Below, piece after piece: positions 1 through 64,000 of a stretch of DNA of 64,000 nt. This stretch comes from Desulfomonile tiedjei DSM 6799 (GTDB lineage: Bacteria > Desulfobacterota > Desulfomonilia > Desulfomonilales > Desulfomonilaceae): NCBI RefSeq assembly GCF_000266945.1, contig NC_018025.1, forward strand, positions 1 through 64,000, read 5' to 3'. Made by a program: the position numbers and the translations under genes. The notes under the pieces are model-generated. The model was not told the DNA's origin, ran no database searches, and saw only the letters and a list, made by a program, of their open reading frames with translations. Every line of letters begins with the position of its first letter. The stretch's first letter is position 1.

Positions 1-20
1 TATTCTTTTAAAGAAACAGC

Positions 21-1367
21 ATGAGCGCTATTTGGGCACGATGTAAAGAACTGCTTCGGACCAGGGTAAACGATCACACCGTGAATACCTGGTTCGAACC
101 CATCATCTGCGAAGAAATATCGGACAATCGTTTGGTCCTGTCTGTTCCCAACAGTTTTTTTGTGGCCTGGATAAAAGAACGATATTCCAAAGTGTTATCA
201 GAGTGTCTCGCTGAAGCAGCCGGAAAGGAATACGAGTTCGATTTTCAAAGCCGAGATGAAGTGTTGGACAACGCTATTGTCGTTCCCGATGAATTTGCTG
301 ATTCTATAAAGTGTGAAGACATAAGCGTTACTGCGGAATTGGCTCTGCAACGTAATCTGAATCCGCGATACAGCTTTGAGAGTTTCGTAGTGGGAGGGTG
401 CAACCAGTTCGCACATGCCGCGGCAATGTCGGTCTCTGAGAACCTGGGAAAAAGCTATAACCCGCTTTTTATTTACGGCGGTGTCGGATTGGGCAAGACT
501 CATCTCATGAGCGCCATTGGGTACGCTGTCCTTAAAAAGGACAAATCGAAAAAGATCTCGTTCAGTACGTCGGAAGAATTCACGAACGAATTGATCAATG
601 CGATCCGTTTCGATCGAATGTTGGATTTTAGAGGCAAGTACCGGAATGTTGACTTGCTGCTCATTGACGACATTCAATTTATAGCGGGAAAAGAGAGGAC
701 TCAGGAAGAGTTTTTTCATACATTTAATAGTATTTATGAAGCCGGAAAGCAAATTGTTATCACATCTGATCGATTTCCCAGGGAAATCCCTGAACTTGAA
801 CATCGTCTCAAATCCCGTTTCAGTTGGGGACTCGTTGCAGATATGGGAGTCCCGGATTTGGAAACAAAAGTAGCAATTCTGAGACGAAAAGCTTCAGAAG
901 ACAAAATGGAGATTCCTGACGAAGTCTCCTATTTTCTTGCGGAACAAGTAGAATCGAATGTCCGTGAATTGGTCGGATATCTTGTGCGAGTCGTAGCCAT
1001 GAGTACGCTTCAGGGGCTTCCTCTGACGAAGAGCCTTGCACAAACCGCTCTGAAGGAAATACTTCACCGACCGAGAAAGAACATTTCCGTTGATGATATA
1101 ATCTCTGTCGTTTCAAAAGCTTATAATGTGAAACCTGCTGATATAAAATCAAAGAAGAGACATAAGTTGTACGCACAGCCAAGACAGGTGGGTATGTACC
1201 TGGCTCGAGAACTCACTGAGCTTTCGTATCCGGAAATTGGGGCATCTTTCGGCGGGAAAGATCATTCAACTGTCATTCATGCTACCAGAAAGATTGAAAA
1301 AAAGATGGAACAGGACAGCTCTCTCAAGAATTTCATCGATGGTTTGAAAAAGGATATTCGTCTGTGA
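21..1367 (+). CDS. dnaA: Chromosomal replication initiator DnaA
   Basis: DnaA binds DnaA boxes at oriC as an ATP complex, melts the origin and loads the helicase. The 448-residue length is normal for the family. Seen: N-terminal domain with the WFEP region (residues 24-27), AAA+ Walker A GGVGLGKT (about 153-160), Walker B LLLIDDIQF (about 212-220), and the C-terminal box-binding helix-turn-helix with the DnaA signature ending GGKDHSTV near residue 415. The ATG at 21 is the natural start. It is followed by dnaN and gyrB, the common origin order, which fixes this end of the window next to the replication origin. Its promoter lies outside the window. Confidence 0.98.
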   Translation: MSAIWARCKELLRTRVNDHTVNTWFEPIICEEISDNRLVLSVPNSFFVAWIKERYSKVLSECLAEAAGKEYEFDFQSRDEVLDNAIVVPDEFADSIKCEDISVTAELALQRNLNPRYSFESFVVGGCNQFAHAAAMSVSENLGKSYNPLFIYGGVGLGKTHLMSAIGYAVLKKDKSKKISFSTSEEFTNELINAIRFDRMLDFRGKYRNVDLLLIDDIQFIAGKERTQEEFFHTFNSIYEAGKQIVITSDRFPREIPELEHRLKSRFSWGLVADMGVPDLETKVAILRRKASEDKMEIPDEVSYFLAEQVESNVRELVGYLVRVVAMSTLQGLPLTKSLAQTALKEILHRPRKNISVDDIISVVSKAYNVKPADIKSKKRHKLYAQPRQVGMYLARELTELSYPEIGASFGGKDHSTVIHATRKIEKKMEQDSSLKNFIDGLKKDIRL

Positions 1368-1691
1368 ACATCGTGTTGAAAACTTGTTCAAGAAAAGTGA
1401 ACATCCCTGCTTCATGCAGTGACGCACTTTTTTCGCGAGTACTTATCAACATGTATTTCACAACCGGGAATCGCTGTCAGACTTCTCTGGAATGGGATTT
1501 CCACATTTTCACAAGACCTACTACGACTACTTCTTTATTTCTTTCTATGCAAAGAAAAAGAATAAACGGAGTCAAAGCACTCCAAAGTTTTTTGCAGAGA
1601 AAATTGAAGTCGATTTCACATATCCTCTTTCCATACAACAGATTTGAATCTCTCAACATATTTTGTTTCTAGGCACTATAAAGGAGCTTCC
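1368..1691. other. dnaA-dnaN intergenic region, candidate oriC part
   Basis: This 324-bp AT-rich spacer between dnaA and dnaN has no convincing gene. It holds sequences near the DnaA-box consensus TTATCCACA: TTATCAACA at 1443-1451 (one mismatch) and weaker ones at 1497-1505 (ATTTCCACA) and 1506-1514. Many bacteria place oriC, or half of a bipartite oriC, here. No cluster of perfect boxes is visible, so the main origin may instead lie upstream of dnaA, outside the window. Position next to dnaA is the strongest argument. Confidence 0.35.
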
Positions 1692-2786
1692 ATGTTGTTT
1701 GAAATCGCTCGGGACATGTTTTTTGAAGGTTTATCCAAGACAGTTCCCATTACGGAAAAAAGATCCACTCTGCCCATCTTGTCTCACATTCTTCTGAATG
1801 CCAGTAATTCCAGTCTGTTGATTACAGCCACAGACCTGGAAGTCGGGCTTCAAATGATGTATACTTGTTCTATAAGCAAGGAAGGGATGATCACGGTCCC
1901 TGCCAAAAAAATCTTCGAAATTGTAAGGGAACTACCTTCCGGCGATCTCACCGTCGAACTTCAAGAGAATGGAAGGATAAAGATCAGTTCGGGAAGGAGT
2001 GTATTTGAGCTTGCCGGGATGGATGCATCGGAATATCCGGTTTGGCAGGCTGCGGAGGAAGTCGAAACTGCAACGATTCCAAGTGCTGACTTGATTTACT
2101 TGATCGACAAGACGTTATTCGCTTCTTCAAACGACGATTCCCGCTTCAACCTGAATGGAGTGCTCTTTGAACGAAATGAGGGAAAGACCAGATTGGTTGC
2201 AACGGATGGTCACAGGCTTGCACTGGCAGATGGTGAAGTTTTACTGCCTATCGAATCCAAGGTCTTGATCCCGAAGAAGAGCTTGATGGAGCTAAAACGA
2301 TTGCTGGAAAGCGTGAAAGAAGATGTGAGCATTGGATTCGAACCGAAGAATATGGTGCTAAAAACGGACAAGTTTTTCATGACGCTTCGGCTCATCGAAG
2401 GAGATTATCCGGATTACCGGAAAGTGTTGCCTCCTCCCGGTGAAAAGAAGATAACAGTGCCGAAAACGAGTTTTCTCCATTCTTTGAGGAGAGTAGCCGT
2501 ATTGGCTGCCGAACGGAATAAGGGCATAGTCTTGGACGTTCAACCAGGGAGAATCGAGCTCAGTGCAACGCATCCGGATCTCGGCACGGCCAGCGATGTA
2601 GTGGAAACAGAATATTCCGGAGATCCCATCACCGTGGTCGTGAATGTCGCGTATCTTATAGAGGCTCTGGGAGCCATCGATTCCGAGCAGGTTTCTCTCA
2701 ATTTTCTCCAGGAAGGTGCGCCCATAGTAATCAGTCCGGAACCCGTTGCATCCTATTTTAACCTCGTCATGCCCATGCGGAAATGA
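1692..2786 (+). CDS. dnaN: DNA polymerase III beta sliding clamp DnaN
   Basis: The ring-shaped processivity clamp that tethers the replicative polymerase to DNA. At 364 residues it has the usual length for three clamp domains. Recognisable features are the early KRSTLPILSHI segment, FxLxGMDASEYP near residues 115-125 and the C-terminal MPMRK, which ends the protein in the family manner. The frame is open further upstream, but the ATG at 1692 is chosen because AAGGAG lies 6-7 bases before it (about 1680-1685) and the protein then begins where clamps begin. Located between dnaA and gyrB. Confidence 0.97.
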   Translation: MLFEIARDMFFEGLSKTVPITEKRSTLPILSHILLNASNSSLLITATDLEVGLQMMYTCSISKEGMITVPAKKIFEIVRELPSGDLTVELQENGRIKISSGRSVFELAGMDASEYPVWQAAEEVETATIPSADLIYLIDKTLFASSNDDSRFNLNGVLFERNEGKTRLVATDGHRLALADGEVLLPIESKVLIPKKSLMELKRLLESVKEDVSIGFEPKNMVLKTDKFFMTLRLIEGDYPDYRKVLPPPGEKKITVPKTSFLHSLRRVAVLAAERNKGIVLDVQPGRIELSATHPDLGTASDVVETEYSGDPITVVVNVAYLIEALGAIDSEQVSLNFLQEGAPIVISPEPVASYFNLVMPMRK

Positions 2787-2806
2787 ATCCGCTATAGAGT
2801 TCCTGA

Positions 2807-5329
<2,523 letters not shown>

Positions 5330-5341
5330 AGGCTGCAAAAA

Positions 5342-5367
5342 AAGGAGGTTGCCTGAGCAACCTCCTT
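5342..5367 (-). terminator. Rho-independent terminator between convergent genes
   Basis: A perfect 11-bp stem (5342-5352 with 5357-5367, loop CTGA) lies 12 bases after the gyrB stop. The plus-strand A-run at 5337-5343 reads as a U-run for minus-strand transcripts, so the structure is a classical terminator for the minus-strand gene ending at 5488. The hairpin may also stop gyrB transcription, although no T-run follows on that side. Confidence 0.75.
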
Positions 5368-5487
5368 CGATATCATATCCGATTGAAGATTAAAAATATT
5401 AGAAGATTAAGAAAATTAGTGGATGCCGGTCTCCACTAATATCTTGTCTTGGAGCTTCGGATAAACGTCAAAATTTCGACAATCGCT

Positions 5488-6192
5488 TTAACGTTTCGGT
5501 TTCTGTGCAAGAAAATCCTTCCAGAGCTTAAACCCGGATTCTGCAGGAGATCCTTTATCGTTCCACCACTGAATAAATTCTTGATAGGTTGTCAAAAACT
5601 CATTCCAGTTTCCTGAGGGAGAAACATTCTTTTTCCAATCGGGATACAAGTCATCGTTCGCAAGCGAAAATTCATCCTGACCGAAATTCGGAAATGCCCG
5701 CTTGAAAGCGCGTAATTTTTCTTCGGTAGTTAATTCCTTTGTTTCTTGAGGTTTGGTTTGTTGAACAGATGGCGTGCTTGGAATTTGGGTTTCTTTTTCC
5801 GCGAGGGGTTCCTCTTTACCAGAAGGAACCGGTACAGCCGCATCCGGAACATTCACAGAAGGCGGCATCATTCCGGGATGACCGCCGCCGGGCATTTGCA
5901 TTGCCATAGAAGAAGGATCCATGCCCGACATTTGGGGAGGCTGCATCTGCTGGAGTTGTGCTGTAATCCATCCTTTGGAAGGATCGAATTCCTGAATACC
6001 TCCAAAAAGCTTGTCTATTCTATAAGCTTTTCCCAGGCCCAAGGGGCTCAAGTAGTGGTATCTATTCTGGATACCGATCATCAGAAGCCCTACTGCCACA
6101 ATACCCAGGAATATCCATGAATGCAGCGTAGTCCATCCGCCTGTTTGGTTGTTTTCCGAAACGGGACGACGTGTTTCCTCGTTTCCCAGCAT
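5488..6192 (-). CDS. Unknown membrane-anchored protein with Met/Pro-rich linker
   Basis: I do not recognise this 234-residue protein. It has a short polar N-terminus, one membrane segment (about residues 24-44) and a linker very rich in Met, Pro, Gly and Gln (about 80-165). The C-terminal part (about 170-234) is rich in Trp, Phe and Lys and contains FxxAFPNFGQDEF and QWWNDKG stretches. Most likely it is held in the inner membrane with the tail in the periplasm. The ATG at 6192 has AGGAGG seven bases upstream, so expression is likely. It is a single gene with its own candidate promoter (6243-6271) and terminator (5342-5367). Confidence 0.75.
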   Translation of the reverse strand: MLGNEETRRPVSENNQTGGWTTLHSWIFLGIVAVGLLMIGIQNRYHYLSPLGLGKAYRIDKLFGGIQEFDPSKGWITAQLQQMQPPQMSGMDPSSMAMQMPGGGHPGMMPPSVNVPDAAVPVPSGKEEPLAEKETQIPSTPSVQQTKPQETKELTTEEKLRAFKRAFPNFGQDEFSLANDDLYPDWKKNVSPSGNWNEFLTTYQEFIQWWNDKGSPAESGFKLWKDFLAQKPKR

Positions 6193-6242
6193 GCGGAAGC
6201 CTCCTTGTAAAAACGTTCTCGTTTAGATGTCTGGATAAATTA

Positions 6243-6271
6243 AAAATATCACATTTGATTTTGTTTGTAAA
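6243..6271 (-). promoter_or_regulatory. Candidate sigma-70 promoter for the 5488-6192 gene
   Basis: On the minus strand TTTACA (-35, 6266-6271) and TATTTT (-10, 6243-6248) are separated by 17 bp, about 50 bp before the start codon. Five of six and four of six bases match consensus. Prediction by eye only. Confidence 0.4.
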
Positions 6272-6410
6272 CACCGTTACATGTACTGCTTTTCAGCTAC
6301 GTGCACGGAAATTATCAGTAACTGTGCGAAGCACAGCATACACTTTTGCAGCGGGAATCTCTACGGCAAATGTCGGATAAAGGAAACAAATATCCGCAAT
6401 CCTGATGCTG

Positions 6411-7124
6411 TCACCATCTGCGCGAGAGTGCAGGGCGTGAATGAGGCTGTGGAGCAGGTTTCTTGGGAAATAACAATAGCAGAACAATCCCCACCACGAA
6501 TCCACCCATGTGAGCCCAATATGCTACCCCACCGGCGTCTTGCTGAACGGAGGCCAGCGATGCACTGCTTATGAACTGGAACACAAACCAGAATATCAGA
6601 AAAGCGAACGCAGGAATTTCAACAATACGAATAATGATGACGATAATGAAGAGCGTCAAAACTCGGGCATGAGGAAAGCTGATCAGGTACGCTCCCAGAA
6701 CTCCGGATATCGCGCCGCTTGCCCCGATAGTAGGAATTCTGGACTCCGGACTGGACATTACGTGTATGACTGAAGCGCCTATTCCACAAAGGAGATAAAA
6801 GAGGAAAAATTTGAAATGTCCTAATCTACCTTCGATATTGTCACCGAAAATCCACAGGAACCACATATTCCCAATGATGTGCATCCATCCTCCATGCATG
6901 AAGATGGAGGTAAACATCGGGATCAAGGCATTTCCTATGAACCCTCCCCGAAAATGGTCGTAAGCAACCACGTGTAGGGGAATCAGACCATATTGCCAGA
7001 GAAAATTTTCGAGTCTCGGTCCGAGTGAAATTTCGTACATCCACATAAATGAATTGAGAATGATGATGAGAATAGTAACAAAGGGAAAACTCTCAGATTG
7101 AATGTCATCTCTCAGCGGAAACAT
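6411..7124 (-). CDS. Rhomboid-family intramembrane serine protease
   Basis: Predicted inner-membrane protease that cleaves substrates within or next to their membrane segment. The 237 residues form about six membrane helices. Family marks are all present: HxxxN in MHIIGNMWFLW (His82, Asn86), the nucleophile in GASG (Ser136) with the following GxxxGxxxA-like helix, and the catalytic His205 in AYWAHMGGFVVG. The C-terminal tail is Pro-rich and cytoplasmic. AGAGG lies before the ATG at 7124. It is followed 218 bp later by the unknown membrane protein at 5488-6192; any link is only suggested by shared strand. Substrates cannot be predicted. Confidence 0.9.
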   Translation of the reverse strand: MFPLRDDIQSESFPFVTILIIILNSFMWMYEISLGPRLENFLWQYGLIPLHVVAYDHFRGGFIGNALIPMFTSIFMHGGWMHIIGNMWFLWIFGDNIEGRLGHFKFFLFYLLCGIGASVIHVMSSPESRIPTIGASGAISGVLGAYLISFPHARVLTLFIIVIIIRIVEIPAFAFLIFWFVFQFISSASLASVQQDAGGVAYWAHMGGFVVGIVLLLLFPKKPAPQPHSRPALSRRW

Positions 7125-7284
7125 GTATCATACCTCTTTATCCACTTACGAGTTGCTTCACAATTATTTGTATCGTTGATTGAGATTACAGTTCCGATTT
7201 ACATCGTAATTCCATTATATGGATCATTTCGCAATTAGAACAAGTGTATAAAACAGTGTCCAATTGCGAAAAGCACTTCTCGAC

Positions 7285-7372
7285 AATTGGTAGGTGCCGT
7301 GCCTCCGTGCCGGCACATTTTTCAAACACAAATCAATCTCTTCGGGCCAGCAGGGACGCCGGGCCCTTCCCG
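7285..7372 (+). repeat. Paired-hairpin (BIME-like) repeat, copy A
   Basis: One of seven copies in the window. It has a first GC hairpin with CCTCC in the loop (GTGCCG...CGGCAC, 7294-7316), an AT-rich spacer, then a second hairpin around CAGGGACGCC (7344-7366). It fills most of the 375-bp gap between the rhomboid gene and mrp; the remaining bases hold nothing else I can name. Orientation is opposite to copy B on the other side of mrp. Confidence 0.8.
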
Positions 7373-7464
7373 TTCATTAAAGCACAATGTGTTCAAAAGT
7401 AAGAAATTTCGTCAACTGCTGTAAAAATAGCGGGAGTCATTAAGAAGAGGTTCGGGGAAGCGGG

Positions 7465-7490
7465 GAAACCCTCCTGATAAGAAGGGTTTC
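7465..7490 (-). terminator. Candidate terminator hairpin after mrp
   Basis: GAAACCCT/AGGGTTTC form an 8-bp stem with a 10-base loop, starting 10 bases after the mrp stop on the minus strand. No clear U-run follows, so it could be a rho-dependent or mRNA-protecting hairpin. Confidence 0.4.
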
Positions 7491-7499
7491 TTCGCTAGA

Positions 7500-8363
7500 T
7501 TAGTGCTTTTTCATTCTGGGCGGGGACAATGCCAGAATTGGCTCGATCATCCGGTCAAAGGCCTTTGCGGCAGCCGAAGTTGGATATTCCAACACAAACG
7601 GTTTTCCTTCATCCGAGGCAGTGACCAGTCGAGGATCCAACGGTATGCGTCCCAGGAATTTAAATCCCGTTTCTCTTGCAAGCCGTTCTCCACCACCACT
7701 CTTGAATAACTCGTGTTCCGTACCACAATTGGAACACACAAAACCGCTCATATTTTCGACTATGCCGAAAATAGGCATTTCCACGGCCCTGCAAAAACGA
7801 ATGGATTTCTTCACATCCTGCAAAGCCAGCTTTTGCGGAGTGGTAACGATAATCGCCCGAGATCGCGGTGGAGCCATCTGACAAATTGAAAGCGGCTCGT
7901 CTCCAGTTCCGGGAGGAGCATCCACGATGAGAAAATCGAGATTGCCCCAGTCAACTTCAGCGATGAATTGCTTTATCAAACGATGTTTCATGGGGCCGCG
8001 CCATATGACTGCTTCATGGGCCTGGTCTTTGAGGACAAACTCCACGGACATAACCTTCAGATTGTTGTTGTACTGAATGGGACTCATGCCCCGTTGCGAT
8101 TGTCCCTGGACAGAAGCGCCTTCCAACTTCAACAGAGTAGGTATGCTCGGCCCGTGAATGTCTATATCCAGCAACCCGACCTGCCTGTCGGATGCAGCCA
8201 GAGCTGCAGCAAGATTTACTGCGACAGTACTCTTTCCCACGCCTCCTTTTCCCGAAAGAATCATAAGCGTGTTTTCGATTCTGGTGAGACTGTCTGCAAG
8301 CATGAGTTCTTCGCGCAATTCCTGTAATTCTTCTTTGGATAAAGGGGGTTTCTTCTCTGCCAT
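7500..8363 (-). CDS. mrp: Mrp/NBP35-family iron-sulfur carrier ATPase
   Basis: P-loop ATPase that binds and transfers Fe-S clusters to apoproteins in the cytoplasm (the ApbC/Nbp35 role). The 287-residue protein has the deviant Walker A GKGGVGKS (38-45), DIDIHGPS after it (67-74), the DAPPGTGDE switch (148-156) and the paired cysteines CSNC (Cys210, Cys213) that bind the bridging cluster in a dimer. No MIP18-like DUF59 N-terminal domain is present; instead there is an acidic helix before the P-loop. ATG at 8363. It stands alone, flanked by oppositely oriented repeat copies A and B. A large Fe-S client operon (kor-hdr) lies just beyond. Confidence 0.93.
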   Translation of the reverse strand: MAEKKPPLSKEELQELREELMLADSLTRIENTLMILSGKGGVGKSTVAVNLAAALAASDRQVGLLDIDIHGPSIPTLLKLEGASVQGQSQRGMSPIQYNNNLKVMSVEFVLKDQAHEAVIWRGPMKHRLIKQFIAEVDWGNLDFLIVDAPPGTGDEPLSICQMAPPRSRAIIVTTPQKLALQDVKKSIRFCRAVEMPIFGIVENMSGFVCSNCGTEHELFKSGGGERLARETGFKFLGRIPLDPRLVTASDEGKPFVLEYPTSAAAKAFDRMIEPILALSPPRMKKH

Positions 8364-8493
8364 TCTACATTACCTTATTCTAAGACTGGTTCGTTCTGTA
8401 TACCTTTAGGATTTTGCATCTCCTGGTCGGAAAAGTGTGTAGCAGTCGAAATAACACCTGACTTTTTGAACAACTTACCTTTTATGAGAAACA

Positions 8494-8577
8494 GTAGGGC
8501 CCAGCGTCCCTGCTGGGCTGAACTGATCGATTTGTTTGGACAAATGTGCCGGCACGGAGGCACGGCACCCACCAATT
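8494..8577 (-). repeat. Paired-hairpin (BIME-like) repeat, copy B
   Basis: Reverse-oriented copy. The GGGCCCAGC/GCTGGGCT hairpin (8497-8519) is followed by GTGCCGGCACGGAGGCACGGCAC (second hairpin, 8546-8568) and the terminal CCCACCAAT. It occupies the 340-bp gap between mrp and hdrB. It may also serve as the 3' hairpin of the kor-hdr mRNA, since no other terminator is evident after hdrB. Confidence 0.8.
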
Positions 8578-8703
8578 CTTGAATGTCGGCTACTGCCAAC
8601 TAGACTACTCCGGCTGAATGCAGGAAGGGATTGGCAATATTTAAAGAACTGCATAACAGATTGAAAAATCTATCATGGTTCCTGTAAATATTTGCCATGG
8701 CAT

Positions 8704-9597
8704 TCAAGCAATCTCAATGGCTTCCAGGATCTTTCTCGGTTTTACCCTGTGGACGTCCAGACCGATCTGCTTGGGATTGAAGCCGAGAGCCAGGCCGACA
8801 AGCTGAGTCAAATAGAAAGTGGGAACTTTCTCTTTCTCTTTCGTTTTGCGACCAAGCACGATTTGTCCCATGTCGAACTGCTCGAAACATGAAGGACAGA
8901 TCACCGACAGTGCATGAATGTTGCGTTCCCGAATGTACGAGAGCTTTTGCCGTGTAATTTCGTATCCTGCATCCTGGTCCATATTAGCGCCCAGAGGAGA
9001 TCCGCAACACAGGAATTTTCGGGAATACTCCACCGGTTCTACCCCGATGATCGACAAGAGATGATCCATCTTCACAGGAACGTACGATTCCGCATCGGAC
9101 AATTCTCCGGGATACATGATCTTTGGAGGCCGGAAATAATGGCAGCCATAATGGCAGCCAATCCGTAGCGGAACATCCCGGACTCGTTCTTTCAACAGTC
9201 GTTCCACCACAGAATCCTGATAGAGCACATCCAGGATATGCGTTACATTGATTGTTCCCTTGAACTGATGATTGTACTCTTCCAGGATGCGATTGACCTT
9301 GCGTCGTTTCGAATCACTCTGTTTCAGGATGTGATTTGCTTCTTTCAATGTGTTCACGCATCCTGAACACAAGGTCAGCAAATCGACACCGGCTTCTTCC
9401 GCAAGACACAGGTTTCGAGCCGCAAGCGCCAGCCATGATTCGTAGTGCACCAGCTTCATGCTCGTCGGAGGAGGACAACACGAAAAGGGTAAGTCCAGCA
9501 GTTCAATACCTAATCGCTCACACACCAGCCGGGTTGCAGCTTCAAAGCCGGGATATTTTATCGGGATTGCACATCCCAGATACAGGGCATATTTCAT
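8704..9597 (-). CDS. hdrB: Heterodisulfide reductase-like subunit HdrB
   Basis: Catalytic subunit that would reduce a disulfide at a noncubane [4Fe-4S] pair. Two CCG motifs are present: Cys11, Cys42-Cys43, Cys79xxCys82 in the first half; Cys150/Cys154, Cys199-Cys200, Cys236xxCys239 in the second. The frame is open to a GTG at 9603; the ATG at 9597 is preferred because AAAGGTG is better spaced from it. It is the last gene of the operon, 36 bp after hdrC. Non-methanogens lack CoM-S-S-CoB, so the true substrate is unknown; other sulfate reducers carry such HdrB proteins. Residue numbers are counted from the upstream GTG. Confidence 0.9.
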   Translation of the reverse strand: MKYALYLGCAIPIKYPGFEAATRLVCERLGIELLDLPFSCCPPPTSMKLVHYESWLALAARNLCLAEEAGVDLLTLCSGCVNTLKEANHILKQSDSKRRKVNRILEEYNHQFKGTINVTHILDVLYQDSVVERLLKERVRDVPLRIGCHYGCHYFRPPKIMYPGELSDAESYVPVKMDHLLSIIGVEPVEYSRKFLCCGSPLGANMDQDAGYEITRQKLSYIRERNIHALSVICPSCFEQFDMGQIVLGRKTKEKEKVPTFYLTQLVGLALGFNPKQIGLDVHRVKPRKILEAIEIA

Positions 9598-9633
9598 GTT
9601 CACCTTTCAAAACCGGGCCGTAGCCTGGAATGC

Positions 9634-10095
9634 TCAAAACTCTATGATATCGTCCAATCCGCTTTTCTTCAGAAGATCTCGGATTTCTTCCACAGGAGCC
9701 GGAGGCAGAGGCGCCAGACCATGGTGTGCACGCATCTCGTCCAATTGATGAACGATCATCGAACGACCGGTCTTGGCAAGCAGTTCAATAGCCATGCTGA
9801 GCCTCATTGGAATGTTTCCCCGACGTGCCGCAGAATTGCGAAGGGCAACTAGCAGGTCCGAAATGGGAATTTTCTGAGGACATCTGTCTTCGCACACGTT
9901 GCAAGTGCAGCAAAGCCATATTTTCTCGTCTTCCACCACCTTGTCGTGACCCAGATTGAGGCACTTCAAAATAGTCTCTCTGGGACCGTACGCGGGAGCA
10001 ACCTCCATAGCCGGACAGGAACCCGTACATCGAGCACACTGATAACATTCGTACAGATCTTCCCGAGAGAAGTGTTTCCAGACTTTTATCGTCAT
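9634..10095 (-). CDS. hdrC: Heterodisulfide reductase-like subunit HdrC
   Basis: Small electron-transfer subunit linking HdrA to HdrB. The 153 residues hold two [4Fe-4S] motifs: Cys17, Cys20, Cys23, Cys27 (CxxCxxCxxxCP) and Cys63, Cys65, Cys68, Cys72, the second shortened at its start, with another cysteine at 62. A helical tail follows. The ATG at 10095 overlaps the hdrA stop by four bases, which implies translational coupling. Soluble type: there is no membrane b-type cytochrome such as HdrE or DsrM nearby. Confidence 0.9.
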   Translation of the reverse strand: MTIKVWKHFSREDLYECYQCARCTGSCPAMEVAPAYGPRETILKCLNLGHDKVVEDEKIWLCCTCNVCEDRCPQKIPISDLLVALRNSAARRGNIPMRLSMAIELLAKTGRSMIVHQLDEMRAHHGLAPLPPAPVEEIRDLLKKSGLDDIIEF

Positions 10096-12533
10096 GCTTC
10101 ACTCTTCTTGTTGAAAGACTTTGTCAGTTTTTCGGCTGCTTCTTCTATTTCCTGGGGTGTGAGTTTTCTCAAGCCCTCTTCCATTTCCTTTATGACCTTT
10201 GCGAACTGAGCCCCTTCAGCAGCCGACACCCAGGCTAATCTCAGACGATCCTTGTTAATCCCGAGCTTCTCCATGCGTTTCCAGAAACGATCTACTCTTC
10301 GTGCAGTATTCTGGTTCGCATTGTTGTAATGGCAGTCTGCAGGATGGCAACCTGAAACCAGGACGCCGCCGGCGCCCATGCTGAAGGCCTTTTCAATCCA
10401 GGATGGAGATACCCGAGCAGAACACATAGTGCGTATAATGCGAACATTATGCGGATACTGCATCCTCGACACTCCGGCAAAATCCGCACCGGCATACGAA
10501 CACCAGTTGCACGCGAACGCCAAAATCTTGTTGTGCGGGTCAATAGCCAAAGCTGCATCGATTTGCGACACGATCTGTTCTTCTGTGAAGTGGGCCTGGT
10601 CAATGGCTCCAAACCTGCACTCAGGAACACAGGCCCCGCATCCCTGACACGCTGCTTCGATAACCCTGTAGAATCCCTGTTCTTTACTGCCTTCAATGGC
10701 ATGATAGGGACAAACGCGAGCGCACAGACCACAGGCCGTACATTTTTCCGGATCGATGTGGGACGTTATGGCAGGTATCTGAACTTCACCCTTGGACATG
10801 AGAATGTTGGCTCTCGATGCCGCCGCAGAAGCCTGAGTCACGGAATCTTTAATATCTTTCGGACCTTCTGCCGCTCCCGCCAGAAATACCCCTCCAGTGG
10901 TAGTGTCTACCGGTCGGAGTTTCGGATGCGCTTCCATGTAAAAGCCGTCGGTATCTGTTGCGAGATTGAGTAGTCGTTGGATTTTTTCCGCGTCTTTGTG
11001 CGGCTTGATGCCTACGGAAAGGATCACCATATCCATATGGAATTTATAATGACTTCCCAAAAGGGTGTTCTCGCCTAAAAGTGTGAGGTCGCCGGTCTGA
11101 ATATCCTCGATGATTTCACCGGGGATTCCGCGCATGAAAACGACGCCTTCTCGACGGGCTCTCTGAAAGAGATCCTCGAAACCTTTCCCGAATGCACGAA
11201 TATCAATGTAGAAGACATGGATTTCCGTGTCCGGCCAGTGTTCCTTGATGAGCAGAGCGTCCTTTACCGTATTCATGCAACATACGTTGCTGCAGTACGG
11301 ATTGCTTCTTTTACTCCTGGATCCGATGCACTGAAGAAACGCTACTTTTTTCGGTCTCTTGCGATCTGACGGTCGAATCAACTCGCCGCCGGAAGGCCCG
11401 CCAGCATTGATGAGTCGTTCGAATTCAAGAGTCGTGATGACATTCGGGAATTTACCGTACCCAAGCTCAGTCAATGCAGTGGGATCGTACACCTCAACGC
11501 CCGTGGCTACGACGATAGTACCGACTTCAAGCTCAAGGATTTGGTCTTTATCCGCGAAATCGATGCATTTGTGAGAACAGGATTGAAAACAGCGATCGCA
11601 GGCAACGATTCCCTGATTGTTCAAGCACCGGTCCATATCGATGAGAAAAGTGGACGGAACTGCTTGCGCGAAGGGGATATGAATGGCCCGGCGAATGGAC
11701 AGCCCGGCATTAAATTCATCCGGTGAAAGCTGAGGACACGCCTGAATACAGTCCCCGCAGGCGGTGCATTCTTTCGTGACATATCGAGCCTTTTTGAGGA
11801 TCTTTGCCTTGAAATTACCGATATGGCCTTGCACTTCCTGGATTTCCGAGAGAGTCAATAGTTCGATATTCGGATGTCTTCCCACTTCGCTCATTTTTGG
11901 CGCCAGGATACAGATGGAGCAATCCATAGTGGGAAAGGTCTTGTCTATCTGGGCCATACGGCCGCCGATACTGCCGGTACGTTCCACGAGATACACCTTG
12001 TATCCGGCATCGGCCATATCGAGAGCAGCCTGGATTCCTGCCACACCTCCACCGATGACCATCGCTTTCCGAGTGACTGGAACCGTAACCTCAATTTGCG
12101 GCTTCAGGCGTGCAGCTCTGTTTACCGCCATGGCGACCAGATCTTTGGCCTTTTCGGTGGCAGCGTCCTTATCGTGCAGGTGAACCCACGAACAGTGCTC
12201 CCGAATGTTTGCCATTTCCAGGAGATAGGGATTCAAACCGGCACTTTCACAGGCAGCTCTGAAAGTAGGCTCGTGCAGTCTCGGAGTGCAGGAGGCAACA
12301 ACAACACGGTTTAGATCGTGCTCGCGTATATCGTGCTTTATCTGTTCCTGGCCGGGTTCCGAACAGGTGTATAGAGAGTCTTTCGCGAGGATAACGCCGG
12401 GCAAGTGACTGGCGTACTCAGCTACTTCGTCACATCGGACCGTGCCACCGATGTTCTTACCGCAATGGCAGACATAGACACCGATGCGAAGAGAACTCTT
12501 GATCGGCTCGATGGTTTCATTTATTTCTTTCAA
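10092..12533 (-). CDS. hdrA: HdrA fused to MvhD-like domain
   Basis: FAD and Fe-S subunit at the electron-bifurcating centre of Hdr complexes, 813 residues. In order: N-terminal CxCxxN-type region (YVCHCGKNIGG, 20-30), dinucleotide motif GGGVAG (161-166), DCSIC near 205, an inserted 4Fe-4S motif (CTACGDCIQAC, near 253), two further C-terminal 4Fe-4S motifs (CTACGLC near 590, CQGCGAC near 622), and an MvhD-like [2Fe-2S] domain (CNWCSYAG near 672, then TMCSARV and SGCHPADCHY). In methanogens MvhD is separate and takes electrons from a hydrogenase; here it is fused and no hydrogenase is nearby. Start is TTG at 12533, ten bases after GGAGG. hdrC follows with overlap. Confidence 0.93.
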   Translation of the reverse strand: MKEINETIEPIKSSLRIGVYVCHCGKNIGGTVRCDEVAEYASHLPGVILAKDSLYTCSEPGQEQIKHDIREHDLNRVVVASCTPRLHEPTFRAACESAGLNPYLLEMANIREHCSWVHLHDKDAATEKAKDLVAMAVNRAARLKPQIEVTVPVTRKAMVIGGGVAGIQAALDMADAGYKVYLVERTGSIGGRMAQIDKTFPTMDCSICILAPKMSEVGRHPNIELLTLSEIQEVQGHIGNFKAKILKKARYVTKECTACGDCIQACPQLSPDEFNAGLSIRRAIHIPFAQAVPSTFLIDMDRCLNNQGIVACDRCFQSCSHKCIDFADKDQILELEVGTIVVATGVEVYDPTALTELGYGKFPNVITTLEFERLINAGGPSGGELIRPSDRKRPKKVAFLQCIGSRSKRSNPYCSNVCCMNTVKDALLIKEHWPDTEIHVFYIDIRAFGKGFEDLFQRARREGVVFMRGIPGEIIEDIQTGDLTLLGENTLLGSHYKFHMDMVILSVGIKPHKDAEKIQRLLNLATDTDGFYMEAHPKLRPVDTTTGGVFLAGAAEGPKDIKDSVTQASAAASRANILMSKGEVQIPAITSHIDPEKCTACGLCARVCPYHAIEGSKEQGFYRVIEAACQGCGACVPECRFGAIDQAHFTEEQIVSQIDAALAIDPHNKILAFACNWCSYAGADFAGVSRMQYPHNVRIIRTMCSARVSPSWIEKAFSMGAGGVLVSGCHPADCHYNNANQNTARRVDRFWKRMEKLGINKDRLRLAWVSAAEGAQFAKVIKEMEEGLRKLTPQEIEEAAEKLTKSFNKKSEA

Positions 12534-12679
12534 TGAACAGTATCCTCCAGCACATCCGCTTCAGAACTTTGTGAAACACTTTGTCGATGTGGATCTTCGG
12601 ACAAAGGTGCTCACGACTTCCCCTCTTTGGATACAGCCGCACCTTTGTGCATTCGGAAATTCAGAGAGACTTGACGCCA

Positions 12680-13246
12680 TCATGCATTGGCTTGCATGCG
12701 TTTCAACAGATCCACTCCATACTGATAACCCCTGTCGAAAGCGGAAATATTGAGTTCCTCCGTACCTGCCGGAATCGATGAGAGTACCGAATTCTTAAGA
12801 GATTCGTAAGCGACCACGTTTCCCAGAGCGCCAACCGCTCCCAGCATTACGATATTTGCCACAATCTTCTTGCCCATAGATTCCGCGAGACGAGTGGCCG
12901 GAACCCTGTAAACGGTGATTCCTTCAGGGTCCTTGTCGATAGTGACTAAATCTTCGTCGAGGATCAGGGTGCCTCCGGGAAGGATGGATTGACCGTACGT
13001 GGTCCAAGCTCCTTGACTCATGATCACGAGAACCGCAGGGCGGCCGACTTTCGGATAATGCACGACATCATCCGAGATGACCACATCTGCGCTGCACGAA
13101 CCGCCTCTGGCTTCCGGGCCGTAACTCTGGGTGAAGACCGCATTTTTCTTCTCAAAAAGCGCTGCTGCTTTACCGAGGATATGACCGGACAAGATTATCC
13201 CCTGTCCTCCAAAACCTGCAAGCCTGATCTCCTGTTTCTCACTCAT
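12680..13246 (-). CDS. korC: 2-oxoacid:ferredoxin oxidoreductase gamma subunit
   Basis: Gamma subunit of a TPP-dependent 2-oxoacid:ferredoxin oxidoreductase, needed for CoA binding. The 188 residues show the family start RLAGFGGQGIILSG (residues 8-21), then SYGPEARGG (near 42) and a C-terminal helix. The ATG at 13246 overlaps the korB stop by four bases. It ends 147 bp before hdrA, the longest gap in the operon. Which 2-oxoacid is used (2-oxoglutarate, branched-chain or aromatic) cannot be settled by eye; 2-oxoglutarate fits the subunit layout best. Confidence 0.88.
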   Translation of the reverse strand: MSEKQEIRLAGFGGQGIILSGHILGKAAALFEKKNAVFTQSYGPEARGGSCSADVVISDDVVHYPKVGRPAVLVIMSQGAWTTYGQSILPGGTLILDEDLVTIDKDPEGITVYRVPATRLAESMGKKIVANIVMLGAVGALGNVVAYESLKNSVLSSIPAGTEELNISAFDRGYQYGVDLLKRMQANA

Positions 13247-14166
13247 GCGGCTTTGCCCTTTTCTTTCCCTTTTCCCTTTGCTGCGGCTCGAGCGACCACT
13301 TTGCCCCGATAATTCTCCATGAAATCGGCTCGCTGCGTATTAACAAAGGTTCCAACGATGATTTTTTCTCTGAGGCGAATTCCGGTTTCTCTCAGATCGG
13401 CGCCATTCCTGATTTCAGACATCTCACGATAATAGCGCATCTCTTCCAATCCGGAGCCAAGCTTGTTCGGTCTGCCGTATCCCGTGGGACATGGTGTGAT
13501 AGCCTCGATGAAGGTAAATCCCTTCTTATCGAATGTCTGGCTGATGGAATGCACGAGCTGCCGTGGATGGAACGTGGTCCAGCGGGCAACATAGACAGCT
13601 CCGGCTGCATGAGCCAAATACGGGAGATTAAAACCGGGTTCCGCATTGCCCGTGGGAGTGGTGGACGTTCGGGCCTCGAGCGGAGTTGTGGGAGCCACTT
13701 GCCCGCCCGTCATACCGAAATTGAAATTATTCACGCACAGCACTTTCAGATTCACATTGCGCCGGGCTGCGTGGATCAGATGATTCCCTCCGATGGCGAA
13801 TAAGTCGCCGTCTCCCGAAAACACCGTCACATGGAGATCGGGTTTGGCCAGCGCTAACCCGGTAGCAAAAGGAATGGCTCTGCCATGGGTGGTATGGTAC
13901 GTGTCCATGTCGAGGTATCCCGCGACCCTTCCCGTACAACCGATGCCGGACACTACAGCGCTTTGATCCACCGTGAGTCCCTTGCGGCGCATGGCTTCAA
14001 TGAATGAGGTGAGGACAACTCCAAGCCCGCAACCGGGGCACCAGATATGCGGAATTCTTCCGGGTTTCAGGTACTTGTCATCCGGATGAAGGCCATGATC
14101 CTTTTGAATGAGCAGGTCCGCAGCTTCCTTGTTGAATGGAACGGTTTCTCTAAGCTTTACCTTCAT
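13243..14166 (-). CDS. korB: 2-oxoacid:ferredoxin oxidoreductase beta (TPP) subunit
   Basis: Catalytic subunit that binds thiamine diphosphate and a [4Fe-4S] cluster. Seen in 307 residues: CPGCGLGVVLT (near 45), GIGCTGRVAGYLD (near 75), the TPP/Mg motif GDGDLFAIGGNH (near 118) ending in VNNFNFGMTGGQ (near 145). The C-terminus is very rich in Lys, Gly, Ala and Arg. GGAG stands five bases before the ATG at 14166. It follows korA after 130 bp and overlaps korC. The length and the separate alpha, gamma and delta subunits match KorABCD rather than the single-chain pyruvate enzyme. Confidence 0.92.
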   Translation of the reverse strand: MKVKLRETVPFNKEAADLLIQKDHGLHPDDKYLKPGRIPHIWCPGCGLGVVLTSFIEAMRRKGLTVDQSAVVSGIGCTGRVAGYLDMDTYHTTHGRAIPFATGLALAKPDLHVTVFSGDGDLFAIGGNHLIHAARRNVNLKVLCVNNFNFGMTGGQVAPTTPLEARTSTTPTGNAEPGFNLPYLAHAAGAVYVARWTTFHPRQLVHSISQTFDKKGFTFIEAITPCPTGYGRPNKLGSGLEEMRYYREMSEIRNGADLRETGIRLREKIIVGTFVNTQRADFMENYRGKVVARAAAKGKGKEKGKAA

Positions 14167-14296
14167 GAATTCTCCACATATCGATCATCGAGATCGTTGT
14201 ATGCAGGCCGACCAATGCTATTCATATTCGAGCCCGCACGTACAGTACGTCTGTTCGTAAACGCACCAGAGCGGGAAATCTTACCGGCTGCACGCA

Positions 14297-15445
14297 TTAC
14301 AAACATTCCAGGACGGTTTCCGTTATTTCTTCGGGAGTATGGATAGACCCGCCCATGAGAGCCATTAAAACCACTTCGGCATTTCCCTGGGCAGTTCGTT
14401 CGACTTCATACGCGATCTGCCCGTAGTTGATTTCGGGAACCACAAAAGCTTTTGCCTGTTTTGCAAGGCGTCGTATCACCTGAGAAGGAAAAGGCCACAA
14501 GGTAATCAGTCTAAGGAGCCCTGCCTTTACACCTTTTGCTCTCATGTCTTCCACCGATTGACGGGCAACCCGCGAGGTACAGCCGTATGCCACGACGACG
14601 ACTTCAGCATCGTCAAGGAAAACCGCATCATATCGGATAATTTTTTCAGCGTTCTTGCGAATCTTATCCACAATGTGCCGGACATTCCGTTCCTGAACCG
14701 CATCCGTGATTACGGGATATCCTCGTTCATCGTGAGTCAGACCCGTCACATGCACGTGATACCCCTGGCCGGCAACAGCCATCGGTGCGGGCATCAAATC
14801 TTCCGTGGCGAACGGCAAGTACTCTTGTTTTGACACTTGAGGCTTCTTGCGATCGACGATCTTCAGCTTATCCCGCGGTGGAATAATGACCTTTTCGGTC
14901 ATATGCCCCACAACTTCGTCACCAAGCACAAAAACAGGCTGGCGGTAGATTTCCGACAGATTGAATGCATCCACAGTAAAATCGAAGCATTCCTGGGGCG
15001 ATGAAGGAGCCAAAGCAATGCAGCCGTAATCCCCATGAGAACCCCATCTCGCCTGCATAACATCCGCCTGGCCTACAAGTGTCGGAAGACCCGTGGAAGG
15101 GCCACCTCGCTGTATATTGACAACAACGCAGGGCGTTTCAGTCATCATCCCGAGACCGATATTCTCCATCATCAGAGAAAAACCCGGACCCGACGTGGAG
15201 GTCATTGATTTCACGCCTCCCCAGGAAGCACCCAGAATCGCGGCCATGGAGGCGATCTCGTCTTCCATCTGGATGTACACACCGCCTACCTGGGGCAGTC
15301 TTCTGGCCATGCGTTCGGCAACTTCCGTCGCAGGAGTTATGGGATATCCGGCAAAGAAACGGCATCCTGCAGCAATTCCGCCTTCCGCGCAGGCCGCATC
15401 TCCGTGAATAAAATGTTCACCGGTCAGAATATCTTTATCTGCCAT
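14297..15445 (-). CDS. korA: 2-oxoacid:ferredoxin oxidoreductase alpha subunit
   Basis: Alpha subunit, 382 residues. It carries GYPITPATEVAE (near residue 34), EDEIASMAAILGASWGG (near 61) and the STSGPGFSLM motif (near 83), all marks of the pyrimidine-binding domain. C-terminal domain II begins near residue 270 with VVVAYGCTSRVARQ. The ATG at 15445 has an AGGAACCCAGG stretch upstream. It follows the ferredoxin gene by 56 bp, giving transcription order korD-korA-korB-korC. KorA and PorA differ mainly in substrate pocket, which I cannot judge here. Confidence 0.92.
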   Translation of the reverse strand: MADKDILTGEHFIHGDAACAEGGIAAGCRFFAGYPITPATEVAERMARRLPQVGGVYIQMEDEIASMAAILGASWGGVKSMTSTSGPGFSLMMENIGLGMMTETPCVVVNIQRGGPSTGLPTLVGQADVMQARWGSHGDYGCIALAPSSPQECFDFTVDAFNLSEIYRQPVFVLGDEVVGHMTEKVIIPPRDKLKIVDRKKPQVSKQEYLPFATEDLMPAPMAVAGQGYHVHVTGLTHDERGYPVITDAVQERNVRHIVDKIRKNAEKIIRYDAVFLDDAEVVVVAYGCTSRVARQSVEDMRAKGVKAGLLRLITLWPFPSQVIRRLAKQAKAFVVPEINYGQIAYEVERTAQGNAEVVLMALMGGSIHTPEEITETVLECL

Positions 15446-15501
15446 CTAAAACCTGGGTTCCTTTAAAGAATAGTGGAGGAATGTTGTTATGCCACAGGCG
15501 G

Positions 15502-15840
15502 TTATCGTTTTTGGGATCGCTTATCTTTTCGAGAATACCGTGTGGTTACCTTCTGTATATCTTCTTCTGTAATCTTCTTCGCTTCCTTCAACTCCGTGAA
15601 GATCGCAAATTCCGGACAAATGAGACCGCACAGTCCGCATTCCACACAGTCTTCCGCTTGCATTACTACTTCCGGCGGATGATATCCCTTGGCGTTGAAT
15701 CGTTTGCTTTCCTTCAAACAACCGTTAGGACAGAATTCGATACAGAATCCGCATCCTTTACAGCGATTTTCGATAATATTTACAATTCCTTGCGGAATCG
15801 AATGAGCCTCGGAATCAAGGGGTAGGCGCCAGAATTTCAT
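15502..15840 (-). CDS. korD: Kor delta subunit, 2[4Fe-4S] ferredoxin
   Basis: Ferredoxin-like subunit, 112 residues, that takes electrons from KorAB. Two full motifs are present: Cys27, Cys30, Cys33, Cys37 and Cys65, Cys68, Cys71, Cys75. The 28-residue link between clusters includes an FNAKGYHPPEV stretch typical of KorD. The C-terminal tail (80-112) is rich in Lys and Arg. First gene of the operon; a good sigma-70 promoter lies 40-67 bp upstream. Confidence 0.9.
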   Translation of the reverse strand: MKFWRLPLDSEAHSIPQGIVNIIENRCKGCGFCIEFCPNGCLKESKRFNAKGYHPPEVVMQAEDCVECGLCGLICPEFAIFTELKEAKKITEEDIQKVTTRYSRKDKRSQKR

Positions 15841-15879
15841 GCGTTCGTCTCCGTATTCGGAATGCGCTGAAGTGTGAGT

Positions 15880-15907
15880 AGTATAGTCTATTTTTCCCAG
15901 GAGTCAA
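15880..15907 (-). promoter_or_regulatory. Sigma-70 promoter of the kor-hdr operon
   Basis: On the minus strand TTGACT (-35, 15902-15907) and TATACT (-10, 15880-15885) are 16 bp apart, five of six bases matching consensus in each. The predicted start near 15873 leaves a leader of about 33 bases before korD. Confidence 0.6.
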
Positions 15908-16061
15908 TTGACGGAAAGGAAGCGGAGATGTCCTGCTTTGAAGACAGTGATGGATGCAAAACAGTAAATGATAATTGGTGATAATCCCCAGGGGTGCATC
16001 GAAGTAGTGTCAAGAAGGCCTGGAAAGATCTTATTAGTCAGACACATGAGTCTCCAACGGC

Positions 16062-16397
16062 TCAATCGTCTCGTGATCGGGCTTTCAAGGTTGAAATTGC
16101 TTCTGAAATTGCTAAATCCAGAGTTTGGATGGGAATATTCTTGTACGTAGCTTCATTTCTTCTTCGAACGTCAATTATGAAGACATGCCTGATATCGTCT
16201 GCTACGCCATAGATGACGCGGATATCCTGATGTTTTACCCTCAAAATATTCTTGTGCCCCATGACATTGTCACACCCGGAGGGCCTTGGGTCATTCTTCA
16301 ACGGTTCAATTAATTCGCGCGCAACACTCTGTTCGTGTTTCTGAAATTTACGCAAGCTTCGTTTGGCTGGTCCGAGAATCTGAATTATGTAAGACAA
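16062..16397 (-). CDS. RelE/ParE-superfamily toxin
   Basis: Predicted type II toxin, 111 residues. The pattern fits RelE/ParE: N-terminal helix with AKRSLRKF (10-17) and LIEPLKNDPRP, then strands LRVKHQDIRVIYGV (52-65) and HVFIIDVRRRNEATY (71-85). RelE members cut mRNA on ribosomes and ParE members poison gyrase; the sequence alone does not decide. The start is a TTG at 16397, eight bases after the antitoxin stop. The C-terminal tail after the fold (about 90-111) is longer than in most members. Confidence 0.75.
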   Translation of the reverse strand: MSYIIQILGPAKRSLRKFQKHEQSVARELIEPLKNDPRPSGCDNVMGHKNILRVKHQDIRVIYGVADDIRHVFIIDVRRRNEATYKNIPIQTLDLAISEAISTLKARSRDD

Positions 16398-16405
16398 GGA
16401 TTAAT

Positions 16406-16615
16406 CTATTCCGTTGCATCAAGTTCTTTTACAAACTCATCCCAATCAGAAATGTCTGCCGTTTCGCGTACTTCGTCTATAGCCTGAATTGCTGCGGCCA
16501 TGTCCAGACAATCTTCCAATTTCTCGATTAGCTGCTCTCGATCAACTTCCTGGTCTTCTACAATAAAAGCAGCACAGACTTTTTGCATATCTTCTGTACT
16601 GGACTTGATCATCAT
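16406..16615 (-). CDS. Antitoxin partner of the RelE/ParE toxin
   Basis: Small acidic protein of 69 residues directly upstream of the toxin, the usual antitoxin-first order. The C-terminal half is rich in Asp and Glu (EVRETADISDWDEFVKELDATE region), as expected for the segment that wraps the toxin. No DNA-binding fold is evident to me. The ATG at 16615 is chosen over an upstream ATG at 16675 because GAAGGGA precedes it. Antitoxin identity rests on position, size and charge. Confidence 0.6.
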   Translation of the reverse strand: MMIKSSTEDMQKVCAAFIVEDQEVDREQLIEKLEDCLDMAAAIQAIDEVRETADISDWDEFVKELDATE

Positions 16616-16770
16616 ATCTTCCCTTCTGTCTTCCGAGACTTCGTGCAGCAAACTCTTTCCAAAATCCAGAATCAAGGATCACATGAAACTGAAACGATCA
16701 GATTACTGCGTCCTTGATTCAGAATCTGAGAGTCCGGCAGCGTTACTCACCCCATAACACAAACCGAACT

Positions 16771-16812
16771 GATAATATCTTCATTTCTTAGAGACCACAA
16801 TAATATTATCAA
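16771..16812. promoter_or_regulatory. Inverted repeat upstream of toxin-antitoxin pair
   Basis: TGATAATAT (16771-16779) and ATATTATCA (16804-16812) form a 9-bp inverted repeat about 155 bp upstream of the antitoxin and 80 bp after chlID. It could be an autoregulatory operator or a weak hairpin. The other bases of the 277-bp gap show nothing clear. Confidence 0.3.
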
Positions 16813-16892
16813 GTTCCAGAGGGCGAGACTCCCCGAATTGCGAGACTGCCAAGAGAAGGAACCGATCATAAGACAAGTACTACGAGTTACCT

Positions 16893-18857
16893 TCAGGTAC
16901 CGCTGTTTCGAGCGATTCTCAAAAGTACGTCCGCCTTGAGATCCTTGATGCGAAAGTAATCTGCAGCCATTACTTTTGCCAGTCGCGCGGCCAATCCATC
17001 ATGGAAAGTTCCTTCTTCCTCTGCGTCCACCACCACTGATTTGATCCGTTTATCAGAGGCAATGCTCTGTGCAATGGCAAGAGCCTCCCAGAAAGGGTCG
17101 CCTTTGCCGATACCTTCGTTAGCTTTTCCATCCGTAATCACAATTACAATCGGTCTGCAACCTGGATCTTTGATCATCATAGTGCGCAAGAGTTCGCCGC
17201 CTTTGCGCAGACCCGCGGCGAGAGGTGTTTTTCCGCCAACCGGGAGTTCTTTCAACAGCTTACCAGCCAAGTACATGGAAGAAGTAGGAGGAAGATTTAC
17301 CACCGCCTCTTGTTTCCTGAACGATATCATCGCAATCCGATCTCGCTTCTGATATGCGTCATGCAACAATGACATGATTGCACCTTTAGAAGCGACCATT
17401 CTCCCTTTTGCCCCCATGGAGCCACTGGCATCCACAAGAAAAAGGAGAAAATTGCCAGTTCGTGTTTCCCGGATTTTTTCTCTGATATCTTCGTTTCTGA
17501 TGACAACCGCCATTCCGGGCTTTTTTTCCCGATGAATCTGATGTGGAGCCGCGGCTCTCAACGTTGCATCCAGAGCCAGATCATGATTGCCGCGAGGTTC
17601 CGCAGCCCGAATATATTTGCCTCGCTTGTTCGCGGCTGTTGTGCGGGATCGTCTGCCTGTTGTTTGGCGCACACGTTTTTCAGGCGAATGCACTATTTCT
17701 CGAACCTTGAAGCTCTGTCCGATGTCGAAGATTGCCTCAGGGCTGTCGGTTCGCAGTGCACGTCTTTCTGTGGTCCCGTGTATCTCCTCCTCGAAATTCT
17801 CCGTGGGCGGTACAAGGTGACGAGGGCTGGAGTCTGGATACTCTTCCCATAAAAGGGGATTGACAACAGAAGATTGCGGAGAGTGACCCGATTTTTTCTT
17901 CTTGTTTTCAAAGGCTGCCAGTCTGGAACGATGCGGAAGAGCCAATGCAGCAGCTCTTTCGACATCTTGGTCCACAATCTCGGTTCGCTCTTCGAACGAA
18001 GCAAGTGCTCGAGCCGTATGAGCTATCACCACATCAGCTCTGTGTCCGGCGACATGGTGAACCGTGCAAATCTCGACAATGAAAGATCCGATTCGTCGGG
18101 TCAAACGGACATGCGGCAGAATGTGCGCAGCGCGGGAGAGCCGCTTTAAGAGTAATGAGTCTTCCTGTTCGAATCTTTTACAAAATAATTGGGGTTGCCG
18201 TTCAAACTCGTCTTTGCGACGAAGCACCTCGATTCGAGCTGCGATCTTGGTCTCTGCTTTGATTTCCACGCACAATCCGAAGCGGTCGAGCAATTGAGGT
18301 CTGAGCTCTCCTTCTTCCGGATTCATGGTTCCGACAAGCACAAACTTTGCAGGATGACGATAAAATATACCCTCCCGTTGGACCAGGTTCTCTCCCGAAG
18401 CGGTCACGTCAAGGATTGTGTTGACAAGATGATCTGAAAGCAAATTCACTTCATCTACATACAATATACCGCCATGCGCACGAGCCAGGAGACCCGGCTG
18501 GAACTCCGGTTTCCCGGCCTGGAGCGATTTTGAAAAATCCAATCCGCCAAGGACCATGTCTTCCGTTGCATGGAGAGGCAGAGTAACAACACGAGCTCGA
18601 GGGCCGCCGTTTTCATGGTCGATATGAGCAGGCGGCTGAAATTTGTCGGTCGAGAAAATCGAAGAATGATTGTTGGTGCGGACAGCGGGAAGAAAACGGA
18701 CTAAAGCTCGGACTGCAGTGGATTTGGCTGTACCCTTTTCACCTCGAATCAACACGCCTCCTATGAGCGGGTTGATAATGGTGAGGAGCAACGCGAGCTT
18801 CATGGAATCCTGTCCGAAGATAGCAGAAAAAGGATACTGATGATTGAAGCTCGACAA
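16893..18857 (-). CDS. Magnesium-chelatase-like ChlI-ChlD fusion (AAA+ and VWA)
   Basis: One 654-residue chain joins a ChlI/BchI-type AAA+ motor (Walker A GEKGTAKS, 39-46; VDEVNLLSDH near 135; a sensor region with GTMNPEEGELRP near 175) to an acidic/basic low-complexity linker (about 310-440) and a ChlD-type von Willebrand A domain with the MIDAS motif DASGS (near 480) and TDGKANEG. Such proteins act with a large CobN/ChlH subunit to insert Mg, Co or Ni into tetrapyrroles. No such partner, and no tetrapyrrole gene, is nearby. TTG start at 18857, with GGAG six bases upstream. Confidence 0.88.
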   Translation of the reverse strand: MSSFNHQYPFSAIFGQDSMKLALLLTIINPLIGGVLIRGEKGTAKSTAVRALVRFLPAVRTNNHSSIFSTDKFQPPAHIDHENGGPRARVVTLPLHATEDMVLGGLDFSKSLQAGKPEFQPGLLARAHGGILYVDEVNLLSDHLVNTILDVTASGENLVQREGIFYRHPAKFVLVGTMNPEEGELRPQLLDRFGLCVEIKAETKIAARIEVLRRKDEFERQPQLFCKRFEQEDSLLLKRLSRAAHILPHVRLTRRIGSFIVEICTVHHVAGHRADVVIAHTARALASFEERTEIVDQDVERAAALALPHRSRLAAFENKKKKSGHSPQSSVVNPLLWEEYPDSSPRHLVPPTENFEEEIHGTTERRALRTDSPEAIFDIGQSFKVREIVHSPEKRVRQTTGRRSRTTAANKRGKYIRAAEPRGNHDLALDATLRAAAPHQIHREKKPGMAVVIRNEDIREKIRETRTGNFLLFLVDASGSMGAKGRMVASKGAIMSLLHDAYQKRDRIAMISFRKQEAVVNLPPTSSMYLAGKLLKELPVGGKTPLAAGLRKGGELLRTMMIKDPGCRPIVIVITDGKANEGIGKGDPFWEALAIAQSIASDKRIKSVVVDAEEEGTFHDGLAARLAKVMAADYFRIKDLKADVLLRIARNSGT

Positions 18858-19005
18858 TTAGATCTCCACATCAACCTCTATGATTCAAGGGTTAACAATA
18901 GAACAGGATTCATGGAAGTTCAATAATCGTATTCCTCGTTTCTTTTGCGAGAATTCCATCTTCATGAGGATCACGGGGAACCGCTGTCCTGCATGATTGC
19001 TCCTC

Positions 19006-19141
19006 ATACCGATTCGCTTTTCTTTTCATAATGTGGGAGGCTGGGGTATTCTTCGCTCCGGACGACGCAAAGCCATCTGATCACTTCGCTCAAAACACCC
19101 CAGCCTTCGCTATCTTATGTGCAGAGACTGCGAAATGGTAT
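19006..19141 (+). repeat. 136-bp MITE-like element, copy 1
   Basis: Begins ATACCGATTCGC and ends GCGAAATGGTAT, an imperfect 12-bp terminal inverted repeat (11 of 12). Inside, GAGGCTGGGGT pairs with ACACCCCAGCC. It lies in the 502-bp gap between the divergent chlID and SGNH-like genes; the rest of that gap shows no gene. No transposase reading frame. Confidence 0.75.
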
Positions 19142-19359
19142 CACAGTCATGTCTGTACATCGTGCACCGGAGATAGAACTTTTTCACTTACGCATTTGTC
19201 AAAGGGAAAAAACAGCATATAAACATGAATATGTCTCTAAACGCACATTGCACTTGTTTGGTGCAAAGAAAGTACCGTAAAGTGCTGTTCCGGGCAGGTT
19301 TTTTCAATCCGAAGAACACGTGATATCCTGCAATACTGAAAAATGGCTGGAGTATTTCT

Positions 19360-20337
19360 TTGCTCAAAAGAGTCTTTGTCGTCGGTATTATTTTCGCGAT
19401 TGCGGCACTGGTAGGCCTCGGAGTGGCAGAGATATATCTGCAGCGGCTCGGGTACGGAAATCCTCCGCTGTATTCATACGACCCGGCCATCGGATATGTG
19501 CTCAAGCCGAATCAGGCATTGAAACGGGTCAATAATTGCAGGGTATCTATCAATAGTCTGGGAATGAGGTCTCCAGATTACACCTCTGAAAAGCCTGCCA
19601 ATGTGTTTCGCACACTCTTGGTCGGCGATTCGGTCCCATTCGGAGGAAGTTATATCGATCAGCAGGATACGTTTTGCTCTTTGGCCGAGCAGCTTCTTAC
19701 GGAAGAAACCGGAAGGAAATACCAAATCTTGAATGCAGGGGTAAATGCGTACGGGCCGCAAAATGTGCTCAAGTATCTTGAAACACGAGGCACGTACGGA
19801 GCTGACCTCGTTGTGGTATATTTTCCATGGGGGAATTTAAGGCGGGATTTTACGAACTTTTATGTTCTACCTTTCTGGAGCACGAATCCGCAGTGGGCTC
19901 TCAATGAGTTCTTTCGCCATCTGGTATGAAGGTTTTTCGGAAATCTTTCTCAAAAATGGAAGCAAATCGATCATTTCAAAAATGAAAGATGTTTGACACA
20001 GAATCTCGAGGCCTTATGCCGAATTAGAGATTTGTGTGAGACGAAAGGCACTCCGGTGTTGTTTTTGTGGTCACCTTATCTCACTGTTTTGACAGGAGAA
20101 GTATCAGATCCTCAAGCCAACGACAAACGAAGTCTTTATGAAGTGCTACCAGAACCACTGACTGTAGATCTGAGTCCTGAATTCGGACGTCTCGCTAATA
20201 TTCAGTCGCTCTTTGTAGATGGTTGCCATTATTCTAAAGAAGGACATGCTTTCGCAGCCACACTGCTCTGCAAATATATTCTGGAGACTCAGAAAAAACA
20301 CAATCTCATTACCAAACCTGGAAGATTCGATGAATGA
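19360..20337 (+). pseudogene. SGNH-hydrolase-like gene with one in-frame TGA
   Basis: One reading frame runs from TTG 19360 to the TGA at 20335-20337, broken only by TGA at 19927-19929. The first part (189 residues) has an N-terminal membrane anchor (about 5-25) and an SGNH-type block: VGDSVPFGG (near 87), then NAGVNAYGP (near 126). The second part (after the stop) keeps the catalytic-triad end DGCHYSKEGH near 20216-20246. The intact product would be about 325 residues, like anchored GDSL/SGNH esterases or acyltransferases of polysaccharide loci. GGAG precedes the TTG. Either a recent nonsense mutation, a sequencing error, or recoding. Confidence 0.7.
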
Positions 20338-21100
20338 GCTCCTCTTTGTCGGGAAAAAATTAGTCTCACTCGTGCTATATCCTGTCGGCGCAGCGCTGGT
20401 ACTCTGCACAATAGGACTGATCCTTACTCGTACTCGCCTGAGAATCGGACAATTTTTGATAGGAATCGGAATTCTGACTCTGGCCGCAACCGCTTCTCCG
20501 TTAACCGCTTACGTTTTGATGAAACCGCTCCAGGAATGGGCAGGATCGTATGCAGATGCAGAGGAACTTTCTCGCAAAGGAATAGTGTTTATAGTGGTTT
20601 TAGGCGGTGGGGTAAAAGACGATAATTTGACCCCTGCGGATGGGGTCGGAGGAGTGCTCAGGGTATTGGAAGGAGCAAGACTGGTGCGCCGTATTCGTGG
20701 GAGCAAACTCGTGCTTTTGCGGCCGGGATTTCCTCGTGCGTATGCTTCTCAGGAAAAAATGACTGAATTCCCCATGGAACTCGGAGTTCCGAGAGAATCT
20801 CTTGTTCTGGAAAGCGGTGCAAAAGATACGTCTGAAGAAGCGGCTCTCGTAAAAAGAATCGTAGCCGATGAACCTTTTGCTCTTGTGACTTCCGCCTATC
20901 ACATGACCCGGGCGATGGAAACCTTTAGAAGAGCAGGCCTCAAACCCGTGCCCGCTCCCTGCGAGTTCATCTCAACCAAATCTCCGAGTTTCATAAAATG
21001 GTTCATGCTTAATACTGAACCTCTCCTTGCATCTCAGGTGGCGATTCATGAATATGCCGGATTAGCCTGGATTCGGATAAAAGGCGCGTTATGGAACTGA
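20330..21100 (+). CDS. YdcF/SanA-family (DUF218) membrane protein
   Basis: Product of 256 residues. Two membrane segments (about 9-30 and 38-62) are followed by the DUF218 fold: IVVLGGGVKDDN (near 84), ASQEKMTEFP and ESGAKDTSEEA in the middle, and VTSAYHMTRAMETFRRAGL (near 188). Family members such as ElyC act in envelope or peptidoglycan-lipid carrier metabolism, but the chemistry is not established. The ATG at 20330 overlaps the end of the SGNH-like frame by eight bases, so the two were co-translated. This coupling suggests an envelope role related to the neighbouring polysaccharide genes. Confidence 0.85.
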   Translation: MNELLFVGKKLVSLVLYPVGAALVLCTIGLILTRTRLRIGQFLIGIGILTLAATASPLTAYVLMKPLQEWAGSYADAEELSRKGIVFIVVLGGGVKDDNLTPADGVGGVLRVLEGARLVRRIRGSKLVLLRPGFPRAYASQEKMTEFPMELGVPRESLVLESGAKDTSEEAALVKRIVADEPFALVTSAYHMTRAMETFRRAGLKPVPAPCEFISTKSPSFIKWFMLNTEPLLASQVAIHEYAGLAWIRIKGALWN

Positions 21101-21170
21101 TGGGAAAGCAATAGTGTTGAATCGGCGAGAGCCGTATACGAGCACGTAATATGGAATCCTTGCCGCTCCT

Positions 21171-22031
21171 TCATCGCACCGAAGTAAGATGGCGGTTGCG
21201 GGAGCCATCATCAAGCATTGTTTCCAGATCGGACAAAGGGACTCTCGGTTTGCAGGGGCCCAACGCTCTCAGGATCTCTGAAAATTTTATGAATTTTCTG
21301 CCGGAAGCTCTCATCATGGTCTTGTGGCGAGCATCCGGCCATCCAAAATAGTTCGGTCTTATATCCAGGGATTGTGGCCTGAAAATGGCTGTCCCGTCCC
21401 GCAAATCTTCAATAGCTTTGACAAGCTCTTCACCTGCTTGTGCACAAACTCTCTCGTAAATGGAAAATGCCGTGTCGGCTCGGTCTATCCCAACCTTCAC
21501 CTGTTTATAAATCGGTCCGGCATCGAAGCCTGTAGTCATTTTGTAAATAGTGAACCATATTGAATCGTCGCCTCTGGCAAATGCCCATAAGGCCGGCGAG
21601 ATTCCTTTGTCTTTCGGAAGTTTGGATGCATGACAATTCAAGATGCCGTATTTGAACGATTTCAGGACAGAGTCTCCAATTTTTTGATCGAAGTTTATAG
21701 CCACGCCTAGATCTGCTGGAAAGAATTGGCTCAAGGTATCACTTACATTAATGTCACCTTCATTGAATGAGACCAGCCCATTCTTGCGAACAAGCGATGA
21801 AATACCGTTGCCGCCTGTCAATCGGGCCATTTTATTGCACGCATCTACCGTTGCTCGGTAAAGAAAATACCTTGGATACGTCTGTCGATAGATCTTGAAG
21901 ATTGTAGGCAAGGAACTCTTTATTTTTGTCGAGAAAACTACCGCTTTTATTGACTTGCAGAATGTGTAGAAAATCGGTTCAGCCAACAAATAGGCAAAGT
22001 AGCTGTCATTACAGAAAAGAACGATATCCAT
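21171..22031 (-). CDS. Formyltransferase-family protein
   Basis: Product of 286 residues with the formyltetrahydrofolate-dependent formyltransferase core. Seen: NCHASKLPKDKGISPALWA (near 132-150), which holds the Asn and His of the N-x-H...LP..G..P signature, followed by TTGFDAGPIY (near 166), the Asp-containing motif of the family. It is not Fmt: the C-terminal tRNA-binding domain is missing and the context is glycan assembly. By analogy to sugar N-formyltransferases it may formylate an amino sugar. Last gene of the minus-strand polysaccharide cluster. Confidence 0.75.
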   Translation of the reverse strand: MDIVLFCNDSYFAYLLAEPIFYTFCKSIKAVVFSTKIKSSLPTIFKIYRQTYPRYFLYRATVDACNKMARLTGGNGISSLVRKNGLVSFNEGDINVSDTLSQFFPADLGVAINFDQKIGDSVLKSFKYGILNCHASKLPKDKGISPALWAFARGDDSIWFTIYKMTTGFDAGPIYKQVKVGIDRADTAFSIYERVCAQAGEELVKAIEDLRDGTAIFRPQSLDIRPNYFGWPDARHKTMMRASGRKFIKFSEILRALGPCKPRVPLSDLETMLDDGSRNRHLTSVR

Positions 22032-22079
22032 AACTCATACCTCAATGATAACTCTTCTCAAATGGATTATGCCGTGAGA

Positions 22080-23273
22080 TCAGGTCCGAACTGGCATTGC
22101 GCAACGTTTATAGACCTGGAGCATCCTGGTTGCGGTACCGTGGGGACTAAATTCTTCCCGTGCCAGCTCGGCAGATTTTATGGCATGTGCTTTATGAGAA
22201 GGGTAATTGTCTATGATTGAAAGCATAGCTTCAGTTATTCTTGAAACATCCTGGGGTACAACGAGTCCGGCCTGGTGTCGAAGGACCCAATCAGCGAGGC
22301 CCGTCTGATCGGACACGATCACCGGTAATCCGCAGATGATGGCCTCAGCGCATGATATCCCAAAGTTTTCCGAGTATGAATTTAACAGGAAAGCATCGGC
22401 ACCAGTGAAACACTGTAGTTTTCGCTTTCCTGCAACTTGTCCGAGAAAGTGCACGCGATCCGACACACCACTGGAATCAGCCAAATTTCTCCATTGTCTA
22501 TCAGTTCCCGCTTCCGTGCCTCCGGCTATTATGAGCTGAACGTTCGCATGTTTTTCGGCGAGTTCTGCGAATGCTTTTATGCTGAGGTCGATTCCTTTAT
22601 GTGGATGTAGTCTTCCAAGGTAAAGAAAAACGAAGGCCGATTCACTGATGTTCAACTCCTGTCTGAACAGATTTCCTTCGGACACGGGGGTAAATGTGTC
22701 TACACTGACTTGATTGGGTATCACAAAGGTTTTGACTCCCGGAAAATATCTGAGTACTGCCTTTTCTTCCATTTCCGTCATGCAATGAACGCCAGAAGCT
22801 CGTTCCAGGACCCGAGATTCCACCAGAACTCGATAGAGCTCTTTCTTGATATTCTTGAGGAATTCTCTCTTCATTGCATTTGACATGAATGCTCCACGAG
22901 GAGACACAACAAAAGGAATTTGGGTGTTCCGAAGACAAAGAGCCCAGGCCATGTGAAAGAACGTGAAGGTTCCTGATATGTGGACCAGATCGAATTCAGG
23001 GACCCTTTGTTTCAGCAGCGAAATGAGCGATGGGGCAAAAAAGAAGCGCCAGTATCCTTGGCCGCGCAAATAGGTCACCTTTACGGAATCGATGTTGCAC
23101 GGCACTCCAGGTGAGACGCGCAGACGTTCGTTCTTCCCGCCGATATCTGTGGTGAAAACCTCGACGTCATGACCGAGTCGAATCAGTGATTCGCACAAAC
23201 CGCTTACCGCGAATACCGGTCCGCCAAGTTTCCAGGCGGGCTTGTAATAGGGAGCCAAATAAAGAATTTTCAT
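22080..23273 (-). CDS. Glycosyltransferase family 4 (GT-B)
   Basis: Retaining GT-B glycosyltransferase, 397 residues. The N-terminal part has GGPVFAVSGLCESL (near 18), the acceptor-side glycine loop. The C-terminal part has YLGRLHPHKGIDLSIKAFAEL (near 217-237) and the E-x7-E type motif in NSYSENFGISCAEAIICGLPVI (near 297-318), which binds the nucleotide sugar. Ends KRCAMPVRT. It is 32 bp downstream of the next GT4 and 48 bp before the formyltransferase, so co-transcription is likely. Donor sugar unknown. Confidence 0.88.
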   Translation of the reverse strand: MKILYLAPYYKPAWKLGGPVFAVSGLCESLIRLGHDVEVFTTDIGGKNERLRVSPGVPCNIDSVKVTYLRGQGYWRFFFAPSLISLLKQRVPEFDLVHISGTFTFFHMAWALCLRNTQIPFVVSPRGAFMSNAMKREFLKNIKKELYRVLVESRVLERASGVHCMTEMEEKAVLRYFPGVKTFVIPNQVSVDTFTPVSEGNLFRQELNISESAFVFLYLGRLHPHKGIDLSIKAFAELAEKHANVQLIIAGGTEAGTDRQWRNLADSSGVSDRVHFLGQVAGKRKLQCFTGADAFLLNSYSENFGISCAEAIICGLPVIVSDQTGLADWVLRHQAGLVVPQDVSRITEAMLSIIDNYPSHKAHAIKSAELAREEFSPHGTATRMLQVYKRCAMPVRT

Positions 23274-23305
23274 CGGATTGTGTTATCGGTTTTTTACCAC
23301 GGAGA

Positions 23306-24640
23306 TTACGACTCGATTGTTGAAGAGGTTTTCCGATCTTCTTTTTCAGCATTTAACAGACTTTCAACCGTGGAACCGCGGGTTTTCGGCATTTGCTGCA
23401 TGGTTGATAACTGCGATAACAGCAGCTCGAATCTCTTCATGGCTGCAGGCATATCGTAATATTCCTGAAAATAAGAGCGGCCGGAGGCACCGAAAAAGGC
23501 ACGCTCGCTATTGCTCTTTTTGAGGTTCAGGATCTGCGAAGCTATGGCTTTGGCATCTCCGGGCGGAACCACATGTCCGCATTTCGCCTGTGCAACCGTT
23601 TCTGCTACGGCCGAATTTTCATCGGTTGCACAGATAATCGGCCTTCCCATGGCAAGGTACGTTACCAGCTTGCTGGGAACGGATGAGTTTACGTGAGACT
23701 TGTCCATGGTCAGGAGAAAGACGTCCGCAGTCGATTGCATCTCGGAGAGCATTGCAGCGGGTTGGAAAGGGAGAAATAGGATATTATCCAATCCCAGCGA
23801 TTCTGAACGCCGGATCATGGGTTCTTTAAGTACTCCTTCCCCGACACTTAATATTAATACGTCATGTAGTTCAGACGTCTTTAGCTCCTGAGCCACATCA
23901 ACCAAAACCTCGGCTCCGCTGACAATTCCCAGGGTGCCGGCAAACATAGCGACGAACTTATCGCGTGGAATTCCGGCTTGAGCACGCCACAGATTTAGAC
24001 GGCTGGTCGGCCTGATCTCGGATCCATCTATCCAATTATGAAGTACGAAAATCTTGTTATCCGGCACTCCTCTTGAATTCAACAATGCTCTTCTGAAGGA
24101 CTCAGAAATGACAATATTCGCACCCGCAGCTCTACAGGTAAGCGCATCGATCATGAGAGCGATTCGCATGGCAACACCTTGCCGACGAATCATGCCTGCA
24201 GATGCAACTGCCTCGGGAAAGAGATCCTGAATGTAGTTCACGACTGGAATCCCGAGGAGTTTCGCAAGAAATACAATGAAAGGGCTGCTTATAACCGGGA
24301 CCATGTCCGCTACGATAACATCCGGCTTTTTTTCAAACAACAGCCGAAGTGCGGCAACAAGGCCGAAGGAAATATGGGAGAGTGCCCGCCATACTCTCTT
24401 TCTTTTTGTCCCGACAGTAAAAGAGAAGCACCTGATAAGTCTCAAGGTTTGGGTATCGGTTATCTTCCAAAAGCGTCTTCTGTAACCTTTAAAAATTTTC
24501 CCCCCAGGCAGGCTGGGAAAACAGGTGATCATCGTCACTTTATGCCCTGTGAGGCCCAGATGTCGGGTCAGTTGATCGAGCATCACTGAGGAAGGGACGA
24601 TTTCCGGCGGAAAAACAGGACAGACGAATAGAATGTTCAT
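23306..24640 (-). CDS. Glycosyltransferase family 4, WbuB-like
   Basis: GT-B enzyme of about 444 residues, resembling WbuB-type amino-sugar transferases. The N-terminus has VCPVFPPEIVPSSVMLDQL and, further on, VNYIQDLFPEAV (near 135). The C-terminal donor domain has AMFAGTLGIVSGAEVLVDVA (near 234) and KLVTYLAMGRPIICATDENSAVAE (near 330). The frame is open to a TTG at 24661; the ATG at 24640 is preferred because the protein then starts MNILFVCPVF, typical for the family. First of the last three genes of the locus; a 715-bp repeat-rich gap separates it from the GT9 gene upstream. Confidence 0.87.
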   Translation of the reverse strand: MNILFVCPVFPPEIVPSSVMLDQLTRHLGLTGHKVTMITCFPSLPGGKIFKGYRRRFWKITDTQTLRLIRCFSFTVGTKRKRVWRALSHISFGLVAALRLLFEKKPDVIVADMVPVISSPFIVFLAKLLGIPVVNYIQDLFPEAVASAGMIRRQGVAMRIALMIDALTCRAAGANIVISESFRRALLNSRGVPDNKIFVLHNWIDGSEIRPTSRLNLWRAQAGIPRDKFVAMFAGTLGIVSGAEVLVDVAQELKTSELHDVLILSVGEGVLKEPMIRRSESLGLDNILFLPFQPAAMLSEMQSTADVFLLTMDKSHVNSSVPSKLVTYLAMGRPIICATDENSAVAETVAQAKCGHVVPPGDAKAIASQILNLKKSNSERAFFGASGRSYFQEYYDMPAAMKRFELLLSQLSTMQQMPKTRGSTVESLLNAEKEDRKTSSTIES

Positions 24641-24772
24641 ACGTGTGCTATCTTCTTTCAAGCGGGTTAATACTGGGGAAAACCCTTCTTATAAGAAGAG
24701 TCAAAAGTTTCTTTGCACGAGTCCAGGAATTGTTGCTTTAGCTCACACTCAGCTCCGGTGTTGACGGCCGGA

Positions 24773-24914
24773 GCCCCAACGGGGCGATCCAAATGTAGCC
24801 ATGGGTGGAACCCATGGAAAGAATTGCAGCCAAACCGATCAGTGAGGACCCTGACGGGGTCGACTATCGTTCAACTTGAACTCAGATGGACCAATGGTGG
24901 ACCCTTTCAGGGTC
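24773..24914. repeat. Chain of four short hairpins
   Basis: Four perfect or near-perfect small palindromes follow each other: GCCCCAACGGGGC (24773-24785), CCATGGG/CCCATGG (24799-24817), GACCCTGACGGGGTC (24847-24861) and GACCCTTTCAGGGTC (24900-24914). They look like a degenerate repeat family. No coding sense is seen in any frame. This and the next element fill most of the gap 24641-25354. Confidence 0.55.
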
Positions 24915-24938
24915 AAAACCTTTACATGTAGCCGCTGA

Positions 24939-25039
24939 CCACGGGTTCGCGAGACTGTCTCAAAAGTCGAATTTTATCCCAGATCGTGGCACGATTTCGT
25001 TGCTCCAAATAGTTTTGAGACAGTTTCTCGCACCCGTGG
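24939..25039. repeat. 101-bp element with 27-bp imperfect inverted ends
   Basis: The left end (CCACGGGT... to CTGTCTCAAAA, 24939-24965) pairs with the right end (TTTTGAGACAG... to ACCCGTGG, 25013-25039) with 24 of 27 matches. Between them are 47 bp including GATCGTGGCACGATTTCG. A MITE or long hairpin RNA gene are the options; no protein is encoded. Confidence 0.6.
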
Positions 25040-25240
25040 CTACTCATGGTTCGTCTCTTCGGGACTTCACAGCAATTAGCTAAGTTAAGGGCACAACCCA
25101 TTTGCAGAAAAGGTTCCTCGAGTATTGCTTCTTTGAAGTTGATTGTTTTCGATTGGCTGATTGTCTGGGCGGAATCGGTAAACGGAAATACTATACCGAT
25201 TCTCGAAAGTAATCACGGATTGTGAAGAGCAGTTCCCAGC

Positions 25241-25326
25241 AATTGGTAGCGCCGGCCTCCGTGCCGGCGAACAATTCACCAAACAAAGCAATAAGTTATT
25301 GCCGGCAGGGACGCCGGCGCTACTGA
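25241..25326 (+). repeat. Paired-hairpin (BIME-like) repeat, copy C
   Basis: Hairpin 1 is CGCCGGC-CTCCGT-GCCGGCG (25250-25269), spacer of about 31 bp, hairpin 2 is GCCGGC-AGGGAC-GCCGGC (25301-25318). Same plan as the other six copies. Sits just after the GT9 gene stop on the minus strand and may double as its 3' hairpin. Confidence 0.8.
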
Positions 25327-25354
25327 TTCTTCCCATTGCAGGCATTGGATTCCG

Positions 25355-26497
25355 TCAAGACTTTCGATAACAGCTATACGCACGAGCCACGAGTTTTCTG
25401 TCTGAAACAGAGTTGTGTTGAAAAAGAGAAATAACGCCCTCAACTACTTTGTCTACCGTTATGCCCTGGAGACAAGGGGTATCACCATGTCTACACGTTT
25501 CCAGCATACAGCCTTCACAAGGAACCCAATGCCTGAGTATCACATGATCGTGTCCGATAGGGTCCCATCTGCCCGGAGCATCTCTGGACGAAAAAATGCC
25601 GATACACGGCACTCCCATGGTTGCAGCCAGGTGCATGGTTCCGGTGTCGTTTCCGATATACAGTCTGCAACGCCTCAGAACTTCGGCAGATTCTGACAGA
25701 GAGGTACCGCAGAGGTTTATACCTTCTCCGTTCCACTCCTCGATCAACTCTTCTCCCACCGATCCCTCGTTTGCACCGCCAAGCACTAGGGGAATCATGT
25801 TTCGATCTGTAATACAGAATCTTCCAACTTCAGCAAACCGTTCCAGGGGCCATCTCTTGCAGGGCATCTTGCTCCAGGCCCCGAACGCGACGAATTCTCG
25901 GTCAGATCCCGACTGCATCAGATGTTTGGCAAAAATTTGCGCGCTTGCATCCGGGTGGATGAGAGAATCGGACTTGAAGCTCAGGGTTCGCTCTATGTTA
26001 CTCTGAACCATATCGAATAATCGGCGATAGCGCGGTTGCTGAGGAAGAAGACGACCGTCCGGACCTTTTTCAAAATAAGGATTCAAGGCATTTGATACGC
26101 CTAACATCTGCGATCCGCACAAGGATTCAAAGAAAAATTTGTGTCGCCCGACCATAGAAGATTTCGCTCCATCATTGATCAAATAGAAAAGCGGACCGGA
26201 GCCTAATCGTCTCATTTTGTAGGCAGTGCCGGAGAGTTCCAGAAGAGAAGAGAAAAGAGAGCGGTTCATGGCCGTATAGTGGAGCGCTCGTGAAAAAACA
26301 CCCGAAAGTCGAAAAACTTCCCAGGACATCAGATATTGTTCCCCAGGAACCTTATCGCTCACGAGAATTATCTCACTGTCCGGAAAGGCTTCTCGAATAG
26401 CGTGTACAGCCGGAAGAGCGACCAGAGAATCACCCAAATGGCCGACACTGAACACGTAAATGGGCGTTCCGGGCTTCAGTTCATGCGGTCTTATCAT
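25355..26497 (-). CDS. Glycosyltransferase family 9 (heptosyltransferase-like)
   Basis: GT-B enzyme of the ADP-heptose:LPS heptosyltransferase family, 380 residues. Seen: VFSVGHLGDSLVALPAVHAIREAFP (near residues 15-39), the family start with the glycine loop; AFGAWSKMPCKRWPLERFAEV (near 200), the donor-phosphate region; and YIGNDTGTMHLAATMGVPCIGIF (near 270), the signature motif. The C-terminal CEGCMLETCRHG has clustered cysteines. The ATG at 26497 overlaps the preceding DUF268 gene by four bases. Donor need not be heptose in this setting. Confidence 0.87.
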   Translation of the reverse strand: MIRPHELKPGTPIYVFSVGHLGDSLVALPAVHAIREAFPDSEIILVSDKVPGEQYLMSWEVFRLSGVFSRALHYTAMNRSLFSSLLELSGTAYKMRRLGSGPLFYLINDGAKSSMVGRHKFFFESLCGSQMLGVSNALNPYFEKGPDGRLLPQQPRYRRLFDMVQSNIERTLSFKSDSLIHPDASAQIFAKHLMQSGSDREFVAFGAWSKMPCKRWPLERFAEVGRFCITDRNMIPLVLGGANEGSVGEELIEEWNGEGINLCGTSLSESAEVLRRCRLYIGNDTGTMHLAATMGVPCIGIFSSRDAPGRWDPIGHDHVILRHWVPCEGCMLETCRHGDTPCLQGITVDKVVEGVISLFQHNSVSDRKLVARAYSCYRKS

Positions 26498-27306
26498 CTC
26501 GTGATCCCTTTAAACCAGAAGCAGCCGCATCCTGACCGAAAAGATGCGATCAGTTCTGGAGAGGGCTTCCTTATCAGGTGCCCGTCTGCGGCTGAATCCG
26601 GAATAAACGCAAATTCTTTCAGTTCAAGTTCTGCAAAGTAATCTTTGATCAAATCGAATGAATAGACTCGTTGTCCGTTGAACATCACCTTCGGTGTCCC
26701 GAGCGGAACCACGATGAGGAGATCTCCTCCGGGAGCGAGAATCCGCTTCAATTCTGCTATGCCGACCAGATCGGCATTGGGATCGAGGGGATCGCCGTAT
26801 CTACCGAGACCGAGATGTTCGATAACGTGCATGCACGATAGCGACACCACGCTATGGTCGGGGATGTCCAATTTTTCTAGAGTGTTTACTTTAACCGCCA
26901 GGTTCGTCAATTCCAGATCAGGAGGTCGCACATCGTGAAATTCCATTGGGATGAATCCGGACACCATTGAGCAGAAATACAGACTGGACCCTATGTCGAC
27001 ATGGAGAGCAGGTTTCGTCTCTTTCAAAATTCGAGCAGCCCAGGCACAATGATACACATAATGTCGGTCGAAATGAGTAACGGAAGTGTTGTCCTCCAGG
27101 CAAGGATAGTGGTCCAGGAAACTGACAGACAATCTCGAGCGCTCTTTCGACATTTTGCGAAATTCAAGAAAATCCCTGAAAAACCGCACGTATCGACGCC
27201 AACAGCTCGGCCGTAAGACCGGGCGCAGGTGGAGAAATAGTAACGCAATTCTGGTCAGAAAGGGGGACTTCTTAATATATGCTTTAATGGAAGTCGTTAG
27301 TTTCAT
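26494..27306 (-). CDS. DUF268 methyltransferase-like protein
   Basis: Product of 270 residues, recognisable as the DUF268 family. It has HFDRHYVYHCAWAARIL (near 78), HVDIGSSLYF (near 102), then SCMHVIEHLGLGRYGDPLDP (near 157), LAPGGDLLIVVPLG (near 190) and the terminal GCGCFWFKG. The fold resembles class I SAM-dependent methyltransferases (motif HVDIGSS and the post-motif EHLGLG), but the glycine loop is poor, so methyl transfer is not assured. Family members occur in polysaccharide loci of many bacteria. Coupled by overlap to the GT9 gene. Confidence 0.8.
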   Translation of the reverse strand: MKLTTSIKAYIKKSPFLTRIALLFLHLRPVLRPSCWRRYVRFFRDFLEFRKMSKERSRLSVSFLDHYPCLEDNTSVTHFDRHYVYHCAWAARILKETKPALHVDIGSSLYFCSMVSGFIPMEFHDVRPPDLELTNLAVKVNTLEKLDIPDHSVVSLSCMHVIEHLGLGRYGDPLDPNADLVGIAELKRILAPGGDLLIVVPLGTPKVMFNGQRVYSFDLIKDYFAELELKEFAFIPDSAADGHLIRKPSPELIASFRSGCGCFWFKGITR

Positions 27307-27339
27307 GAAGATCTCAGAATGAGGAAAGTCGGCGAAAGG

Positions 27340-28842
27340 TTAGATTCTTTTAAACTCGTCAACAAAGAAACCAGGAACCCGGCGCGGCGAAGATTTTCTT
27401 GAAAAAAAGTGTGCACAGACAAGACCTATGCCCACACTGATGGCCCAATTGATGAATAATTCACGACTCAGAAGAACGGTAGCGGTGAAGAGTCCAGCTG
27501 ACACCAAACTAGCGCTATACTGGACATACAAAGCGTAAAAGCAGACGCTCGTCACCGTCCAACCCTGCAAAGTGAGTGCTGACAAAGCTGCCAGAACAAT
27601 CCCCAGAATGAACATTCCTCCTACAATTCCGCTCCATCCCCATCTGCTGTACAGATCTCCAATGAACATGGGCGGCGCGCTACCGCCGCCTTGAAACGTG
27701 CGAGTTACACCATACGTATCCATGCTAGCATCCCATAATTGCAGAGAAGGTCTTTCATGAACGAACACCTTCGGAATCATCATGGTATATAGTTCATCAA
27801 GACCCTCTGATTCCCTGAAAGGTATGATACTGGGCGTATCCTGGAGAATACGTCCGGCGAATGCAAAATCTGAAAGGCGTGAAACTACTATCTCAAGGGA
27901 CGATTTTCCGGAGGCGTCCACCCTTTCACCGAGGGCAATTTCGGATATTGTCTCCAAACGATCAGAGAACGATCTGTTTAACTGATCGATATTACGATAC
28001 ACTTGTACTAAGGCCGTGGTGAATGTGAAGAGACTCAACAGACACAAAAAAACGAGCCCTGCCCGCCAGATTTTTCTCTCTAAAGTCAAATAGAAAAGAA
28101 GAAACCACGGAACCCAGCCGTAAGCGGCCATCCTGCTACCTGTCGGAAGAAAAACCAGAACCGAGACAGAAGCCATCAACCCAAACAAAGTAAAATCCTT
28201 CCATGAACGAGTGGTAATAGCTCTGTACAACTGAAGGAGCATACCCATTTGCGAAAAGCGGCTCAGGTAACCTAGAATATTATTATATTGACCTGTCCGC
28301 TCAATGAGACTCAGGATATCAGGGTCGAATCGCGCGTCGTACATACCCAAATTGAAGCGCAGAATTACAGCCGGGAGTAAAAATAGAAAAAAAGCGACAT
28401 TCAATAAAACAGGAGGCGGGTTGAAGAAACTCTGTGAGCTTTGGTCCCTTCTCTTGGAATAAAGAGTTTGAAAAAGAGCCGCACCTGCGGCCATAGCTGT
28501 ACAGCCTAGCGTACATGCCCACATGGCAATTGGAGTACCAGTCCATAAGTCTTGAGAAATTGCAGGTTCGGGAAGTATAAGATTCAGTACCGCAGGTATT
28601 GGATAGTACATCATGTACGCAAGTACAAGAATACTCATGAAAGAGTTAATTCGATAACCTGCAGTCATAAGGCATAGCATACAACTTACCGATGCGAAAA
28701 AAGCTGATATGGCAACTGAAAACTCGAACGGATTATCAGGACTGGAGACTAATAATAGCAAACAGAGTATTATTATTAGCAGAGGAAACAGCCATAATGG
28801 TTTCAAATTAAAGTAAGAAGCTTTTGGTAGAAGAAGACGCAT
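27340..28842 (-). CDS. Wzy-like oligosaccharide repeat-unit polymerase
   Basis: Polytopic membrane protein of 500 residues with about 10-12 predicted helices. It starts with paired helices (about 17-50) and has a long periplasmic loop (about 300-395) between helix groups, as in O-antigen polymerases. The loop contains the segment GSAPPMFIGDLYSRWGWSG, which resembles the conserved region of the O-antigen polymerase/oligosaccharide repeat-unit polymerase family. Sequence conservation in Wzy proteins is low, so the call rests on topology and on neighbours: flippase, phosphoglycosyl transferase and glycosyltransferases in one direction. Confidence 0.75.
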   Translation of the reverse strand: MRLLLPKASYFNLKPLWLFPLLIIILCLLLLVSSPDNPFEFSVAISAFFASVSCMLCLMTAGYRINSFMSILVLAYMMYYPIPAVLNLILPEPAISQDLWTGTPIAMWACTLGCTAMAAGAALFQTLYSKRRDQSSQSFFNPPPVLLNVAFFLFLLPAVILRFNLGMYDARFDPDILSLIERTGQYNNILGYLSRFSQMGMLLQLYRAITTRSWKDFTLFGLMASVSVLVFLPTGSRMAAYGWVPWFLLFYLTLERKIWRAGLVFLCLLSLFTFTTALVQVYRNIDQLNRSFSDRLETISEIALGERVDASGKSSLEIVVSRLSDFAFAGRILQDTPSIIPFRESEGLDELYTMMIPKVFVHERPSLQLWDASMDTYGVTRTFQGGGSAPPMFIGDLYSRWGWSGIVGGMFILGIVLAALSALTLQGWTVTSVCFYALYVQYSASLVSAGLFTATVLLSRELFINWAISVGIGLVCAHFFSRKSSPRRVPGFFVDEFKRI

Positions 28843-28884
28843 TAGCAGAAATCCTGTGCATACATCAGCTTAACGAACCATTGT

Positions 28885-29937
28885 CTAATATTGCGCACAA
28901 TATTTTTCAAAAATTGGGAGAACACTCTTCATGTCAGATGAGACTCTATCGAAATAGGTGTAGCCTGATGTCATTGCCCTACGATGGCCCGCAAGAGCAA
29001 TCTGCTGTCGCTCTTCGTGGTTCTTGAGGTATAAGTTCAATTTCGTCATGAATTCGTTAGGTTTTGAGAAGAATTCTGCTTCTTCTCCTTCTTTATAAAA
29101 GGAAAGGTGTTCTTCGGTTCTCTCCGCAAGCATGAATGTACCCACGGCGGGGATTTCAAAGGATCTACCTGTGGAAGTATTCCGATTTGCATGTGACAAG
29201 AAGCAGAGTGCAATTTTAGCACTGGCCAGAATGCTTGCGTAATCCTTATCCGATACCGATCTGAATAGCGCATTTTTTACGTAAAACAACTTGTTGGGGG
29301 ATTTTTTCCAACCATCACCCCAGATTTTAACATCAATTCCAGCTTTTATTGCAGGTAAAACAAAATCATCAATATGCTTTCGCCAGTGTCCGATAAAAAC
29401 AACATCCGATCTGAATTCTTCTCGCTGCACCGGGGCTTGACCGCCAGGTCGGCATAATTCAGGATCAAAACCGAGATGGGTTTGTACAGCATGGGGAGCG
29501 CCCAAATTTATCAATTCTTGAACATTATAGATGTTTGACGTGAGATGTACGTGAATCAGAGGAATGGCTTTACGATAATGTCTCAACGGCTGATCCGGAT
29601 TCAGGAGATCATCCGTCATATGATGCACCAGAAAGAGGCCTCTGTCAGCGAGTTTTCTTATCGTACCAGGAAAGGCAAACACGTTCTTGTCTATCCAGAT
29701 CCAGTCAAATGTATTTTTAACAGCGATGTCAAGTAAACGTTTATTGAAAAGAATTGTTCCGGGGCCGAATTGCAGTTTGGTCTCAACACGGTATAACAAA
29801 CCGGAATCACGCATAAAATTATCAGGATTGAGCACCTGGACTGCGTGCCCTAACTTTACAAGCGCATCCTTTCGGGATCTGCAGGTACCAGTGTGAGCTG
29901 GGCCAACGTAAAGAATTCGGAGCTTTCGTCCTTTCAT
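28885..29937 (-). CDS. CgeB-like glycosyltransferase (GT-B)
   Basis: Product of 350 residues with the CgeB-type plan. N-terminal LRILYVGPAHTGTCRSRKDALVKLGH (near 5-30) is a GT-B glycine loop with a short acceptor domain. Then HMTDDLLNPD (near 106) and VHLTSNIYNVQEL (near 129). The C-terminal donor domain has GRSFEIPAVGTFMLAERTEEHLSFY (near 260), which corresponds to the family's FEA/P..G..L.....E motif. Shares its plan with the protein encoded at 30751-32019 but is clearly different in sequence. Confidence 0.8.
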   Translation of the reverse strand: MKGRKLRILYVGPAHTGTCRSRKDALVKLGHAVQVLNPDNFMRDSGLLYRVETKLQFGPGTILFNKRLLDIAVKNTFDWIWIDKNVFAFPGTIRKLADRGLFLVHHMTDDLLNPDQPLRHYRKAIPLIHVHLTSNIYNVQELINLGAPHAVQTHLGFDPELCRPGGQAPVQREEFRSDVVFIGHWRKHIDDFVLPAIKAGIDVKIWGDGWKKSPNKLFYVKNALFRSVSDKDYASILASAKIALCFLSHANRNTSTGRSFEIPAVGTFMLAERTEEHLSFYKEGEEAEFFSKPNEFMTKLNLYLKNHEERQQIALAGHRRAMTSGYTYFDRVSSDMKSVLPIFEKYCAQY

Positions 29938-30015
29938 AGTAGACCTGTTAAATTTGCCGTGATAATGTTGATCTTACAATGAGATCCGAATGTATGTCAT
30001 TCTAAAGGATGTCGA

Positions 30016-30744
30016 CTATCGATAGTTCTTAGTTGCTGAGGCCAAAAACACCCGCGTGTACACAGGGTGTTTTTGGCCTCCCATCTCCACGAAATCGTAG
30101 ACCAGGAATCCGGTTCGGATAATTTGCCACAAACCAAAACGTATCGTTGATAGAAAGCCATGCGGAGCAGGCCCCAGTTCCCAGGCTTCATAATTCGTAA
30201 ATCCGGTAAGCCGGAGAATGTTTTCAAGGCAACCGGGAGTAAATCCGATCTCATGAGTGAAATCTCCGAACTGCATGGCAGCTCCTGCTAACGATGCGGA
30301 ATTGGGAGTTTGTAGAACCAGGCGGCCATTTTCTTTCAATGCACTTCTGATTGCCTGAAGAAAGGTAAGCACTTCTTCTTTTCTGAAATGTTCTACAATA
30401 TCCAGCCCAACGATAAAATCGAACTCTGCTTCATGTGCTTTGAGATACTCGACAGCATCCGACAAAGTCACATCAGAACATACTTGCCTGGCAAGGGTCA
30501 CCTGCTCCGGACTGATATCCACGCCTTTGACATTCGAGTATCCCATGGATTTGAAGAGATGGAGAAGCTTACCCCCTCCACAGGCAAGGTCCAGAATTGC
30601 TGCATTCTTATTTTCCGGAAGGACCCGTCTCAGAAAAAATCTGTATGCTCTTCCCCATCGTCGGCTGGCTTCTTCATCGAACGATGAAGCTCCGTTTTGC
30701 CATAGAGAAACATAACAATCATAAATCTGTTTCCGGTAATCCAT
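30016..30744 (-). CDS. Class I SAM-dependent methyltransferase
   Basis: Product of 242 residues. Motif I is AAILDLACGGGKLLHLFKSMG (near 48-68), then GVDISPEQ, the acidic residue of motif II, FDFIVGLDIVEHFRKEEVL (near 110) and NGRLVLQTPNSAS (near 140). The fold is close to UbiG/UbiE-type enzymes that methylate sugars or lipids in O-antigen loci. Two segments of the 3' coding end form a perfect 16-bp inverted repeat (30038-30080). Six bases from the following CgeB-like gene's stop. Confidence 0.85.
   Translation of the reverse strand: MDYRKQIYDCYVSLWQNGASSFDEEASRRWGRAYRFFLRRVLPENKNAAILDLACGGGKLLHLFKSMGYSNVKGVDISPEQVTLARQVCSDVTLSDAVEYLKAHEAEFDFIVGLDIVEHFRKEEVLTFLQAIRSALKENGRLVLQTPNSASLAGAAMQFGDFTHEIGFTPGCLENILRLTGFTNYEAWELGPAPHGFLSTIRFGLWQIIRTGFLVYDFVEMGGQKHPVYTRVFLASATKNYR
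30038..30080 (-). terminator. Perfect 16-bp inverted repeat inside a gene's 3' end
   Basis: GAGGCCAAAAACACCC (30038-30053) and its exact complement GGGTGTTTTTGGCCTC (30065-30080) flank an 11-base loop that itself holds GTGTACAC. In RNA this would be a stable hairpin with U-rich arms within the last codons of the methyltransferase gene. It may reduce downstream transcription or set a processing site; no U-run follows, so terminator is only one option. Confidence 0.45.
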
Positions 30745-30750
30745 AGATCC

Positions 30751-32019
30751 TCAAATCGTGTCAGCGGAGGGATCGGGTACGGAAGCTTTGCATTCCAACA
30801 GCGCTCGTACGCGTATCTCTCTCGTATGTCTTCTAAGGCCGGCTTCTCGTACAGCCGATCTCATGCGGGCGCATCGATCAGGGTCAGCAAGTAGCTTCCC
30901 GATCTGCCGCAGGCAATCCTGGAAATCGGTGTACACGGCAATTTCTTCGCCAATTCGATAGACTCTGCCCAAATCCTCATTCATGGAGGTGAGATATAAG
31001 GCACCGCACATAGGCACTTCGAAATCACGCCCCTTCAGACACTGGTAAGAACTGTATCCGACATAGCTAATGCCCAGATTTATCCTGCTCTTCGAGTAGA
31101 TATCAATCATCCGGTCATCACTGACACGGCCGTTCTTCCACCCAGGGCCGAAGCACTCAACGTGTATTCCATTGGACTTGAGATAATGCACAAGGGACGA
31201 CCGCACGCCGTATTTTGCGCCGATAAACGAAACATCGTACTCAAAAGGCAGATCCCTCGGAACACAGAAATCACGGTTTGCTGCTGAAGGCCAGAAGAGA
31301 GCGTTTCCTCCTTCCACCCGATATTTGATGAGTGATTTCGGACAATTCGTCAGATTTAAATCGTAAGAGGCACACACATCTGCCGGACCGGTCCACTGAT
31401 CGCCAATTTTGCGACCCCGAAAGTACAGTCGGTCGTCCTGATGAAAGAGAAAAGTCGCAATGCCCATGTCGTTGATTCGAATAATCGTGTCTCTGGAAAT
31501 ACTCGAGCCGCTGAGATAAGAAAGGACTATGTCAACAGGGCTTTCCTTTGCGATTTGCTCGAGGAAAACCGGCAAATCGCGGTCAACGAATGTCCTTTCC
31601 CGAAGTCGATCTTGATTTGGGTTCTTCCAGCGTCTGTCCACGTAATAGCATGTTACTTTAACTATTCGTTCCAATTCAGGAGGAATGTTAGCTTGCTCCA
31701 GTTCATTCGACTTGGTCGTGCAGAATACTATGTGAAGATCTCTACCTGCCGGATCAGGCGGCCAGGAAATGCCTCTTGTCGCGAGTCGGTCCCTTAGTCG
31801 CTGAAACACAATTTGTGCTGATTCTTCTTCGAGGGACAGGCCCATCTCAAGAGCTCGCTTTTCGTACTCATATTGTTCTTTTTCGATTATTACGTTGTGA
31901 TGCCGGTTACGAAAATCGGACCAAAGCGTGTGGACAAAGCGATTGTCTTTCAGTTTTTTCTTTACGGATTGCAGCATGTTGGTTTTGATCTGTGTTGCAG
32001 TTCTCGAAATTTCAGCCAA
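30751..32019 (-). CDS. CgeB-like glycosyltransferase with N-terminal extension
   Basis: Product of up to 422 residues. A charged, helical N-terminus of about 80 residues precedes the GT-B part. Central motifs are DIVLSYLSGSSISRDTIIRINDMGI (near 160) and FHQDDRLYFRG; the donor domain has SFIGAKYGVRSSLVHYL (near 260) and CLKGRDFEVPMCGALYLTSMNEDLGR (near 330-355), matching the E/P..G..L pattern of CgeB-like enzymes. The start is uncertain: TTG 32019 gives the longest product, ATG 31977 an alternative. Six bases separate its end from the methyltransferase gene. Confidence 0.78.
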   Translation of the reverse strand: MAEISRTATQIKTNMLQSVKKKLKDNRFVHTLWSDFRNRHHNVIIEKEQYEYEKRALEMGLSLEEESAQIVFQRLRDRLATRGISWPPDPAGRDLHIVFCTTKSNELEQANIPPELERIVKVTCYYVDRRWKNPNQDRLRERTFVDRDLPVFLEQIAKESPVDIVLSYLSGSSISRDTIIRINDMGIATFLFHQDDRLYFRGRKIGDQWTGPADVCASYDLNLTNCPKSLIKYRVEGGNALFWPSAANRDFCVPRDLPFEYDVSFIGAKYGVRSSLVHYLKSNGIHVECFGPGWKNGRVSDDRMIDIYSKSRINLGISYVGYSSYQCLKGRDFEVPMCGALYLTSMNEDLGRVYRIGEEIAVYTDFQDCLRQIGKLLADPDRCARMRSAVREAGLRRHTREIRVRALLECKASVPDPSADTI

Positions 32020-32102
32020 TCCATTAGCATTCGTGCAGAATAATCAGCAGCGCTCGGCAGGGACATCGGGACATTAGCTATTGAGATTCCCTCAAACGTA
32101 GA

Positions 32103-33614
32103 TTAGGGTCTTCCGAAAACATGATGGAGCACCAACTGTCTGATTTCTCTAAATAAGACGGTGTACACAACCAGTGCGCATAGAGTGGATATTCCAGCCA
32201 ATGTGATCAGTTGTATAAGATCCGACGGATTCCAAACAGCTCTCAACGTTAATGTGATCCCGAGTGGGACAGCGAAAAGGAAAACGGTTTGTCGCAAGCC
32301 ATATGTCAGTTCCGAAGAAGTGATCTGAAATCTCCGAGCGAGGACTCTTGCTTGCATAGGCATTGCCGCAAAAAGTATGGACAGTAAAGAAGCTAAAGCT
32401 ATGCCCGTTATCCCATACATGTATCCCAGCACCGCCATAAGCGGCAGTTGAACACAGGCCTGGACTGCCACAGCAGTTCCGGAGGTCCTGAAATCGCCAA
32501 AAGCAGCGAGCATGTTACGGAATATGGAGAAAAAAATGGTCGATACAGCGCTCGCAAAAAACACGACATTCAGGAGAGGACCGCCGTAAAATTGCGGTCC
32601 CACCCAGATACTGACCACGGTTTCATTCAGGACCAATGCTCCGGATAATAAGAGAGCTCCCATAACGGTCGCATATTTCAGGATTTCCGCGGCAACCCTC
32701 TTTGTTCGAACTGTGTCTCCCTCTCCGACAATATGGGCCAGTGACGGCATGCTGGCATGAGAGATGTACCCCGCAAGCGTGGCCGACATTTTGTGTGCCA
32801 TGCCCGTAAAGGTGAATACGGTACACGTTTCCGGGCTAATCGCGGCTGCGATGATCAGGTTATCCGAGTAGGTGCTCAATGCTCCTGCTGCATTCCCTGT
32901 GAACTCGTAGGAAGAAGCTGAAAAAATCTCTTTCCATACTTTTCTTTGGAAAGGAGATTTCCATACGAACTGTATATCTCTCTTCAGGATTACGAGTAGA
33001 TATCCATAGTTTCCTATAACGGTCACAGCAGCGTGCACCAGAGCTCCGAGAGGGATTGAGATCAAACCGTATCCTGCAAAGAGCAAGACAATGGTTGTCC
33101 CCACACTCAGTGCGAGTCCTCCAGTGTAGCAGACATTCGTCAGAATCTGTCGCTGTAATCCCTGGAGAATGGATGCAGGCGTGAAAGACGCAAGCATCAG
33201 GGACATCGCTGCAGTACCGACAATGAAAGCATTCCTCAGTTCAAGGGATTCCGGGCCCGAAATTTGCACGAAGTGCGGAAAAAAGGGAGAGACTATCAGT
33301 CCGGCAATGAACGATAGGCTCGAAAGTCCGCATCCAAGAAGAATTCCTGTCGACACTGTAGATGCAAGCTGCTCGTTTTTTGACGAAGCGGCACAAGCTG
33401 CCACTTTCTGTATTATTACTCGGCTGATTCCCAGATCGAACAAGCCCAGAAAGCCGATCATGCTTCCACACGCGAGCCAAGCACCATAGAGCCGAGGCTC
33501 CATGTATGTCAGATACAGCGGGACAACGAGCACTCCCTTTATGAGATTCAGGAAGAAATTGACATAAAGAAAAGAAAGATACCATTGTGAGGCTCTTCTC
33601 AGGCTAGGTGCCAA
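32103..33614 (-). CDS. wzx: Wzx-type lipid-linked oligosaccharide flippase
   Basis: Polytopic membrane protein of 503 residues with 12-14 predicted helices in two bundles, as in the MATE/MOP flippases of polysaccharide export. It opens with a helix pair and LYGAWLACGSMIGFLGLFDLGISRVI (near 40-65), the typical family N-terminus, and ends with a Wzx-like final helix pair. TTG start at 33614 after GAGGGAGG. It would flip undecaprenyl-PP-linked repeat units for polymerisation by the Wzy-like protein. A MITE copy lies between it and the phosphoglycosyl transferase gene. Confidence 0.87.
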   Translation of the reverse strand: MAPSLRRASQWYLSFLYVNFFLNLIKGVLVVPLYLTYMEPRLYGAWLACGSMIGFLGLFDLGISRVIIQKVAACAASSKNEQLASTVSTGILLGCGLSSLSFIAGLIVSPFFPHFVQISGPESLELRNAFIVGTAAMSLMLASFTPASILQGLQRQILTNVCYTGGLALSVGTTIVLLFAGYGLISIPLGALVHAAVTVIGNYGYLLVILKRDIQFVWKSPFQRKVWKEIFSASSYEFTGNAAGALSTYSDNLIIAAAISPETCTVFTFTGMAHKMSATLAGYISHASMPSLAHIVGEGDTVRTKRVAAEILKYATVMGALLLSGALVLNETVVSIWVGPQFYGGPLLNVVFFASAVSTIFFSIFRNMLAAFGDFRTSGTAVAVQACVQLPLMAVLGYMYGITGIALASLLSILFAAMPMQARVLARRFQITSSELTYGLRQTVFLFAVPLGITLTLRAVWNPSDLIQLITLAGISTLCALVVYTVLFREIRQLVLHHVFGRP

Positions 33615-33698
33615 GATGCCTCCCTCGCAAGCTCTTGGACATTTGCAGCCCGGGCATTTGATGAAATAGTATAATTAGTCAATATCCTTGAAGAATCT

Positions 33699-33834
33699 TA
33701 TACCGATTCGCTTTTCTTCCGTAATCTGGCAGGCTGGAGGTATCCTTCGCTCCGGACGACGCAAAGCCGTCTAATCACTCCGCTCAGAACACCTCAGCCT
33801 GCGTCATCTTATATGCATAATTGCGAAATGGTAT
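33699..33834 (+). repeat. 136-bp MITE-like element, copy 2
   Basis: Same length and ends as copies 1 and 3 (ATACCGATTCGC ... GCGAAATGGTAT). It occupies the 314-bp gap between wzx and the sugar transferase gene, where the transcript of the polysaccharide cluster must read through it. Confidence 0.75.
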
Positions 33835-33928
33835 TAGTTGTCCCGTTTTGTTTGGCGCAGCAAAGACGGTGAGTGAAAAGATCTCTTGAAAAAATCGCCA
33901 TGATCGCGGCATCCAACGCACAGTCCGA

Positions 33929-35344
33929 TCAAATATCTCGTCCGCCGCTTCCGCCGGCAACAGATCGCAACTTGGGATGGGGTGATTCAGATGCAGTGGC
34001 AAAATTACCCATATCCGGCAATTTCCAGAGAGCAGCGGGGCTCAAGAAGTCTGTCACTGCGGCTCTCGCACATTTTTGGCGCACGTCTCTCAGGGTTTCC
34101 GGTGATGGAGGTCGGAAGGCAATAACCACTCCATCAACACCGTACAGGATCTTCAACTGAGGTAAATCATTGCCGGATCCCAGGACCGTTGTTCCCAGAA
34201 TGCTCTTTCCTTTCATCCGTGCATCGTCATCCACGAAACCGATCACTGCAATTCCCGGCTGGAACTGAAGGTGTTTGTACGTTTCCATGCCGAGTCTTCC
34301 GGCTCCATAAATAATCACCCGATTGGAAAGAGATTCGCGGTTCGTGCACTCGCGGCGCTCGATCGTGCTTCTGATGACTACTCGGCTGGCACCCAGGAGC
34401 AGCACCATGATAACCGGGTACAGAATGTACACCATACGTGAATGCCCGGGCACCAACATCAAAAGGTAATTGCAGGTAACCAGCCATCCACCCGACAACA
34501 GGCAAATCTTGCCCATGAGCAGAAGATCGGGTACCGAGAAGAAGCGCAAGCTGCACCTGTACAATCCCATGAGTACAAAAATAACAGGATTGGAGATCAT
34601 GATCACGGCTATCCCGCCGGAAATTTGATGGATCATCGGAAGTGTCTCGTGACGCAACATGTTGGCAAGGATATATGCAGTGACGGAAATAATAAGGTCC
34701 AAGCAGAGAAGCTGCATCACGCGAACCCGTGATCGCAGCATATCCAGGCGCAATGCTTTGAAAACGGTTACGTAGACGCCTTGATACAGGATGCGAAGAT
34801 CCTTTGCCAATCCTCGGGTCCTCACGTATTCGATATCTCTTTTCAACTTTTCCGGTAATAGACTGTGAATGTAGTATTCTTCCGGATCCTCCGCGGCACC
34901 GAGAAGCTCGTCTTCATTACGATTTGAAATCTGATTCGGGCCGACAATACCCGGTTCCACGGACAAGACAATTTCCCAGAGTTCCGCGTAATACTTTACA
35001 AATTTAGGATCTTCCGGCCGGGGACCGACGAGACTCATGTCACCCAGAAGCACGTTTATGAGTTGCGGCAGCTCATTCAGCTTTGTTCGTCTGAGCAGTG
35101 CCCCAAAAGGCGTAACTCGCACGTCATGGTTGCTACACAAGCTGCAGCCTACCGAATCGGCGTTGTTCACCATGGTCCTGAATTTAAGCATGCCGAAAAG
35201 CCGCGAGCCTTTTCCTACCCGGGTGCACCGGTAGAATACAGGTCCAGGCGACTCAATTTTGATGAGACCGGCAATCATCAACATGAAAGGCCCGGCAAGC
35301 ACCAAACCTAAAGAAGACAAGACGACATCGAATAATCGTTTCAT
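33929..35344 (-). CDS. Phosphoglycosyl transferase with C-terminal membrane/Rossmann half
   Basis: First gene of the cluster, about 471 residues. It transfers a sugar phosphate to undecaprenyl phosphate. The catalytic domain comes first (1-200): membrane helix, KFRTMVNNAD (near 55), then RRTKLNELPQLINVLLGDMSLVGPRPE (near 86-112). Next are about four membrane helices (215-335) and a Rossmann-like domain (VIIYGAGRLGMETYKHL near 345; GFVDDDARMKGK). In WcaJ-like enzymes the helices and Rossmann domain precede the catalytic domain, so the order is reversed. The ATG at 35344 is chosen over a TTG six bases upstream. Confidence 0.85.
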   Translation of the reverse strand: MKRLFDVVLSSLGLVLAGPFMLMIAGLIKIESPGPVFYRCTRVGKGSRLFGMLKFRTMVNNADSVGCSLCSNHDVRVTPFGALLRRTKLNELPQLINVLLGDMSLVGPRPEDPKFVKYYAELWEIVLSVEPGIVGPNQISNRNEDELLGAAEDPEEYYIHSLLPEKLKRDIEYVRTRGLAKDLRILYQGVYVTVFKALRLDMLRSRVRVMQLLCLDLIISVTAYILANMLRHETLPMIHQISGGIAVIMISNPVIFVLMGLYRCSLRFFSVPDLLLMGKICLLSGGWLVTCNYLLMLVPGHSRMVYILYPVIMVLLLGASRVVIRSTIERRECTNRESLSNRVIIYGAGRLGMETYKHLQFQPGIAVIGFVDDDARMKGKSILGTTVLGSGNDLPQLKILYGVDGVVIAFRPPSPETLRDVRQKCARAAVTDFLSPAALWKLPDMGNFATASESPHPKLRSVAGGSGGRDI

Positions 35345-35362
35345 AGACAAGCTTCGCTCTTA

Positions 35363-35380
35363 TTGGATGTCTATATCCAA
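35363..35380. promoter_or_regulatory. Inverted repeat upstream of the polysaccharide operon
   Basis: TTGGAT-6-ATCCAA lies about 20-36 bp before the first gene of the cluster, where an operator or an mRNA structure could act. No confident -35/-10 pair is seen. Confidence 0.25.
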
Positions 35381-35990
35381 CTAATAATACTGGTTAAATG
35401 TGAAAATCGGCGGCTCATCGTCTTGCCAAAATACTCGTAAGCAGCTTCGTGCGACACGACGTTGAGCGCAAATTACTCGCGATTCAGCTCATATTAGAGT
35501 TGGAATAATTCGGAAAGGCGCAAATAGGGAATTAAGCTCTCTCACCCAGGGGAACAATTCACCGTCCAGAAGACCGACCACTTCTGAACAAAATCAAATC
35601 TACCTGATTTTGATATTGCACGATTGGTAGCTTATCAGGAAAGTTTGAGAAAATCAATGGGAATTTTACCATTTCAGTGTTAATCACTTGTTTTGCTGTC
35701 AGTCGTTCTTCAAAGAACCAATAAAGTGAATTTTTAAGCCACTTTTTATTAAAAACTTTATCAATTATGATTGATTAAAATATGGAAGTGTTGAATATAA
35801 GTCTTCTAAATACGTACCCTCCGAACACATATTTGCATTTTGGTTTCGTCAGCACTCCATGAAAACCCGTTTGAATCCACGGGTATTCCCTGGATCCACA
35901 GGATGCCAGGAAGTAAGAAGATCCGGCCAGTATTTTATAGTCAGTGCCAAAAATTCTGTCTTTTATCTCGCGTGTGAATTACTAGGATAC
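35381..35990. other. AT-rich non-coding stretch
   Basis: About 610 bp with strong AT bias (especially 35700-35830) and no credible gene on either strand. Likely holds the promoter and leader of the minus-strand polysaccharide cluster. Repeat copy D follows. Confidence 0.5.
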
Positions 35991-36082
35991 TGGTAGGGAC
36001 CGGCGTCCCTGCCGGTCCATTCTACTGATATCATTGATTATATTTAAGATGTGCTGGCACGGAGGCACGGCACCCACCAATA
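35991..36082 (-). repeat. Paired-hairpin (BIME-like) repeat, copy D
   Basis: Reverse-oriented copy: GACCGGC-GTCCCT-GCCGGTC (35998-36017), 33-bp AT-rich spacer, then GTGCTGGCACGGAGGCACGGCAC (36051-36073) and the terminal CCCACCAAT. Ends about 40 bp before the stop side of the HAMP-protein gene. Confidence 0.8.
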
Positions 36083-36122
36083 TTCCTACAATCTTCAATC
36101 GGTCACTACTCCGTGAATGACA

Positions 36123-36755
36123 TTATGCAGCGTTTACATTTTCACTGACATTTGAAGGCGGCGGCAACAACTTGAACTCCTGGAGAAAATCTTTCAACAA
36201 ATCCAATTTGGATTCCATATGCGAGATTGACCGCTGCACTTCAGCATTGCCATTTATCTGTTCTTTCAATCCTTCCAACGATGACCTCATAGACTCATCA
36301 TTCATCAATGCAAGTTGTACAATTTCTTGGATATTACTCGTCAACCCGTTTATCGTTTCGGCAAGCAACGCGATCTCGTCGGTTCCCGGCACATGAACAG
36401 TCTGAGTCAGGTCTCCTGCCGATATGATCTCCGCGGTTTCCACCATATCCTGAAGCGGCCCCGTAATGCGCCGAATAAACATTATCAATACGATGAACGT
36501 CACCACAACCTGAACTCCGCACATGAGAAGAGCCTTGCTTCCAAGCCATTCCAGTCCCTGGATCACCGCTGCAATCGTTTCTCGCGGTCCCTGGTTGAGA
36601 GTCGAAAAAGTGTTTGCATTGATTTCCGCTTGTCGGATTGCGAGGATAAACTCTATGCTGATGAGCAGGGATGCAGCCGCTATCAGGCCGAAATAAGAAA
36701 GCATTTTTCGTTCGAGAGAAGAGCGCTTTTTCATGAGAAGTACCCGAAAAACCAT
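36123..36755 (-). CDS. HAMP-domain membrane protein without output domain
   Basis: Product of 210 residues: cytoplasmic start, first helix (about 20-40), short periplasmic loop of about 35 residues, second helix (about 74-93), HAMP domain (RRITGPLQDMVETAEIISAGDL near 94-116, DEIALLAETINGL near 126-138) and a coiled coil to residue 195. There is no methyl-accepting signalling hairpin, kinase or cyclase domain. It could be a truncated chemoreceptor or a partner protein. Start uncertain between ATG 36755 and ATG 36734. It lies 8 kb from the che cluster and on the other strand. Confidence 0.75.
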   Translation of the reverse strand: MVFRVLLMKKRSSLERKMLSYFGLIAAASLLISIEFILAIRQAEINANTFSTLNQGPRETIAAVIQGLEWLGSKALLMCGVQVVVTFIVLIMFIRRITGPLQDMVETAEIISAGDLTQTVHVPGTDEIALLAETINGLTSNIQEIVQLALMNDESMRSSLEGLKEQINGNAEVQRSISHMESKLDLLKDFLQEFKLLPPPSNVSENVNAA

Positions 36756-37028
36756 TTAGATGATACATTCCATGCAGTTCTGCTGCCGGAAGAAATAAAC
36801 CGGAGTCTCCGTAGCTTATGACGAACAATCGAGAGACCCGCCATTCGCGGAGAATCCTTCACAACCGGGCGAGATTGTGCTCGCCATACTATGTTCGCGG
36901 TCTAGCTGTCTGAACGTTGCTACTGTACTCAATTCGTGAAAGCGATCGCAAGAAAGAATTATCCTGCCTGCCGTGAGAATATCTTTGAAAAGCACAGACG
37001 CGAGTAATAATCTGACAGTTGATACGTG

Positions 37029-37104
37029 ATATCATCTCGCAGTTGTGCACATAAGACAGCGAAGGCTGGAGCATGTCCTGAGCGGACAGATTAGACGGCT
37101 TGGC
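37029..37104 (-). repeat. Truncated copy of the MITE-like element, copy 4
   Basis: An inverted, 76-bp remnant that keeps the end (ATATCATCTCGCAGTTGTGC) and about half of the 136-bp element, then diverges. It lies in the 498-bp gap before the DUF2330 gene. The rest of the gap shows no gene; CCATATGATATGG (37208-37220) is a short palindrome near the start codon. Confidence 0.65.
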
Positions 37105-37253
37105 TTACAGCCAACATGAATCCTGAACTCTTTGAGGATTGACCTCTCAAGATAAAAACCTGGATTATTCCGCAGACAAGCAAATAAAGGTATGTTCTTC
37201 CAGTCAACCATATGATATGGTGAAGGAAATAGACCGGTATCGAGGGTGATCAG

Positions 37254-39878
37254 ATGGTTGGGTGTGGTGAAAAGAAAAGAGAGACAATCCGCCCTGAATT
37301 TGATCGTTCAATCATGATCGATGTGATTAGCAGCAGCCATCGCCTGAAAGCAATCGAACGAATCACCGCCATTGCAGTCATCCTCGTATTCCTTTGCCCG
37401 GCTCTTGCAGCCGCGGACGGAATGGCGTTCAGATATGGTCCGGCATCGTCTTTGGAACCGCTCAGAGTGGATGAACAGAGAGCTGTCATAGCCCATAAAG
37501 ACGGCGTGCAAAGGATGTTCATCGCCATCAACACGGCCGCCGATGACCCTGCGCATGCTGCGGTTTGGATATTCCCGGTTCCGGGCAGTCCTGATCGGGC
37601 CGATGTTGATGTGGCGGCCTTCATTCCTGAACTGACGGGACGGGATGTTCAGCAAGAATTTGATGAAATAATGGAACTGGCGTGGTGGATTCCCTTGATC
37701 ACTCAACCACACTTCGTCCCTCTTCCTTTCTTTGCCCAATTCGCAGCCGGTCCAATGGGAGTTCGTATGGGCCGTTTTCAAGGAGCCGAAGGTATAACCA
37801 CTCACAAAGAAATTGACAGGTGGGGCATCCATGCGGAATTGATCACAGCGGATTCCGTGGATCGTCTCGCCGACTACCTTCGCAAGAAGAACGTTCCCGT
37901 AGATCAGGATCGCTTGGCTCCGTTCGTAGCCTACCTGTCGGATAAGTATAGCCTGGTGGTGGCGTGGATCAGCTCCTATGAGGAGCTGACAAAGCGCTTT
38001 CCTCAACACAGTCAAATCCGAGCAGCAAAGCGCCCGTCTCTCTATGTAGAATTTCCCACAGAAAAGCCTTTCTATCCCATGCGCCCCACCAGCGCATACG
38101 GCAAGAACAAGATGGAGGTTTCTCTGTATATAGTTGGCTGGGTAGCCCCTGATATGTCCTCATGGGAAGAATCCGACAAAAAGGGTATGACCCCTCGCGT
38201 GAGGTATTACGCAGGCGACAAGGAAGCTATTCATAAGAGCTATCAGAGCTATCGCTCGGTTCTTTCTGCCAGGGAAAAAGACCGCACGACATCACTCTCA
38301 GAAGACGCTGCGCAACGGAAAGCGGGAGAAAGGTTCTTTGCCGCCGTCCCGGAAGGAGACATGCACTTCACTCGCGTCCGAATTTACGGCCCCGCGGGGA
38401 ATTTCACCCAGGACCTTCAGTTTTCTCCCAACCCGAATGTGAGCATCAAGCACTTTATCGCGTCTAACGCGTGGGTGCTCTCGGGGCCGGTAATCCTTTT
38501 GATTTTAGCTTTGTCCTACATTAGCGGCGGAATTAGCGGCAAGCTGGTGTTCGGAGAATGGAAGCCCTGGGCACGGACCGGTCTCTGGAACTGTTTCAGC
38601 ATTGTCACGCTTGTCGTTGTGACTTGGTTGCGAAGGAGGAACCTGCCTGCTGAAAGCAAACGAGCCGCAATGTCAGGACGATGGCAAACATTTGTTCTCG
38701 GACTTGTAATTAGCGTACCTTTGACAAAGTCTGTCATATTCTTTCTGCCTGACAATCGATATCTCCCTTCAGGAGGGCTTCTGCTTCTATTTTATGGCAT
38801 AGTCGCTGTGGAACTGCTGATAGCGGCATGGATCGCGATGACAGCAGGACAGTCGCTGCTGGCTGGTACAGAGCGGAAGCTTGACCCTATGATTCCGAAT
38901 CGTGCAGAATATATCATTCGGGTTTTTTTGATTTTTTTGCCCACGGTAGCGATCCTGGCAATGCGCAACACTCCTGAAGTGCTAGGCGTATTTCCAACCG
39001 AAGTTTTGCTGTTTAACATGACAATCCGCATTCCCATATCCTGTCTAATTATAGTGGCGCTGAGTTTGATGTCCGGCCTGATCGCAGTGGCAATGTTCGC
39101 AAGCGCATGGATCTTGCGCGGGTTAGGCACAGCCTGGAAAGCCGGAAGGGCCTCAAATTCCAATGACATAGCCGTCGCTGGCCCCGGTCGCAAACCAGAA
39201 ACACTGATCCTCGGTGTTTTGGTGTGCATAACAGCGTTTCTTGCTATCCTGTCTTTTCCTTTTGATCTATTTGGGGAGTCCTTTGTCGGTTTTTGCCGAC
39301 TTATGTGGTTCAGCGTGATTACGGTAGAACTCTACATTGCAAAGGTGCTTTGGAAAAGCGCTTCAACCCCGGTATCATCCAAGCCCAGGGTGTCGCCCGC
39401 GTGGCCCGCAACGATTGGCATCCTGTTGCCAATCTGGACTCTCATCCTGTGCTTCGTTCATTATTCTGACGGCCCGCTGAAGTGGGCTCTTGCTGCTGTC
39501 CTGCCTCTCACGGTCATCGGGTGTGTCAGTATCGTCCCACTGAGACGGGTCTTTCGTGACATGACCGATAAAAGGGCCCTTGCCTCTATCGTCGTCGTTC
39601 TCGGTGTCCTATCTTATCTTGCCGTCCTGGTGCAAGTGCCGATAGCGATTCAGGGGAGGGGAGTGGACCGAGATGCTTTTGCCGTTCTAGCGCTAATCCT
39701 GGCGACATGGATCGTCAAGCGAGCACTGAAAGAACCCCCCACGAAAGCCTTGCGATTCGGCATTCTATTTTCGATGGTGTTCACAATTCTGGTGGTTGGG
39801 GCCTCTTTTGGCTCGAGATACCTGTTTGTTTCGATGGGAATTCAGGAGCCACCCAAGTTCGGGTGGTTCATTTACTGA
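37254..39878 (+). CDS. DUF2330-like domain fused to polytopic membrane region
   Basis: Product of 874 residues. After a 35-residue basic lead there is a signal-like helix (about 38-55, ending LAAADG). An extracytoplasmic part (about 55-400) begins with the DUF2330-like pattern DGMAFRYGP, DEQRAVIAHKDG and VWIFPVPG. From residue about 405 to the end there are some 12 hydrophobic helices. Function is unknown. The start ATG at 37254 has GAGGGTGA upstream. Single gene, no obvious partner. The polytopic half is not one I can name. Confidence 0.75.
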   Translation: MVGCGEKKRETIRPEFDRSIMIDVISSSHRLKAIERITAIAVILVFLCPALAAADGMAFRYGPASSLEPLRVDEQRAVIAHKDGVQRMFIAINTAADDPAHAAVWIFPVPGSPDRADVDVAAFIPELTGRDVQQEFDEIMELAWWIPLITQPHFVPLPFFAQFAAGPMGVRMGRFQGAEGITTHKEIDRWGIHAELITADSVDRLADYLRKKNVPVDQDRLAPFVAYLSDKYSLVVAWISSYEELTKRFPQHSQIRAAKRPSLYVEFPTEKPFYPMRPTSAYGKNKMEVSLYIVGWVAPDMSSWEESDKKGMTPRVRYYAGDKEAIHKSYQSYRSVLSAREKDRTTSLSEDAAQRKAGERFFAAVPEGDMHFTRVRIYGPAGNFTQDLQFSPNPNVSIKHFIASNAWVLSGPVILLILALSYISGGISGKLVFGEWKPWARTGLWNCFSIVTLVVVTWLRRRNLPAESKRAAMSGRWQTFVLGLVISVPLTKSVIFFLPDNRYLPSGGLLLLFYGIVAVELLIAAWIAMTAGQSLLAGTERKLDPMIPNRAEYIIRVFLIFLPTVAILAMRNTPEVLGVFPTEVLLFNMTIRIPISCLIIVALSLMSGLIAVAMFASAWILRGLGTAWKAGRASNSNDIAVAGPGRKPETLILGVLVCITAFLAILSFPFDLFGESFVGFCRLMWFSVITVELYIAKVLWKSASTPVSSKPRVSPAWPATIGILLPIWTLILCFVHYSDGPLKWALAAVLPLTVIGCVSIVPLRRVFRDMTDKRALASIVVVLGVLSYLAVLVQVPIAIQGRGVDRDAFAVLALILATWIVKRALKEPPTKALRFGILFSMVFTILVVGASFGSRYLFVSMGIQEPPKFGWFIY

Positions 39879-39967
39879 TGCCGTATACATGAACAGCAGT
39901 CCAAGCAAGCATGAAAATGTAAGAATGTCAGCTAAATCTGGTCCTGGTTCATCTTCGTCTAATTCAG

Positions 39968-40261
39968 CTAATTCCTTTTGTGGTTAATTGACCCTTTAAC
40001 AAGATAACCAGTTCCTCTGGCCATTTCAAAGGCTGTTCTGAAATTTCGATGTTGAAGATTTGGATCGGCACCATGGTCAAGCAAAATTCTGACAGCTCAC
40101 TCATGTCCTTTTTTAGAAGCCAGAATCAATGGTGTGTTTCCATCGGGATCTCTTGTATTAACATCAGTGCCAAGCGATAAAAGAGTCTTCACCTCATTCA
40201 GAAGAAAATGGAGAGGGGTGACATTCCCGGACAACACCCTCTCCAGTCCCTGTCTGAACAA
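39968..40261 (-). pseudogene. Ankyrin-repeat gene remnant with in-frame stop
   Basis: Reading the minus strand from about 40261 (TTG) to the TAG at 39968-39970 gives about 97 codons with the ankyrin pattern: GNVTPLHFLL, then LLSLGTDVNTRDPDGNTPL and ILASKKGHE, a TGA stop, then AVRILLDHGADPNLQ. The two sides of the stop join without frame change, so one base change would restore the repeat. No signal peptide or full-length partner is nearby. Probably the end of a decayed ankyrin protein gene. Confidence 0.6.
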
Positions 40262-40374
40262 TCACAGTACTGTTGCATGAACGCTCAGGTTTCTTGTAAA
40301 AGAAAACCGGCATGAATGCTTAAATCACGCAATCCATAAGGCGTCACGTAGTTTGAGAGCCGTTACCCGGTCGA

Positions 40375-40710
40375 TCAGCGGTACGCTCTATAACAGTTAT
40401 AATCATAACCGCTCCAGACGCATACTCGTTTTCCGTCTCTATAGTATCCTTCGCCATCACCATAGGACGAGTACGGGCCTGCGCCTAACCCATACAAACT
40501 ATACGGCGCATAAGGGGCTCCGTAATATATACCGCCGGAAAAGCCTCTGTTACCAAAGGAACCCCCGAAGTACTGAACCGGCTGGTACAGACTTGAGCCG
40601 GGAACAACCTGAAGAGCCGAAACACTATCGGCATTGGCTGACCCGCTCAAGATCACTCCTGTTCCCAGTGCTATAATTCCCACTGCAAGCATAATGTATA
40701 GAGTTTTCAT
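40375..40710 (-). CDS. Small secreted Gly/Tyr-rich protein
   Basis: Product of 111 residues with a clear signal peptide (MKTLYIMLAVG..., cleavage likely after SANA, near residue 27). The mature part is rich in Gly, Tyr, Ser and Pro (GGIYYGAPYAPYSLYGLGAG region, near 59-78) and ends with two Cys in CVWSGYDYNCYRAYR (near 97-111), a short basic tail. AGGAG precedes the ATG. Not recognised beyond that; such proteins are usually periplasmic or outer-surface. Confidence 0.7.
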   Translation of the reverse strand: MKTLYIMLAVGIIALGTGVILSGSANADSVSALQVVPGSSLYQPVQYFGGSFGNRGFSGGIYYGAPYAPYSLYGLGAGPYSSYGDGEGYYRDGKRVCVWSGYDYNCYRAYR

Positions 40711-40885
40711 GAAATTCTCCTATTTGTTATCCTGATTCAGGACAAAATCGGCAGCAGGCGCATCTCGCGACAACTCCATGTCCTTATTGATCAAGATGCA
40801 TGAGGATGGCGAGTGATTCAAAAAGAGAGGAGAGAAAGGCATAGGCGCTAAAAATAAGCTCTTCATGCGTCCGTAGGATGTCGGT

Positions 40886-40908
40886 GAGCGAAGCGAACCG
40901 CTTCGCTC
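40886..40908. repeat. GAGCGAAGCG hairpin and adjacent repeat-like DNA
   Basis: A perfect 10-bp stem (40886-40895 with 40899-40908). The 520-bp stretch 40711-41232 around it has no gene; it also holds a second GCGAAG-type piece, GCCACGTCGCTTCGCTCCTC (40986-41005), that looks like part of a common short dispersed repeat. Confidence 0.45.
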
Positions 40909-41232
40909 GTGGAACAGGGTCGATGCTTTGATTTCAAGCAATACAAGACAATTACCTCTATTCCGGAGGTGTTTGTAAGGCGATTGCCACGTCGCTTCGC
41001 TCCTCGCAATGACAATCATGAATCGTGTTGCTGAATGATTAGTTCCGATACTGTTTGCCCACGTTTTGCGCCAAACTTGTGTTGGCAGGAATTCCGCACC
41101 ACCAAGAGGAGCGGCGCAGCGATGACCTTGTTTTGACCCGTGTAGGAAAGATAGGTCTGGTACTAACAAGGTGTCGATCTTGCATCATGAGCGTCGAAAG
41201 TAATCGCGGATTATCAGGGAGCCATTCTTTGA

Positions 41233-41318
41233 AATTAGTAGCCACCGGCCTCCGTGCCGGTGGACGATATTTAAATAAATCAATTAATTGTGCCCGGCAG
41301 GGAGACCGGGCACTATGA
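41233..41318 (+). repeat. Paired-hairpin (BIME-like) repeat, copy E
   Basis: Hairpin 1 CCACCGGC-CTCCGT-GCCGGTGG (41242-41263), AT-rich spacer, hairpin 2 GTGCCCGG-8-CCGGGCAC (41290-41313). The arm bases differ from other copies but pairing is kept, which shows compensatory change. Lies 58 bp after the dehydrogenase gene on the minus strand. Confidence 0.8.
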
Positions 41319-41375
41319 TACTTTTCAGTACAGAGATACTTCAAAATGTATGAGAAGTCCTATAATGCCCCCCAA

Positions 41376-43967
41376 TCAGGCTAATCGGCTCGCAACCAGT
41401 TCCGTGATATCCATCACTTTGATTTTGGCTTTCTTCTCTTTCCTTGCTCTGGCTGCCGCCTGATTAAACGAGCCTTTACACGACGGACACGCAGACACAA
41501 TCATCTCAGCTCCAAGATCGACAGCGGACAGCAGACGTTTGTACCCGATGTCCCCGGCCATTTCATTGTCGAATCCCTTCATTCCGCCGCCGCCTCCGCA
41601 GCACTTGGCCAGATTGCGATTCAGAGGAAATTCCAGGAGATCCACACCGGGGATAGCTTTGAGCACATTGCGCGGGGGTTCGTACACCCCCATGTGCCGG
41701 CCCATATCGCAAGGATCGTGGTAGACAACCTTGATAGGCGGAACATCGGTCTTGAACGTGAGCTTGCCGTCTGCAATCAGCTTCTCCATGAGCTCGACAG
41801 CATGGACGACGGAAAGACCGTTCTGTAGTCCACCGTAGGATGGATAAATATCGCGGAAGGTCTTCAAGCACCCGGCACAGGAAGTAATTAGTTGGCTGGG
41901 ATGATATGTTTCCAGTTTCCCACTGTATTTTGCCATCGCCTGTTTGAAGGTTTGCATGTCGCCAACGAGATAGGCCAGGTATCCGCAACAGGATTCGTCC
42001 TCTCCCAGCGCTCCGTAATTTACACCGGCCTTGTCCAGGACCTGCATGAGAGCCGGTATGATCTTAATATCCTGGAAGCTGGTGACGCAGCCGAGGTGCA
42101 GGATGGCATCAGTGTTTCCCGGAATCGCTTTCTTGTATTCCGAAGGATAACTGTCACAACGTTTGGCAGGATCTGCAAGCAGCGGATTTGCCGCATCGAT
42201 CATGGCCGCGAGCGCGGGTTTGAATATTTCCGGGAGATAGCCCTTGTTCACGAGCTTTTCGCGTGCACTTCGCACGATAGTGGAGACTTTCACCTGTGCC
42301 GGACAGACAGATTTACAGTTGAGACAGAGCATGCACTGATACAAGCGTTTTGCAAGCTCTGGAGATGCCTCGATATTGCCCATTAACATATTGTATGCGA
42401 GAGTAACGCGACCTTTTGCATTCAGCGATTCCAGGGTGGTCTCTCCAAAGGTGGGGCAGCCAGCCCGGCAGAAGCCGCACTGAATGCAAGCCATGATCTC
42501 GTTATCAACACCTTCCGGGAAGTGAAAAACTTCTTCAGGGGCTTTGAGAAATTTCTGAAAACTGTTTTCGTCCAGGATATCCTTGATTGAATCGTCAAAG
42601 CCCATTTTGCCGGGATTGAGCACATTGTTCGGGTCCAGGGTCTTCTTGATATCCTTCATTATCTCCAGAGATTCACCCAGTTGCCGGTTAATGTACGGAG
42701 ACTTTGCCATCCCCACGCCATGCTCTGCAGATACGGTTCCGCTGTGCTTCAAGGTCATGTCTATGAATTCCAGGGCTATTCCTTTGACCTTTTCCCACTC
42801 TTCCGGAATGGTGGGATTCATGATGAAGGTAGCGTGAAGATTGCCGTCGCCTATATGGCCGAACGTGGCGACGGGAAATCCGTACTTGGCTCCAATTTGC
42901 TGAATTTCAGCAATTGTCTGGGGAATTTTGCTGATGGGGACTCCGAAATCCTCTACAAGGGGCACGAGTCGATATCCGGGCTTCAGTCTGCTCATGGCAG
43001 GAACGAGTCCTCCCCGAGCAGCGAAGAGTTTTGCCTTTTCGACCGGATTGTCAGACCAGATGTTTTCGATTCCGCCTACGGACTTGCAGATTTCGTCTAT
43101 TTTCTTTATCTGTTCCTGAACTGCTGTTTTCGGGCCGTCTATTCCCATGAAGAGCTGACAATTGACCTCTCTGGGAATATCCATTTTCAATGCGTCCCGA
43201 CAAACCTGCAGGCAGATGTTGTCCAGAATTTCGCATGTCGCCAGCTCCAATCCTGAAGTAAAAATCTTCTCCACTGCCAGGCCGGCGGTATCGACGTCAG
43301 GGAACGACGCTTTGGCGAAAGCTTCGTACTCCGGCATGGGTAAAATCTTGACGACTGCTCGCGTGATAATACCCAAGGTTCCCTCAGAGCTGGAGAAAAG
43401 GTGAGTCAAATCATATCCTGCGGAACTCTTCGGTGCCATGTCGCCGGTTTCAAGTATTCTGCCGTCTGCCAGTACAACAGTGAGAGTCTTTACGTAATCT
43501 TTGGTTGTTCCATACTTTGCAGCTCTCACTCCACTGGCGTTGGTTGCGATCATTCCGCCGATAGTTGCGATTGCAGCACTACCCGGGTCCGGAGGGAAAA
43601 AGTGAGATGGAGCAAGCTTCGCATTGAGTGCGTTGCATATGACTCCCGGCTCTATCACAGCGTATCCGTCAGCCTTGTTGATTTCCAAAACCGCATTCAT
43701 CCTGGTGAAGTCGAGGATTATTCCTCCCTTTGGAGCAAGAACTGCTCCGGTAACTGACGATCCCGTGCCTCGGGCAGTGACGGGAATCTTTTCGGAATTC
43801 GCGAACTGGAGGATTTCACTCACCTGTTCAGTGCTTTTGGCGAACACAATAGCGTGGGGCACTCCCACGTGGATGGACATGTCTCTGGAGTATGCGAGGC
43901 AGTCTACGGGTGAAGCCGTTATGTTTTCCGCCCCGACAAGGCCGGTCAGACGCTGAACGAAATCCAT
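41376..43967 (-). CDS. FAD/Fe-S dehydrogenase (GlcD-GlcF-like fusion)
   Basis: One 863-residue chain oxidising a 2-hydroxyacid such as D-lactate or glycolate. Order: FAD-binding type 4 domain (VTARGTGSSVTGAVLAPKGG, near 60-80), FAD-linked oxidase C-domain (FGHIGDGNLHATF, near 375-387, with HSGTVSAEHGVG near 412), two 4Fe-4S motifs (CIQCGFCRAGCP near 500; CMLCLNCKSVCP near 553) and two CCG domains (CCGYLAYL near 665; CCGGGGGMKGFD near 795, CPSCKG near 833). GlcD and GlcF are often separate. The ATG at 43967 follows AGGAGG; an upstream open frame is rejected. No EtfAB or lactate permease neighbour. Confidence 0.9.
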   Translation of the reverse strand: MDFVQRLTGLVGAENITASPVDCLAYSRDMSIHVGVPHAIVFAKSTEQVSEILQFANSEKIPVTARGTGSSVTGAVLAPKGGIILDFTRMNAVLEINKADGYAVIEPGVICNALNAKLAPSHFFPPDPGSAAIATIGGMIATNASGVRAAKYGTTKDYVKTLTVVLADGRILETGDMAPKSSAGYDLTHLFSSSEGTLGIITRAVVKILPMPEYEAFAKASFPDVDTAGLAVEKIFTSGLELATCEILDNICLQVCRDALKMDIPREVNCQLFMGIDGPKTAVQEQIKKIDEICKSVGGIENIWSDNPVEKAKLFAARGGLVPAMSRLKPGYRLVPLVEDFGVPISKIPQTIAEIQQIGAKYGFPVATFGHIGDGNLHATFIMNPTIPEEWEKVKGIALEFIDMTLKHSGTVSAEHGVGMAKSPYINRQLGESLEIMKDIKKTLDPNNVLNPGKMGFDDSIKDILDENSFQKFLKAPEEVFHFPEGVDNEIMACIQCGFCRAGCPTFGETTLESLNAKGRVTLAYNMLMGNIEASPELAKRLYQCMLCLNCKSVCPAQVKVSTIVRSAREKLVNKGYLPEIFKPALAAMIDAANPLLADPAKRCDSYPSEYKKAIPGNTDAILHLGCVTSFQDIKIIPALMQVLDKAGVNYGALGEDESCCGYLAYLVGDMQTFKQAMAKYSGKLETYHPSQLITSCAGCLKTFRDIYPSYGGLQNGLSVVHAVELMEKLIADGKLTFKTDVPPIKVVYHDPCDMGRHMGVYEPPRNVLKAIPGVDLLEFPLNRNLAKCCGGGGGMKGFDNEMAGDIGYKRLLSAVDLGAEMIVSACPSCKGSFNQAAARARKEKKAKIKVMDITELVASRLA

Positions 43968-44669
43968 GGGTATCCTCCTGGAGGGAACTGGGCGATAGTG
44001 CCACGATCGGCCAACTCGATTGTGGCTGTCGGTTTTGGTGGTTTGTTCATCATAGCGTATGTTTTGGCATAAATCAAACGGTAACGAATGTGGAAGCTCT
44101 TTCACTGTAGCGCAGAAGTCTGCTCGGAGAAATCCTGACGAAGTTCATTATCGTGAACGCTGAAGATATGATTTAAGACCGGGGGCTCGCAAGAGAAGAT
44201 CCTGAAGGGCAAAAGATACTATGACGCTGTTTTCTGAGAACCACAGTCTCTACGACACGGTTTTCTTCAAAGCCCTTTAGGAATAGGTTTTTTTCCTTTA
44301 CTTCATGAAGGGTGAAGCATTAAAATGAATCGGACGAATAGCTCTTAATCTTGGGTATCTTGCATGGTTCAGAGACTTTTCGAGCTCTGTGCCATACAAG
44401 ATTGATGTGTTTTCCCTTTTCTATGCATGAGACACACAGAAGTTTGATGCATGTTTCGCACCTTCCGAGCACACTCAGACGTTGCGATTAGGGAGAGCAT
44501 GTAAAGGGTCATCCTTTGTTAAACAGAGAAGTGGTGTTCTAAACTCACCATTTTAAAACAGAAATGCGCTTTTATACAGTACGGGCGTTCTTTGCGGACA
44601 TCAACGAGGTAGTGCTTATCTGTGCCTGCTTCTGTTCAAGGACATACTCCACTGTACAGGGAGATGTTA
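43968..44669. other. Non-coding divergent control region
   Basis: About 700 bp separate the dehydrogenase gene from the divergent chemosensory operon. Apart from the sigma-70 promoter at 44049-44077, no gene, repeat or RNA structure is convincing. Confidence 0.5.
44049..44077 (-). promoter_or_regulatory. Sigma-70 promoter of the FAD/Fe-S dehydrogenase gene
   Basis: Minus strand TTGATT (-35, 44072-44077) and TATGAT (-10, 44049-44054) are exactly 17 bp apart. The start of transcription near 44042 leaves a leader of about 75 bases. Confidence 0.55.
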
Positions 44670-45137
44670 ATGGCAGCCAATAATCAACTTGTAGTATTTA
44701 CTCTGGATGAGCAGAGTTTTGCGTTGAACCTCTCTAATGTAGAGCGAATAGTGCGAGCGGTCGAGGTCACGCCTTTGCCCGACGCTCCTGAAGTCATTTT
44801 GGGCGTAATAAACATCGAGGGCCGAGTCGTTCCCGTGGTGAACACTCGAAAGCGGCTCGGCATGGCCGAAAAGGAAATAGAACTCCAGGACCTCTTTATC
44901 ATAGTACGTGAGAACGGTCACAGTCTGGCATTGTTGGCCGATCAGGTGAAACCCGTAATGGAAGTCCCGGACGAGGAATTGGTCCGGCCTGACCGGGTGC
45001 TGCCCGGAATCGGCTATGTCCAGGGTGTTGCGAAAGTCGATGACGGGATGCTTGTGGTACTCAGGCTGGAGACCATTATGTCGCTCGCGGATCAAAAGCT
45101 CGTGCTTGCCGCTCTGGAGGGGGTCCCGAGTGACTAA
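44670..45137 (+). CDS. cheW: CheW adaptor protein (first copy)
   Basis: Adaptor that links receptor arrays to CheA, 155 residues, a single CheW fold. It shows VVFTLDEQSFALNLSNVERIVRAVEVTPLP (near 8-37), GVINIEGRVVPVVN (near 47) and LALLADQVKPV (near 88). ATG 44670 is chosen because AGGGAG stands seven bases before it; an upstream frame exists. The stop overlaps the cheR start by eight bases. First gene of the plus-strand block. Confidence 0.92.
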   Translation: MAANNQLVVFTLDEQSFALNLSNVERIVRAVEVTPLPDAPEVILGVINIEGRVVPVVNTRKRLGMAEKEIELQDLFIIVRENGHSLALLADQVKPVMEVPDEELVRPDRVLPGIGYVQGVAKVDDGMLVVLRLETIMSLADQKLVLAALEGVPSD

Positions 45138-46680
45138 TGCTTTTTCCGAAATCTCGGGATCGACTTTACAAATATTGAGTCAGTCCATCGGGCAGAACCT
45201 GGGATTACATTTTCCCGAGGGAAAATGGCCGGATCTGAGACGAGCATTGGAAAAGGCTGCTCCGTCCTTGGGATTCGATTCCATTCAGTCCTGCGCGAAT
45301 TGGTTTATAGGTACGAACGATCCTTCCAGGATCGAGCGTCTCATTCAATTCCTCACCGTAGGTGAAACACATTTCTTTCGGGACACCAAGCTTTTCCAGG
45401 CTCTTGAGGAGAAATTTCTGCCGGAAATAGTGAACCTGCGCAGGCTTGACAGTCGAAGTCTGAAGATCTGGAGTGCCGGATGCGCAACCGGTGAAGAGCC
45501 GTACTCTCTGGCGATTGTACTGTCCCGAATGCTTCCGGATTTGTTCGGCTGGAACGTCACCATCCTCGCCACGGATATAAACCGGGAATTCCTGAGCAAA
45601 GCAGAGAAAGGCGTATACAGCGATTGGTCTTTTCGATCGGTTCCTCAGGATATTAGAAGAGATTTCTTCGAATCCAAAGGCGATCATTCGGTCCTGAATC
45701 CGGATATCAAGAAAATGGTTACGTTCACCGAGCATAATCTGGCCAAAGATCCTTATCCGTCCACGCTCCCATATGTGGGGTCTATGGACCTGATTTTCTG
45801 TCGTAACGTGATCATGTATTTTTCGATGGAACGTCAAGAACAGATAATCAGTAAACTCGCAGATTGTCTTGTAGACGGCGGCTTGTTGGTGGTGAGCCCT
45901 GCGGAAGCATCCAGCGTAACACGTTCGGATCTTATACCGGTAAATTATCCTGGCATCGTGCTGTTCAGGAAGAGCACCTCAGAATCAAGGGCCAAGCCAC
46001 TGAATCCGCTGTTGTTTTCTTCCTTAGTGGAGACCCCCGAACCGGTGCAGAATTCTGATGACAACCCTTTTGTATGGAATTTTGTGCCGCCTACTTTAAC
46101 TATCCCTGACTTTGTACAGCCAGAGGCTTTTGTACCGTATCCGGAAGAAACCCCTGAAGCCGCGGAACAAGAATTAAGCCCCTATGTGGAAGGGCTGAAC
46201 TTGTACGATCAGGGGAGGTATGCGGAAGCAATCGAGGTTCTTCTTGGATACGTGTCTTTCAACGGTAATCAACATTCAGGAACCGCATTATCTCTTCTCA
46301 GCCGGGCGTACGCTAATCTTGGCAAACTGGATGAGGCGCTGGATTGGGCTCAGAAATCTGTAAATGCCGATAAACTGAATGCCGAGTATCATTATCTCGA
46401 AGCAACGATTCTGCAGGAAATGGGCAGGAACCAAGAAACGGCAACGTGTCTTCAGAAGGCGGTATTTCTCAACCCCGATCTTGCAGCAGCCCATTTTGCC
46501 CTGGCAAATGTGAGCCTGAGGATGAATAATCGCAAACTTTCAGATCGTCATTTCCGAATAGCCCTCAGCGTTCTGGGGAATTACGATCACGAGGACGCTG
46601 TTCCTTCGACCGAAGGAATGAGTGCAGGCAAACTGATTGAAATTATCACGTCCATGCTTCGTAAGGAGAAATCCGCATGA
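45130..46680 (+). CDS. cheR: CheR-type methyltransferase with TPR tail
   Basis: Methylates receptor glutamates with SAM. Product of 516 residues: N-terminal helical domain, then VGETHFFRDTKLFQAL (near 78), IWSAGCATGEEPYSLA (near 113), DLIFCRNVIMYF (near 222). After a Pro-rich linker (about 290-350) are about three TPR units (LNLYDQGRYAEAIEVL, AYANLGKLDEALDWA). GTG start at 45130 overlaps cheW and follows GGAGG. The TPR fusion is typical of alternative chemosensory systems such as Frz or Che7. Confidence 0.92.
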   Translation: MTNAFSEISGSTLQILSQSIGQNLGLHFPEGKWPDLRRALEKAAPSLGFDSIQSCANWFIGTNDPSRIERLIQFLTVGETHFFRDTKLFQALEEKFLPEIVNLRRLDSRSLKIWSAGCATGEEPYSLAIVLSRMLPDLFGWNVTILATDINREFLSKAEKGVYSDWSFRSVPQDIRRDFFESKGDHSVLNPDIKKMVTFTEHNLAKDPYPSTLPYVGSMDLIFCRNVIMYFSMERQEQIISKLADCLVDGGLLVVSPAEASSVTRSDLIPVNYPGIVLFRKSTSESRAKPLNPLLFSSLVETPEPVQNSDDNPFVWNFVPPTLTIPDFVQPEAFVPYPEETPEAAEQELSPYVEGLNLYDQGRYAEAIEVLLGYVSFNGNQHSGTALSLLSRAYANLGKLDEALDWAQKSVNADKLNAEYHYLEATILQEMGRNQETATCLQKAVFLNPDLAAAHFALANVSLRMNNRKLSDRHFRIALSVLGNYDHEDAVPSTEGMSAGKLIEIITSMLRKEKSA

Positions 46681-47330
46681 CGACTCCGGAAAACCTTCAA
46701 TCTTCTGCAGCCGAGACTGCCGATGGACAATCGTCCGCAAGCTACGGACCTGCAGGGCAAAGTGCAGACTCTTCCTTGCAGGCAATGCAGAGTCGCACCC
46801 TGACTCCTGCGGAGAAGAAAAGGATATTGAAAGAGCGGGCGAGAAAGCTCGCACAGCGCGCCGAAACCCAGGAAAAGGAAGAGGAGAGTCTTCAGATAAT
46901 AGAATTCATGTTGGCGCATGAACGGTATGGGGTAGATGTGGAATACGTAAAAGAGGTGTATCCACTCAAGGACTTGACCGCAATTCCGTGCACGCCTTCA
47001 TTTGTGCTCGGTATTATAAACGTGCGGGGACAAGTCTTTTCGGTTGTGGACATCAGGGATTTTTTCGATTTGCCCAAGCACGAGATAACGGCATCCTTCA
47101 GAATTATTATCGTGAAAAATGAGAATATGGAATTCGGCATTCTGGCGGATTCGGTGATCGGTGAACAGAAGATTCCTCTCAACAAAATTCAAGTGGACAT
47201 GCCGAGCCTCAAGGGAATCCGCTCTCATTATGTAAAAGGAGTGACTTCCGAACGGCTGATCATTATGGACGTGGAAAAGCTTCTGTCCGATGAGAGTATC
47301 ATTGTACATGAAGAGGTCGGCAGTTCGTAA
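46677..47330 (+). CDS. cheW: CheW adaptor protein (second copy, N-extended)
   Basis: Second CheW domain, 217 residues. A polar, Ser/Gln-rich lead with a highly charged helix (about 38-65) precedes the CheW fold: IIEFMLAHERYGVDVEYVKEVYPLKDLTAIP (near 71-101), GIINVRGQVFSVVDIRDFF (near 108), FGILADSVIG (near 150). Overlaps cheR by four bases (ATGA), so translation is coupled. Two CheW proteins suggest a mixed array or two receptor types. Confidence 0.92.
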   Translation: MTTPENLQSSAAETADGQSSASYGPAGQSADSSLQAMQSRTLTPAEKKRILKERARKLAQRAETQEKEEESLQIIEFMLAHERYGVDVEYVKEVYPLKDLTAIPCTPSFVLGIINVRGQVFSVVDIRDFFDLPKHEITASFRIIIVKNENMEFGILADSVIGEQKIPLNKIQVDMPSLKGIRSHYVKGVTSERLIIMDVEKLLSDESIIVHEEVGSS

Positions 47331-47418
47331 GTCGATTGAGAGCCTCGTCGCAGAGCGTCCAGGCACGAGTTGAGATCGTCAAAAAGCAACAAAGTGATTC
47401 AAGTTTCTGGAGTGTGTT

Positions 47419-49806
47419 ATGGCGAACAAAGACGATGAATTCCTCCAAAAACTGCTTGCAGCTTTCAGAATAGAGGCTGAAGAGCATCTCCGGGCTATAG
47501 CCAATGGGCTGCTGGAAGCTGAAAAAGACCCGACCGGCAGCGAGAAAATTATAGAATCTATGTATCGGGAGGCTCACAGCCTGAAAGGCGCTGCTCGTTC
47601 CGTGAATCTGACTCGGATCGAAGCTGTCTGCCAGGGGGTAGAAAGTGTTTTCGCAGCGCTGAAGGCTTCCCGGATACCGACATCTACAGAACTCTTCGAT
47701 TCCCTGCACAGGGCTACCAATATAATGACGGAATTGCTGGAAGAATCTGACGTTGAGATTCAGCCGGTTATCGATGAACTTAGTGCTCTCGAACGACATA
47801 GTGGTTCCAATGTAACGCAACGAACTGCAAAATCACCGCAGAAAAAAGAAGAGACAGTGCCGGAGCAAATCGTGGAAGACCAGAATGTCGAGACTTCGCT
47901 CGAACCCGTTCGTGAAGATTTGCAGAACGCGCATGAAAGTAGTGATCCCCCAATGCAAGATGAACAACCGGAGATTTCAGATTTCACAGGCCCGGGAAAG
48001 AAGAGGGAACGGCATCTTTCCACAGAGACCGTGAGAATAGCAGTCAGTAAGCTCGATCCTCTCCTGAGACAAGTAGGAGAGATGGTATCGGTTAAACTCA
48101 CGGCCAGCCAACGAGTGTCGGACCTGTTGTCCGTTGTAGCCGCCATCGATCAATGGAAACAAAAGTGGTCGAATGTTTCGTCTCAGGAGAAGGCGATCGG
48201 TTCGATTTTGACGCAGAAACGCAAGGGCAACGGATCTGCGCGAAGAGAAGCCGATATCGCGAAGATTACCGACTTTCTCGAATGGAACCAGAGCTGTATG
48301 AAAAGTCTGGAGAGCAAAATTCGTGAGCTGGTGAAATCTGCTGAAGGCGATGCTCGACTGCACGGCTCGATGGTGGATGACCTTCTGGACGACATGATGA
48401 ACGTTCTCATGCTTCCGTGCTCGTCACTCCTGGAGATCTTCCCCAAGCTGGTCCGCGATTTGTCCCGGGATGCGGGTAAAGAGGTGAGGCTGGAAATTCT
48501 CGGTGCGGATCTGGAAATCGACCGTCGCATCCTGGAGGAGATGAAAGACCCTTTAATCCACCTGGTACGGAACTGCATCGATCATGGAATCGAACTGCCC
48601 AATGAACGTGTCCAGAACGGTAAACCAAGGTATGGAACCATTACGATAGCCATTTCTCAGATATCCGGAAATCAGATCGAGCTGTTGATATCCGATGACG
48701 GAGCCGGAATCGACGAATCAAAGGTCCGCGAAGCAGCTCGACGACGAGGGATGATTTCCGAACAGGAGAAACAGCGGCTGGAAAGCCAGGACGCGGTGGC
48801 CCTGGTCTTTCGATCTGAAGTATCCACGAGTCCTGTAGTCAGCAATATTTCGGGCCGCGGTCTGGGGCTGGCTATTGTTCGGGAAAAAGTCGAAAATCTT
48901 GGCGGAAATGTTTCCGTAGCCACTGCACGTCAAAGGGGAGTTTCCTTCCGAATCCTGCTGCCTGTGACCTTGGCAACATTTCGAGGGATTCTTGTCAGGG
49001 CGAACGACCAGTTGTTCGTTATCCCTACTGCGAACGTGGAGCGGGTCATACGCGTTAATCGGGAAACCGTCAGAACAGTCGGAAACCGCGACACGATTGA
49101 AGTGAACGGAAAGACCATGCCTTTTGTGGGCCTGGGCGATGCCCTGGAACTGCCGCGGACTGTAAAAAAAGGCGATGATGGCGAGTTGGCGCTGGCGCTT
49201 GTGCTTCGGTCCGGAGAAACCCTGGTCGGGTTTAGGGTGGACGCGATTCTCCATGAGCAAGAGGTCTTGGTCAAGGGATTGGGAAAACAACTAAGCAGAG
49301 TGAAGAATGTCGCAGGAGCCACGGTGCTGGGCGACGGCAGTCTCGCTCCGATACTCAATGTGCAGGATCTGGTCAAGTCCGCAACGCGACATGCCGCCTC
49401 GCGACTGGGACCGACGGTGAAGATGGAAGAACTGGAGTCCGGAAACAGGTCCATTCTTGTGGTGGAAGATTCGATCACATCGAGAATGCTCCTTAAGAAT
49501 ATCCTCGAGTCATCCGGATATCAGGTGACTACAACCATAGATGGAATGGAGGCGTGGAATCTCCTGAAGCAGGAGACTTTCGATCTGGTCGTTTCAGACG
49601 TGGAAATGCCGCGCATGGATGGTTTCGAGCTTACCACAACCATCAGGCAAGATGAAAAACTATCGAGCTTACCGGTTGTTCTCGTGACCTCCCTCGGTTC
49701 CCGGGAGGACAGGGAACGCGGTATCGATGTGGGCGCCAGTGCCTACATCGTAAAAGGTAGTTTCGATCAGAATAATCTTCTTGAAACAGTCGAAAGATTG
49801 ATCTGA
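47419..49806 (+). CDS. cheA: CheA histidine kinase with C-terminal receiver
   Basis: Hybrid kinase of 795 residues. Hpt domain first with the phosphorylatable His53 in EAHSLKGAAR; acidic linker (about 125-190) instead of a P2 domain; dimerisation segment (about 195-310); HATPase domain (NCIDHGIE near 387, DDGAGIDES near 424, GRGLGLAIV near 478); CheW-like P5 (near 510-640); receiver domain (VVEDSITSRMLL near 682, phosphoacceptor in VVSDVEMPRMDGFE near 725). No separate CheY gene is present, so its own receiver or the REC-PAS protein next door may act as phosphate sink or output. GGAG before ATG. Confidence 0.94.
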   Translation: MANKDDEFLQKLLAAFRIEAEEHLRAIANGLLEAEKDPTGSEKIIESMYREAHSLKGAARSVNLTRIEAVCQGVESVFAALKASRIPTSTELFDSLHRATNIMTELLEESDVEIQPVIDELSALERHSGSNVTQRTAKSPQKKEETVPEQIVEDQNVETSLEPVREDLQNAHESSDPPMQDEQPEISDFTGPGKKRERHLSTETVRIAVSKLDPLLRQVGEMVSVKLTASQRVSDLLSVVAAIDQWKQKWSNVSSQEKAIGSILTQKRKGNGSARREADIAKITDFLEWNQSCMKSLESKIRELVKSAEGDARLHGSMVDDLLDDMMNVLMLPCSSLLEIFPKLVRDLSRDAGKEVRLEILGADLEIDRRILEEMKDPLIHLVRNCIDHGIELPNERVQNGKPRYGTITIAISQISGNQIELLISDDGAGIDESKVREAARRRGMISEQEKQRLESQDAVALVFRSEVSTSPVVSNISGRGLGLAIVREKVENLGGNVSVATARQRGVSFRILLPVTLATFRGILVRANDQLFVIPTANVERVIRVNRETVRTVGNRDTIEVNGKTMPFVGLGDALELPRTVKKGDDGELALALVLRSGETLVGFRVDAILHEQEVLVKGLGKQLSRVKNVAGATVLGDGSLAPILNVQDLVKSATRHAASRLGPTVKMEELESGNRSILVVEDSITSRMLLKNILESSGYQVTTTIDGMEAWNLLKQETFDLVVSDVEMPRMDGFELTTTIRQDEKLSSLPVVLVTSLGSREDRERGIDVGASAYIVKGSFDQNNLLETVERLI

Positions 49807-49823
49807 ATCTCGGGTTGCCTACT

Positions 49824-50897
49824 ATGATCAAAGTCTTGGTGGTTGAAGACTCACCGGTGGCGTTGGAACTGCTGAAGCATATTCTTTCGTCCGATCCCGA
49901 GATAACCGTAGTCGGCACAGCGACGAACGGTCTCGAAGCCGTTGAATTCGTGCAGCGCGAGCGGCCCGACGTGGTTACGATGGACATCATCATGCCCAAA
50001 ATGGACGGTTTTGAAGCCACTCGTCAGATCATGGGAACTTGTCCCGTTCCCATAGTCATAGTCAGTGCAAGCCTGGTGCGTGAAGAAGTGGAGAAAACCT
50101 GGCGCGCAGTAGAAGCGGGTGCTGTGGCAGTCCTCGAAAAACCCCGGTACGTCGGTTTGGGGCGAACCACGGAAGAAGGGGAGCGACTCGTCCAAACAGT
50201 AAAGCTCATGTCCCAGGTCAAAGTGGTCAGGAGATGGAACAAGGCTTCTTCTGCTGTGCCGGCACCCAAGACGAGCCTGCCGTCCCCTCGTCCGATTGCG
50301 AAACCCGATCGACAAATCGTCCCTGTTTCCGAACAAAAAATTAAACTGGTGGCGATAGGAGCTTCTACCGGCGGTCCACCCGTGCTGCAACAGATCTTCT
50401 CCAGTTTACCGCTGTCCTTTCCAGCTCCCATACTCCTGGTTCAGCACATATCCCCGGGATTCACCCACGGATTTGTAGATTGGCTTAACCGAACTGCCAC
50501 GCTGCAGGCTCGCCTTGCGGATGACGGCGAGCGAATTATCCCGGGCAACATATATGTGGCACCTGACGGTCACCAGATGAAGGTCGATGCCGGAGGTCGG
50601 ATTATCCTCACCACGGAAGAAGCTGAAAACGGTATCCGCCCTTCAATTTCGTATCTATTCCGCTCTGTGGCGCATGCTTTCGGTGCTAAATCCATGGGTA
50701 TCCTGCTCACAGGAATGGGGAGAGACGGGGCGGACGAGTTGAAGACCATGCGCGACAAAGGAGCGCTTACAATCGCTCAAGACAAGGAAAGTAGTATTGT
50801 TTACGGTATGCCGATGGAAGCGGTGAGACTGGGGGCAGCCCAGTATTCGCTCCCACCGGACAAGATTATTGACATGTTGATGAAGATCTCCTCGTAG
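49824..50897 (+). CDS. cheB: CheB receptor methylesterase
   Basis: Removes methyl groups from (or deamidates) receptors; activated by phosphorylation from CheA. Product of 357 residues: receiver domain with VVEDSPVALELLKHIL and phosphoacceptor Asp in TMDIIMPKMDGFE (near 53), linker (about 135-165), then methylesterase domain with Ser in IGASTGGPP (near 178), His in LVQHISPGFTHGF (near 207) and Asp in TGMGRDGADEL (near 300). ATG 49824 preferred to TTG 49815. 17 bp after cheA. Confidence 0.94.
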   Translation: MIKVLVVEDSPVALELLKHILSSDPEITVVGTATNGLEAVEFVQRERPDVVTMDIIMPKMDGFEATRQIMGTCPVPIVIVSASLVREEVEKTWRAVEAGAVAVLEKPRYVGLGRTTEEGERLVQTVKLMSQVKVVRRWNKASSAVPAPKTSLPSPRPIAKPDRQIVPVSEQKIKLVAIGASTGGPPVLQQIFSSLPLSFPAPILLVQHISPGFTHGFVDWLNRTATLQARLADDGERIIPGNIYVAPDGHQMKVDAGGRIILTTEEAENGIRPSISYLFRSVAHAFGAKSMGILLTGMGRDGADELKTMRDKGALTIAQDKESSIVYGMPMEAVRLGAAQYSLPPDKIIDMLMKISS

Positions 50898-50917
50898 GGA
50901 TTTCATCAGGAGGACCT

Positions 50918-51892
50918 ATGGATGCACAATACGCTGCAACTCCGGGAACTCAAATATTGGTGGTCGAAGACAGTCCCACTCAAGCCATGCTGTTAGAACA
51001 TCTCTTGGAGAAAAACGGCTATGAAGTTGTAGTGGCCTCTTCGGGAAAACAGGCCCTGGAAGTGCTGGAGTCCTTCAGGCCTGCCCTCATCATCAGCGAC
51101 ATCGTGATGCCCGAAATGGACGGCTTCGAGATGTCCAAAGCAGTCAAAGGCGACCCGAGGCTTCGAGATATTCCCGTAATTCTTTTGACCGCGCTTTCCG
51201 ATCCGGAGGATGTGATCAGAGGCATGGAAGCGCGTGTGGATTTCTATCTCACCAAACCGTACGATGAGGATTTCCTTCTGTCCAAGGTAGCCTCTATCAT
51301 ATCTCGGCCAGTGGAAAGGACAAAAGCGAACGGCTGTCAATCCATGAAGATCAACCTGTGGGGAAAGATTTATGAAGTCTCGGTAATCCCGGAACTTTCC
51401 CTCAGCTTGTTGGCATCTACGTATGAAAATACGATCCAGATCAACCGTGAGTTGCATCGTGAAATAGCCGAACGCAAGCGGATTGAAGAAGAACTGCGAG
51501 TCACGGTGAAGAGACTCAAGGAAATGGAATCTATCATTGAGATCAGTCCCGCTGTTGCTTTTGTGCGCAAGGCTGAAGACGGATGGCCTATCGAATTCGT
51601 TTCGGATAATGTGCTTCAATTCGATTACGAATCTGAAGACTTGCTGAGCGGAAACATAAAGTATTTCGATATCATTCACCCCGAGGACAGGGACAGCGTG
51701 ATTGAGGAAGTGGAAAGAAGCCTCAAGGATAAGGACCTTGAGGAGTTCAGTCGTGAATACAGGATTCTTACAGGTTATGGCGAAACACGGTGGGTGGACG
51801 ATCGAACATTTGTGAGAAGAAATTCCAAAGGCATTGTTACTCATTATCAGGGAATCATCTTGGATGTCACGCATCGCAGAGATGAAATTTGA
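50918..51892 (+). CDS. Response regulator with REC and PAS domains
   Basis: Product of 324 residues. Receiver domain (residues 9-125) with VVEDSPTQAMLL and the phosphoacceptor Asp in ISDIVMPEMDGFE, followed by LTKPYDED. A coiled stretch (about 165-190, REIAERKRIEEEL) connects to a PAS domain (about 195-320) with FVSDNVLQFDYESEDLLSG and PAC-like ending. No kinase or DNA-binding output. AGGAGG before ATG. It may be an alternative CheY or an array partner with a ligand-sensing PAS. Confidence 0.88.
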   Translation: MDAQYAATPGTQILVVEDSPTQAMLLEHLLEKNGYEVVVASSGKQALEVLESFRPALIISDIVMPEMDGFEMSKAVKGDPRLRDIPVILLTALSDPEDVIRGMEARVDFYLTKPYDEDFLLSKVASIISRPVERTKANGCQSMKINLWGKIYEVSVIPELSLSLLASTYENTIQINRELHREIAERKRIEEELRVTVKRLKEMESIIEISPAVAFVRKAEDGWPIEFVSDNVLQFDYESEDLLSGNIKYFDIIHPEDRDSVIEEVERSLKDKDLEEFSREYRILTGYGETRWVDDRTFVRRNSKGIVTHYQGIILDVTHRRDEI

Positions 51893-52092
51893 CAGGGGTT
51901 GGCAATCAAAGAAATAACAAGAAGGTGTTTTCTCATTTCTTGACAACGCATCGGGAGCACAGATTCCGACCCCGACACAGTGTCTCTCAGATTGGACACT
52001 ACATCTGCATATGCGCGTTTTATGGATGTTTCGTCCGATTCATGTGATGTCTCATATGCCTTATAGTGTTTGCCAAAAGTTTTGTCCGATTC

Positions 52093-52179
52093 AAATCCCC
52101 CCAGCCCCCCTTTACGAAAGGGGGGGTAAGATGCAATAGCGTAATTCCCCCCTTGTTAAAAGGGGGGCTGGGGGGATTT
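52093..52179. repeat. 87-bp element with 21-bp perfect inverted ends
   Basis: AAATCCCCCCAGCCCCCCTTT (52093-52113) and its exact complement at 52159-52179 enclose a second, shorter G-run/C-run pair (AAAGGGGGGG 52118-52127 with CCCCCC 52147-52152). Very strong RNA or cruciform hairpin. Fills the 358-bp gap inside the chemosensory block. Similar elements are common in other genomes. Confidence 0.75.
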
Positions 52180-52250
52180 TTCGACTAACATCTGCATTGA
52201 GTTTCGGTCATTTCTTCTGGCAATGACTATAACGGTAGGAAGGACCGTAT

Positions 52251-52973
52251 ATGGTAAAGACTACCTGTTCCATACTCATAGTTGATGCGGATCACAGCGA
52301 GGCCAAATCTTTGGCCGGAATACTGAAAGAGAACGGGCATTCCGTCCTGGTGGCCAGAGATGCAGGTCACGCTGTTTCTATCCTGGAATTTAGAGGGTTT
52401 GACGTCTTGATAGTCGATTTGGCTGCTTCTCACGCACAAGACCTGGATCTGATCAGTTGGGCGTGCTGCATCTGCCCCAAACCCAGGATAGTAGCTACCG
52501 GTTACCCGTCCTTAAAAGACGAACAATCGGTGTCCGATCGCGGAGCAGACTTGTTCCTGCGCAAACCTGTCGATACAAATAAACTGACCCGATTTCTCGT
52601 GCAGTCCCGCAGCAGAAGCTCGTTTTCAGGCAAAGTGAACGATGTGGATATCATCGAATACGTGCAATTTGTGCTTCTGTGTGGTGGCAAGACAATCCTG
52701 GAGGTTACTTCCACAATGGGGACCACGAGCAGATTATTTATCTCGGAAGGCCATGTGGTTCATGCCGAATGCGGTGTTCTCCAGGGAGAACAGGCTCTCT
52801 ATCGGTGCCTTGGTTGGCGGGAAGGATCTTTCAGCCATGCACCATGGAGCGAACCCGAACGTGTCACTATCAGGAAACCCGGAGAATTCATTCTCGTAGA
52901 GGCTGTTCGTAAAAGGGATGATGCCTGGACCGGTAATAACGTTGGCGCTCCTGTTGATGACGAGCAGGACTGA
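52251..52973 (+). CDS. REC-PATAN (DUF4388) protein
   Basis: Product of 240 residues. N-terminal receiver domain (5-118): LIVDADHSEAKSLAG, probable phosphoacceptor in LIVDLAASH (near 53), FLRKPVDTNKL (near 103). The receiver is somewhat reduced (no MP after the Asp). C-terminal PATAN (DUF4388) domain (about 125-225) with VNDVDIIEYVQFVLLCGG, HVVHAECGVLQGEQALYRCL and GSFSHAPW. Closely similar to the C-terminus of the 53790-56123 protein. GGAAGGA before ATG. PATAN domains couple to type IV pilus motors in cyanobacteria. Confidence 0.88.
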   Translation: MVKTTCSILIVDADHSEAKSLAGILKENGHSVLVARDAGHAVSILEFRGFDVLIVDLAASHAQDLDLISWACCICPKPRIVATGYPSLKDEQSVSDRGADLFLRKPVDTNKLTRFLVQSRSRSSFSGKVNDVDIIEYVQFVLLCGGKTILEVTSTMGTTSRLFISEGHVVHAECGVLQGEQALYRCLGWREGSFSHAPWSEPERVTIRKPGEFILVEAVRKRDDAWTGNNVGAPVDDEQD

Positions 52974-53138
52974 ACTTTCAAATGCCGAGGTTTAAACCCG
53001 CTAAGCCTTGAATCCTCTGCGCGAATGACAACAGAAGTAGTTTTTTGATACAAAATTGGAGAAAAAACCGGTAAACTTGGTGCACCAACTGTACCAGTGG
53101 AATGAAAAAGCGGTGGAAGTGAGCAGGGATAAGTCTCT

Positions 53139-53747
53139 ATGGCCATTATCCGCGCCAAATCCAATGAGATTCAATGCAAAATCGTGTACTACGGTCCCGG
53201 AAGAGGCGGAAAAACAACTAATCTGATTATGATTCACAAGGCAATTGGAGCCAAGATTCGCGGCGAGTTGATTTCGATCAATACCGCGGGAGACCGTACG
53301 ATATTTTTCGATTTTCTGCCCATGGATTTGGGGATGATTCGGAATTTGAACATAAAGATTTCGGTGTATACCGTTCCCGGTCAAGTGCGCTATAACGATA
53401 CGCGCAAGCTCGTGCTCAGAGGAGTTGACGGAGTCGTCTTTGTGGCTGATTCCATGGAAATCCGTCGTGCGCAGAATATCGAGAGCTTTCAAAACTTTCG
53501 AGAAAATCTCGATTTGCTGAATGTGAAATCTTCGTCGATCTCAGTCGTGCTTCAGTACAACAAACGCGACCTGGAGTCGCAAAACGGAACGCGGATAATG
53601 CCCATCGAACAAATGGAAGAGGATCTGAACCCTAATGGCGAATGGCCCTGGATAGGAGCCAGCGCGGTGTCCGGTCAGGGAGTCAAGGAAACGTTTAAGC
53701 GCATTTGCATGCTTACGGTTGCAAACGTTGGTAAACAACTGATATGA
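53139..53747 (+). CDS. MglA-like small Ras-type GTPase
   Basis: Product of 202 residues. Walker A in YYGPGRGGKTTNLIMIH (near 18-34), switch region with NTAGDRTIFFDFLPMDLG (near 48-65), no usual DxxG but YTVPGQVRYNDTRKLVLRG (near 75-93), then NKRDLE (near 145), the base-recognition motif. This is the pattern of MglA, which sets front-rear polarity of gliding or pilus-driven cells with MglB. No MglB (roadblock) gene adjoins it. It is placed between two PATAN-domain genes. Confidence 0.9.
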   Translation: MAIIRAKSNEIQCKIVYYGPGRGGKTTNLIMIHKAIGAKIRGELISINTAGDRTIFFDFLPMDLGMIRNLNIKISVYTVPGQVRYNDTRKLVLRGVDGVVFVADSMEIRRAQNIESFQNFRENLDLLNVKSSSISVVLQYNKRDLESQNGTRIMPIEQMEEDLNPNGEWPWIGASAVSGQGVKETFKRICMLTVANVGKQLI

Positions 53748-53789
53748 CGTTCGTAGCTGACACCTTGGAGCGAAAGCAGGAGAGCTTAC

Positions 53790-56123
53790 ATGGCTGAAAG
53801 TCGCGTTCATGAACTGCTCTCGGGACTCACGGTAGTATTGCGCTCCAATGGAGATGCGAGAAAAACAGACAAAAAACGCGTCGATAAGAGAAAGCTGCTG
53901 AAATCTCGCGGTCCGGCGCCGCAGGTGATCATCTATACGCGCCATCCTGACGGAGATTTCGGCCCCACATTCATCAGCGACAATATCATCTCCCAACTTG
54001 GATATGCACCTCAGGAACTCATAGAGAATCCTTCCGCCTGGGAAGCTGCTCTCCATCCCGACGACAAGGAGCGGGTGTTATCTTCAAGAGGCGAACTTTT
54101 CGGTCTCGGTCACCTGGTCCAGGAGTACCGGCTCAGACATAAAAATAAAGAATTTCGCTGGATAAGAGATGAACTGAACCTGGTCAGGGACTCCTCGGGG
54201 AAACCTTCCGAAATTCTAGGTTCCTGGATTGACATCACCGAACGGAGGCAGGTCGAACAGGCCCTGAGGGAGAGTGAAGCGAGATATCGATCGCTCGTGG
54301 ATAGATCTCCCATGGGAATGATTTCTTTCGATACCAACGGAGAAATCACCGAATTCAATCCTGCAGTCCTGAGCATACTCGGAGCATCTCATCTCGATAT
54401 TGAAGACGCGATGGACTTGTTTTCGCTTCTCCCTCTGGTGGAGGCGGGTATATCCGAAGCCATAGTCCATTGTCTCGAATCGGGCGAATCCGGCGTAGGT
54501 GAGTTCCAGTACAAAGCCAAATCGGACAGGCAGGTCCATACCCAGGTCCATGTTGTTCCTATTCGTGATGGAGATAATCACATTTCGGGGGCGCATGGGT
54601 TCCTGCTGGACATATCCGACCAGAAGCGGGCTGAAGAGCTCATCATTGGTTCCGAGCGGCTTAAAGTGTTGGGTCAGATTTCTACAGGAGTGGGCCACAC
54701 GTTCAGCAACCTGCTGCAGGTTGTTTCCGGTAACGTGAACATGGCGCTGACAAACCTGGATCTGAAAGACTCCGAAGCGGTGAAAGGTAATCTCGAGCAA
54801 ATCATGGAGGGTGTTCGGTCTGCAACCGAAGCAGTGAGATGGATGCAGCAATTCGCCCGACGGAAATCGGACAGTTCGCAGAAACACGAGATCTTCGACC
54901 TTTCGGAAGCGGTGGAAGAAGCCGTAGAAATGTGTAAGCTCTGGTCCAAGACATTGCTGGACCGTAGGAAAATCCACATCAAACATGAAGTTGAACTGGC
55001 TCCGGGATGCCACATACTGGGGGTCCAGGACCAGGTAGCATGGGTCGCTCTCAACCTTCTCAAGAATGCCGTTGAAGCGATGCCCAGAGGGGGTACGATC
55101 AGGACCAAGACGTACGTGAAGGACCGACTCGCGGTTCTGAGCGTTCAGGACAGCGGAATCGGGATTCCTCCGGAAAATATGAAACACATTACAACCGCTT
55201 TCTGGACCTCGAAAGAGGCTCATGCCGGCATGGGTTTGCCTTTCAGTTGTGGAATACTGAGATCGCACAATGGGACCATGGGCGTAAAACGGGTCAGACC
55301 CAGAGGCAGCCTGTTTCTCATTCGGTTCCCGTACGTGAATCCCCTGCTGAAAAAGACCGAAAGCAGGGATCCCCTGAACAAAGGACTCAGAATACTCTTC
55401 ATCGATGATGACGAGAGAATCGTTAGAGTCTTTGAGCGGGGCTTGAGAGTGCTCGGTCATTCACTGGTTCCGGCTTATTCAGGCCAGCAGGGACTGAAGT
55501 TGTTTGCTCAAACGCCAATTGATGCTGTCGTTTGCGACCTGGCCATGTCTGAGATAAGCGGTTGGGAAGTGGCCAAGAGTGTGGCCAAATACTGCAAAGA
55601 AAACGAGAGACAAAAACCTCCTTTCATTATGCTCACCGGATGGGCGCGCCAGCTTGATGAAGATGAGGTGCAAATGCACCCGGAAGTCGATCGAATACTT
55701 CAGAAACCGGTTAAAGTCCCGCATCTGGTGGAAATGGTCCAGGAAGAAATAGGGCGAATTCAGTCACAAGAAGATTTCTCCGGTCGTATCGGAGGAATCG
55801 ACATACTCGAGTACATGCAGCTTCTTCTTCTCAACGGCCGGGAGATGCTTGTGTCTATCCAGTCCAGAGAAGGGGAGAAAGGGCTTATCTTTGTCCATAA
55901 AGGCGAGATAGTCCATGCCGTGACCGGTGCCATGGAAGGGGAAGAGGCACTCTACCACTGCCTGTTATTCAAAGGTGGAAGCTTTTCCAGCTTGCCGTGG
56001 CGTGACCCGGATCACAAAAGTATCACCAAACCCGGTGTATTCCTTCTTATAGAGGCTGCTCGCAAGAGAGACGAACGCAAGGACAGCCTCAGTCAAGACA
56101 TCCCGCTGTTGCAATCCGAGTAA
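53790..56123 (+). CDS. PAS-PAS hybrid histidine kinase with REC and PATAN
   Basis: Product of 777 residues. First PAS (about 45-150, FISDNIISQLGYAPQEL), second PAS (about 165-285), kinase (H-box in STGVGHTFSNLLQ near 300; N-box NLLKNAVEAMP near 420; G-box VQDSGIGIPPE near 450), receiver (FIDDDERIVRVFERG near 535, VVCDLAMSEISGWE near 580) and PATAN/DUF4388 (about 670-765, IGGIDILEYMQLLLLNG). No membrane segments, so cytoplasmic. It is last in the block; its own receiver plus PATAN may deliver the signal to the same target as the REC-PATAN protein. Confidence 0.9.
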   Translation: MAESRVHELLSGLTVVLRSNGDARKTDKKRVDKRKLLKSRGPAPQVIIYTRHPDGDFGPTFISDNIISQLGYAPQELIENPSAWEAALHPDDKERVLSSRGELFGLGHLVQEYRLRHKNKEFRWIRDELNLVRDSSGKPSEILGSWIDITERRQVEQALRESEARYRSLVDRSPMGMISFDTNGEITEFNPAVLSILGASHLDIEDAMDLFSLLPLVEAGISEAIVHCLESGESGVGEFQYKAKSDRQVHTQVHVVPIRDGDNHISGAHGFLLDISDQKRAEELIIGSERLKVLGQISTGVGHTFSNLLQVVSGNVNMALTNLDLKDSEAVKGNLEQIMEGVRSATEAVRWMQQFARRKSDSSQKHEIFDLSEAVEEAVEMCKLWSKTLLDRRKIHIKHEVELAPGCHILGVQDQVAWVALNLLKNAVEAMPRGGTIRTKTYVKDRLAVLSVQDSGIGIPPENMKHITTAFWTSKEAHAGMGLPFSCGILRSHNGTMGVKRVRPRGSLFLIRFPYVNPLLKKTESRDPLNKGLRILFIDDDERIVRVFERGLRVLGHSLVPAYSGQQGLKLFAQTPIDAVVCDLAMSEISGWEVAKSVAKYCKENERQKPPFIMLTGWARQLDEDEVQMHPEVDRILQKPVKVPHLVEMVQEEIGRIQSQEDFSGRIGGIDILEYMQLLLLNGREMLVSIQSREGEKGLIFVHKGEIVHAVTGAMEGEEALYHCLLFKGGSFSSLPWRDPDHKSITKPGVFLLIEAARKRDERKDSLSQDIPLLQSE

Positions 56124-56366
56124 AAGGTTTTTAAACAAGGGCAAAAACTCACCTCTCTTCCTGCCGTAAGGGTGTTTCTTTTCCTATATAACTTGTCAAG
56201 AAATCTCAGAAAATGAGGTACTCGTGTTTTGTTGGTGTTTTTTGCCCAGTCTCGGACCATAAAACCGATACGCGACAGAGAGCATTTGTTGTCGCTAAAA
56301 TTGGAAAACGGCGAGAATGCGGTGTCTTGGTCAAGTGTCATGAACCGTCATGAAACGTGTCCTTTC

Positions 56367-56383
56367 TTGGCATGAGCCTTGCA
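56367..56383 (+). promoter_or_regulatory. Sigma-54 promoter
   Basis: TTGGCATGAGCCTTGCA matches the -24/-12 consensus: GG (56369-56370) and GC (56381-56382) stand exactly ten bases apart. Upstream, TCATGA is repeated at 56338 and 56348, one helical turn apart, which may be the activator site. Likely drives the region leading to the PRC-barrel gene. Confidence 0.65.
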
Positions 56384-57040
56384 CAGTTGAACTTCAGTTG
56401 CGTTGACTTGTTTAGGGTGTGAAATTGAATGCTTATCACGCAACGGGCTGAGGCCGATGACAATTGTCGAGGTCCTGATTGGTCACGATGTCGTCGTCGG
56501 AGGAAGATTTGTACACGTATCAGAGAGGAAGCCCGGAAAGTGATGGTTCCTTGCAAGAGCCACTTCGTGGATGTGAATAAAATTCTGCTGACTCATGCTG
56601 CATTGGCCGATGCTGAATGCCAATGCTACGATGGTGAAGAACGCCCGGATGTCTCTTCAGGAGATTTTCGCGCATTTTTTCGTAGACATGACTGCATCAG
56701 AAGAATCGCCTTAGTAGCAGAGACGACGTATTTTGCCCGAAGCTTTGGCTCGGGCTTGAGGCTGCCGGTGGTGGAGAGCCGACTTGAGAATCGGTCTTTG
56801 GACCGTACAGATATGAATGGCATTTCGTCCCTCCCCGGGATGAAACTTGAGTATGGAATCGAAACAGGCAATTGGTACGGATTCCCGCCTCAAGATCGAA
56901 CACGGGCACGAACAAAAGCGGCAAATGTGTACGGGGAGATGATTGACCCGGTGAAAGCAGAGCCGTTCGGGCCCGGTTCCCTATTTCTCCCATGCGCGTC
57001 GAAGCGGCGTGCTGTTAAAAAGAGACTCATGGAGATTACA
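56384..57040 (+). other. Long leader region with an open frame, coding status unclear
   Basis: About 650 bp between the sigma-54 promoter and the PRC-barrel start. One plus-strand frame (from 56429) stays open and joins the PRC gene in frame, but its 204 residues are Arg/Cys-rich without a recognisable domain and would bury a signal peptide. I consider it non-coding or a decayed gene. No other gene is seen. The stretch 56124-56366 before the promoter is empty. Confidence 0.4.
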
Positions 57041-57589
57041 ATGAAGAAGATTAACATCCTTATGATGATACTGTCGTTTGTTCTTGTTGCATTCGTTTCG
57101 GGGCAGGCACTTGCACAAAGCGATGTAGGCAAGATGACTGCTCCGGGCGCCCAAAGTCCGGCAGACAGACCTGGTGGCACAATGGATCGTGAGATGCAAA
57201 AAGATGTATCCTCAATGCCTCACGTATCGAAGGCCGAGATGCCCATGCGCGTATCCAAGTTAATCGGTAGGGATGTTGTGAACAAGAACGATGAGAAGCT
57301 TGGAGAGGTACACGATTTTATCCTGGATAAAGACGGGAAGATCAGTTACATGATCATTAGCCACGGCGGTCTGTTGGGGATCGGTGACAAGCTGACTCCT
57401 GTCCCGTGGAATAAGGTCGCTTCTGCAGGTGAAGTCCAAATGGATACCAGAGACAATCTGGTGCTAAACATCGCAAAGGCGACATTGGATCAAGCTCCAA
57501 CTTTTAGCAGCACCGATTATATGAACTTCGCACAACGCGATTTCCAAAATAAGATAGACCAGCATTTTGCTGGTACGACCGGCCCGTAA
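57041..57589 (+). CDS. Secreted PRC-barrel domain protein
   Basis: Product of 182 residues: signal peptide (MKKINILMMILSFVLVAFVS, cleavage after ALAQ near 29), a Met/Pro-rich spacer (30-65) and one PRC-barrel (about 67-140) with VSKLIGRDVVNKNDEKLGEVHDFILD and VPWNKVASAGEVQMD. The C-terminus YMNFAQRDFQNKIDQHF is helical. Periplasmic PRC-barrel proteins are often stress- or envelope-related. The ATG at 57041 has GGAG ahead. A sigma-54 promoter lies 660 bp upstream. A strong terminator follows. Confidence 0.85.
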   Translation: MKKINILMMILSFVLVAFVSGQALAQSDVGKMTAPGAQSPADRPGGTMDREMQKDVSSMPHVSKAEMPMRVSKLIGRDVVNKNDEKLGEVHDFILDKDGKISYMIISHGGLLGIGDKLTPVPWNKVASAGEVQMDTRDNLVLNIAKATLDQAPTFSSTDYMNFAQRDFQNKIDQHFAGTTGP

Positions 57590-57654
57590 GAGCTGAGTCC
57601 CGAACGAATAGCGAGTTGCCGCGGACGCACGGGAGCGTCCTGGATGCAACTTGC

Positions 57655-57693
57655 TGAGGTCCGCCCGTGGAAGAGCGGACCTCAATTTTTTTT
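57655..57693 (+). terminator. Rho-independent terminator of the PRC-barrel gene
   Basis: Perfect 10-bp stem TGAGGTCCGC (57655-57664) with GCGGACCTCA (57675-57684), followed by eight T (57686-57693). A second small hairpin, GGACGC-6-GCGTCC (57623-57640), precedes it. Confidence 0.85.
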
Positions 57694-57761
57694 CGAAGTC
57701 CGATCTTAAGAGCTTCATATAAACAGTTGCGAAAATCAATGACTGATTGAGGATAGGAGTG

Positions 57762-57856
57762 TTGGTGGGTGCCGGCCTCCGTGCCGGCACATCTTCAATA
57801 TGATCAATGATGTCGACAAAATGGTCCGGCAGGGAGGCCGATCCCCACCAATATCT
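57762..57856 (+). repeat. Paired-hairpin (BIME-like) repeat, copy F
   Basis: Hairpin 1 GTGCCGGC-CTCCGT-GCCGGCAC (57769-57790) is perfect; hairpin 2 (57824-57847) has decayed to GGTCCGGC...GCCGATCC. The ends read TTGGTGGG and CCCACCAAT. Sits between the terminator and the convergent kinase gene. Confidence 0.8.
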
Positions 57857-57906
57857 TGTATTGGAGCGTGGGATAAAAGAAGTTTTAGCAATCGCTCTAA
57901 TGCCCA

Positions 57907-59352
57907 TCAAATGACTGATGGTTCTCGAATCGGTAACGAGACGAGCACTGTAGTTCCTGTGCCCACAACGGAGCTGATCTGAATCGACCCGTCAAGCGAT
58001 TCCACAAGGGCCAAACAGACGGCAAGGCCGAGTCCGGTTCCTTTTCCAGGCTCTTTGGTCGTGAAGAAGGGATCGAATATCTTGCTGAGATCCGATTCCG
58101 GTATTCCACAGCCAGAATCCTCCACCTCGATGAGGACCCGATCCGGAGTCGCACTGGTGCGTAGAGAAATTGTGCCGCCAGAGTCCCCAATGGCATCGGC
58201 TGCATTGAAGAGGAGATTCACAAGCGTCTGTCGTAATTTTTCCGGTTCAGTCTCGAGCAAGGGAAGTTCTTCAGCCAGATCGATCTGGAACGTGATATTT
58301 CGAAAACCTTTTCGCCCCAGGATCAGCGCACTGCAGCTTTTGACCAGTTCATTGATATTACAGATTTCGATCTGTTTCCGTATCGGCCGTGCGAATTCCA
58401 GAAGGTGCCGGAGTATTTCATTGATTCGTTTGAGTTCCGCGCTCATGCGCGTAAGTATTTCGGCGCGAGACTCCACATGTGCATTTCTTTCAAGGAGCTC
58501 CGTGTATCCCATGAGAATCTGGAGCGGGTTGCCGATTTCGTGCGCCAGACCTGCCGCCAATCGACCTACGCCTGCGAGCTTTTCGGAACGAACCAGTCCC
58601 TGTTGGGCCTTTTCAAGGTCTTTGTTGGCGGTGCTCAATTGAACTATGAGAGCTTCCATTTTTTGCCGATCGTCGAGTATTTTCGCTATGATCACTCTGA
58701 GCCGAGATGCGATTTTCTGAATGTCGTCTCCGCGGCCTGCGGGATAGGAATCAGAAGGTAGATCGATGAAGCCGGCAGCTTTCCTGGCCAAGTCCGCTGC
58801 ATCGGCAAGCGGCCCGATGACGGTACGATGAAAGAGAAGGTACCCGAGGAAAAAGAGGGCTCCTTGCGTCAGAACGAGATAAGCTCCAAAAAATTTCCAG
58901 GCAGGGGCAAAAACGGATGCGGGAATATGCATGATTCCACGAGCGGTCCTGATTCCTTCAGGGAAATCTCCGGTTGAATCTACAGTCACCACCATTCCAT
59001 GAAACAGACCTGTCGGCCATTTCTCTGCTCTTACCGTTTTTCCTGTTTTTGTCTGATCCGGTTTGTCAGTGTTTGTGTCGAGACCGCAGCCGCCGATCAG
59101 TGTGCCGTGAGCATCGTACAACAAAAGACCGAAACCCATCTGTTCGCGACACAGATCTCTCACACGTTCCCACATGCGGTCTTTCCCGCGATCTGAAAGA
59201 ATCTGCTTCTGAAGAGCTTCAAAGAGGACAGCGGCCTGATAGACTCGGGAATCTACTGCTGCTCGTTCCAATGAGGCGCAAAACGCGATGAAGAGCAGTA
59301 CGCCGCTGACGAACAGTATGATCGCGAGATTGACGAGAATTCCCCAGCGCAT
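57907..59352 (-). CDS. Membrane sensor histidine kinase
   Basis: Product of 481 residues: first helix (about 7-25), periplasmic sensor of about 125 residues, second helix (about 155-175), HAMP-like linker (RTVIGPLADAADLARKAAGF), H-box in GLAHEIGNPLQIL (near 272), N-box NLLFNAADAIGD (near 377), DSGCGIPESDLS (near 410) and GTGLGLAVC. Closest to NtrB/AtoS-type kinases that serve sigma-54 activators. The frame is open further upstream (to 59418), but ATG 59352 has GAGGAGG before it. No response regulator adjoins. It is 129 bp after psd on the same strand. Confidence 0.9.
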   Translation of the reverse strand: MRWGILVNLAIILFVSGVLLFIAFCASLERAAVDSRVYQAAVLFEALQKQILSDRGKDRMWERVRDLCREQMGFGLLLYDAHGTLIGGCGLDTNTDKPDQTKTGKTVRAEKWPTGLFHGMVVTVDSTGDFPEGIRTARGIMHIPASVFAPAWKFFGAYLVLTQGALFFLGYLLFHRTVIGPLADAADLARKAAGFIDLPSDSYPAGRGDDIQKIASRLRVIIAKILDDRQKMEALIVQLSTANKDLEKAQQGLVRSEKLAGVGRLAAGLAHEIGNPLQILMGYTELLERNAHVESRAEILTRMSAELKRINEILRHLLEFARPIRKQIEICNINELVKSCSALILGRKGFRNITFQIDLAEELPLLETEPEKLRQTLVNLLFNAADAIGDSGGTISLRTSATPDRVLIEVEDSGCGIPESDLSKIFDPFFTTKEPGKGTGLGLAVCLALVESLDGSIQISSVVGTGTTVLVSLPIREPSVI

Positions 59353-59481
59353 TGACCTCCTCGGAATCTGAACGCAATAGTACATCGAGTGCATTGAATA
59401 CAACAGAATATCAAACAAATAGCAATCGGAGAATTTGCTGATGATTGCCTTTGCGGCTTACCGTGAGGCTCTTGTACGAGA

Positions 59482-60147
59482 TTATCGGTTGGATTTGTTC
59501 CTTCTGGCGATAATGCTTTCTCCTGCTCTGACGCGGTCGCCAGGGTAAACCTGGAAATCGAATTCCTGGGGAAGGTAAATATCCAGGCGAGAGCCGAACC
59601 GTATGAGTCCAAATCTGTCTCCTCGGCAGACCATGTCTCCTTCTTTCACCCAGCAGGCGATACGTCTTGCCAAGATGCCGGCAATTTGAACTACTGCGAT
59701 CGTAACTCCTTCACCGGTCAGGACTATTGCATTGTGCTCGTTAACGTCAGATGCAGCGGGTTCTCGTGCATCGAGAAACCGGCCCGGAACATGACGGATC
59801 GACTGAACAATCCCGGAAATCGGCCATCGGTTCACATGTACATTCAGCACAGACATGAATACACTTATGCGCTTCAGAGGCACTCCGGGAAGATTTTCCG
59901 ACTGCGCGTGTTCGACTACTTCTGCGACGGTTCCATCCGCGGGGGATAAGACCAGCCCAGCGCCTAAAGGAGGAACGCGATCGGGATTTCTGAAGAAGGC
60001 AGCAACAACAACGGATACCAGCAGGAACACAAATGATGTGAATGGATAATCGAGGAGCCAGCATAAGAATGAAATCACGAGAAAGGGAACAAAGAATACG
60101 AATCCTTCCCGTGCGATGGGTTCATAATGTCCGGCCTTGTTGATCAT
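59482..60147 (-). CDS. psd: Phosphatidylserine decarboxylase (short, Psd-B type)
   Basis: Makes phosphatidylethanolamine from phosphatidylserine. Product of 221 residues with two N-terminal helices (about 15-50) and the decarboxylase core: FFRNPDRVPP (near 51), SPADGTV (near 68), HVNRWPISG (near 104), EHNA (near 137). The self-cleavage site that makes the pyruvoyl group is Gly185-Ser186 (FGSRLD). The four-base overlap with ilvH indicates one operon. pssA, which often follows, is missing here. Confidence 0.92.
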   Translation of the reverse strand: MINKAGHYEPIAREGFVFFVPFLVISFLCWLLDYPFTSFVFLLVSVVVAAFFRNPDRVPPLGAGLVLSPADGTVAEVVEHAQSENLPGVPLKRISVFMSVLNVHVNRWPISGIVQSIRHVPGRFLDAREPAASDVNEHNAIVLTGEGVTIAVVQIAGILARRIACWVKEGDMVCRGDRFGLIRFGSRLDIYLPQEFDFQVYPGDRVRAGESIIARRNKSNR

Positions 60148-60659
60148 TCGGCAGCACTCGCGGCCTTGAGCGTCTTCTTGGCCCTTGGAATAGCGACCGT
60201 TCCCGTACGAATCAGCTCGGTGATGCCGGCGGGAGCGAGCAATTCCAGGAATGCATCGATCTTGCTTTGAGTACCGGAAGCCTCAACAGTCAACGTCTCA
60301 TGGCTGACATCCACGACTTTGCCTCTGAAGATATCGGCTATTCTGAGAATGTCTCCACGGCTTGAGGCAGTTGCCTTTACGCGCACAAGAATCAACTCCC
60401 TGTCCACGTAATCTCCGGCAGTCAAATCCTGCACTTTGACCACATTGATCAGTTTTCGGAGTTGCTTGACGATTTGCTCGATTATCTGTTCGCTACCGTG
60501 TGTGACGATAGTCATGCGGGAATAGTTGCTATCGAAGGTTGGAGCAACCGTCAGAGAATGAATGTTGAAAGCTCGACCTGAAAACATACCCGCAACGCGA
60601 GCGAGCACGCCGGGCTTGTTTTCCACCAGGACCGAAATAACGTGTCTGTCGTCGTTCAT
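60144..60659 (-). CDS. ilvH: Acetolactate synthase small subunit
   Basis: Regulatory subunit of acetohydroxyacid synthase, first step of branched-chain amino acid synthesis. Product of 171 residues with an N-terminal ACT domain ([31 protein letters not shown], near 6-36; the valine site) and the C-terminal ACT-like half ([32 protein letters not shown]). Overlaps both neighbours by four bases, so ilvB-ilvH-psd are translationally coupled. Confidence 0.94.
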
Positions 60660-62362
60660 ATGAGTATCATGTTGGTCAGAGACGCTCCGGCGGGTACCAT
60701 GGGGTACACGCCTTCTTCGCGTTCCACCACGAAATCGATTATTACAGGCCCATCGATCTCGAGGGCCTTTCTAATGGTTGGTTCAACTTCCGAGGTCGTC
60801 GTCGCCCGAAGACCTACCGCACCGTATGCTTCAGCAAGTTTCACGAAATCAGGGGCTACCATAATATCGGTATGTGCATAGACATTGTCGTAGAAGCGTT
60901 CCTGCCACTGACGAACCATTCCCAGATAGCCGTTGTTGAGTATGGCAATCTTCACGGGCAAATGGTACTGAGCCACAGTTGCAAGCTCTTGGATGTTCAT
61001 CTGGATCGAGCCGTCACCGGCTATATCGATGACGATTTTGTCCGGAAATGCCACCTGAGCGCCGATTGCCGCGGGGAAGCCATAGCCCATGGTGCCGAGG
61101 CCTCCTGAGGTGAGGAACGTCCGGGGTCGATCGAAAAGATAATACTGAGCCGCCCACATCTGATTCTGTCCAACTTCAGTGGTGATTATGGCCCGGTCCG
61201 CAGTGAGTTCGTAAAGCTTTTCCACTACGTACTGCGGCTTAATGGTCTCGGTGGTACGATCGAAGCGCAATCTCTGCTCGTTTCTCCAGGCAGTGAGCTG
61301 AACGTGCCATTCCTTCAATGTGTCGCGCCTATCGTTTTTGGAATAACCTTTCTTTTTGAGCACTTCGATCAGTTTGGCAAGCGCATTCTTTGCATCCGCT
61401 ACAATGGGAACATCGACTGCGAGATTCTTCTGGATCGAGGTCGGATCTATGTCGATATGGATAATTTTTGCTTGTGGTGCAAACTCTTCTATTTTGCCCG
61501 TGACTCGATCGTCAAATCTGGCTCCAACTGCGAGCAGCAAGTCAGAATTGCTGACAGCCATGTTTGCACGATACGTTCCGTGCATCCCAAGCATGCCGAG
61601 GGATAGAGGATGAGTTCCGGGAAAGCAACCCAATCCCATGAGCGTCATAGTAACGGGAAATCCCATCATCTCTGCCAATTCTGTAAGTTCCCGGTGTGCT
61701 TCCGCTGTTATGACGCCGCCACCCGCGTAGATGACAGGTTTCTTGGCCTCTGCCAGCATGGCCGCGGCACGTTTTATCGAAGGAATGTAAGGCTTAATTG
61801 TCGGTTTGTACGTCGGCAGGGAGACAGTTTTGGGATATTCAAACTCTGTCTTTGCCTGGACGATATCTTTTGGGAGGTCGACCAGAACGGGGCCGGGGCG
61901 GCCGGTACTTGCAATGACAAAGGCTTCTTTTATGGTCTGGGCGAGATCTTCCAACCTGCTAACGAGGTAGTTGTGCTTCGTACAGGGCCTGGTTATGCCC
62001 ACAATATCGGCTTCCTGAAACGCGTCATTACCGATAAGGGGAGTGGGAACCTGTCCGGTAAAAACGATAACCGGAATGGAGTCCATGCACGCGGTTGCAA
62101 GTCCCGTCACAGTGTTAGTGCCCCCGGGTCCCGATGTGACGATACATATACCGGGTTTTCCCGTTGCCCTGGCATAGCCGTCGGCAGCGTGAACCGCAGC
62201 CTGTTCGTGACGAGTGAGTATGAATTTGAAATCCTCGGAGAATTCTCGGGCCATCGCATCGAAGATGTCGATAACGGCTCCTCCGGGATATCCGAAGATA
62301 GTGTCGACTCCTTCCTCTACCAACGAGCGAAGGAGAATCTGTGCGCCATTTAATTCGGACAT
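60656..62362 (-). CDS. ilvB: Acetolactate synthase large subunit
   Basis: TPP-dependent catalytic subunit, 568 residues. [13 protein letters not shown] (near 24), [20 protein letters not shown] with the catalytic Glu (near 50), [13 protein letters not shown] (near 155), TPP/Mg motif [23 protein letters not shown] ending in [15 protein letters not shown] (near 440-480). The ATG at 62362 is preferred over TTG 62377. ilvC is absent from the operon, unlike in several relatives. Confidence 0.95.
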
Positions 62363-62478
62363 AAGTTCACTTACCAAGGCCGGACGAATTACTGGGGGAC
62401 TGTGACCAAAAAGTGTTTTGAGGGCCGGATGAGGCAGTCACAGTTACCTGACAATACTGTCGTCGTGTTCCGGTTTCC

Positions 62479-62703
62479 TTACTGTTGTCTGATCCTGCTC
62501 AGAATCCGTTCGATTTCGTCTCTGCCTTTGAGCTTCTTCTTCTGCAAGGTCTTCCGTTCCAATTCCTCACCGGCCGTGAGATAAACCCTTTTGTTGAACG
62601 CTTCCAGTTGTTCCTCGAATTCGAGATGCTCCTGCCACAACTTCTTCAATTCGGGATCTCTTTCCTTCCACTCCTGAATCAGTTCAAGGTCTCTTTTTTC
62701 CAT
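62479..62703 (-). CDS. DUF465 (YdcH-like) small protein
   Basis: Product of 74 residues, highly charged and helical. The DUF465 pattern is clear: WKERDPELKKLWQEHLEFEEQLEAFNKRV then LERKTLQKKKLKGRDEIERIL, a two-helix hairpin. Function unknown. ATG 62703 is preferred because the family starts there. It is 116 bp before ilvB and probably shares the promoter at 62743-62771. Confidence 0.82.
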   Translation of the reverse strand: MEKRDLELIQEWKERDPELKKLWQEHLEFEEQLEAFNKRVYLTAGEELERKTLQKKKLKGRDEIERILSRIRQQ

Positions 62704-62742
62704 AGGAAGCCCTTTTTGTTTTGCTTGCATATTTACAACTTG

Positions 62743-62771
62743 TTTTTAGCGGTCCGGAAACAATTTGTCAA
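62743..62771 (-). promoter_or_regulatory. Sigma-70 promoter for DUF465-ilvBH-psd
   Basis: Minus strand TTGACA (-35, 62766-62771, perfect) and TAAAAA (-10, 62743-62748) with 17 bp between. It overlaps the -35 of the divergent promoter. Confidence 0.5.
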
Positions 62772-62792
62772 CTGACTGAAACACCTTAATAA
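62765..62792 (+). promoter_or_regulatory. Divergent sigma-70 promoter
   Basis: Plus strand TTGTCA (-35, 62765-62770) and TAATAA (-10, 62787-62792) with 16 bp between, 45 bp before the small gene at 62837. Shares bases with the minus-strand -35. Confidence 0.45.
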
Positions 62793-62836
62793 CACCAGCC
62801 TTTGCCGTGTAATTGCCTTTATCTGAGGGGTCTGCT

Positions 62837-63088
62837 ATGACCGGTAATATTGATGAAGTGCGGAGTTCAAATGTGAATGAGGCAAGGGTCAGATTTTTGG
62901 GAGAGAATGGAACGAGTCTCGAATGCGTCTTCGGACCGGCATCGAAGAACGATGCACTGACACTCGCAGTATTAGCAAGGGATTACAACCCTGTGGTTCT
63001 GATGCCGGATGTAGCGTTTGCTAAAAGCCATGTTGGGACGTATCTTCATCCTCTTTGGGTGTCAGGCCTGGTCGAACGAGGAAACTGA
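62837..63088 (+). CDS. Unknown small protein
   Basis: Product of 83 residues, not recognised. It is soluble and mildly acidic, with a segment ARVRFLGENGTSLECVFGPAS (near 15-35) that would form two strands. ATG 62837 follows GAGGGG and a good promoter, which supports expression. There is no partner on this strand. Confidence 0.5.
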   Translation: MTGNIDEVRSSNVNEARVRFLGENGTSLECVFGPASKNDALTLAVLARDYNPVVLMPDVAFAKSHVGTYLHPLWVSGLVERGN

Positions 63089-63380
63089 TTCCGAAGGGCG
63101 CAATTGTTGAGCTGACACTCAACTATTATCAACGATACGTCGGGAGCAAACCTTACGCCTCAAGGCACAGGCAACACAAAACGGTACTCTGGTAACAATT
63201 GCTATCTTCAATTGCCACGGGGGAAAAATCGCTGAAGCGCAGGCAAAATGCACAGGATTCGACAACCTTTCAGTAATGAGCGGGCACGTCCTGGAAGAGG
63301 CAGCCCGATAGTAGCTACGGGTATCAAGCTGTGGACAACGGCGAATCGTCAAAATTAATGTCCGATTGAGGATTAAGAAT
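63089..63380. other. Stretch without recognised features
   Basis: About 290 bp with no credible gene, hairpin or promoter; repeats follow directly. Confidence 0.5.
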
Positions 63381-63470
63381 ATTGGTGGGTGCCGGCCTCC
63401 GTGCCGGCATATGTTCAAAATGCTACATGATATCAATAGAATGGACCGGCAGAGACGCCGGTCCCACTAA
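63381..63470 (+). repeat. Paired-hairpin (BIME-like) repeat, copy G
   Basis: Best-kept copy: ATTGGTGGGTGCCGGC, loop CTCCGT, GCCGGCA (63381-63409), AT-rich spacer, GGACCGGC-AGAGAC-GCCGGTCC (63443-63464), then CCACTA. Its right end runs directly into MITE copy 3. Confidence 0.85.
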
Positions 63471-63605
63471 TACCGATTCGCTTTTCTTCTCATAATATGG
63501 GAGGCTGGAGGTATCCCTCGCTCCGGACGACGCCGAGCCGTCTAATCACTCCGCTCAGGACACCCCAGCCTTCGCTATCTTATGTGCACAACTGCGAAAT
63601 GGTAC
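63470..63605 (+). repeat. 136-bp MITE-like element, copy 3
   Basis: Starts ATACCGATTCGC and ends GCGAAATGGTAC, 136 bp like copies 1 and 2. Starts at the last base of repeat copy G. The 185 bp to the parS site hold nothing else. Confidence 0.75.
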
Positions 63606-63737
63606 AATATCTTTATATTCGAGCGCGAGATAAACGTCAGAATTTTGAGCAATTATGGGTGCAGGATTCTGAAGAAATTCCATGGAAAGACAAATGAAAA
63701 CACCATCTCCCTGCGCTTGATACAGGGACGGCCCCAA

Positions 63738-63753
63738 TGTTTCACGTGGAACA
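63738..63753. promoter_or_regulatory. parS centromere site (ParB-binding)
   Basis: TGTTTCACGTGGAACA matches the bacterial parS consensus TGTTNCACGTGAAACA at all but one defined base, a common variant. It is the core of a 32-bp palindrome (63730-63761, GGCCCC...GGGGCC; one T-G mismatch). ParB loads here and spreads to segregate the origin region; parS sites cluster near oriC, which fits the dnaA end of this window. parAB are not in the window. Confidence 0.85.
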
Positions 63754-63790
63754 TTGGGGCCGTATCTTCTCGTAATAAAAGAGAAAACAT

Positions 63791-64000
63791 CTATTTTGCA
63801 GGTGGCGTTTCGCCGGACGGCTGAGGTGATGCAGGTGCAGGAGAGCCTCCGGAAGGAGCTTGCGGCATGGCAGGAGGTGCCGACTGCGGTGCTTCCGATT
63901 GTGTCGGGGGGGCTCCACTGCCAGGAGTCTCAGGAGTGCCCGTAGGCGGTACGGCAGAAGGTGCACCGGATTCTTCGCTAACAATCGATCGTTCCTGGAT
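63791..64000 (-). CDS. C-terminal part of a Pro-rich-tailed protein (possibly SecG)
   Basis: The minus-strand frame enters from beyond 64000 and ends at TAG 63791-63793; 69 residues are visible. They begin IQERSIVSEESGAP and continue as a Pro/Ala/Gly/Ser/Thr-rich tail ending SGETPPAK. Deltaproteobacterial SecG proteins often have a similar charged end plus Pro-rich tail, but no membrane helix is in view, so this is only a suggestion. Confidence 0.6.
   Translation of the reverse strand: MQERSIVSEESGAPSAVPPTGTPETPGSGAPPTQSEAPQSAPPAMPQAPSGGSPAPASPQPSGETPPAK

Follow-up and report, generated by a model that had tools for sequence, protein, structure and literature searches.

Chemosensory systems of the ACF class possess a CheA kinase in which Hpt, HATPase and CheW domains are followed by a C-terminal receiver, and one chemosensory system, Frz, acts on polarity through the GTPase MglA (both according to the available part of PMC3441718). 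In the Wsp system, outputs are known to be swapped, as between WspR and WspH (PMC8552884, available part). For cyanobacteria, the accessible portions of PMC10519157 and PMC9090330 report that PATAN binds the pilus motor protein PilB and that the PATAN response regulator PixG is part of a chemotaxis-like system. The linkage of MglA to PATAN is already published: as far as their paper was available, Wuichet and Sogaard-Andersen 2014 (PMC4316618) report that mglA genes of Groups 1 and 5 occasionally lie near PATAN genes, cite Makarova 2006 for MglB near PATAN and describe orphan MglAs.

Here, we analyzed the first 64,000 nucleotides of contig NC_018025.1 of Desulfomonile tiedjei DSM 6799 (the window). 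An ORF check confirmed nine open frames between positions 44670 and 56123, all on the + strand, and their Pfam domains agree with the gene set that an earlier note on this DNA had described. The first gene (44670–45137) encodes a CheW protein (Pfam CheW, 106 bits), whose orthologues in three relatives with the same gene order (G011, G014 and G016) share 55–69% identity. It is followed by genes for a CheR methyltransferase with TPR repeats (45127–46680; Pfam CheR, 174 bits, and TPR) and a second CheW protein (46677–47330; Pfam CheW, 107 bits), the three genes occupying the positions of WspB, WspC and WspD, respectively. After a gap of 88 bp (47331–47418), a CheA-REC hybrid kinase is encoded (47419–49806), in which Pfam recognizes Hpt, HATPase, CheW and receiver domains, i.e. 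the ACF architecture. Its Hpt motif reads AHSLKG and its receiver motifs are intact, while H-kinase_dim is matched with just 21.0 bits at a Pfam cut-off of 23. The next genes encode a CheB methylesterase with intact receiver (49824–50897; Pfam REC-CheB; NCBIfam NF009206 with 359.7 bits at a cut-off of 342) and a REC-PAS protein (50918–51892). The latter is likely a CheY-like output; its receiver motifs are intact in all four nine-gene genomes, and in relatives this slot is occupied by REC or REC-HK genes. The last three genes encode a REC-DUF4388 protein (REC-PATAN; 52251–52973), a Ras/Arf-type small GTPase of the MglA family (53139–53747) and a PAS-PAS-HATPase-REC-DUF4388 hybrid histidine kinase (53790–56123). 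DUF4388, which we take to be the PATAN domain, scored 44.5 and 49.1 bits in the two proteins (Pfam cut-off 25). As the earlier note had it, there is no MCP, no MglB and no stand-alone CheY among these genes; the three roadblock/MglB matches in the genome all lie elsewhere, none of them near 53 kb.

A search for the same gene order in relatives, as the earlier note had proposed, showed that it recurs. Among 12 judgeable family genomes with this CheA, four possess the nine-gene order. They span three genera, D. tiedjei included, and in two of them (G011 and G014) the cluster is distributed over two contigs with the break inside cheA. Protein identities to the window range from 41 to 80% in G011, G014 and G016; they amount to 58–80% in the relative of the same genus and to 41–70% in G016, where the order is still kept. 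No MglA or PATAN gene was detected in the fetched stretch of 27 examined clusters outside the family, nor in that of eight clusters within it, and in the set of 28 related clusters this stretch was devoid of MglA, PATAN and MglB alike; 3’ sequence is short in L135 (2 nt), L144 (1.4 kb), L143 (3.0 kb) and G015 (2.7 kb). Neighbors were labeled by custom HMMs seeded from domains of the window and its own genome, which can overlook MglB or PATAN genes that have diverged. Relatives that keep cheA-cheB and lack mglA/PATAN, one of the refuting conditions set in the earlier note, do exist; the link is thus a branch-specific addition and not intrinsic to the chemosensory system. The joining itself does not look like chance: it is found in four genomes of three genera, and in a fifth family genome (G010) a different cheA-cheB cluster is directly followed by PATAN-MglB-MglA. 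Across the phylum, with the first 150 listed matches taken for each of the two families, 20 of the PATAN matches are no more than 5 kb away from an MglA match, where chance would give ~0.6 if genomes of 3.2 Mb are assumed.

The cluster had previously been characterized as receptor-less. A whole-genome search detected seven MCPs, every one outside the cluster and none near it. However, in two of the four nine-gene genomes (G011 and G014), one of them the relative of the same genus, an MCP gene is present between cheW2 and cheA, where D. tiedjei has the 88-bp gap. Of 28 related clusters, 25 likewise have an MCP gene in the 3 kb preceding cheA; considering the 12 family clusters with sequence 5’ of cheA, an MCP is there in eight and none in four. 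In a tree of the MCPs within the fetched loci (42 rows, a subset of all MCPs matched), six of the seven MCPs of D. tiedjei fall into a 34-row family clade together with the cluster receptors (support 100/99), and the same six share a 175-residue signaling match. As judged from this grouping and the signaling-region match, the receptors of the cluster are probably scattered over the genome rather than missing, and the absence of an MCP gene reads as a local loss rather than a feature of the system. A system founded on signaling without receptors was dismissed, given that G011 and G014 carry the MCP gene at the corresponding position and D. tiedjei encodes homologous MCPs at dispersed sites. Loss of the MCP was also not associated with gain of MglA among ten family genomes judged for both: two MglA-positive genomes have the MCP and two lack it, and the respective numbers for MglA-negative genomes are four and two. 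In the MCP tree, L199 is on a long branch and its placement is therefore unsure. As a caution, a cheA cluster devoid of an MCP gene is not necessarily receptor-less.

The GTPase matches the MglA chains 3t12 (E 1.5e-50) and 6hjh (E 1.7e-48) of the PDB and contains the motifs GKTT, DRT, TVPGQ and NKRD, of which the latter three are kept in all four cluster MglAs. The Group 1 type of MglA is defined by an Arg beside the G2 Thr, TVPGQ in G3 and [NT]KxD in G4 (PMC4316618, available part), and the motifs assign the cluster GTPase to this group, with catalytic motifs in place. A tree of MglA proteins (62 rows) unites the four che-linked MglAs (SH-aLRT 90) and places the PATAN-MglB-MglA set next to them, suggesting that the cluster MglA is next of kin to this family-wide unit. 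The value of 90 lies below the tool’s mark of 95. MglA and MglB are regarded as a pair when MglB is encoded within four genes of MglA (PMC4316618, available part); no MglB is encoded at this distance from the cluster MglA. As to a relic of MglB in the gap preceding mglA (52973–53139), a profile search gave no roadblock match there. In G016 the cluster is immediately followed by an MglB-MglA pair of another type; in G014 such a pair lies upstream. We infer that the cluster MglA probably once had its own MglB, which has since been lost, rather than never having had one.

The predicted structure of REC-PATAN reached a pTM of 0.57, and the PATAN domain alone a pTM of 0.82 with a pLDDT of 89.5. The PATAN model was compared with known structures in view of a possible roadblock/MglB-like fold. 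Foldseek returned 0 matches at E ≤ 0.001 (best E 0.12) and VIA none with Z ≥ 5 (best Z 4.2), so that no clear structural relative, roadblock or other, emerged; neither search linked the model to any known GTPase regulator. Sequence matches of REC-PATAN to solved structures, among those listed, were almost all confined to the receiver. It is a tentative idea, to which we give limited credence, that MglB is replaced as the local partner of MglA by the two PATAN proteins, one of them carrying a phosphorylation-dead receiver, and that a Ras-like polarity switch thereby comes under direct chemosensory control from one cluster. If true, PATAN would represent a novel type of regulator or effector of MglA that connects chemosensory arrays with pilus polarity.

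The reading we favor, with a probability of roughly 0.5, is that a PATAN-MglA polarity module was added to an ACF-type (Frz/Wsp-like) chemosensory cluster in one branch of the Desulfomonilaceae and that the combined cluster controls MglA-dependent pilus polarity. Input would come from about six membrane-bound MCPs, encoded at scattered sites of the chromosome and equipped with Cache or CHASE3 sensor regions, and pass via the two CheWs to CheA-REC; CheR-TPR and CheB would set the methylation of the receptors. Phospho-CheA would mainly serve the intact receivers, i.e. its own REC, CheB and REC-PAS, the latter in a CheY/FrzZ-like place. REC-PATAN would probably be a scaffold independent of phosphorylation, and the PAS-kinase-REC-PATAN protein would bring its own PAS input. 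Both PATAN proteins and the MglA GTPase would then determine the site of type IV pilus activity or whether the pili are active at all, a roadblock GAP being provided in trans by one of the three MglBs encoded elsewhere.

Alternatively, the locus could consist of two abutting units, an ACF operon (genes 1–6) and a PATAN-MglA-kinase unit (genes 7–9) that has a separate promoter and is functionally unconnected to the former. Indeed, the gap of 358 bp between genes 6 and 7 holds a long and very stable hairpin (52093–52179; -70.1 kcal/mol, z -8.6); its 3’ end continues into a run of five T, and three of these can base-pair within the stem. The hairpin is possibly a terminator or an inserted element and could uncouple the two halves in D. 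tiedjei. Its 20-base arms were found at a single place; a dispersed repeat was dismissed, as no other copy occurs in 278 kb of the own genome or in the other fetched loci, barring two loci covering the same place. A gap is also present 5’ of mglA in all four nine-gene genomes (165–400 bp; 165 bp between genes 7 and 8 in D. tiedjei), and both the degenerate receiver of REC-PATAN and the 27 clusters whose fetched stretch is devoid of genes 7–9 agree with separate units. However, the order persists in three genera down to the identities seen in G016, the gap between genes 6 and 7 shrinks to ~150 bp in G011 and ~100 bp in G014, and in G010 another che cluster is linked to PATAN-MglB-MglA, all of which renders two unlinked units somewhat unlikely. 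Barely credible is a decaying remnant that has lost its receptor and a receiver and whose halves are split. The MCP is gone from its place and REC-PATAN is degenerate, but nine frames are open, catalytic motifs are kept and identity with the relative of the same genus is high enough (see above) to speak against decay; the degeneracy of REC-PATAN is common to four genomes and therefore no recent accident.

Phosphorylatable receivers need an acidic pair, the phospho-accepting Asp, a Thr/Ser and a Lys. The receiver of REC-PATAN keeps the phospho-Asp and the Lys but misses the second acidic residue in all four genomes. In the hybrid kinase, the receiver is intact in the window and in G011, whereas the phospho-Asp is replaced by Gly in G016 and the second acid by Asn in G014. 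Its H-box (GVGHTFSN in D. tiedjei, where an N-box is also present) was recognized by motif in three of four genomes and the kinase therefore need not depend on CheA; since the motif search did not find the H-box in G014 and the N-box in G016, its activity may not be conserved. These data bear on the model of the earlier note, in which CheA phosphorylates the receivers of both PATAN proteins, which end the relay and act with MglA on a motor. The intact hybrid-kinase receivers and the binding of PilB by cyanobacterial PATAN regulators would suit this model, but a relay into both proteins is doubtful because one receiver is degenerate in every genome, and in view of the substitutions in the other receiver and the kinase’s own H-box we consider it quite unlikely. 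The interpretation of the earlier note is supported in part. As to its motility or secretion motor, FliG was found in none of the four nine-gene genomes, D. tiedjei included, and D. tiedjei seems to lack flagella. PilB-like (T2SSE+MshEN), PilT-like (T2SSE alone) and PilC-like (T2SSF match) genes are present in one block, and further T2SSE-family ATPases are encoded as well; two PilB/GspE-type ATPases possess MshEN. A pilus-type output would fit these genes and the absent FliG. Among the literature matches listed for Desulfomonile motility, the genus name was absent. The lack of FliG and the two MshEN ATPases could also accommodate a non-motility output as in Wsp: the system would control surface attachment, exopolysaccharide or secretion, and MglA would localize a secretion ATPase. 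The Wsp-like gene order and the regulation of predation by Bdellovibrio MglA (PMC4316618, available part) speak in its favor, but the cluster contains no GGDEF gene and Myxococcus MglA acts, according to published abstracts, on pili and polarity, making this output unlikely.

When the favored reading, a chemosensory cluster with an added polarity module, is compared with described systems, the CheW-CheR-CheW-CheA-CheB order corresponds to wspB-C-D-E-F of Wsp (wspABCDEFR in Pseudomonas; WspH variant in Burkholderia). Unlike Wsp, the cluster has no WspA-type MCP in place and no GGDEF output, neither the REC-GGDEF protein WspR nor the WspH hybrid, but REC-PAS and PATAN-MglA instead. Matches to CheA in plasmid records, sought as a Wsp reference, reached up to 42.5% identity over 75% of CheA but are too poorly annotated to serve as one, and no Wsp- or Frz-named model for the cluster was among the NCBIfam families listed. 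FrzZ is a REC-REC protein. With Frz and MglA/MglB/RomR of Myxococcus xanthus the cluster shares an ACF-class CheA with receiver, but it encodes single-receiver proteins only, no FrzZ-like protein and no MglB. Moreover, mglA lies inside the che cluster in D. tiedjei, whereas the response regulators through which Frz reaches MglA in Myxococcus are encoded away from mglA (PMC4316618, available part). A chemosensory cluster joined to the MglA-PATAN pair is not mentioned in the same part of that paper, and the papers searched yielded no che-PATAN-MglA cluster. PixE and PixG of Synechocystis likewise combine PATAN with a receiver, but the available parts of their sources name no MglA in connection with them, and the REC-PATAN receiver is degenerate in D. 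tiedjei. For PATAN, which contacts PilB and PixD in cyanobacteria (PMC10519157 and PMC9090330, available parts), the cluster suggests a further role. Array, candidate regulators and GTPase are encoded in one cluster, and among relatives this array occurs in combination with the module as well as in its absence; therefore, the question of how a chemosensory kinase is connected to MglA becomes testable with a handful of proteins.

At 44670-56123, on the forward strand, nine genes encode CheW, CheR-TPR, a second CheW, CheA-REC, CheB, REC-PAS, REC-PATAN, an MglA-type GTPase and a hybrid kinase (PAS-PAS-kinase-REC-PATAN), a gene and domain content that the earlier note had given correctly; the DUF4388 domain is presumably PATAN. 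The cluster is real and conserved inside one branch, and its core is a chemosensory system of known type carrying a rare output module. In the CheA search, matches at E ≤ 1e-60 were obtained in 105 of 198 genomes of the phylum. Of the 18 genomes of the family Desulfomonilaceae 17 had a CheA match, which was of the window type (best match >560 bits) in 14 and weak in the other three.

The added module, i.e. REC-PATAN, MglA and kinase-REC-PATAN located 3' of the che genes, is present in four family genomes: the window's own (G000; 6.53 Mb, two contigs), G011, G014 and G016. The proteins of the latter three are 58-80%, 46-76% and 41-70% identical, respectively, to those of the window's cluster. 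The module was found neither in seven other family genomes, in which the sequence extends 4.2 kb or more beyond the 3' end of cheA, nor in G015 with 2.7 kb; G002 and G007 are cut 3' of cheA and were left out of the count. Inspection of gene order in relatives, as proposed earlier, gave a two-sided outcome: the nine-gene order recurs in three other family genomes, but MglA, MglB and PATAN were detected in none of 28 related clusters within the fetched stretch, which 3' of cheA amounts to 2 nt at locus L135, 1.4 kb at L144 and 3.0 kb at L143. These 28 clusters are the 27 strongest listed matches outside the window's genome plus that of G064, and include one family member, G009. Adjoining the same che cluster type, G013 encodes a PAS-kinase-REC protein (locus L187, 2949-5339) that shares 49% identity with the window's hybrid kinase and lacks PATAN, possibly representing a precursor state.

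Proximity of MglA and PATAN is already reported in the part of PMC4316618 consulted. Across the phylum, among 150 listed PATAN and 150 listed MglA hits, at least 20 PATAN hits lie within 5 kb of MglA, while ~0.6 would be expected by chance. New here is the joining of che, PATAN and MglA genes in a single cluster, along with a second such case in G010, where a che cluster of the other type (CheA, an unknown gene, CheB) is directly followed by PATAN-MglB-MglA (L196, 10746-16319). The G010 CheA fragment is 69% identical to CheA of cluster 2 of the window's genome, as compared to 29% for the window's CheA, and the two units joined in G010 (CheA-CheB and PATAN-MglB-MglA) lie far apart in the window's genome. 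No description of a che-PATAN-MglA cluster was found in titles and abstracts of the papers found on PATAN/DUF4388, MglA, chemosensory systems and PilB. Further arrangements were observed at other loci. The second che cluster of the window's genome (5.56-5.57 Mb; L096, 7373-19243) encodes a PATAN protein of its own, a REC-PATAN-REC-CheB fusion, an MCP and a CheA of great length. In Nitrospirota (L056, L058, L063; ~10.0-14.1 kb), mglA stands tail-to-tail with a CheA cluster, a single unknown gene separating mglA and cheA, and at L058 PATAN is nearby too. In WOR-3-type and other records (L065, L067, L071, L072), an MglB-MglA pair adjoins an MCP gene on the opposite strand.

In a tree of 62 MglAs, the cluster MglAs of the four genomes form one group (SH-aLRT 90), adjacent to a family-wide set with PATAN-MglB-MglA in 9 of 11 rows; all 15 rows jointly have a support of 98. 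The motifs GKTT, DRT, TVPGQ and NKRD are kept in all four cluster MglAs and correspond to the Group 1 signature as presented in the consulted part of PMC4316618. Among the four MglAs of the window's genome, that of the cluster is the sole one without adjoining MglB. An MglB-MglA pair of another type is located at 3.30 Mb in this genome, ~0.6 kb upstream of cheW1 in G014, and 3' of the cluster in G016, where the MglB frame opens immediately after the kinase stop codon.

The earlier note regarded the system as receptor-less, which does not hold as a trait of the system. G011, of the same genus as the window, possesses the identical nine-gene set plus an MCP, split inside cheA over two contigs (L184, L203), and G014 likewise has nine genes plus MCP on two contigs (L185, L202). 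An MCP is encoded 5' of cheA in 8 of 12 judgeable family genomes (G002, G005, G007, G008, G009, G010, G011, G014) and missing there in four (G000, G004, G013, G016); G003 and G015 are cut 5' of cheA and were not judged. Likewise, 25 of the 28 related clusters have an MCP on the same strand within 3 kb 5' of cheA; among the other three, contig ends truncate L119 and L131, and L135 consists of a CheA fragment adjoining an opposite-strand CheB. The window's genome encodes seven MCPs. In a tree of 42 MCPs taken from fetched loci, six of them fall, together with the cluster receptors, inside a 34-row family clade (support 100/99), and all six have the same 175-residue signalling match; the placement of the L199 MCP is unsure because of its long branch. 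The seventh belongs to the second che cluster and has a 142-residue match. Since six own-genome MCPs group with cluster receptors and share the 175-residue match, a CheA lacking an MCP gene is most simply explained by receptors scattered over the genome. Sensor regions of CHASE3 or Cache type are present in the six, in some cases under the Pfam cut-off. At 1.09-1.10 Mb (L198, 6700-11848), a tandem MCP gene pair, 92% identical over the tree columns and with CHASE3 in both, is probably a recent duplication.

The proposed phospho-relay into the two PATAN proteins became doubtful upon alignment of the cluster receivers from the four genomes. The REC-PATAN receiver is degenerate throughout: phospho-Asp and Lys are kept, but A, L, S and A stand in place of the second acidic residue, and there is variation at the Thr position. 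In the window and G011 the hybrid kinase has an intact receiver, but the second acid is Asn in G014 and the phospho-Asp is Gly in G016; the H-box and N-box motifs were each found in three of four kinases, the exceptions being G014 and G016, respectively. Thus, a relay into both PATAN proteins appears unlikely as a conserved mechanism. Receivers of CheB and REC-PAS are intact in all four genomes and that of CheA-REC in three, G014 being aligned solely past the contig break. REC-PAS would be a better CheY-like candidate than the PATAN proteins. REC-PATAN receivers of other PATAN modules (L103, L105, L107) are normal.

Genes 6 and 7 are separated by 358 bp in the window, containing a hairpin, a long inverted repeat whose 20-base arms are perfect (CCCCCCAGCCCCCC type; 52093-52179; -70.1 kcal/mol, z -8.6) that runs into TTTTT, three of the five T being paired in the model. 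No second copy was detected within 278 kb of the window's genome, and the element was not found in the corresponding gaps of G011 (~150 bp), G014 (~100 bp) and G016 (70-200 bp, depending on the start codon). Genes 1-6 and 7-9 may be uncoupled in the window's genome. The gap 5' of mglA measures 165-400 bp in all four genomes, so an own mglA promoter is possible in each.

As to the output, FliG was found in none of the four genomes carrying the cluster, the control search being positive in 4 of 14 named genomes. The window's genome encodes PilB-like (T2SSE plus MshEN), PilT-like (T2SSE) and PilC-like (T2SSF) proteins in one block at ~3.67 Mb, and elsewhere three further PilT-size T2SSE ATPases and a second T2SSE with MshEN. 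Judged by gene content, a pilus would be a plausible output, as would the earlier idea of action on a motor. The isolated PATAN domain is predicted to form a small alpha/beta domain (pLDDT 89.5, pTM 0.82), for which comparison with PDB structures returned no clear relative.

The window's CheA comprises Hpt, ATPase, CheW and receiver domains, the same set as described for ACF-class CheAs in the consulted part of PMC3441718, and the gene order of the core equals wspB-C-D-E-F of the Wsp system, as far as presented in the part of PMC8552884 consulted.
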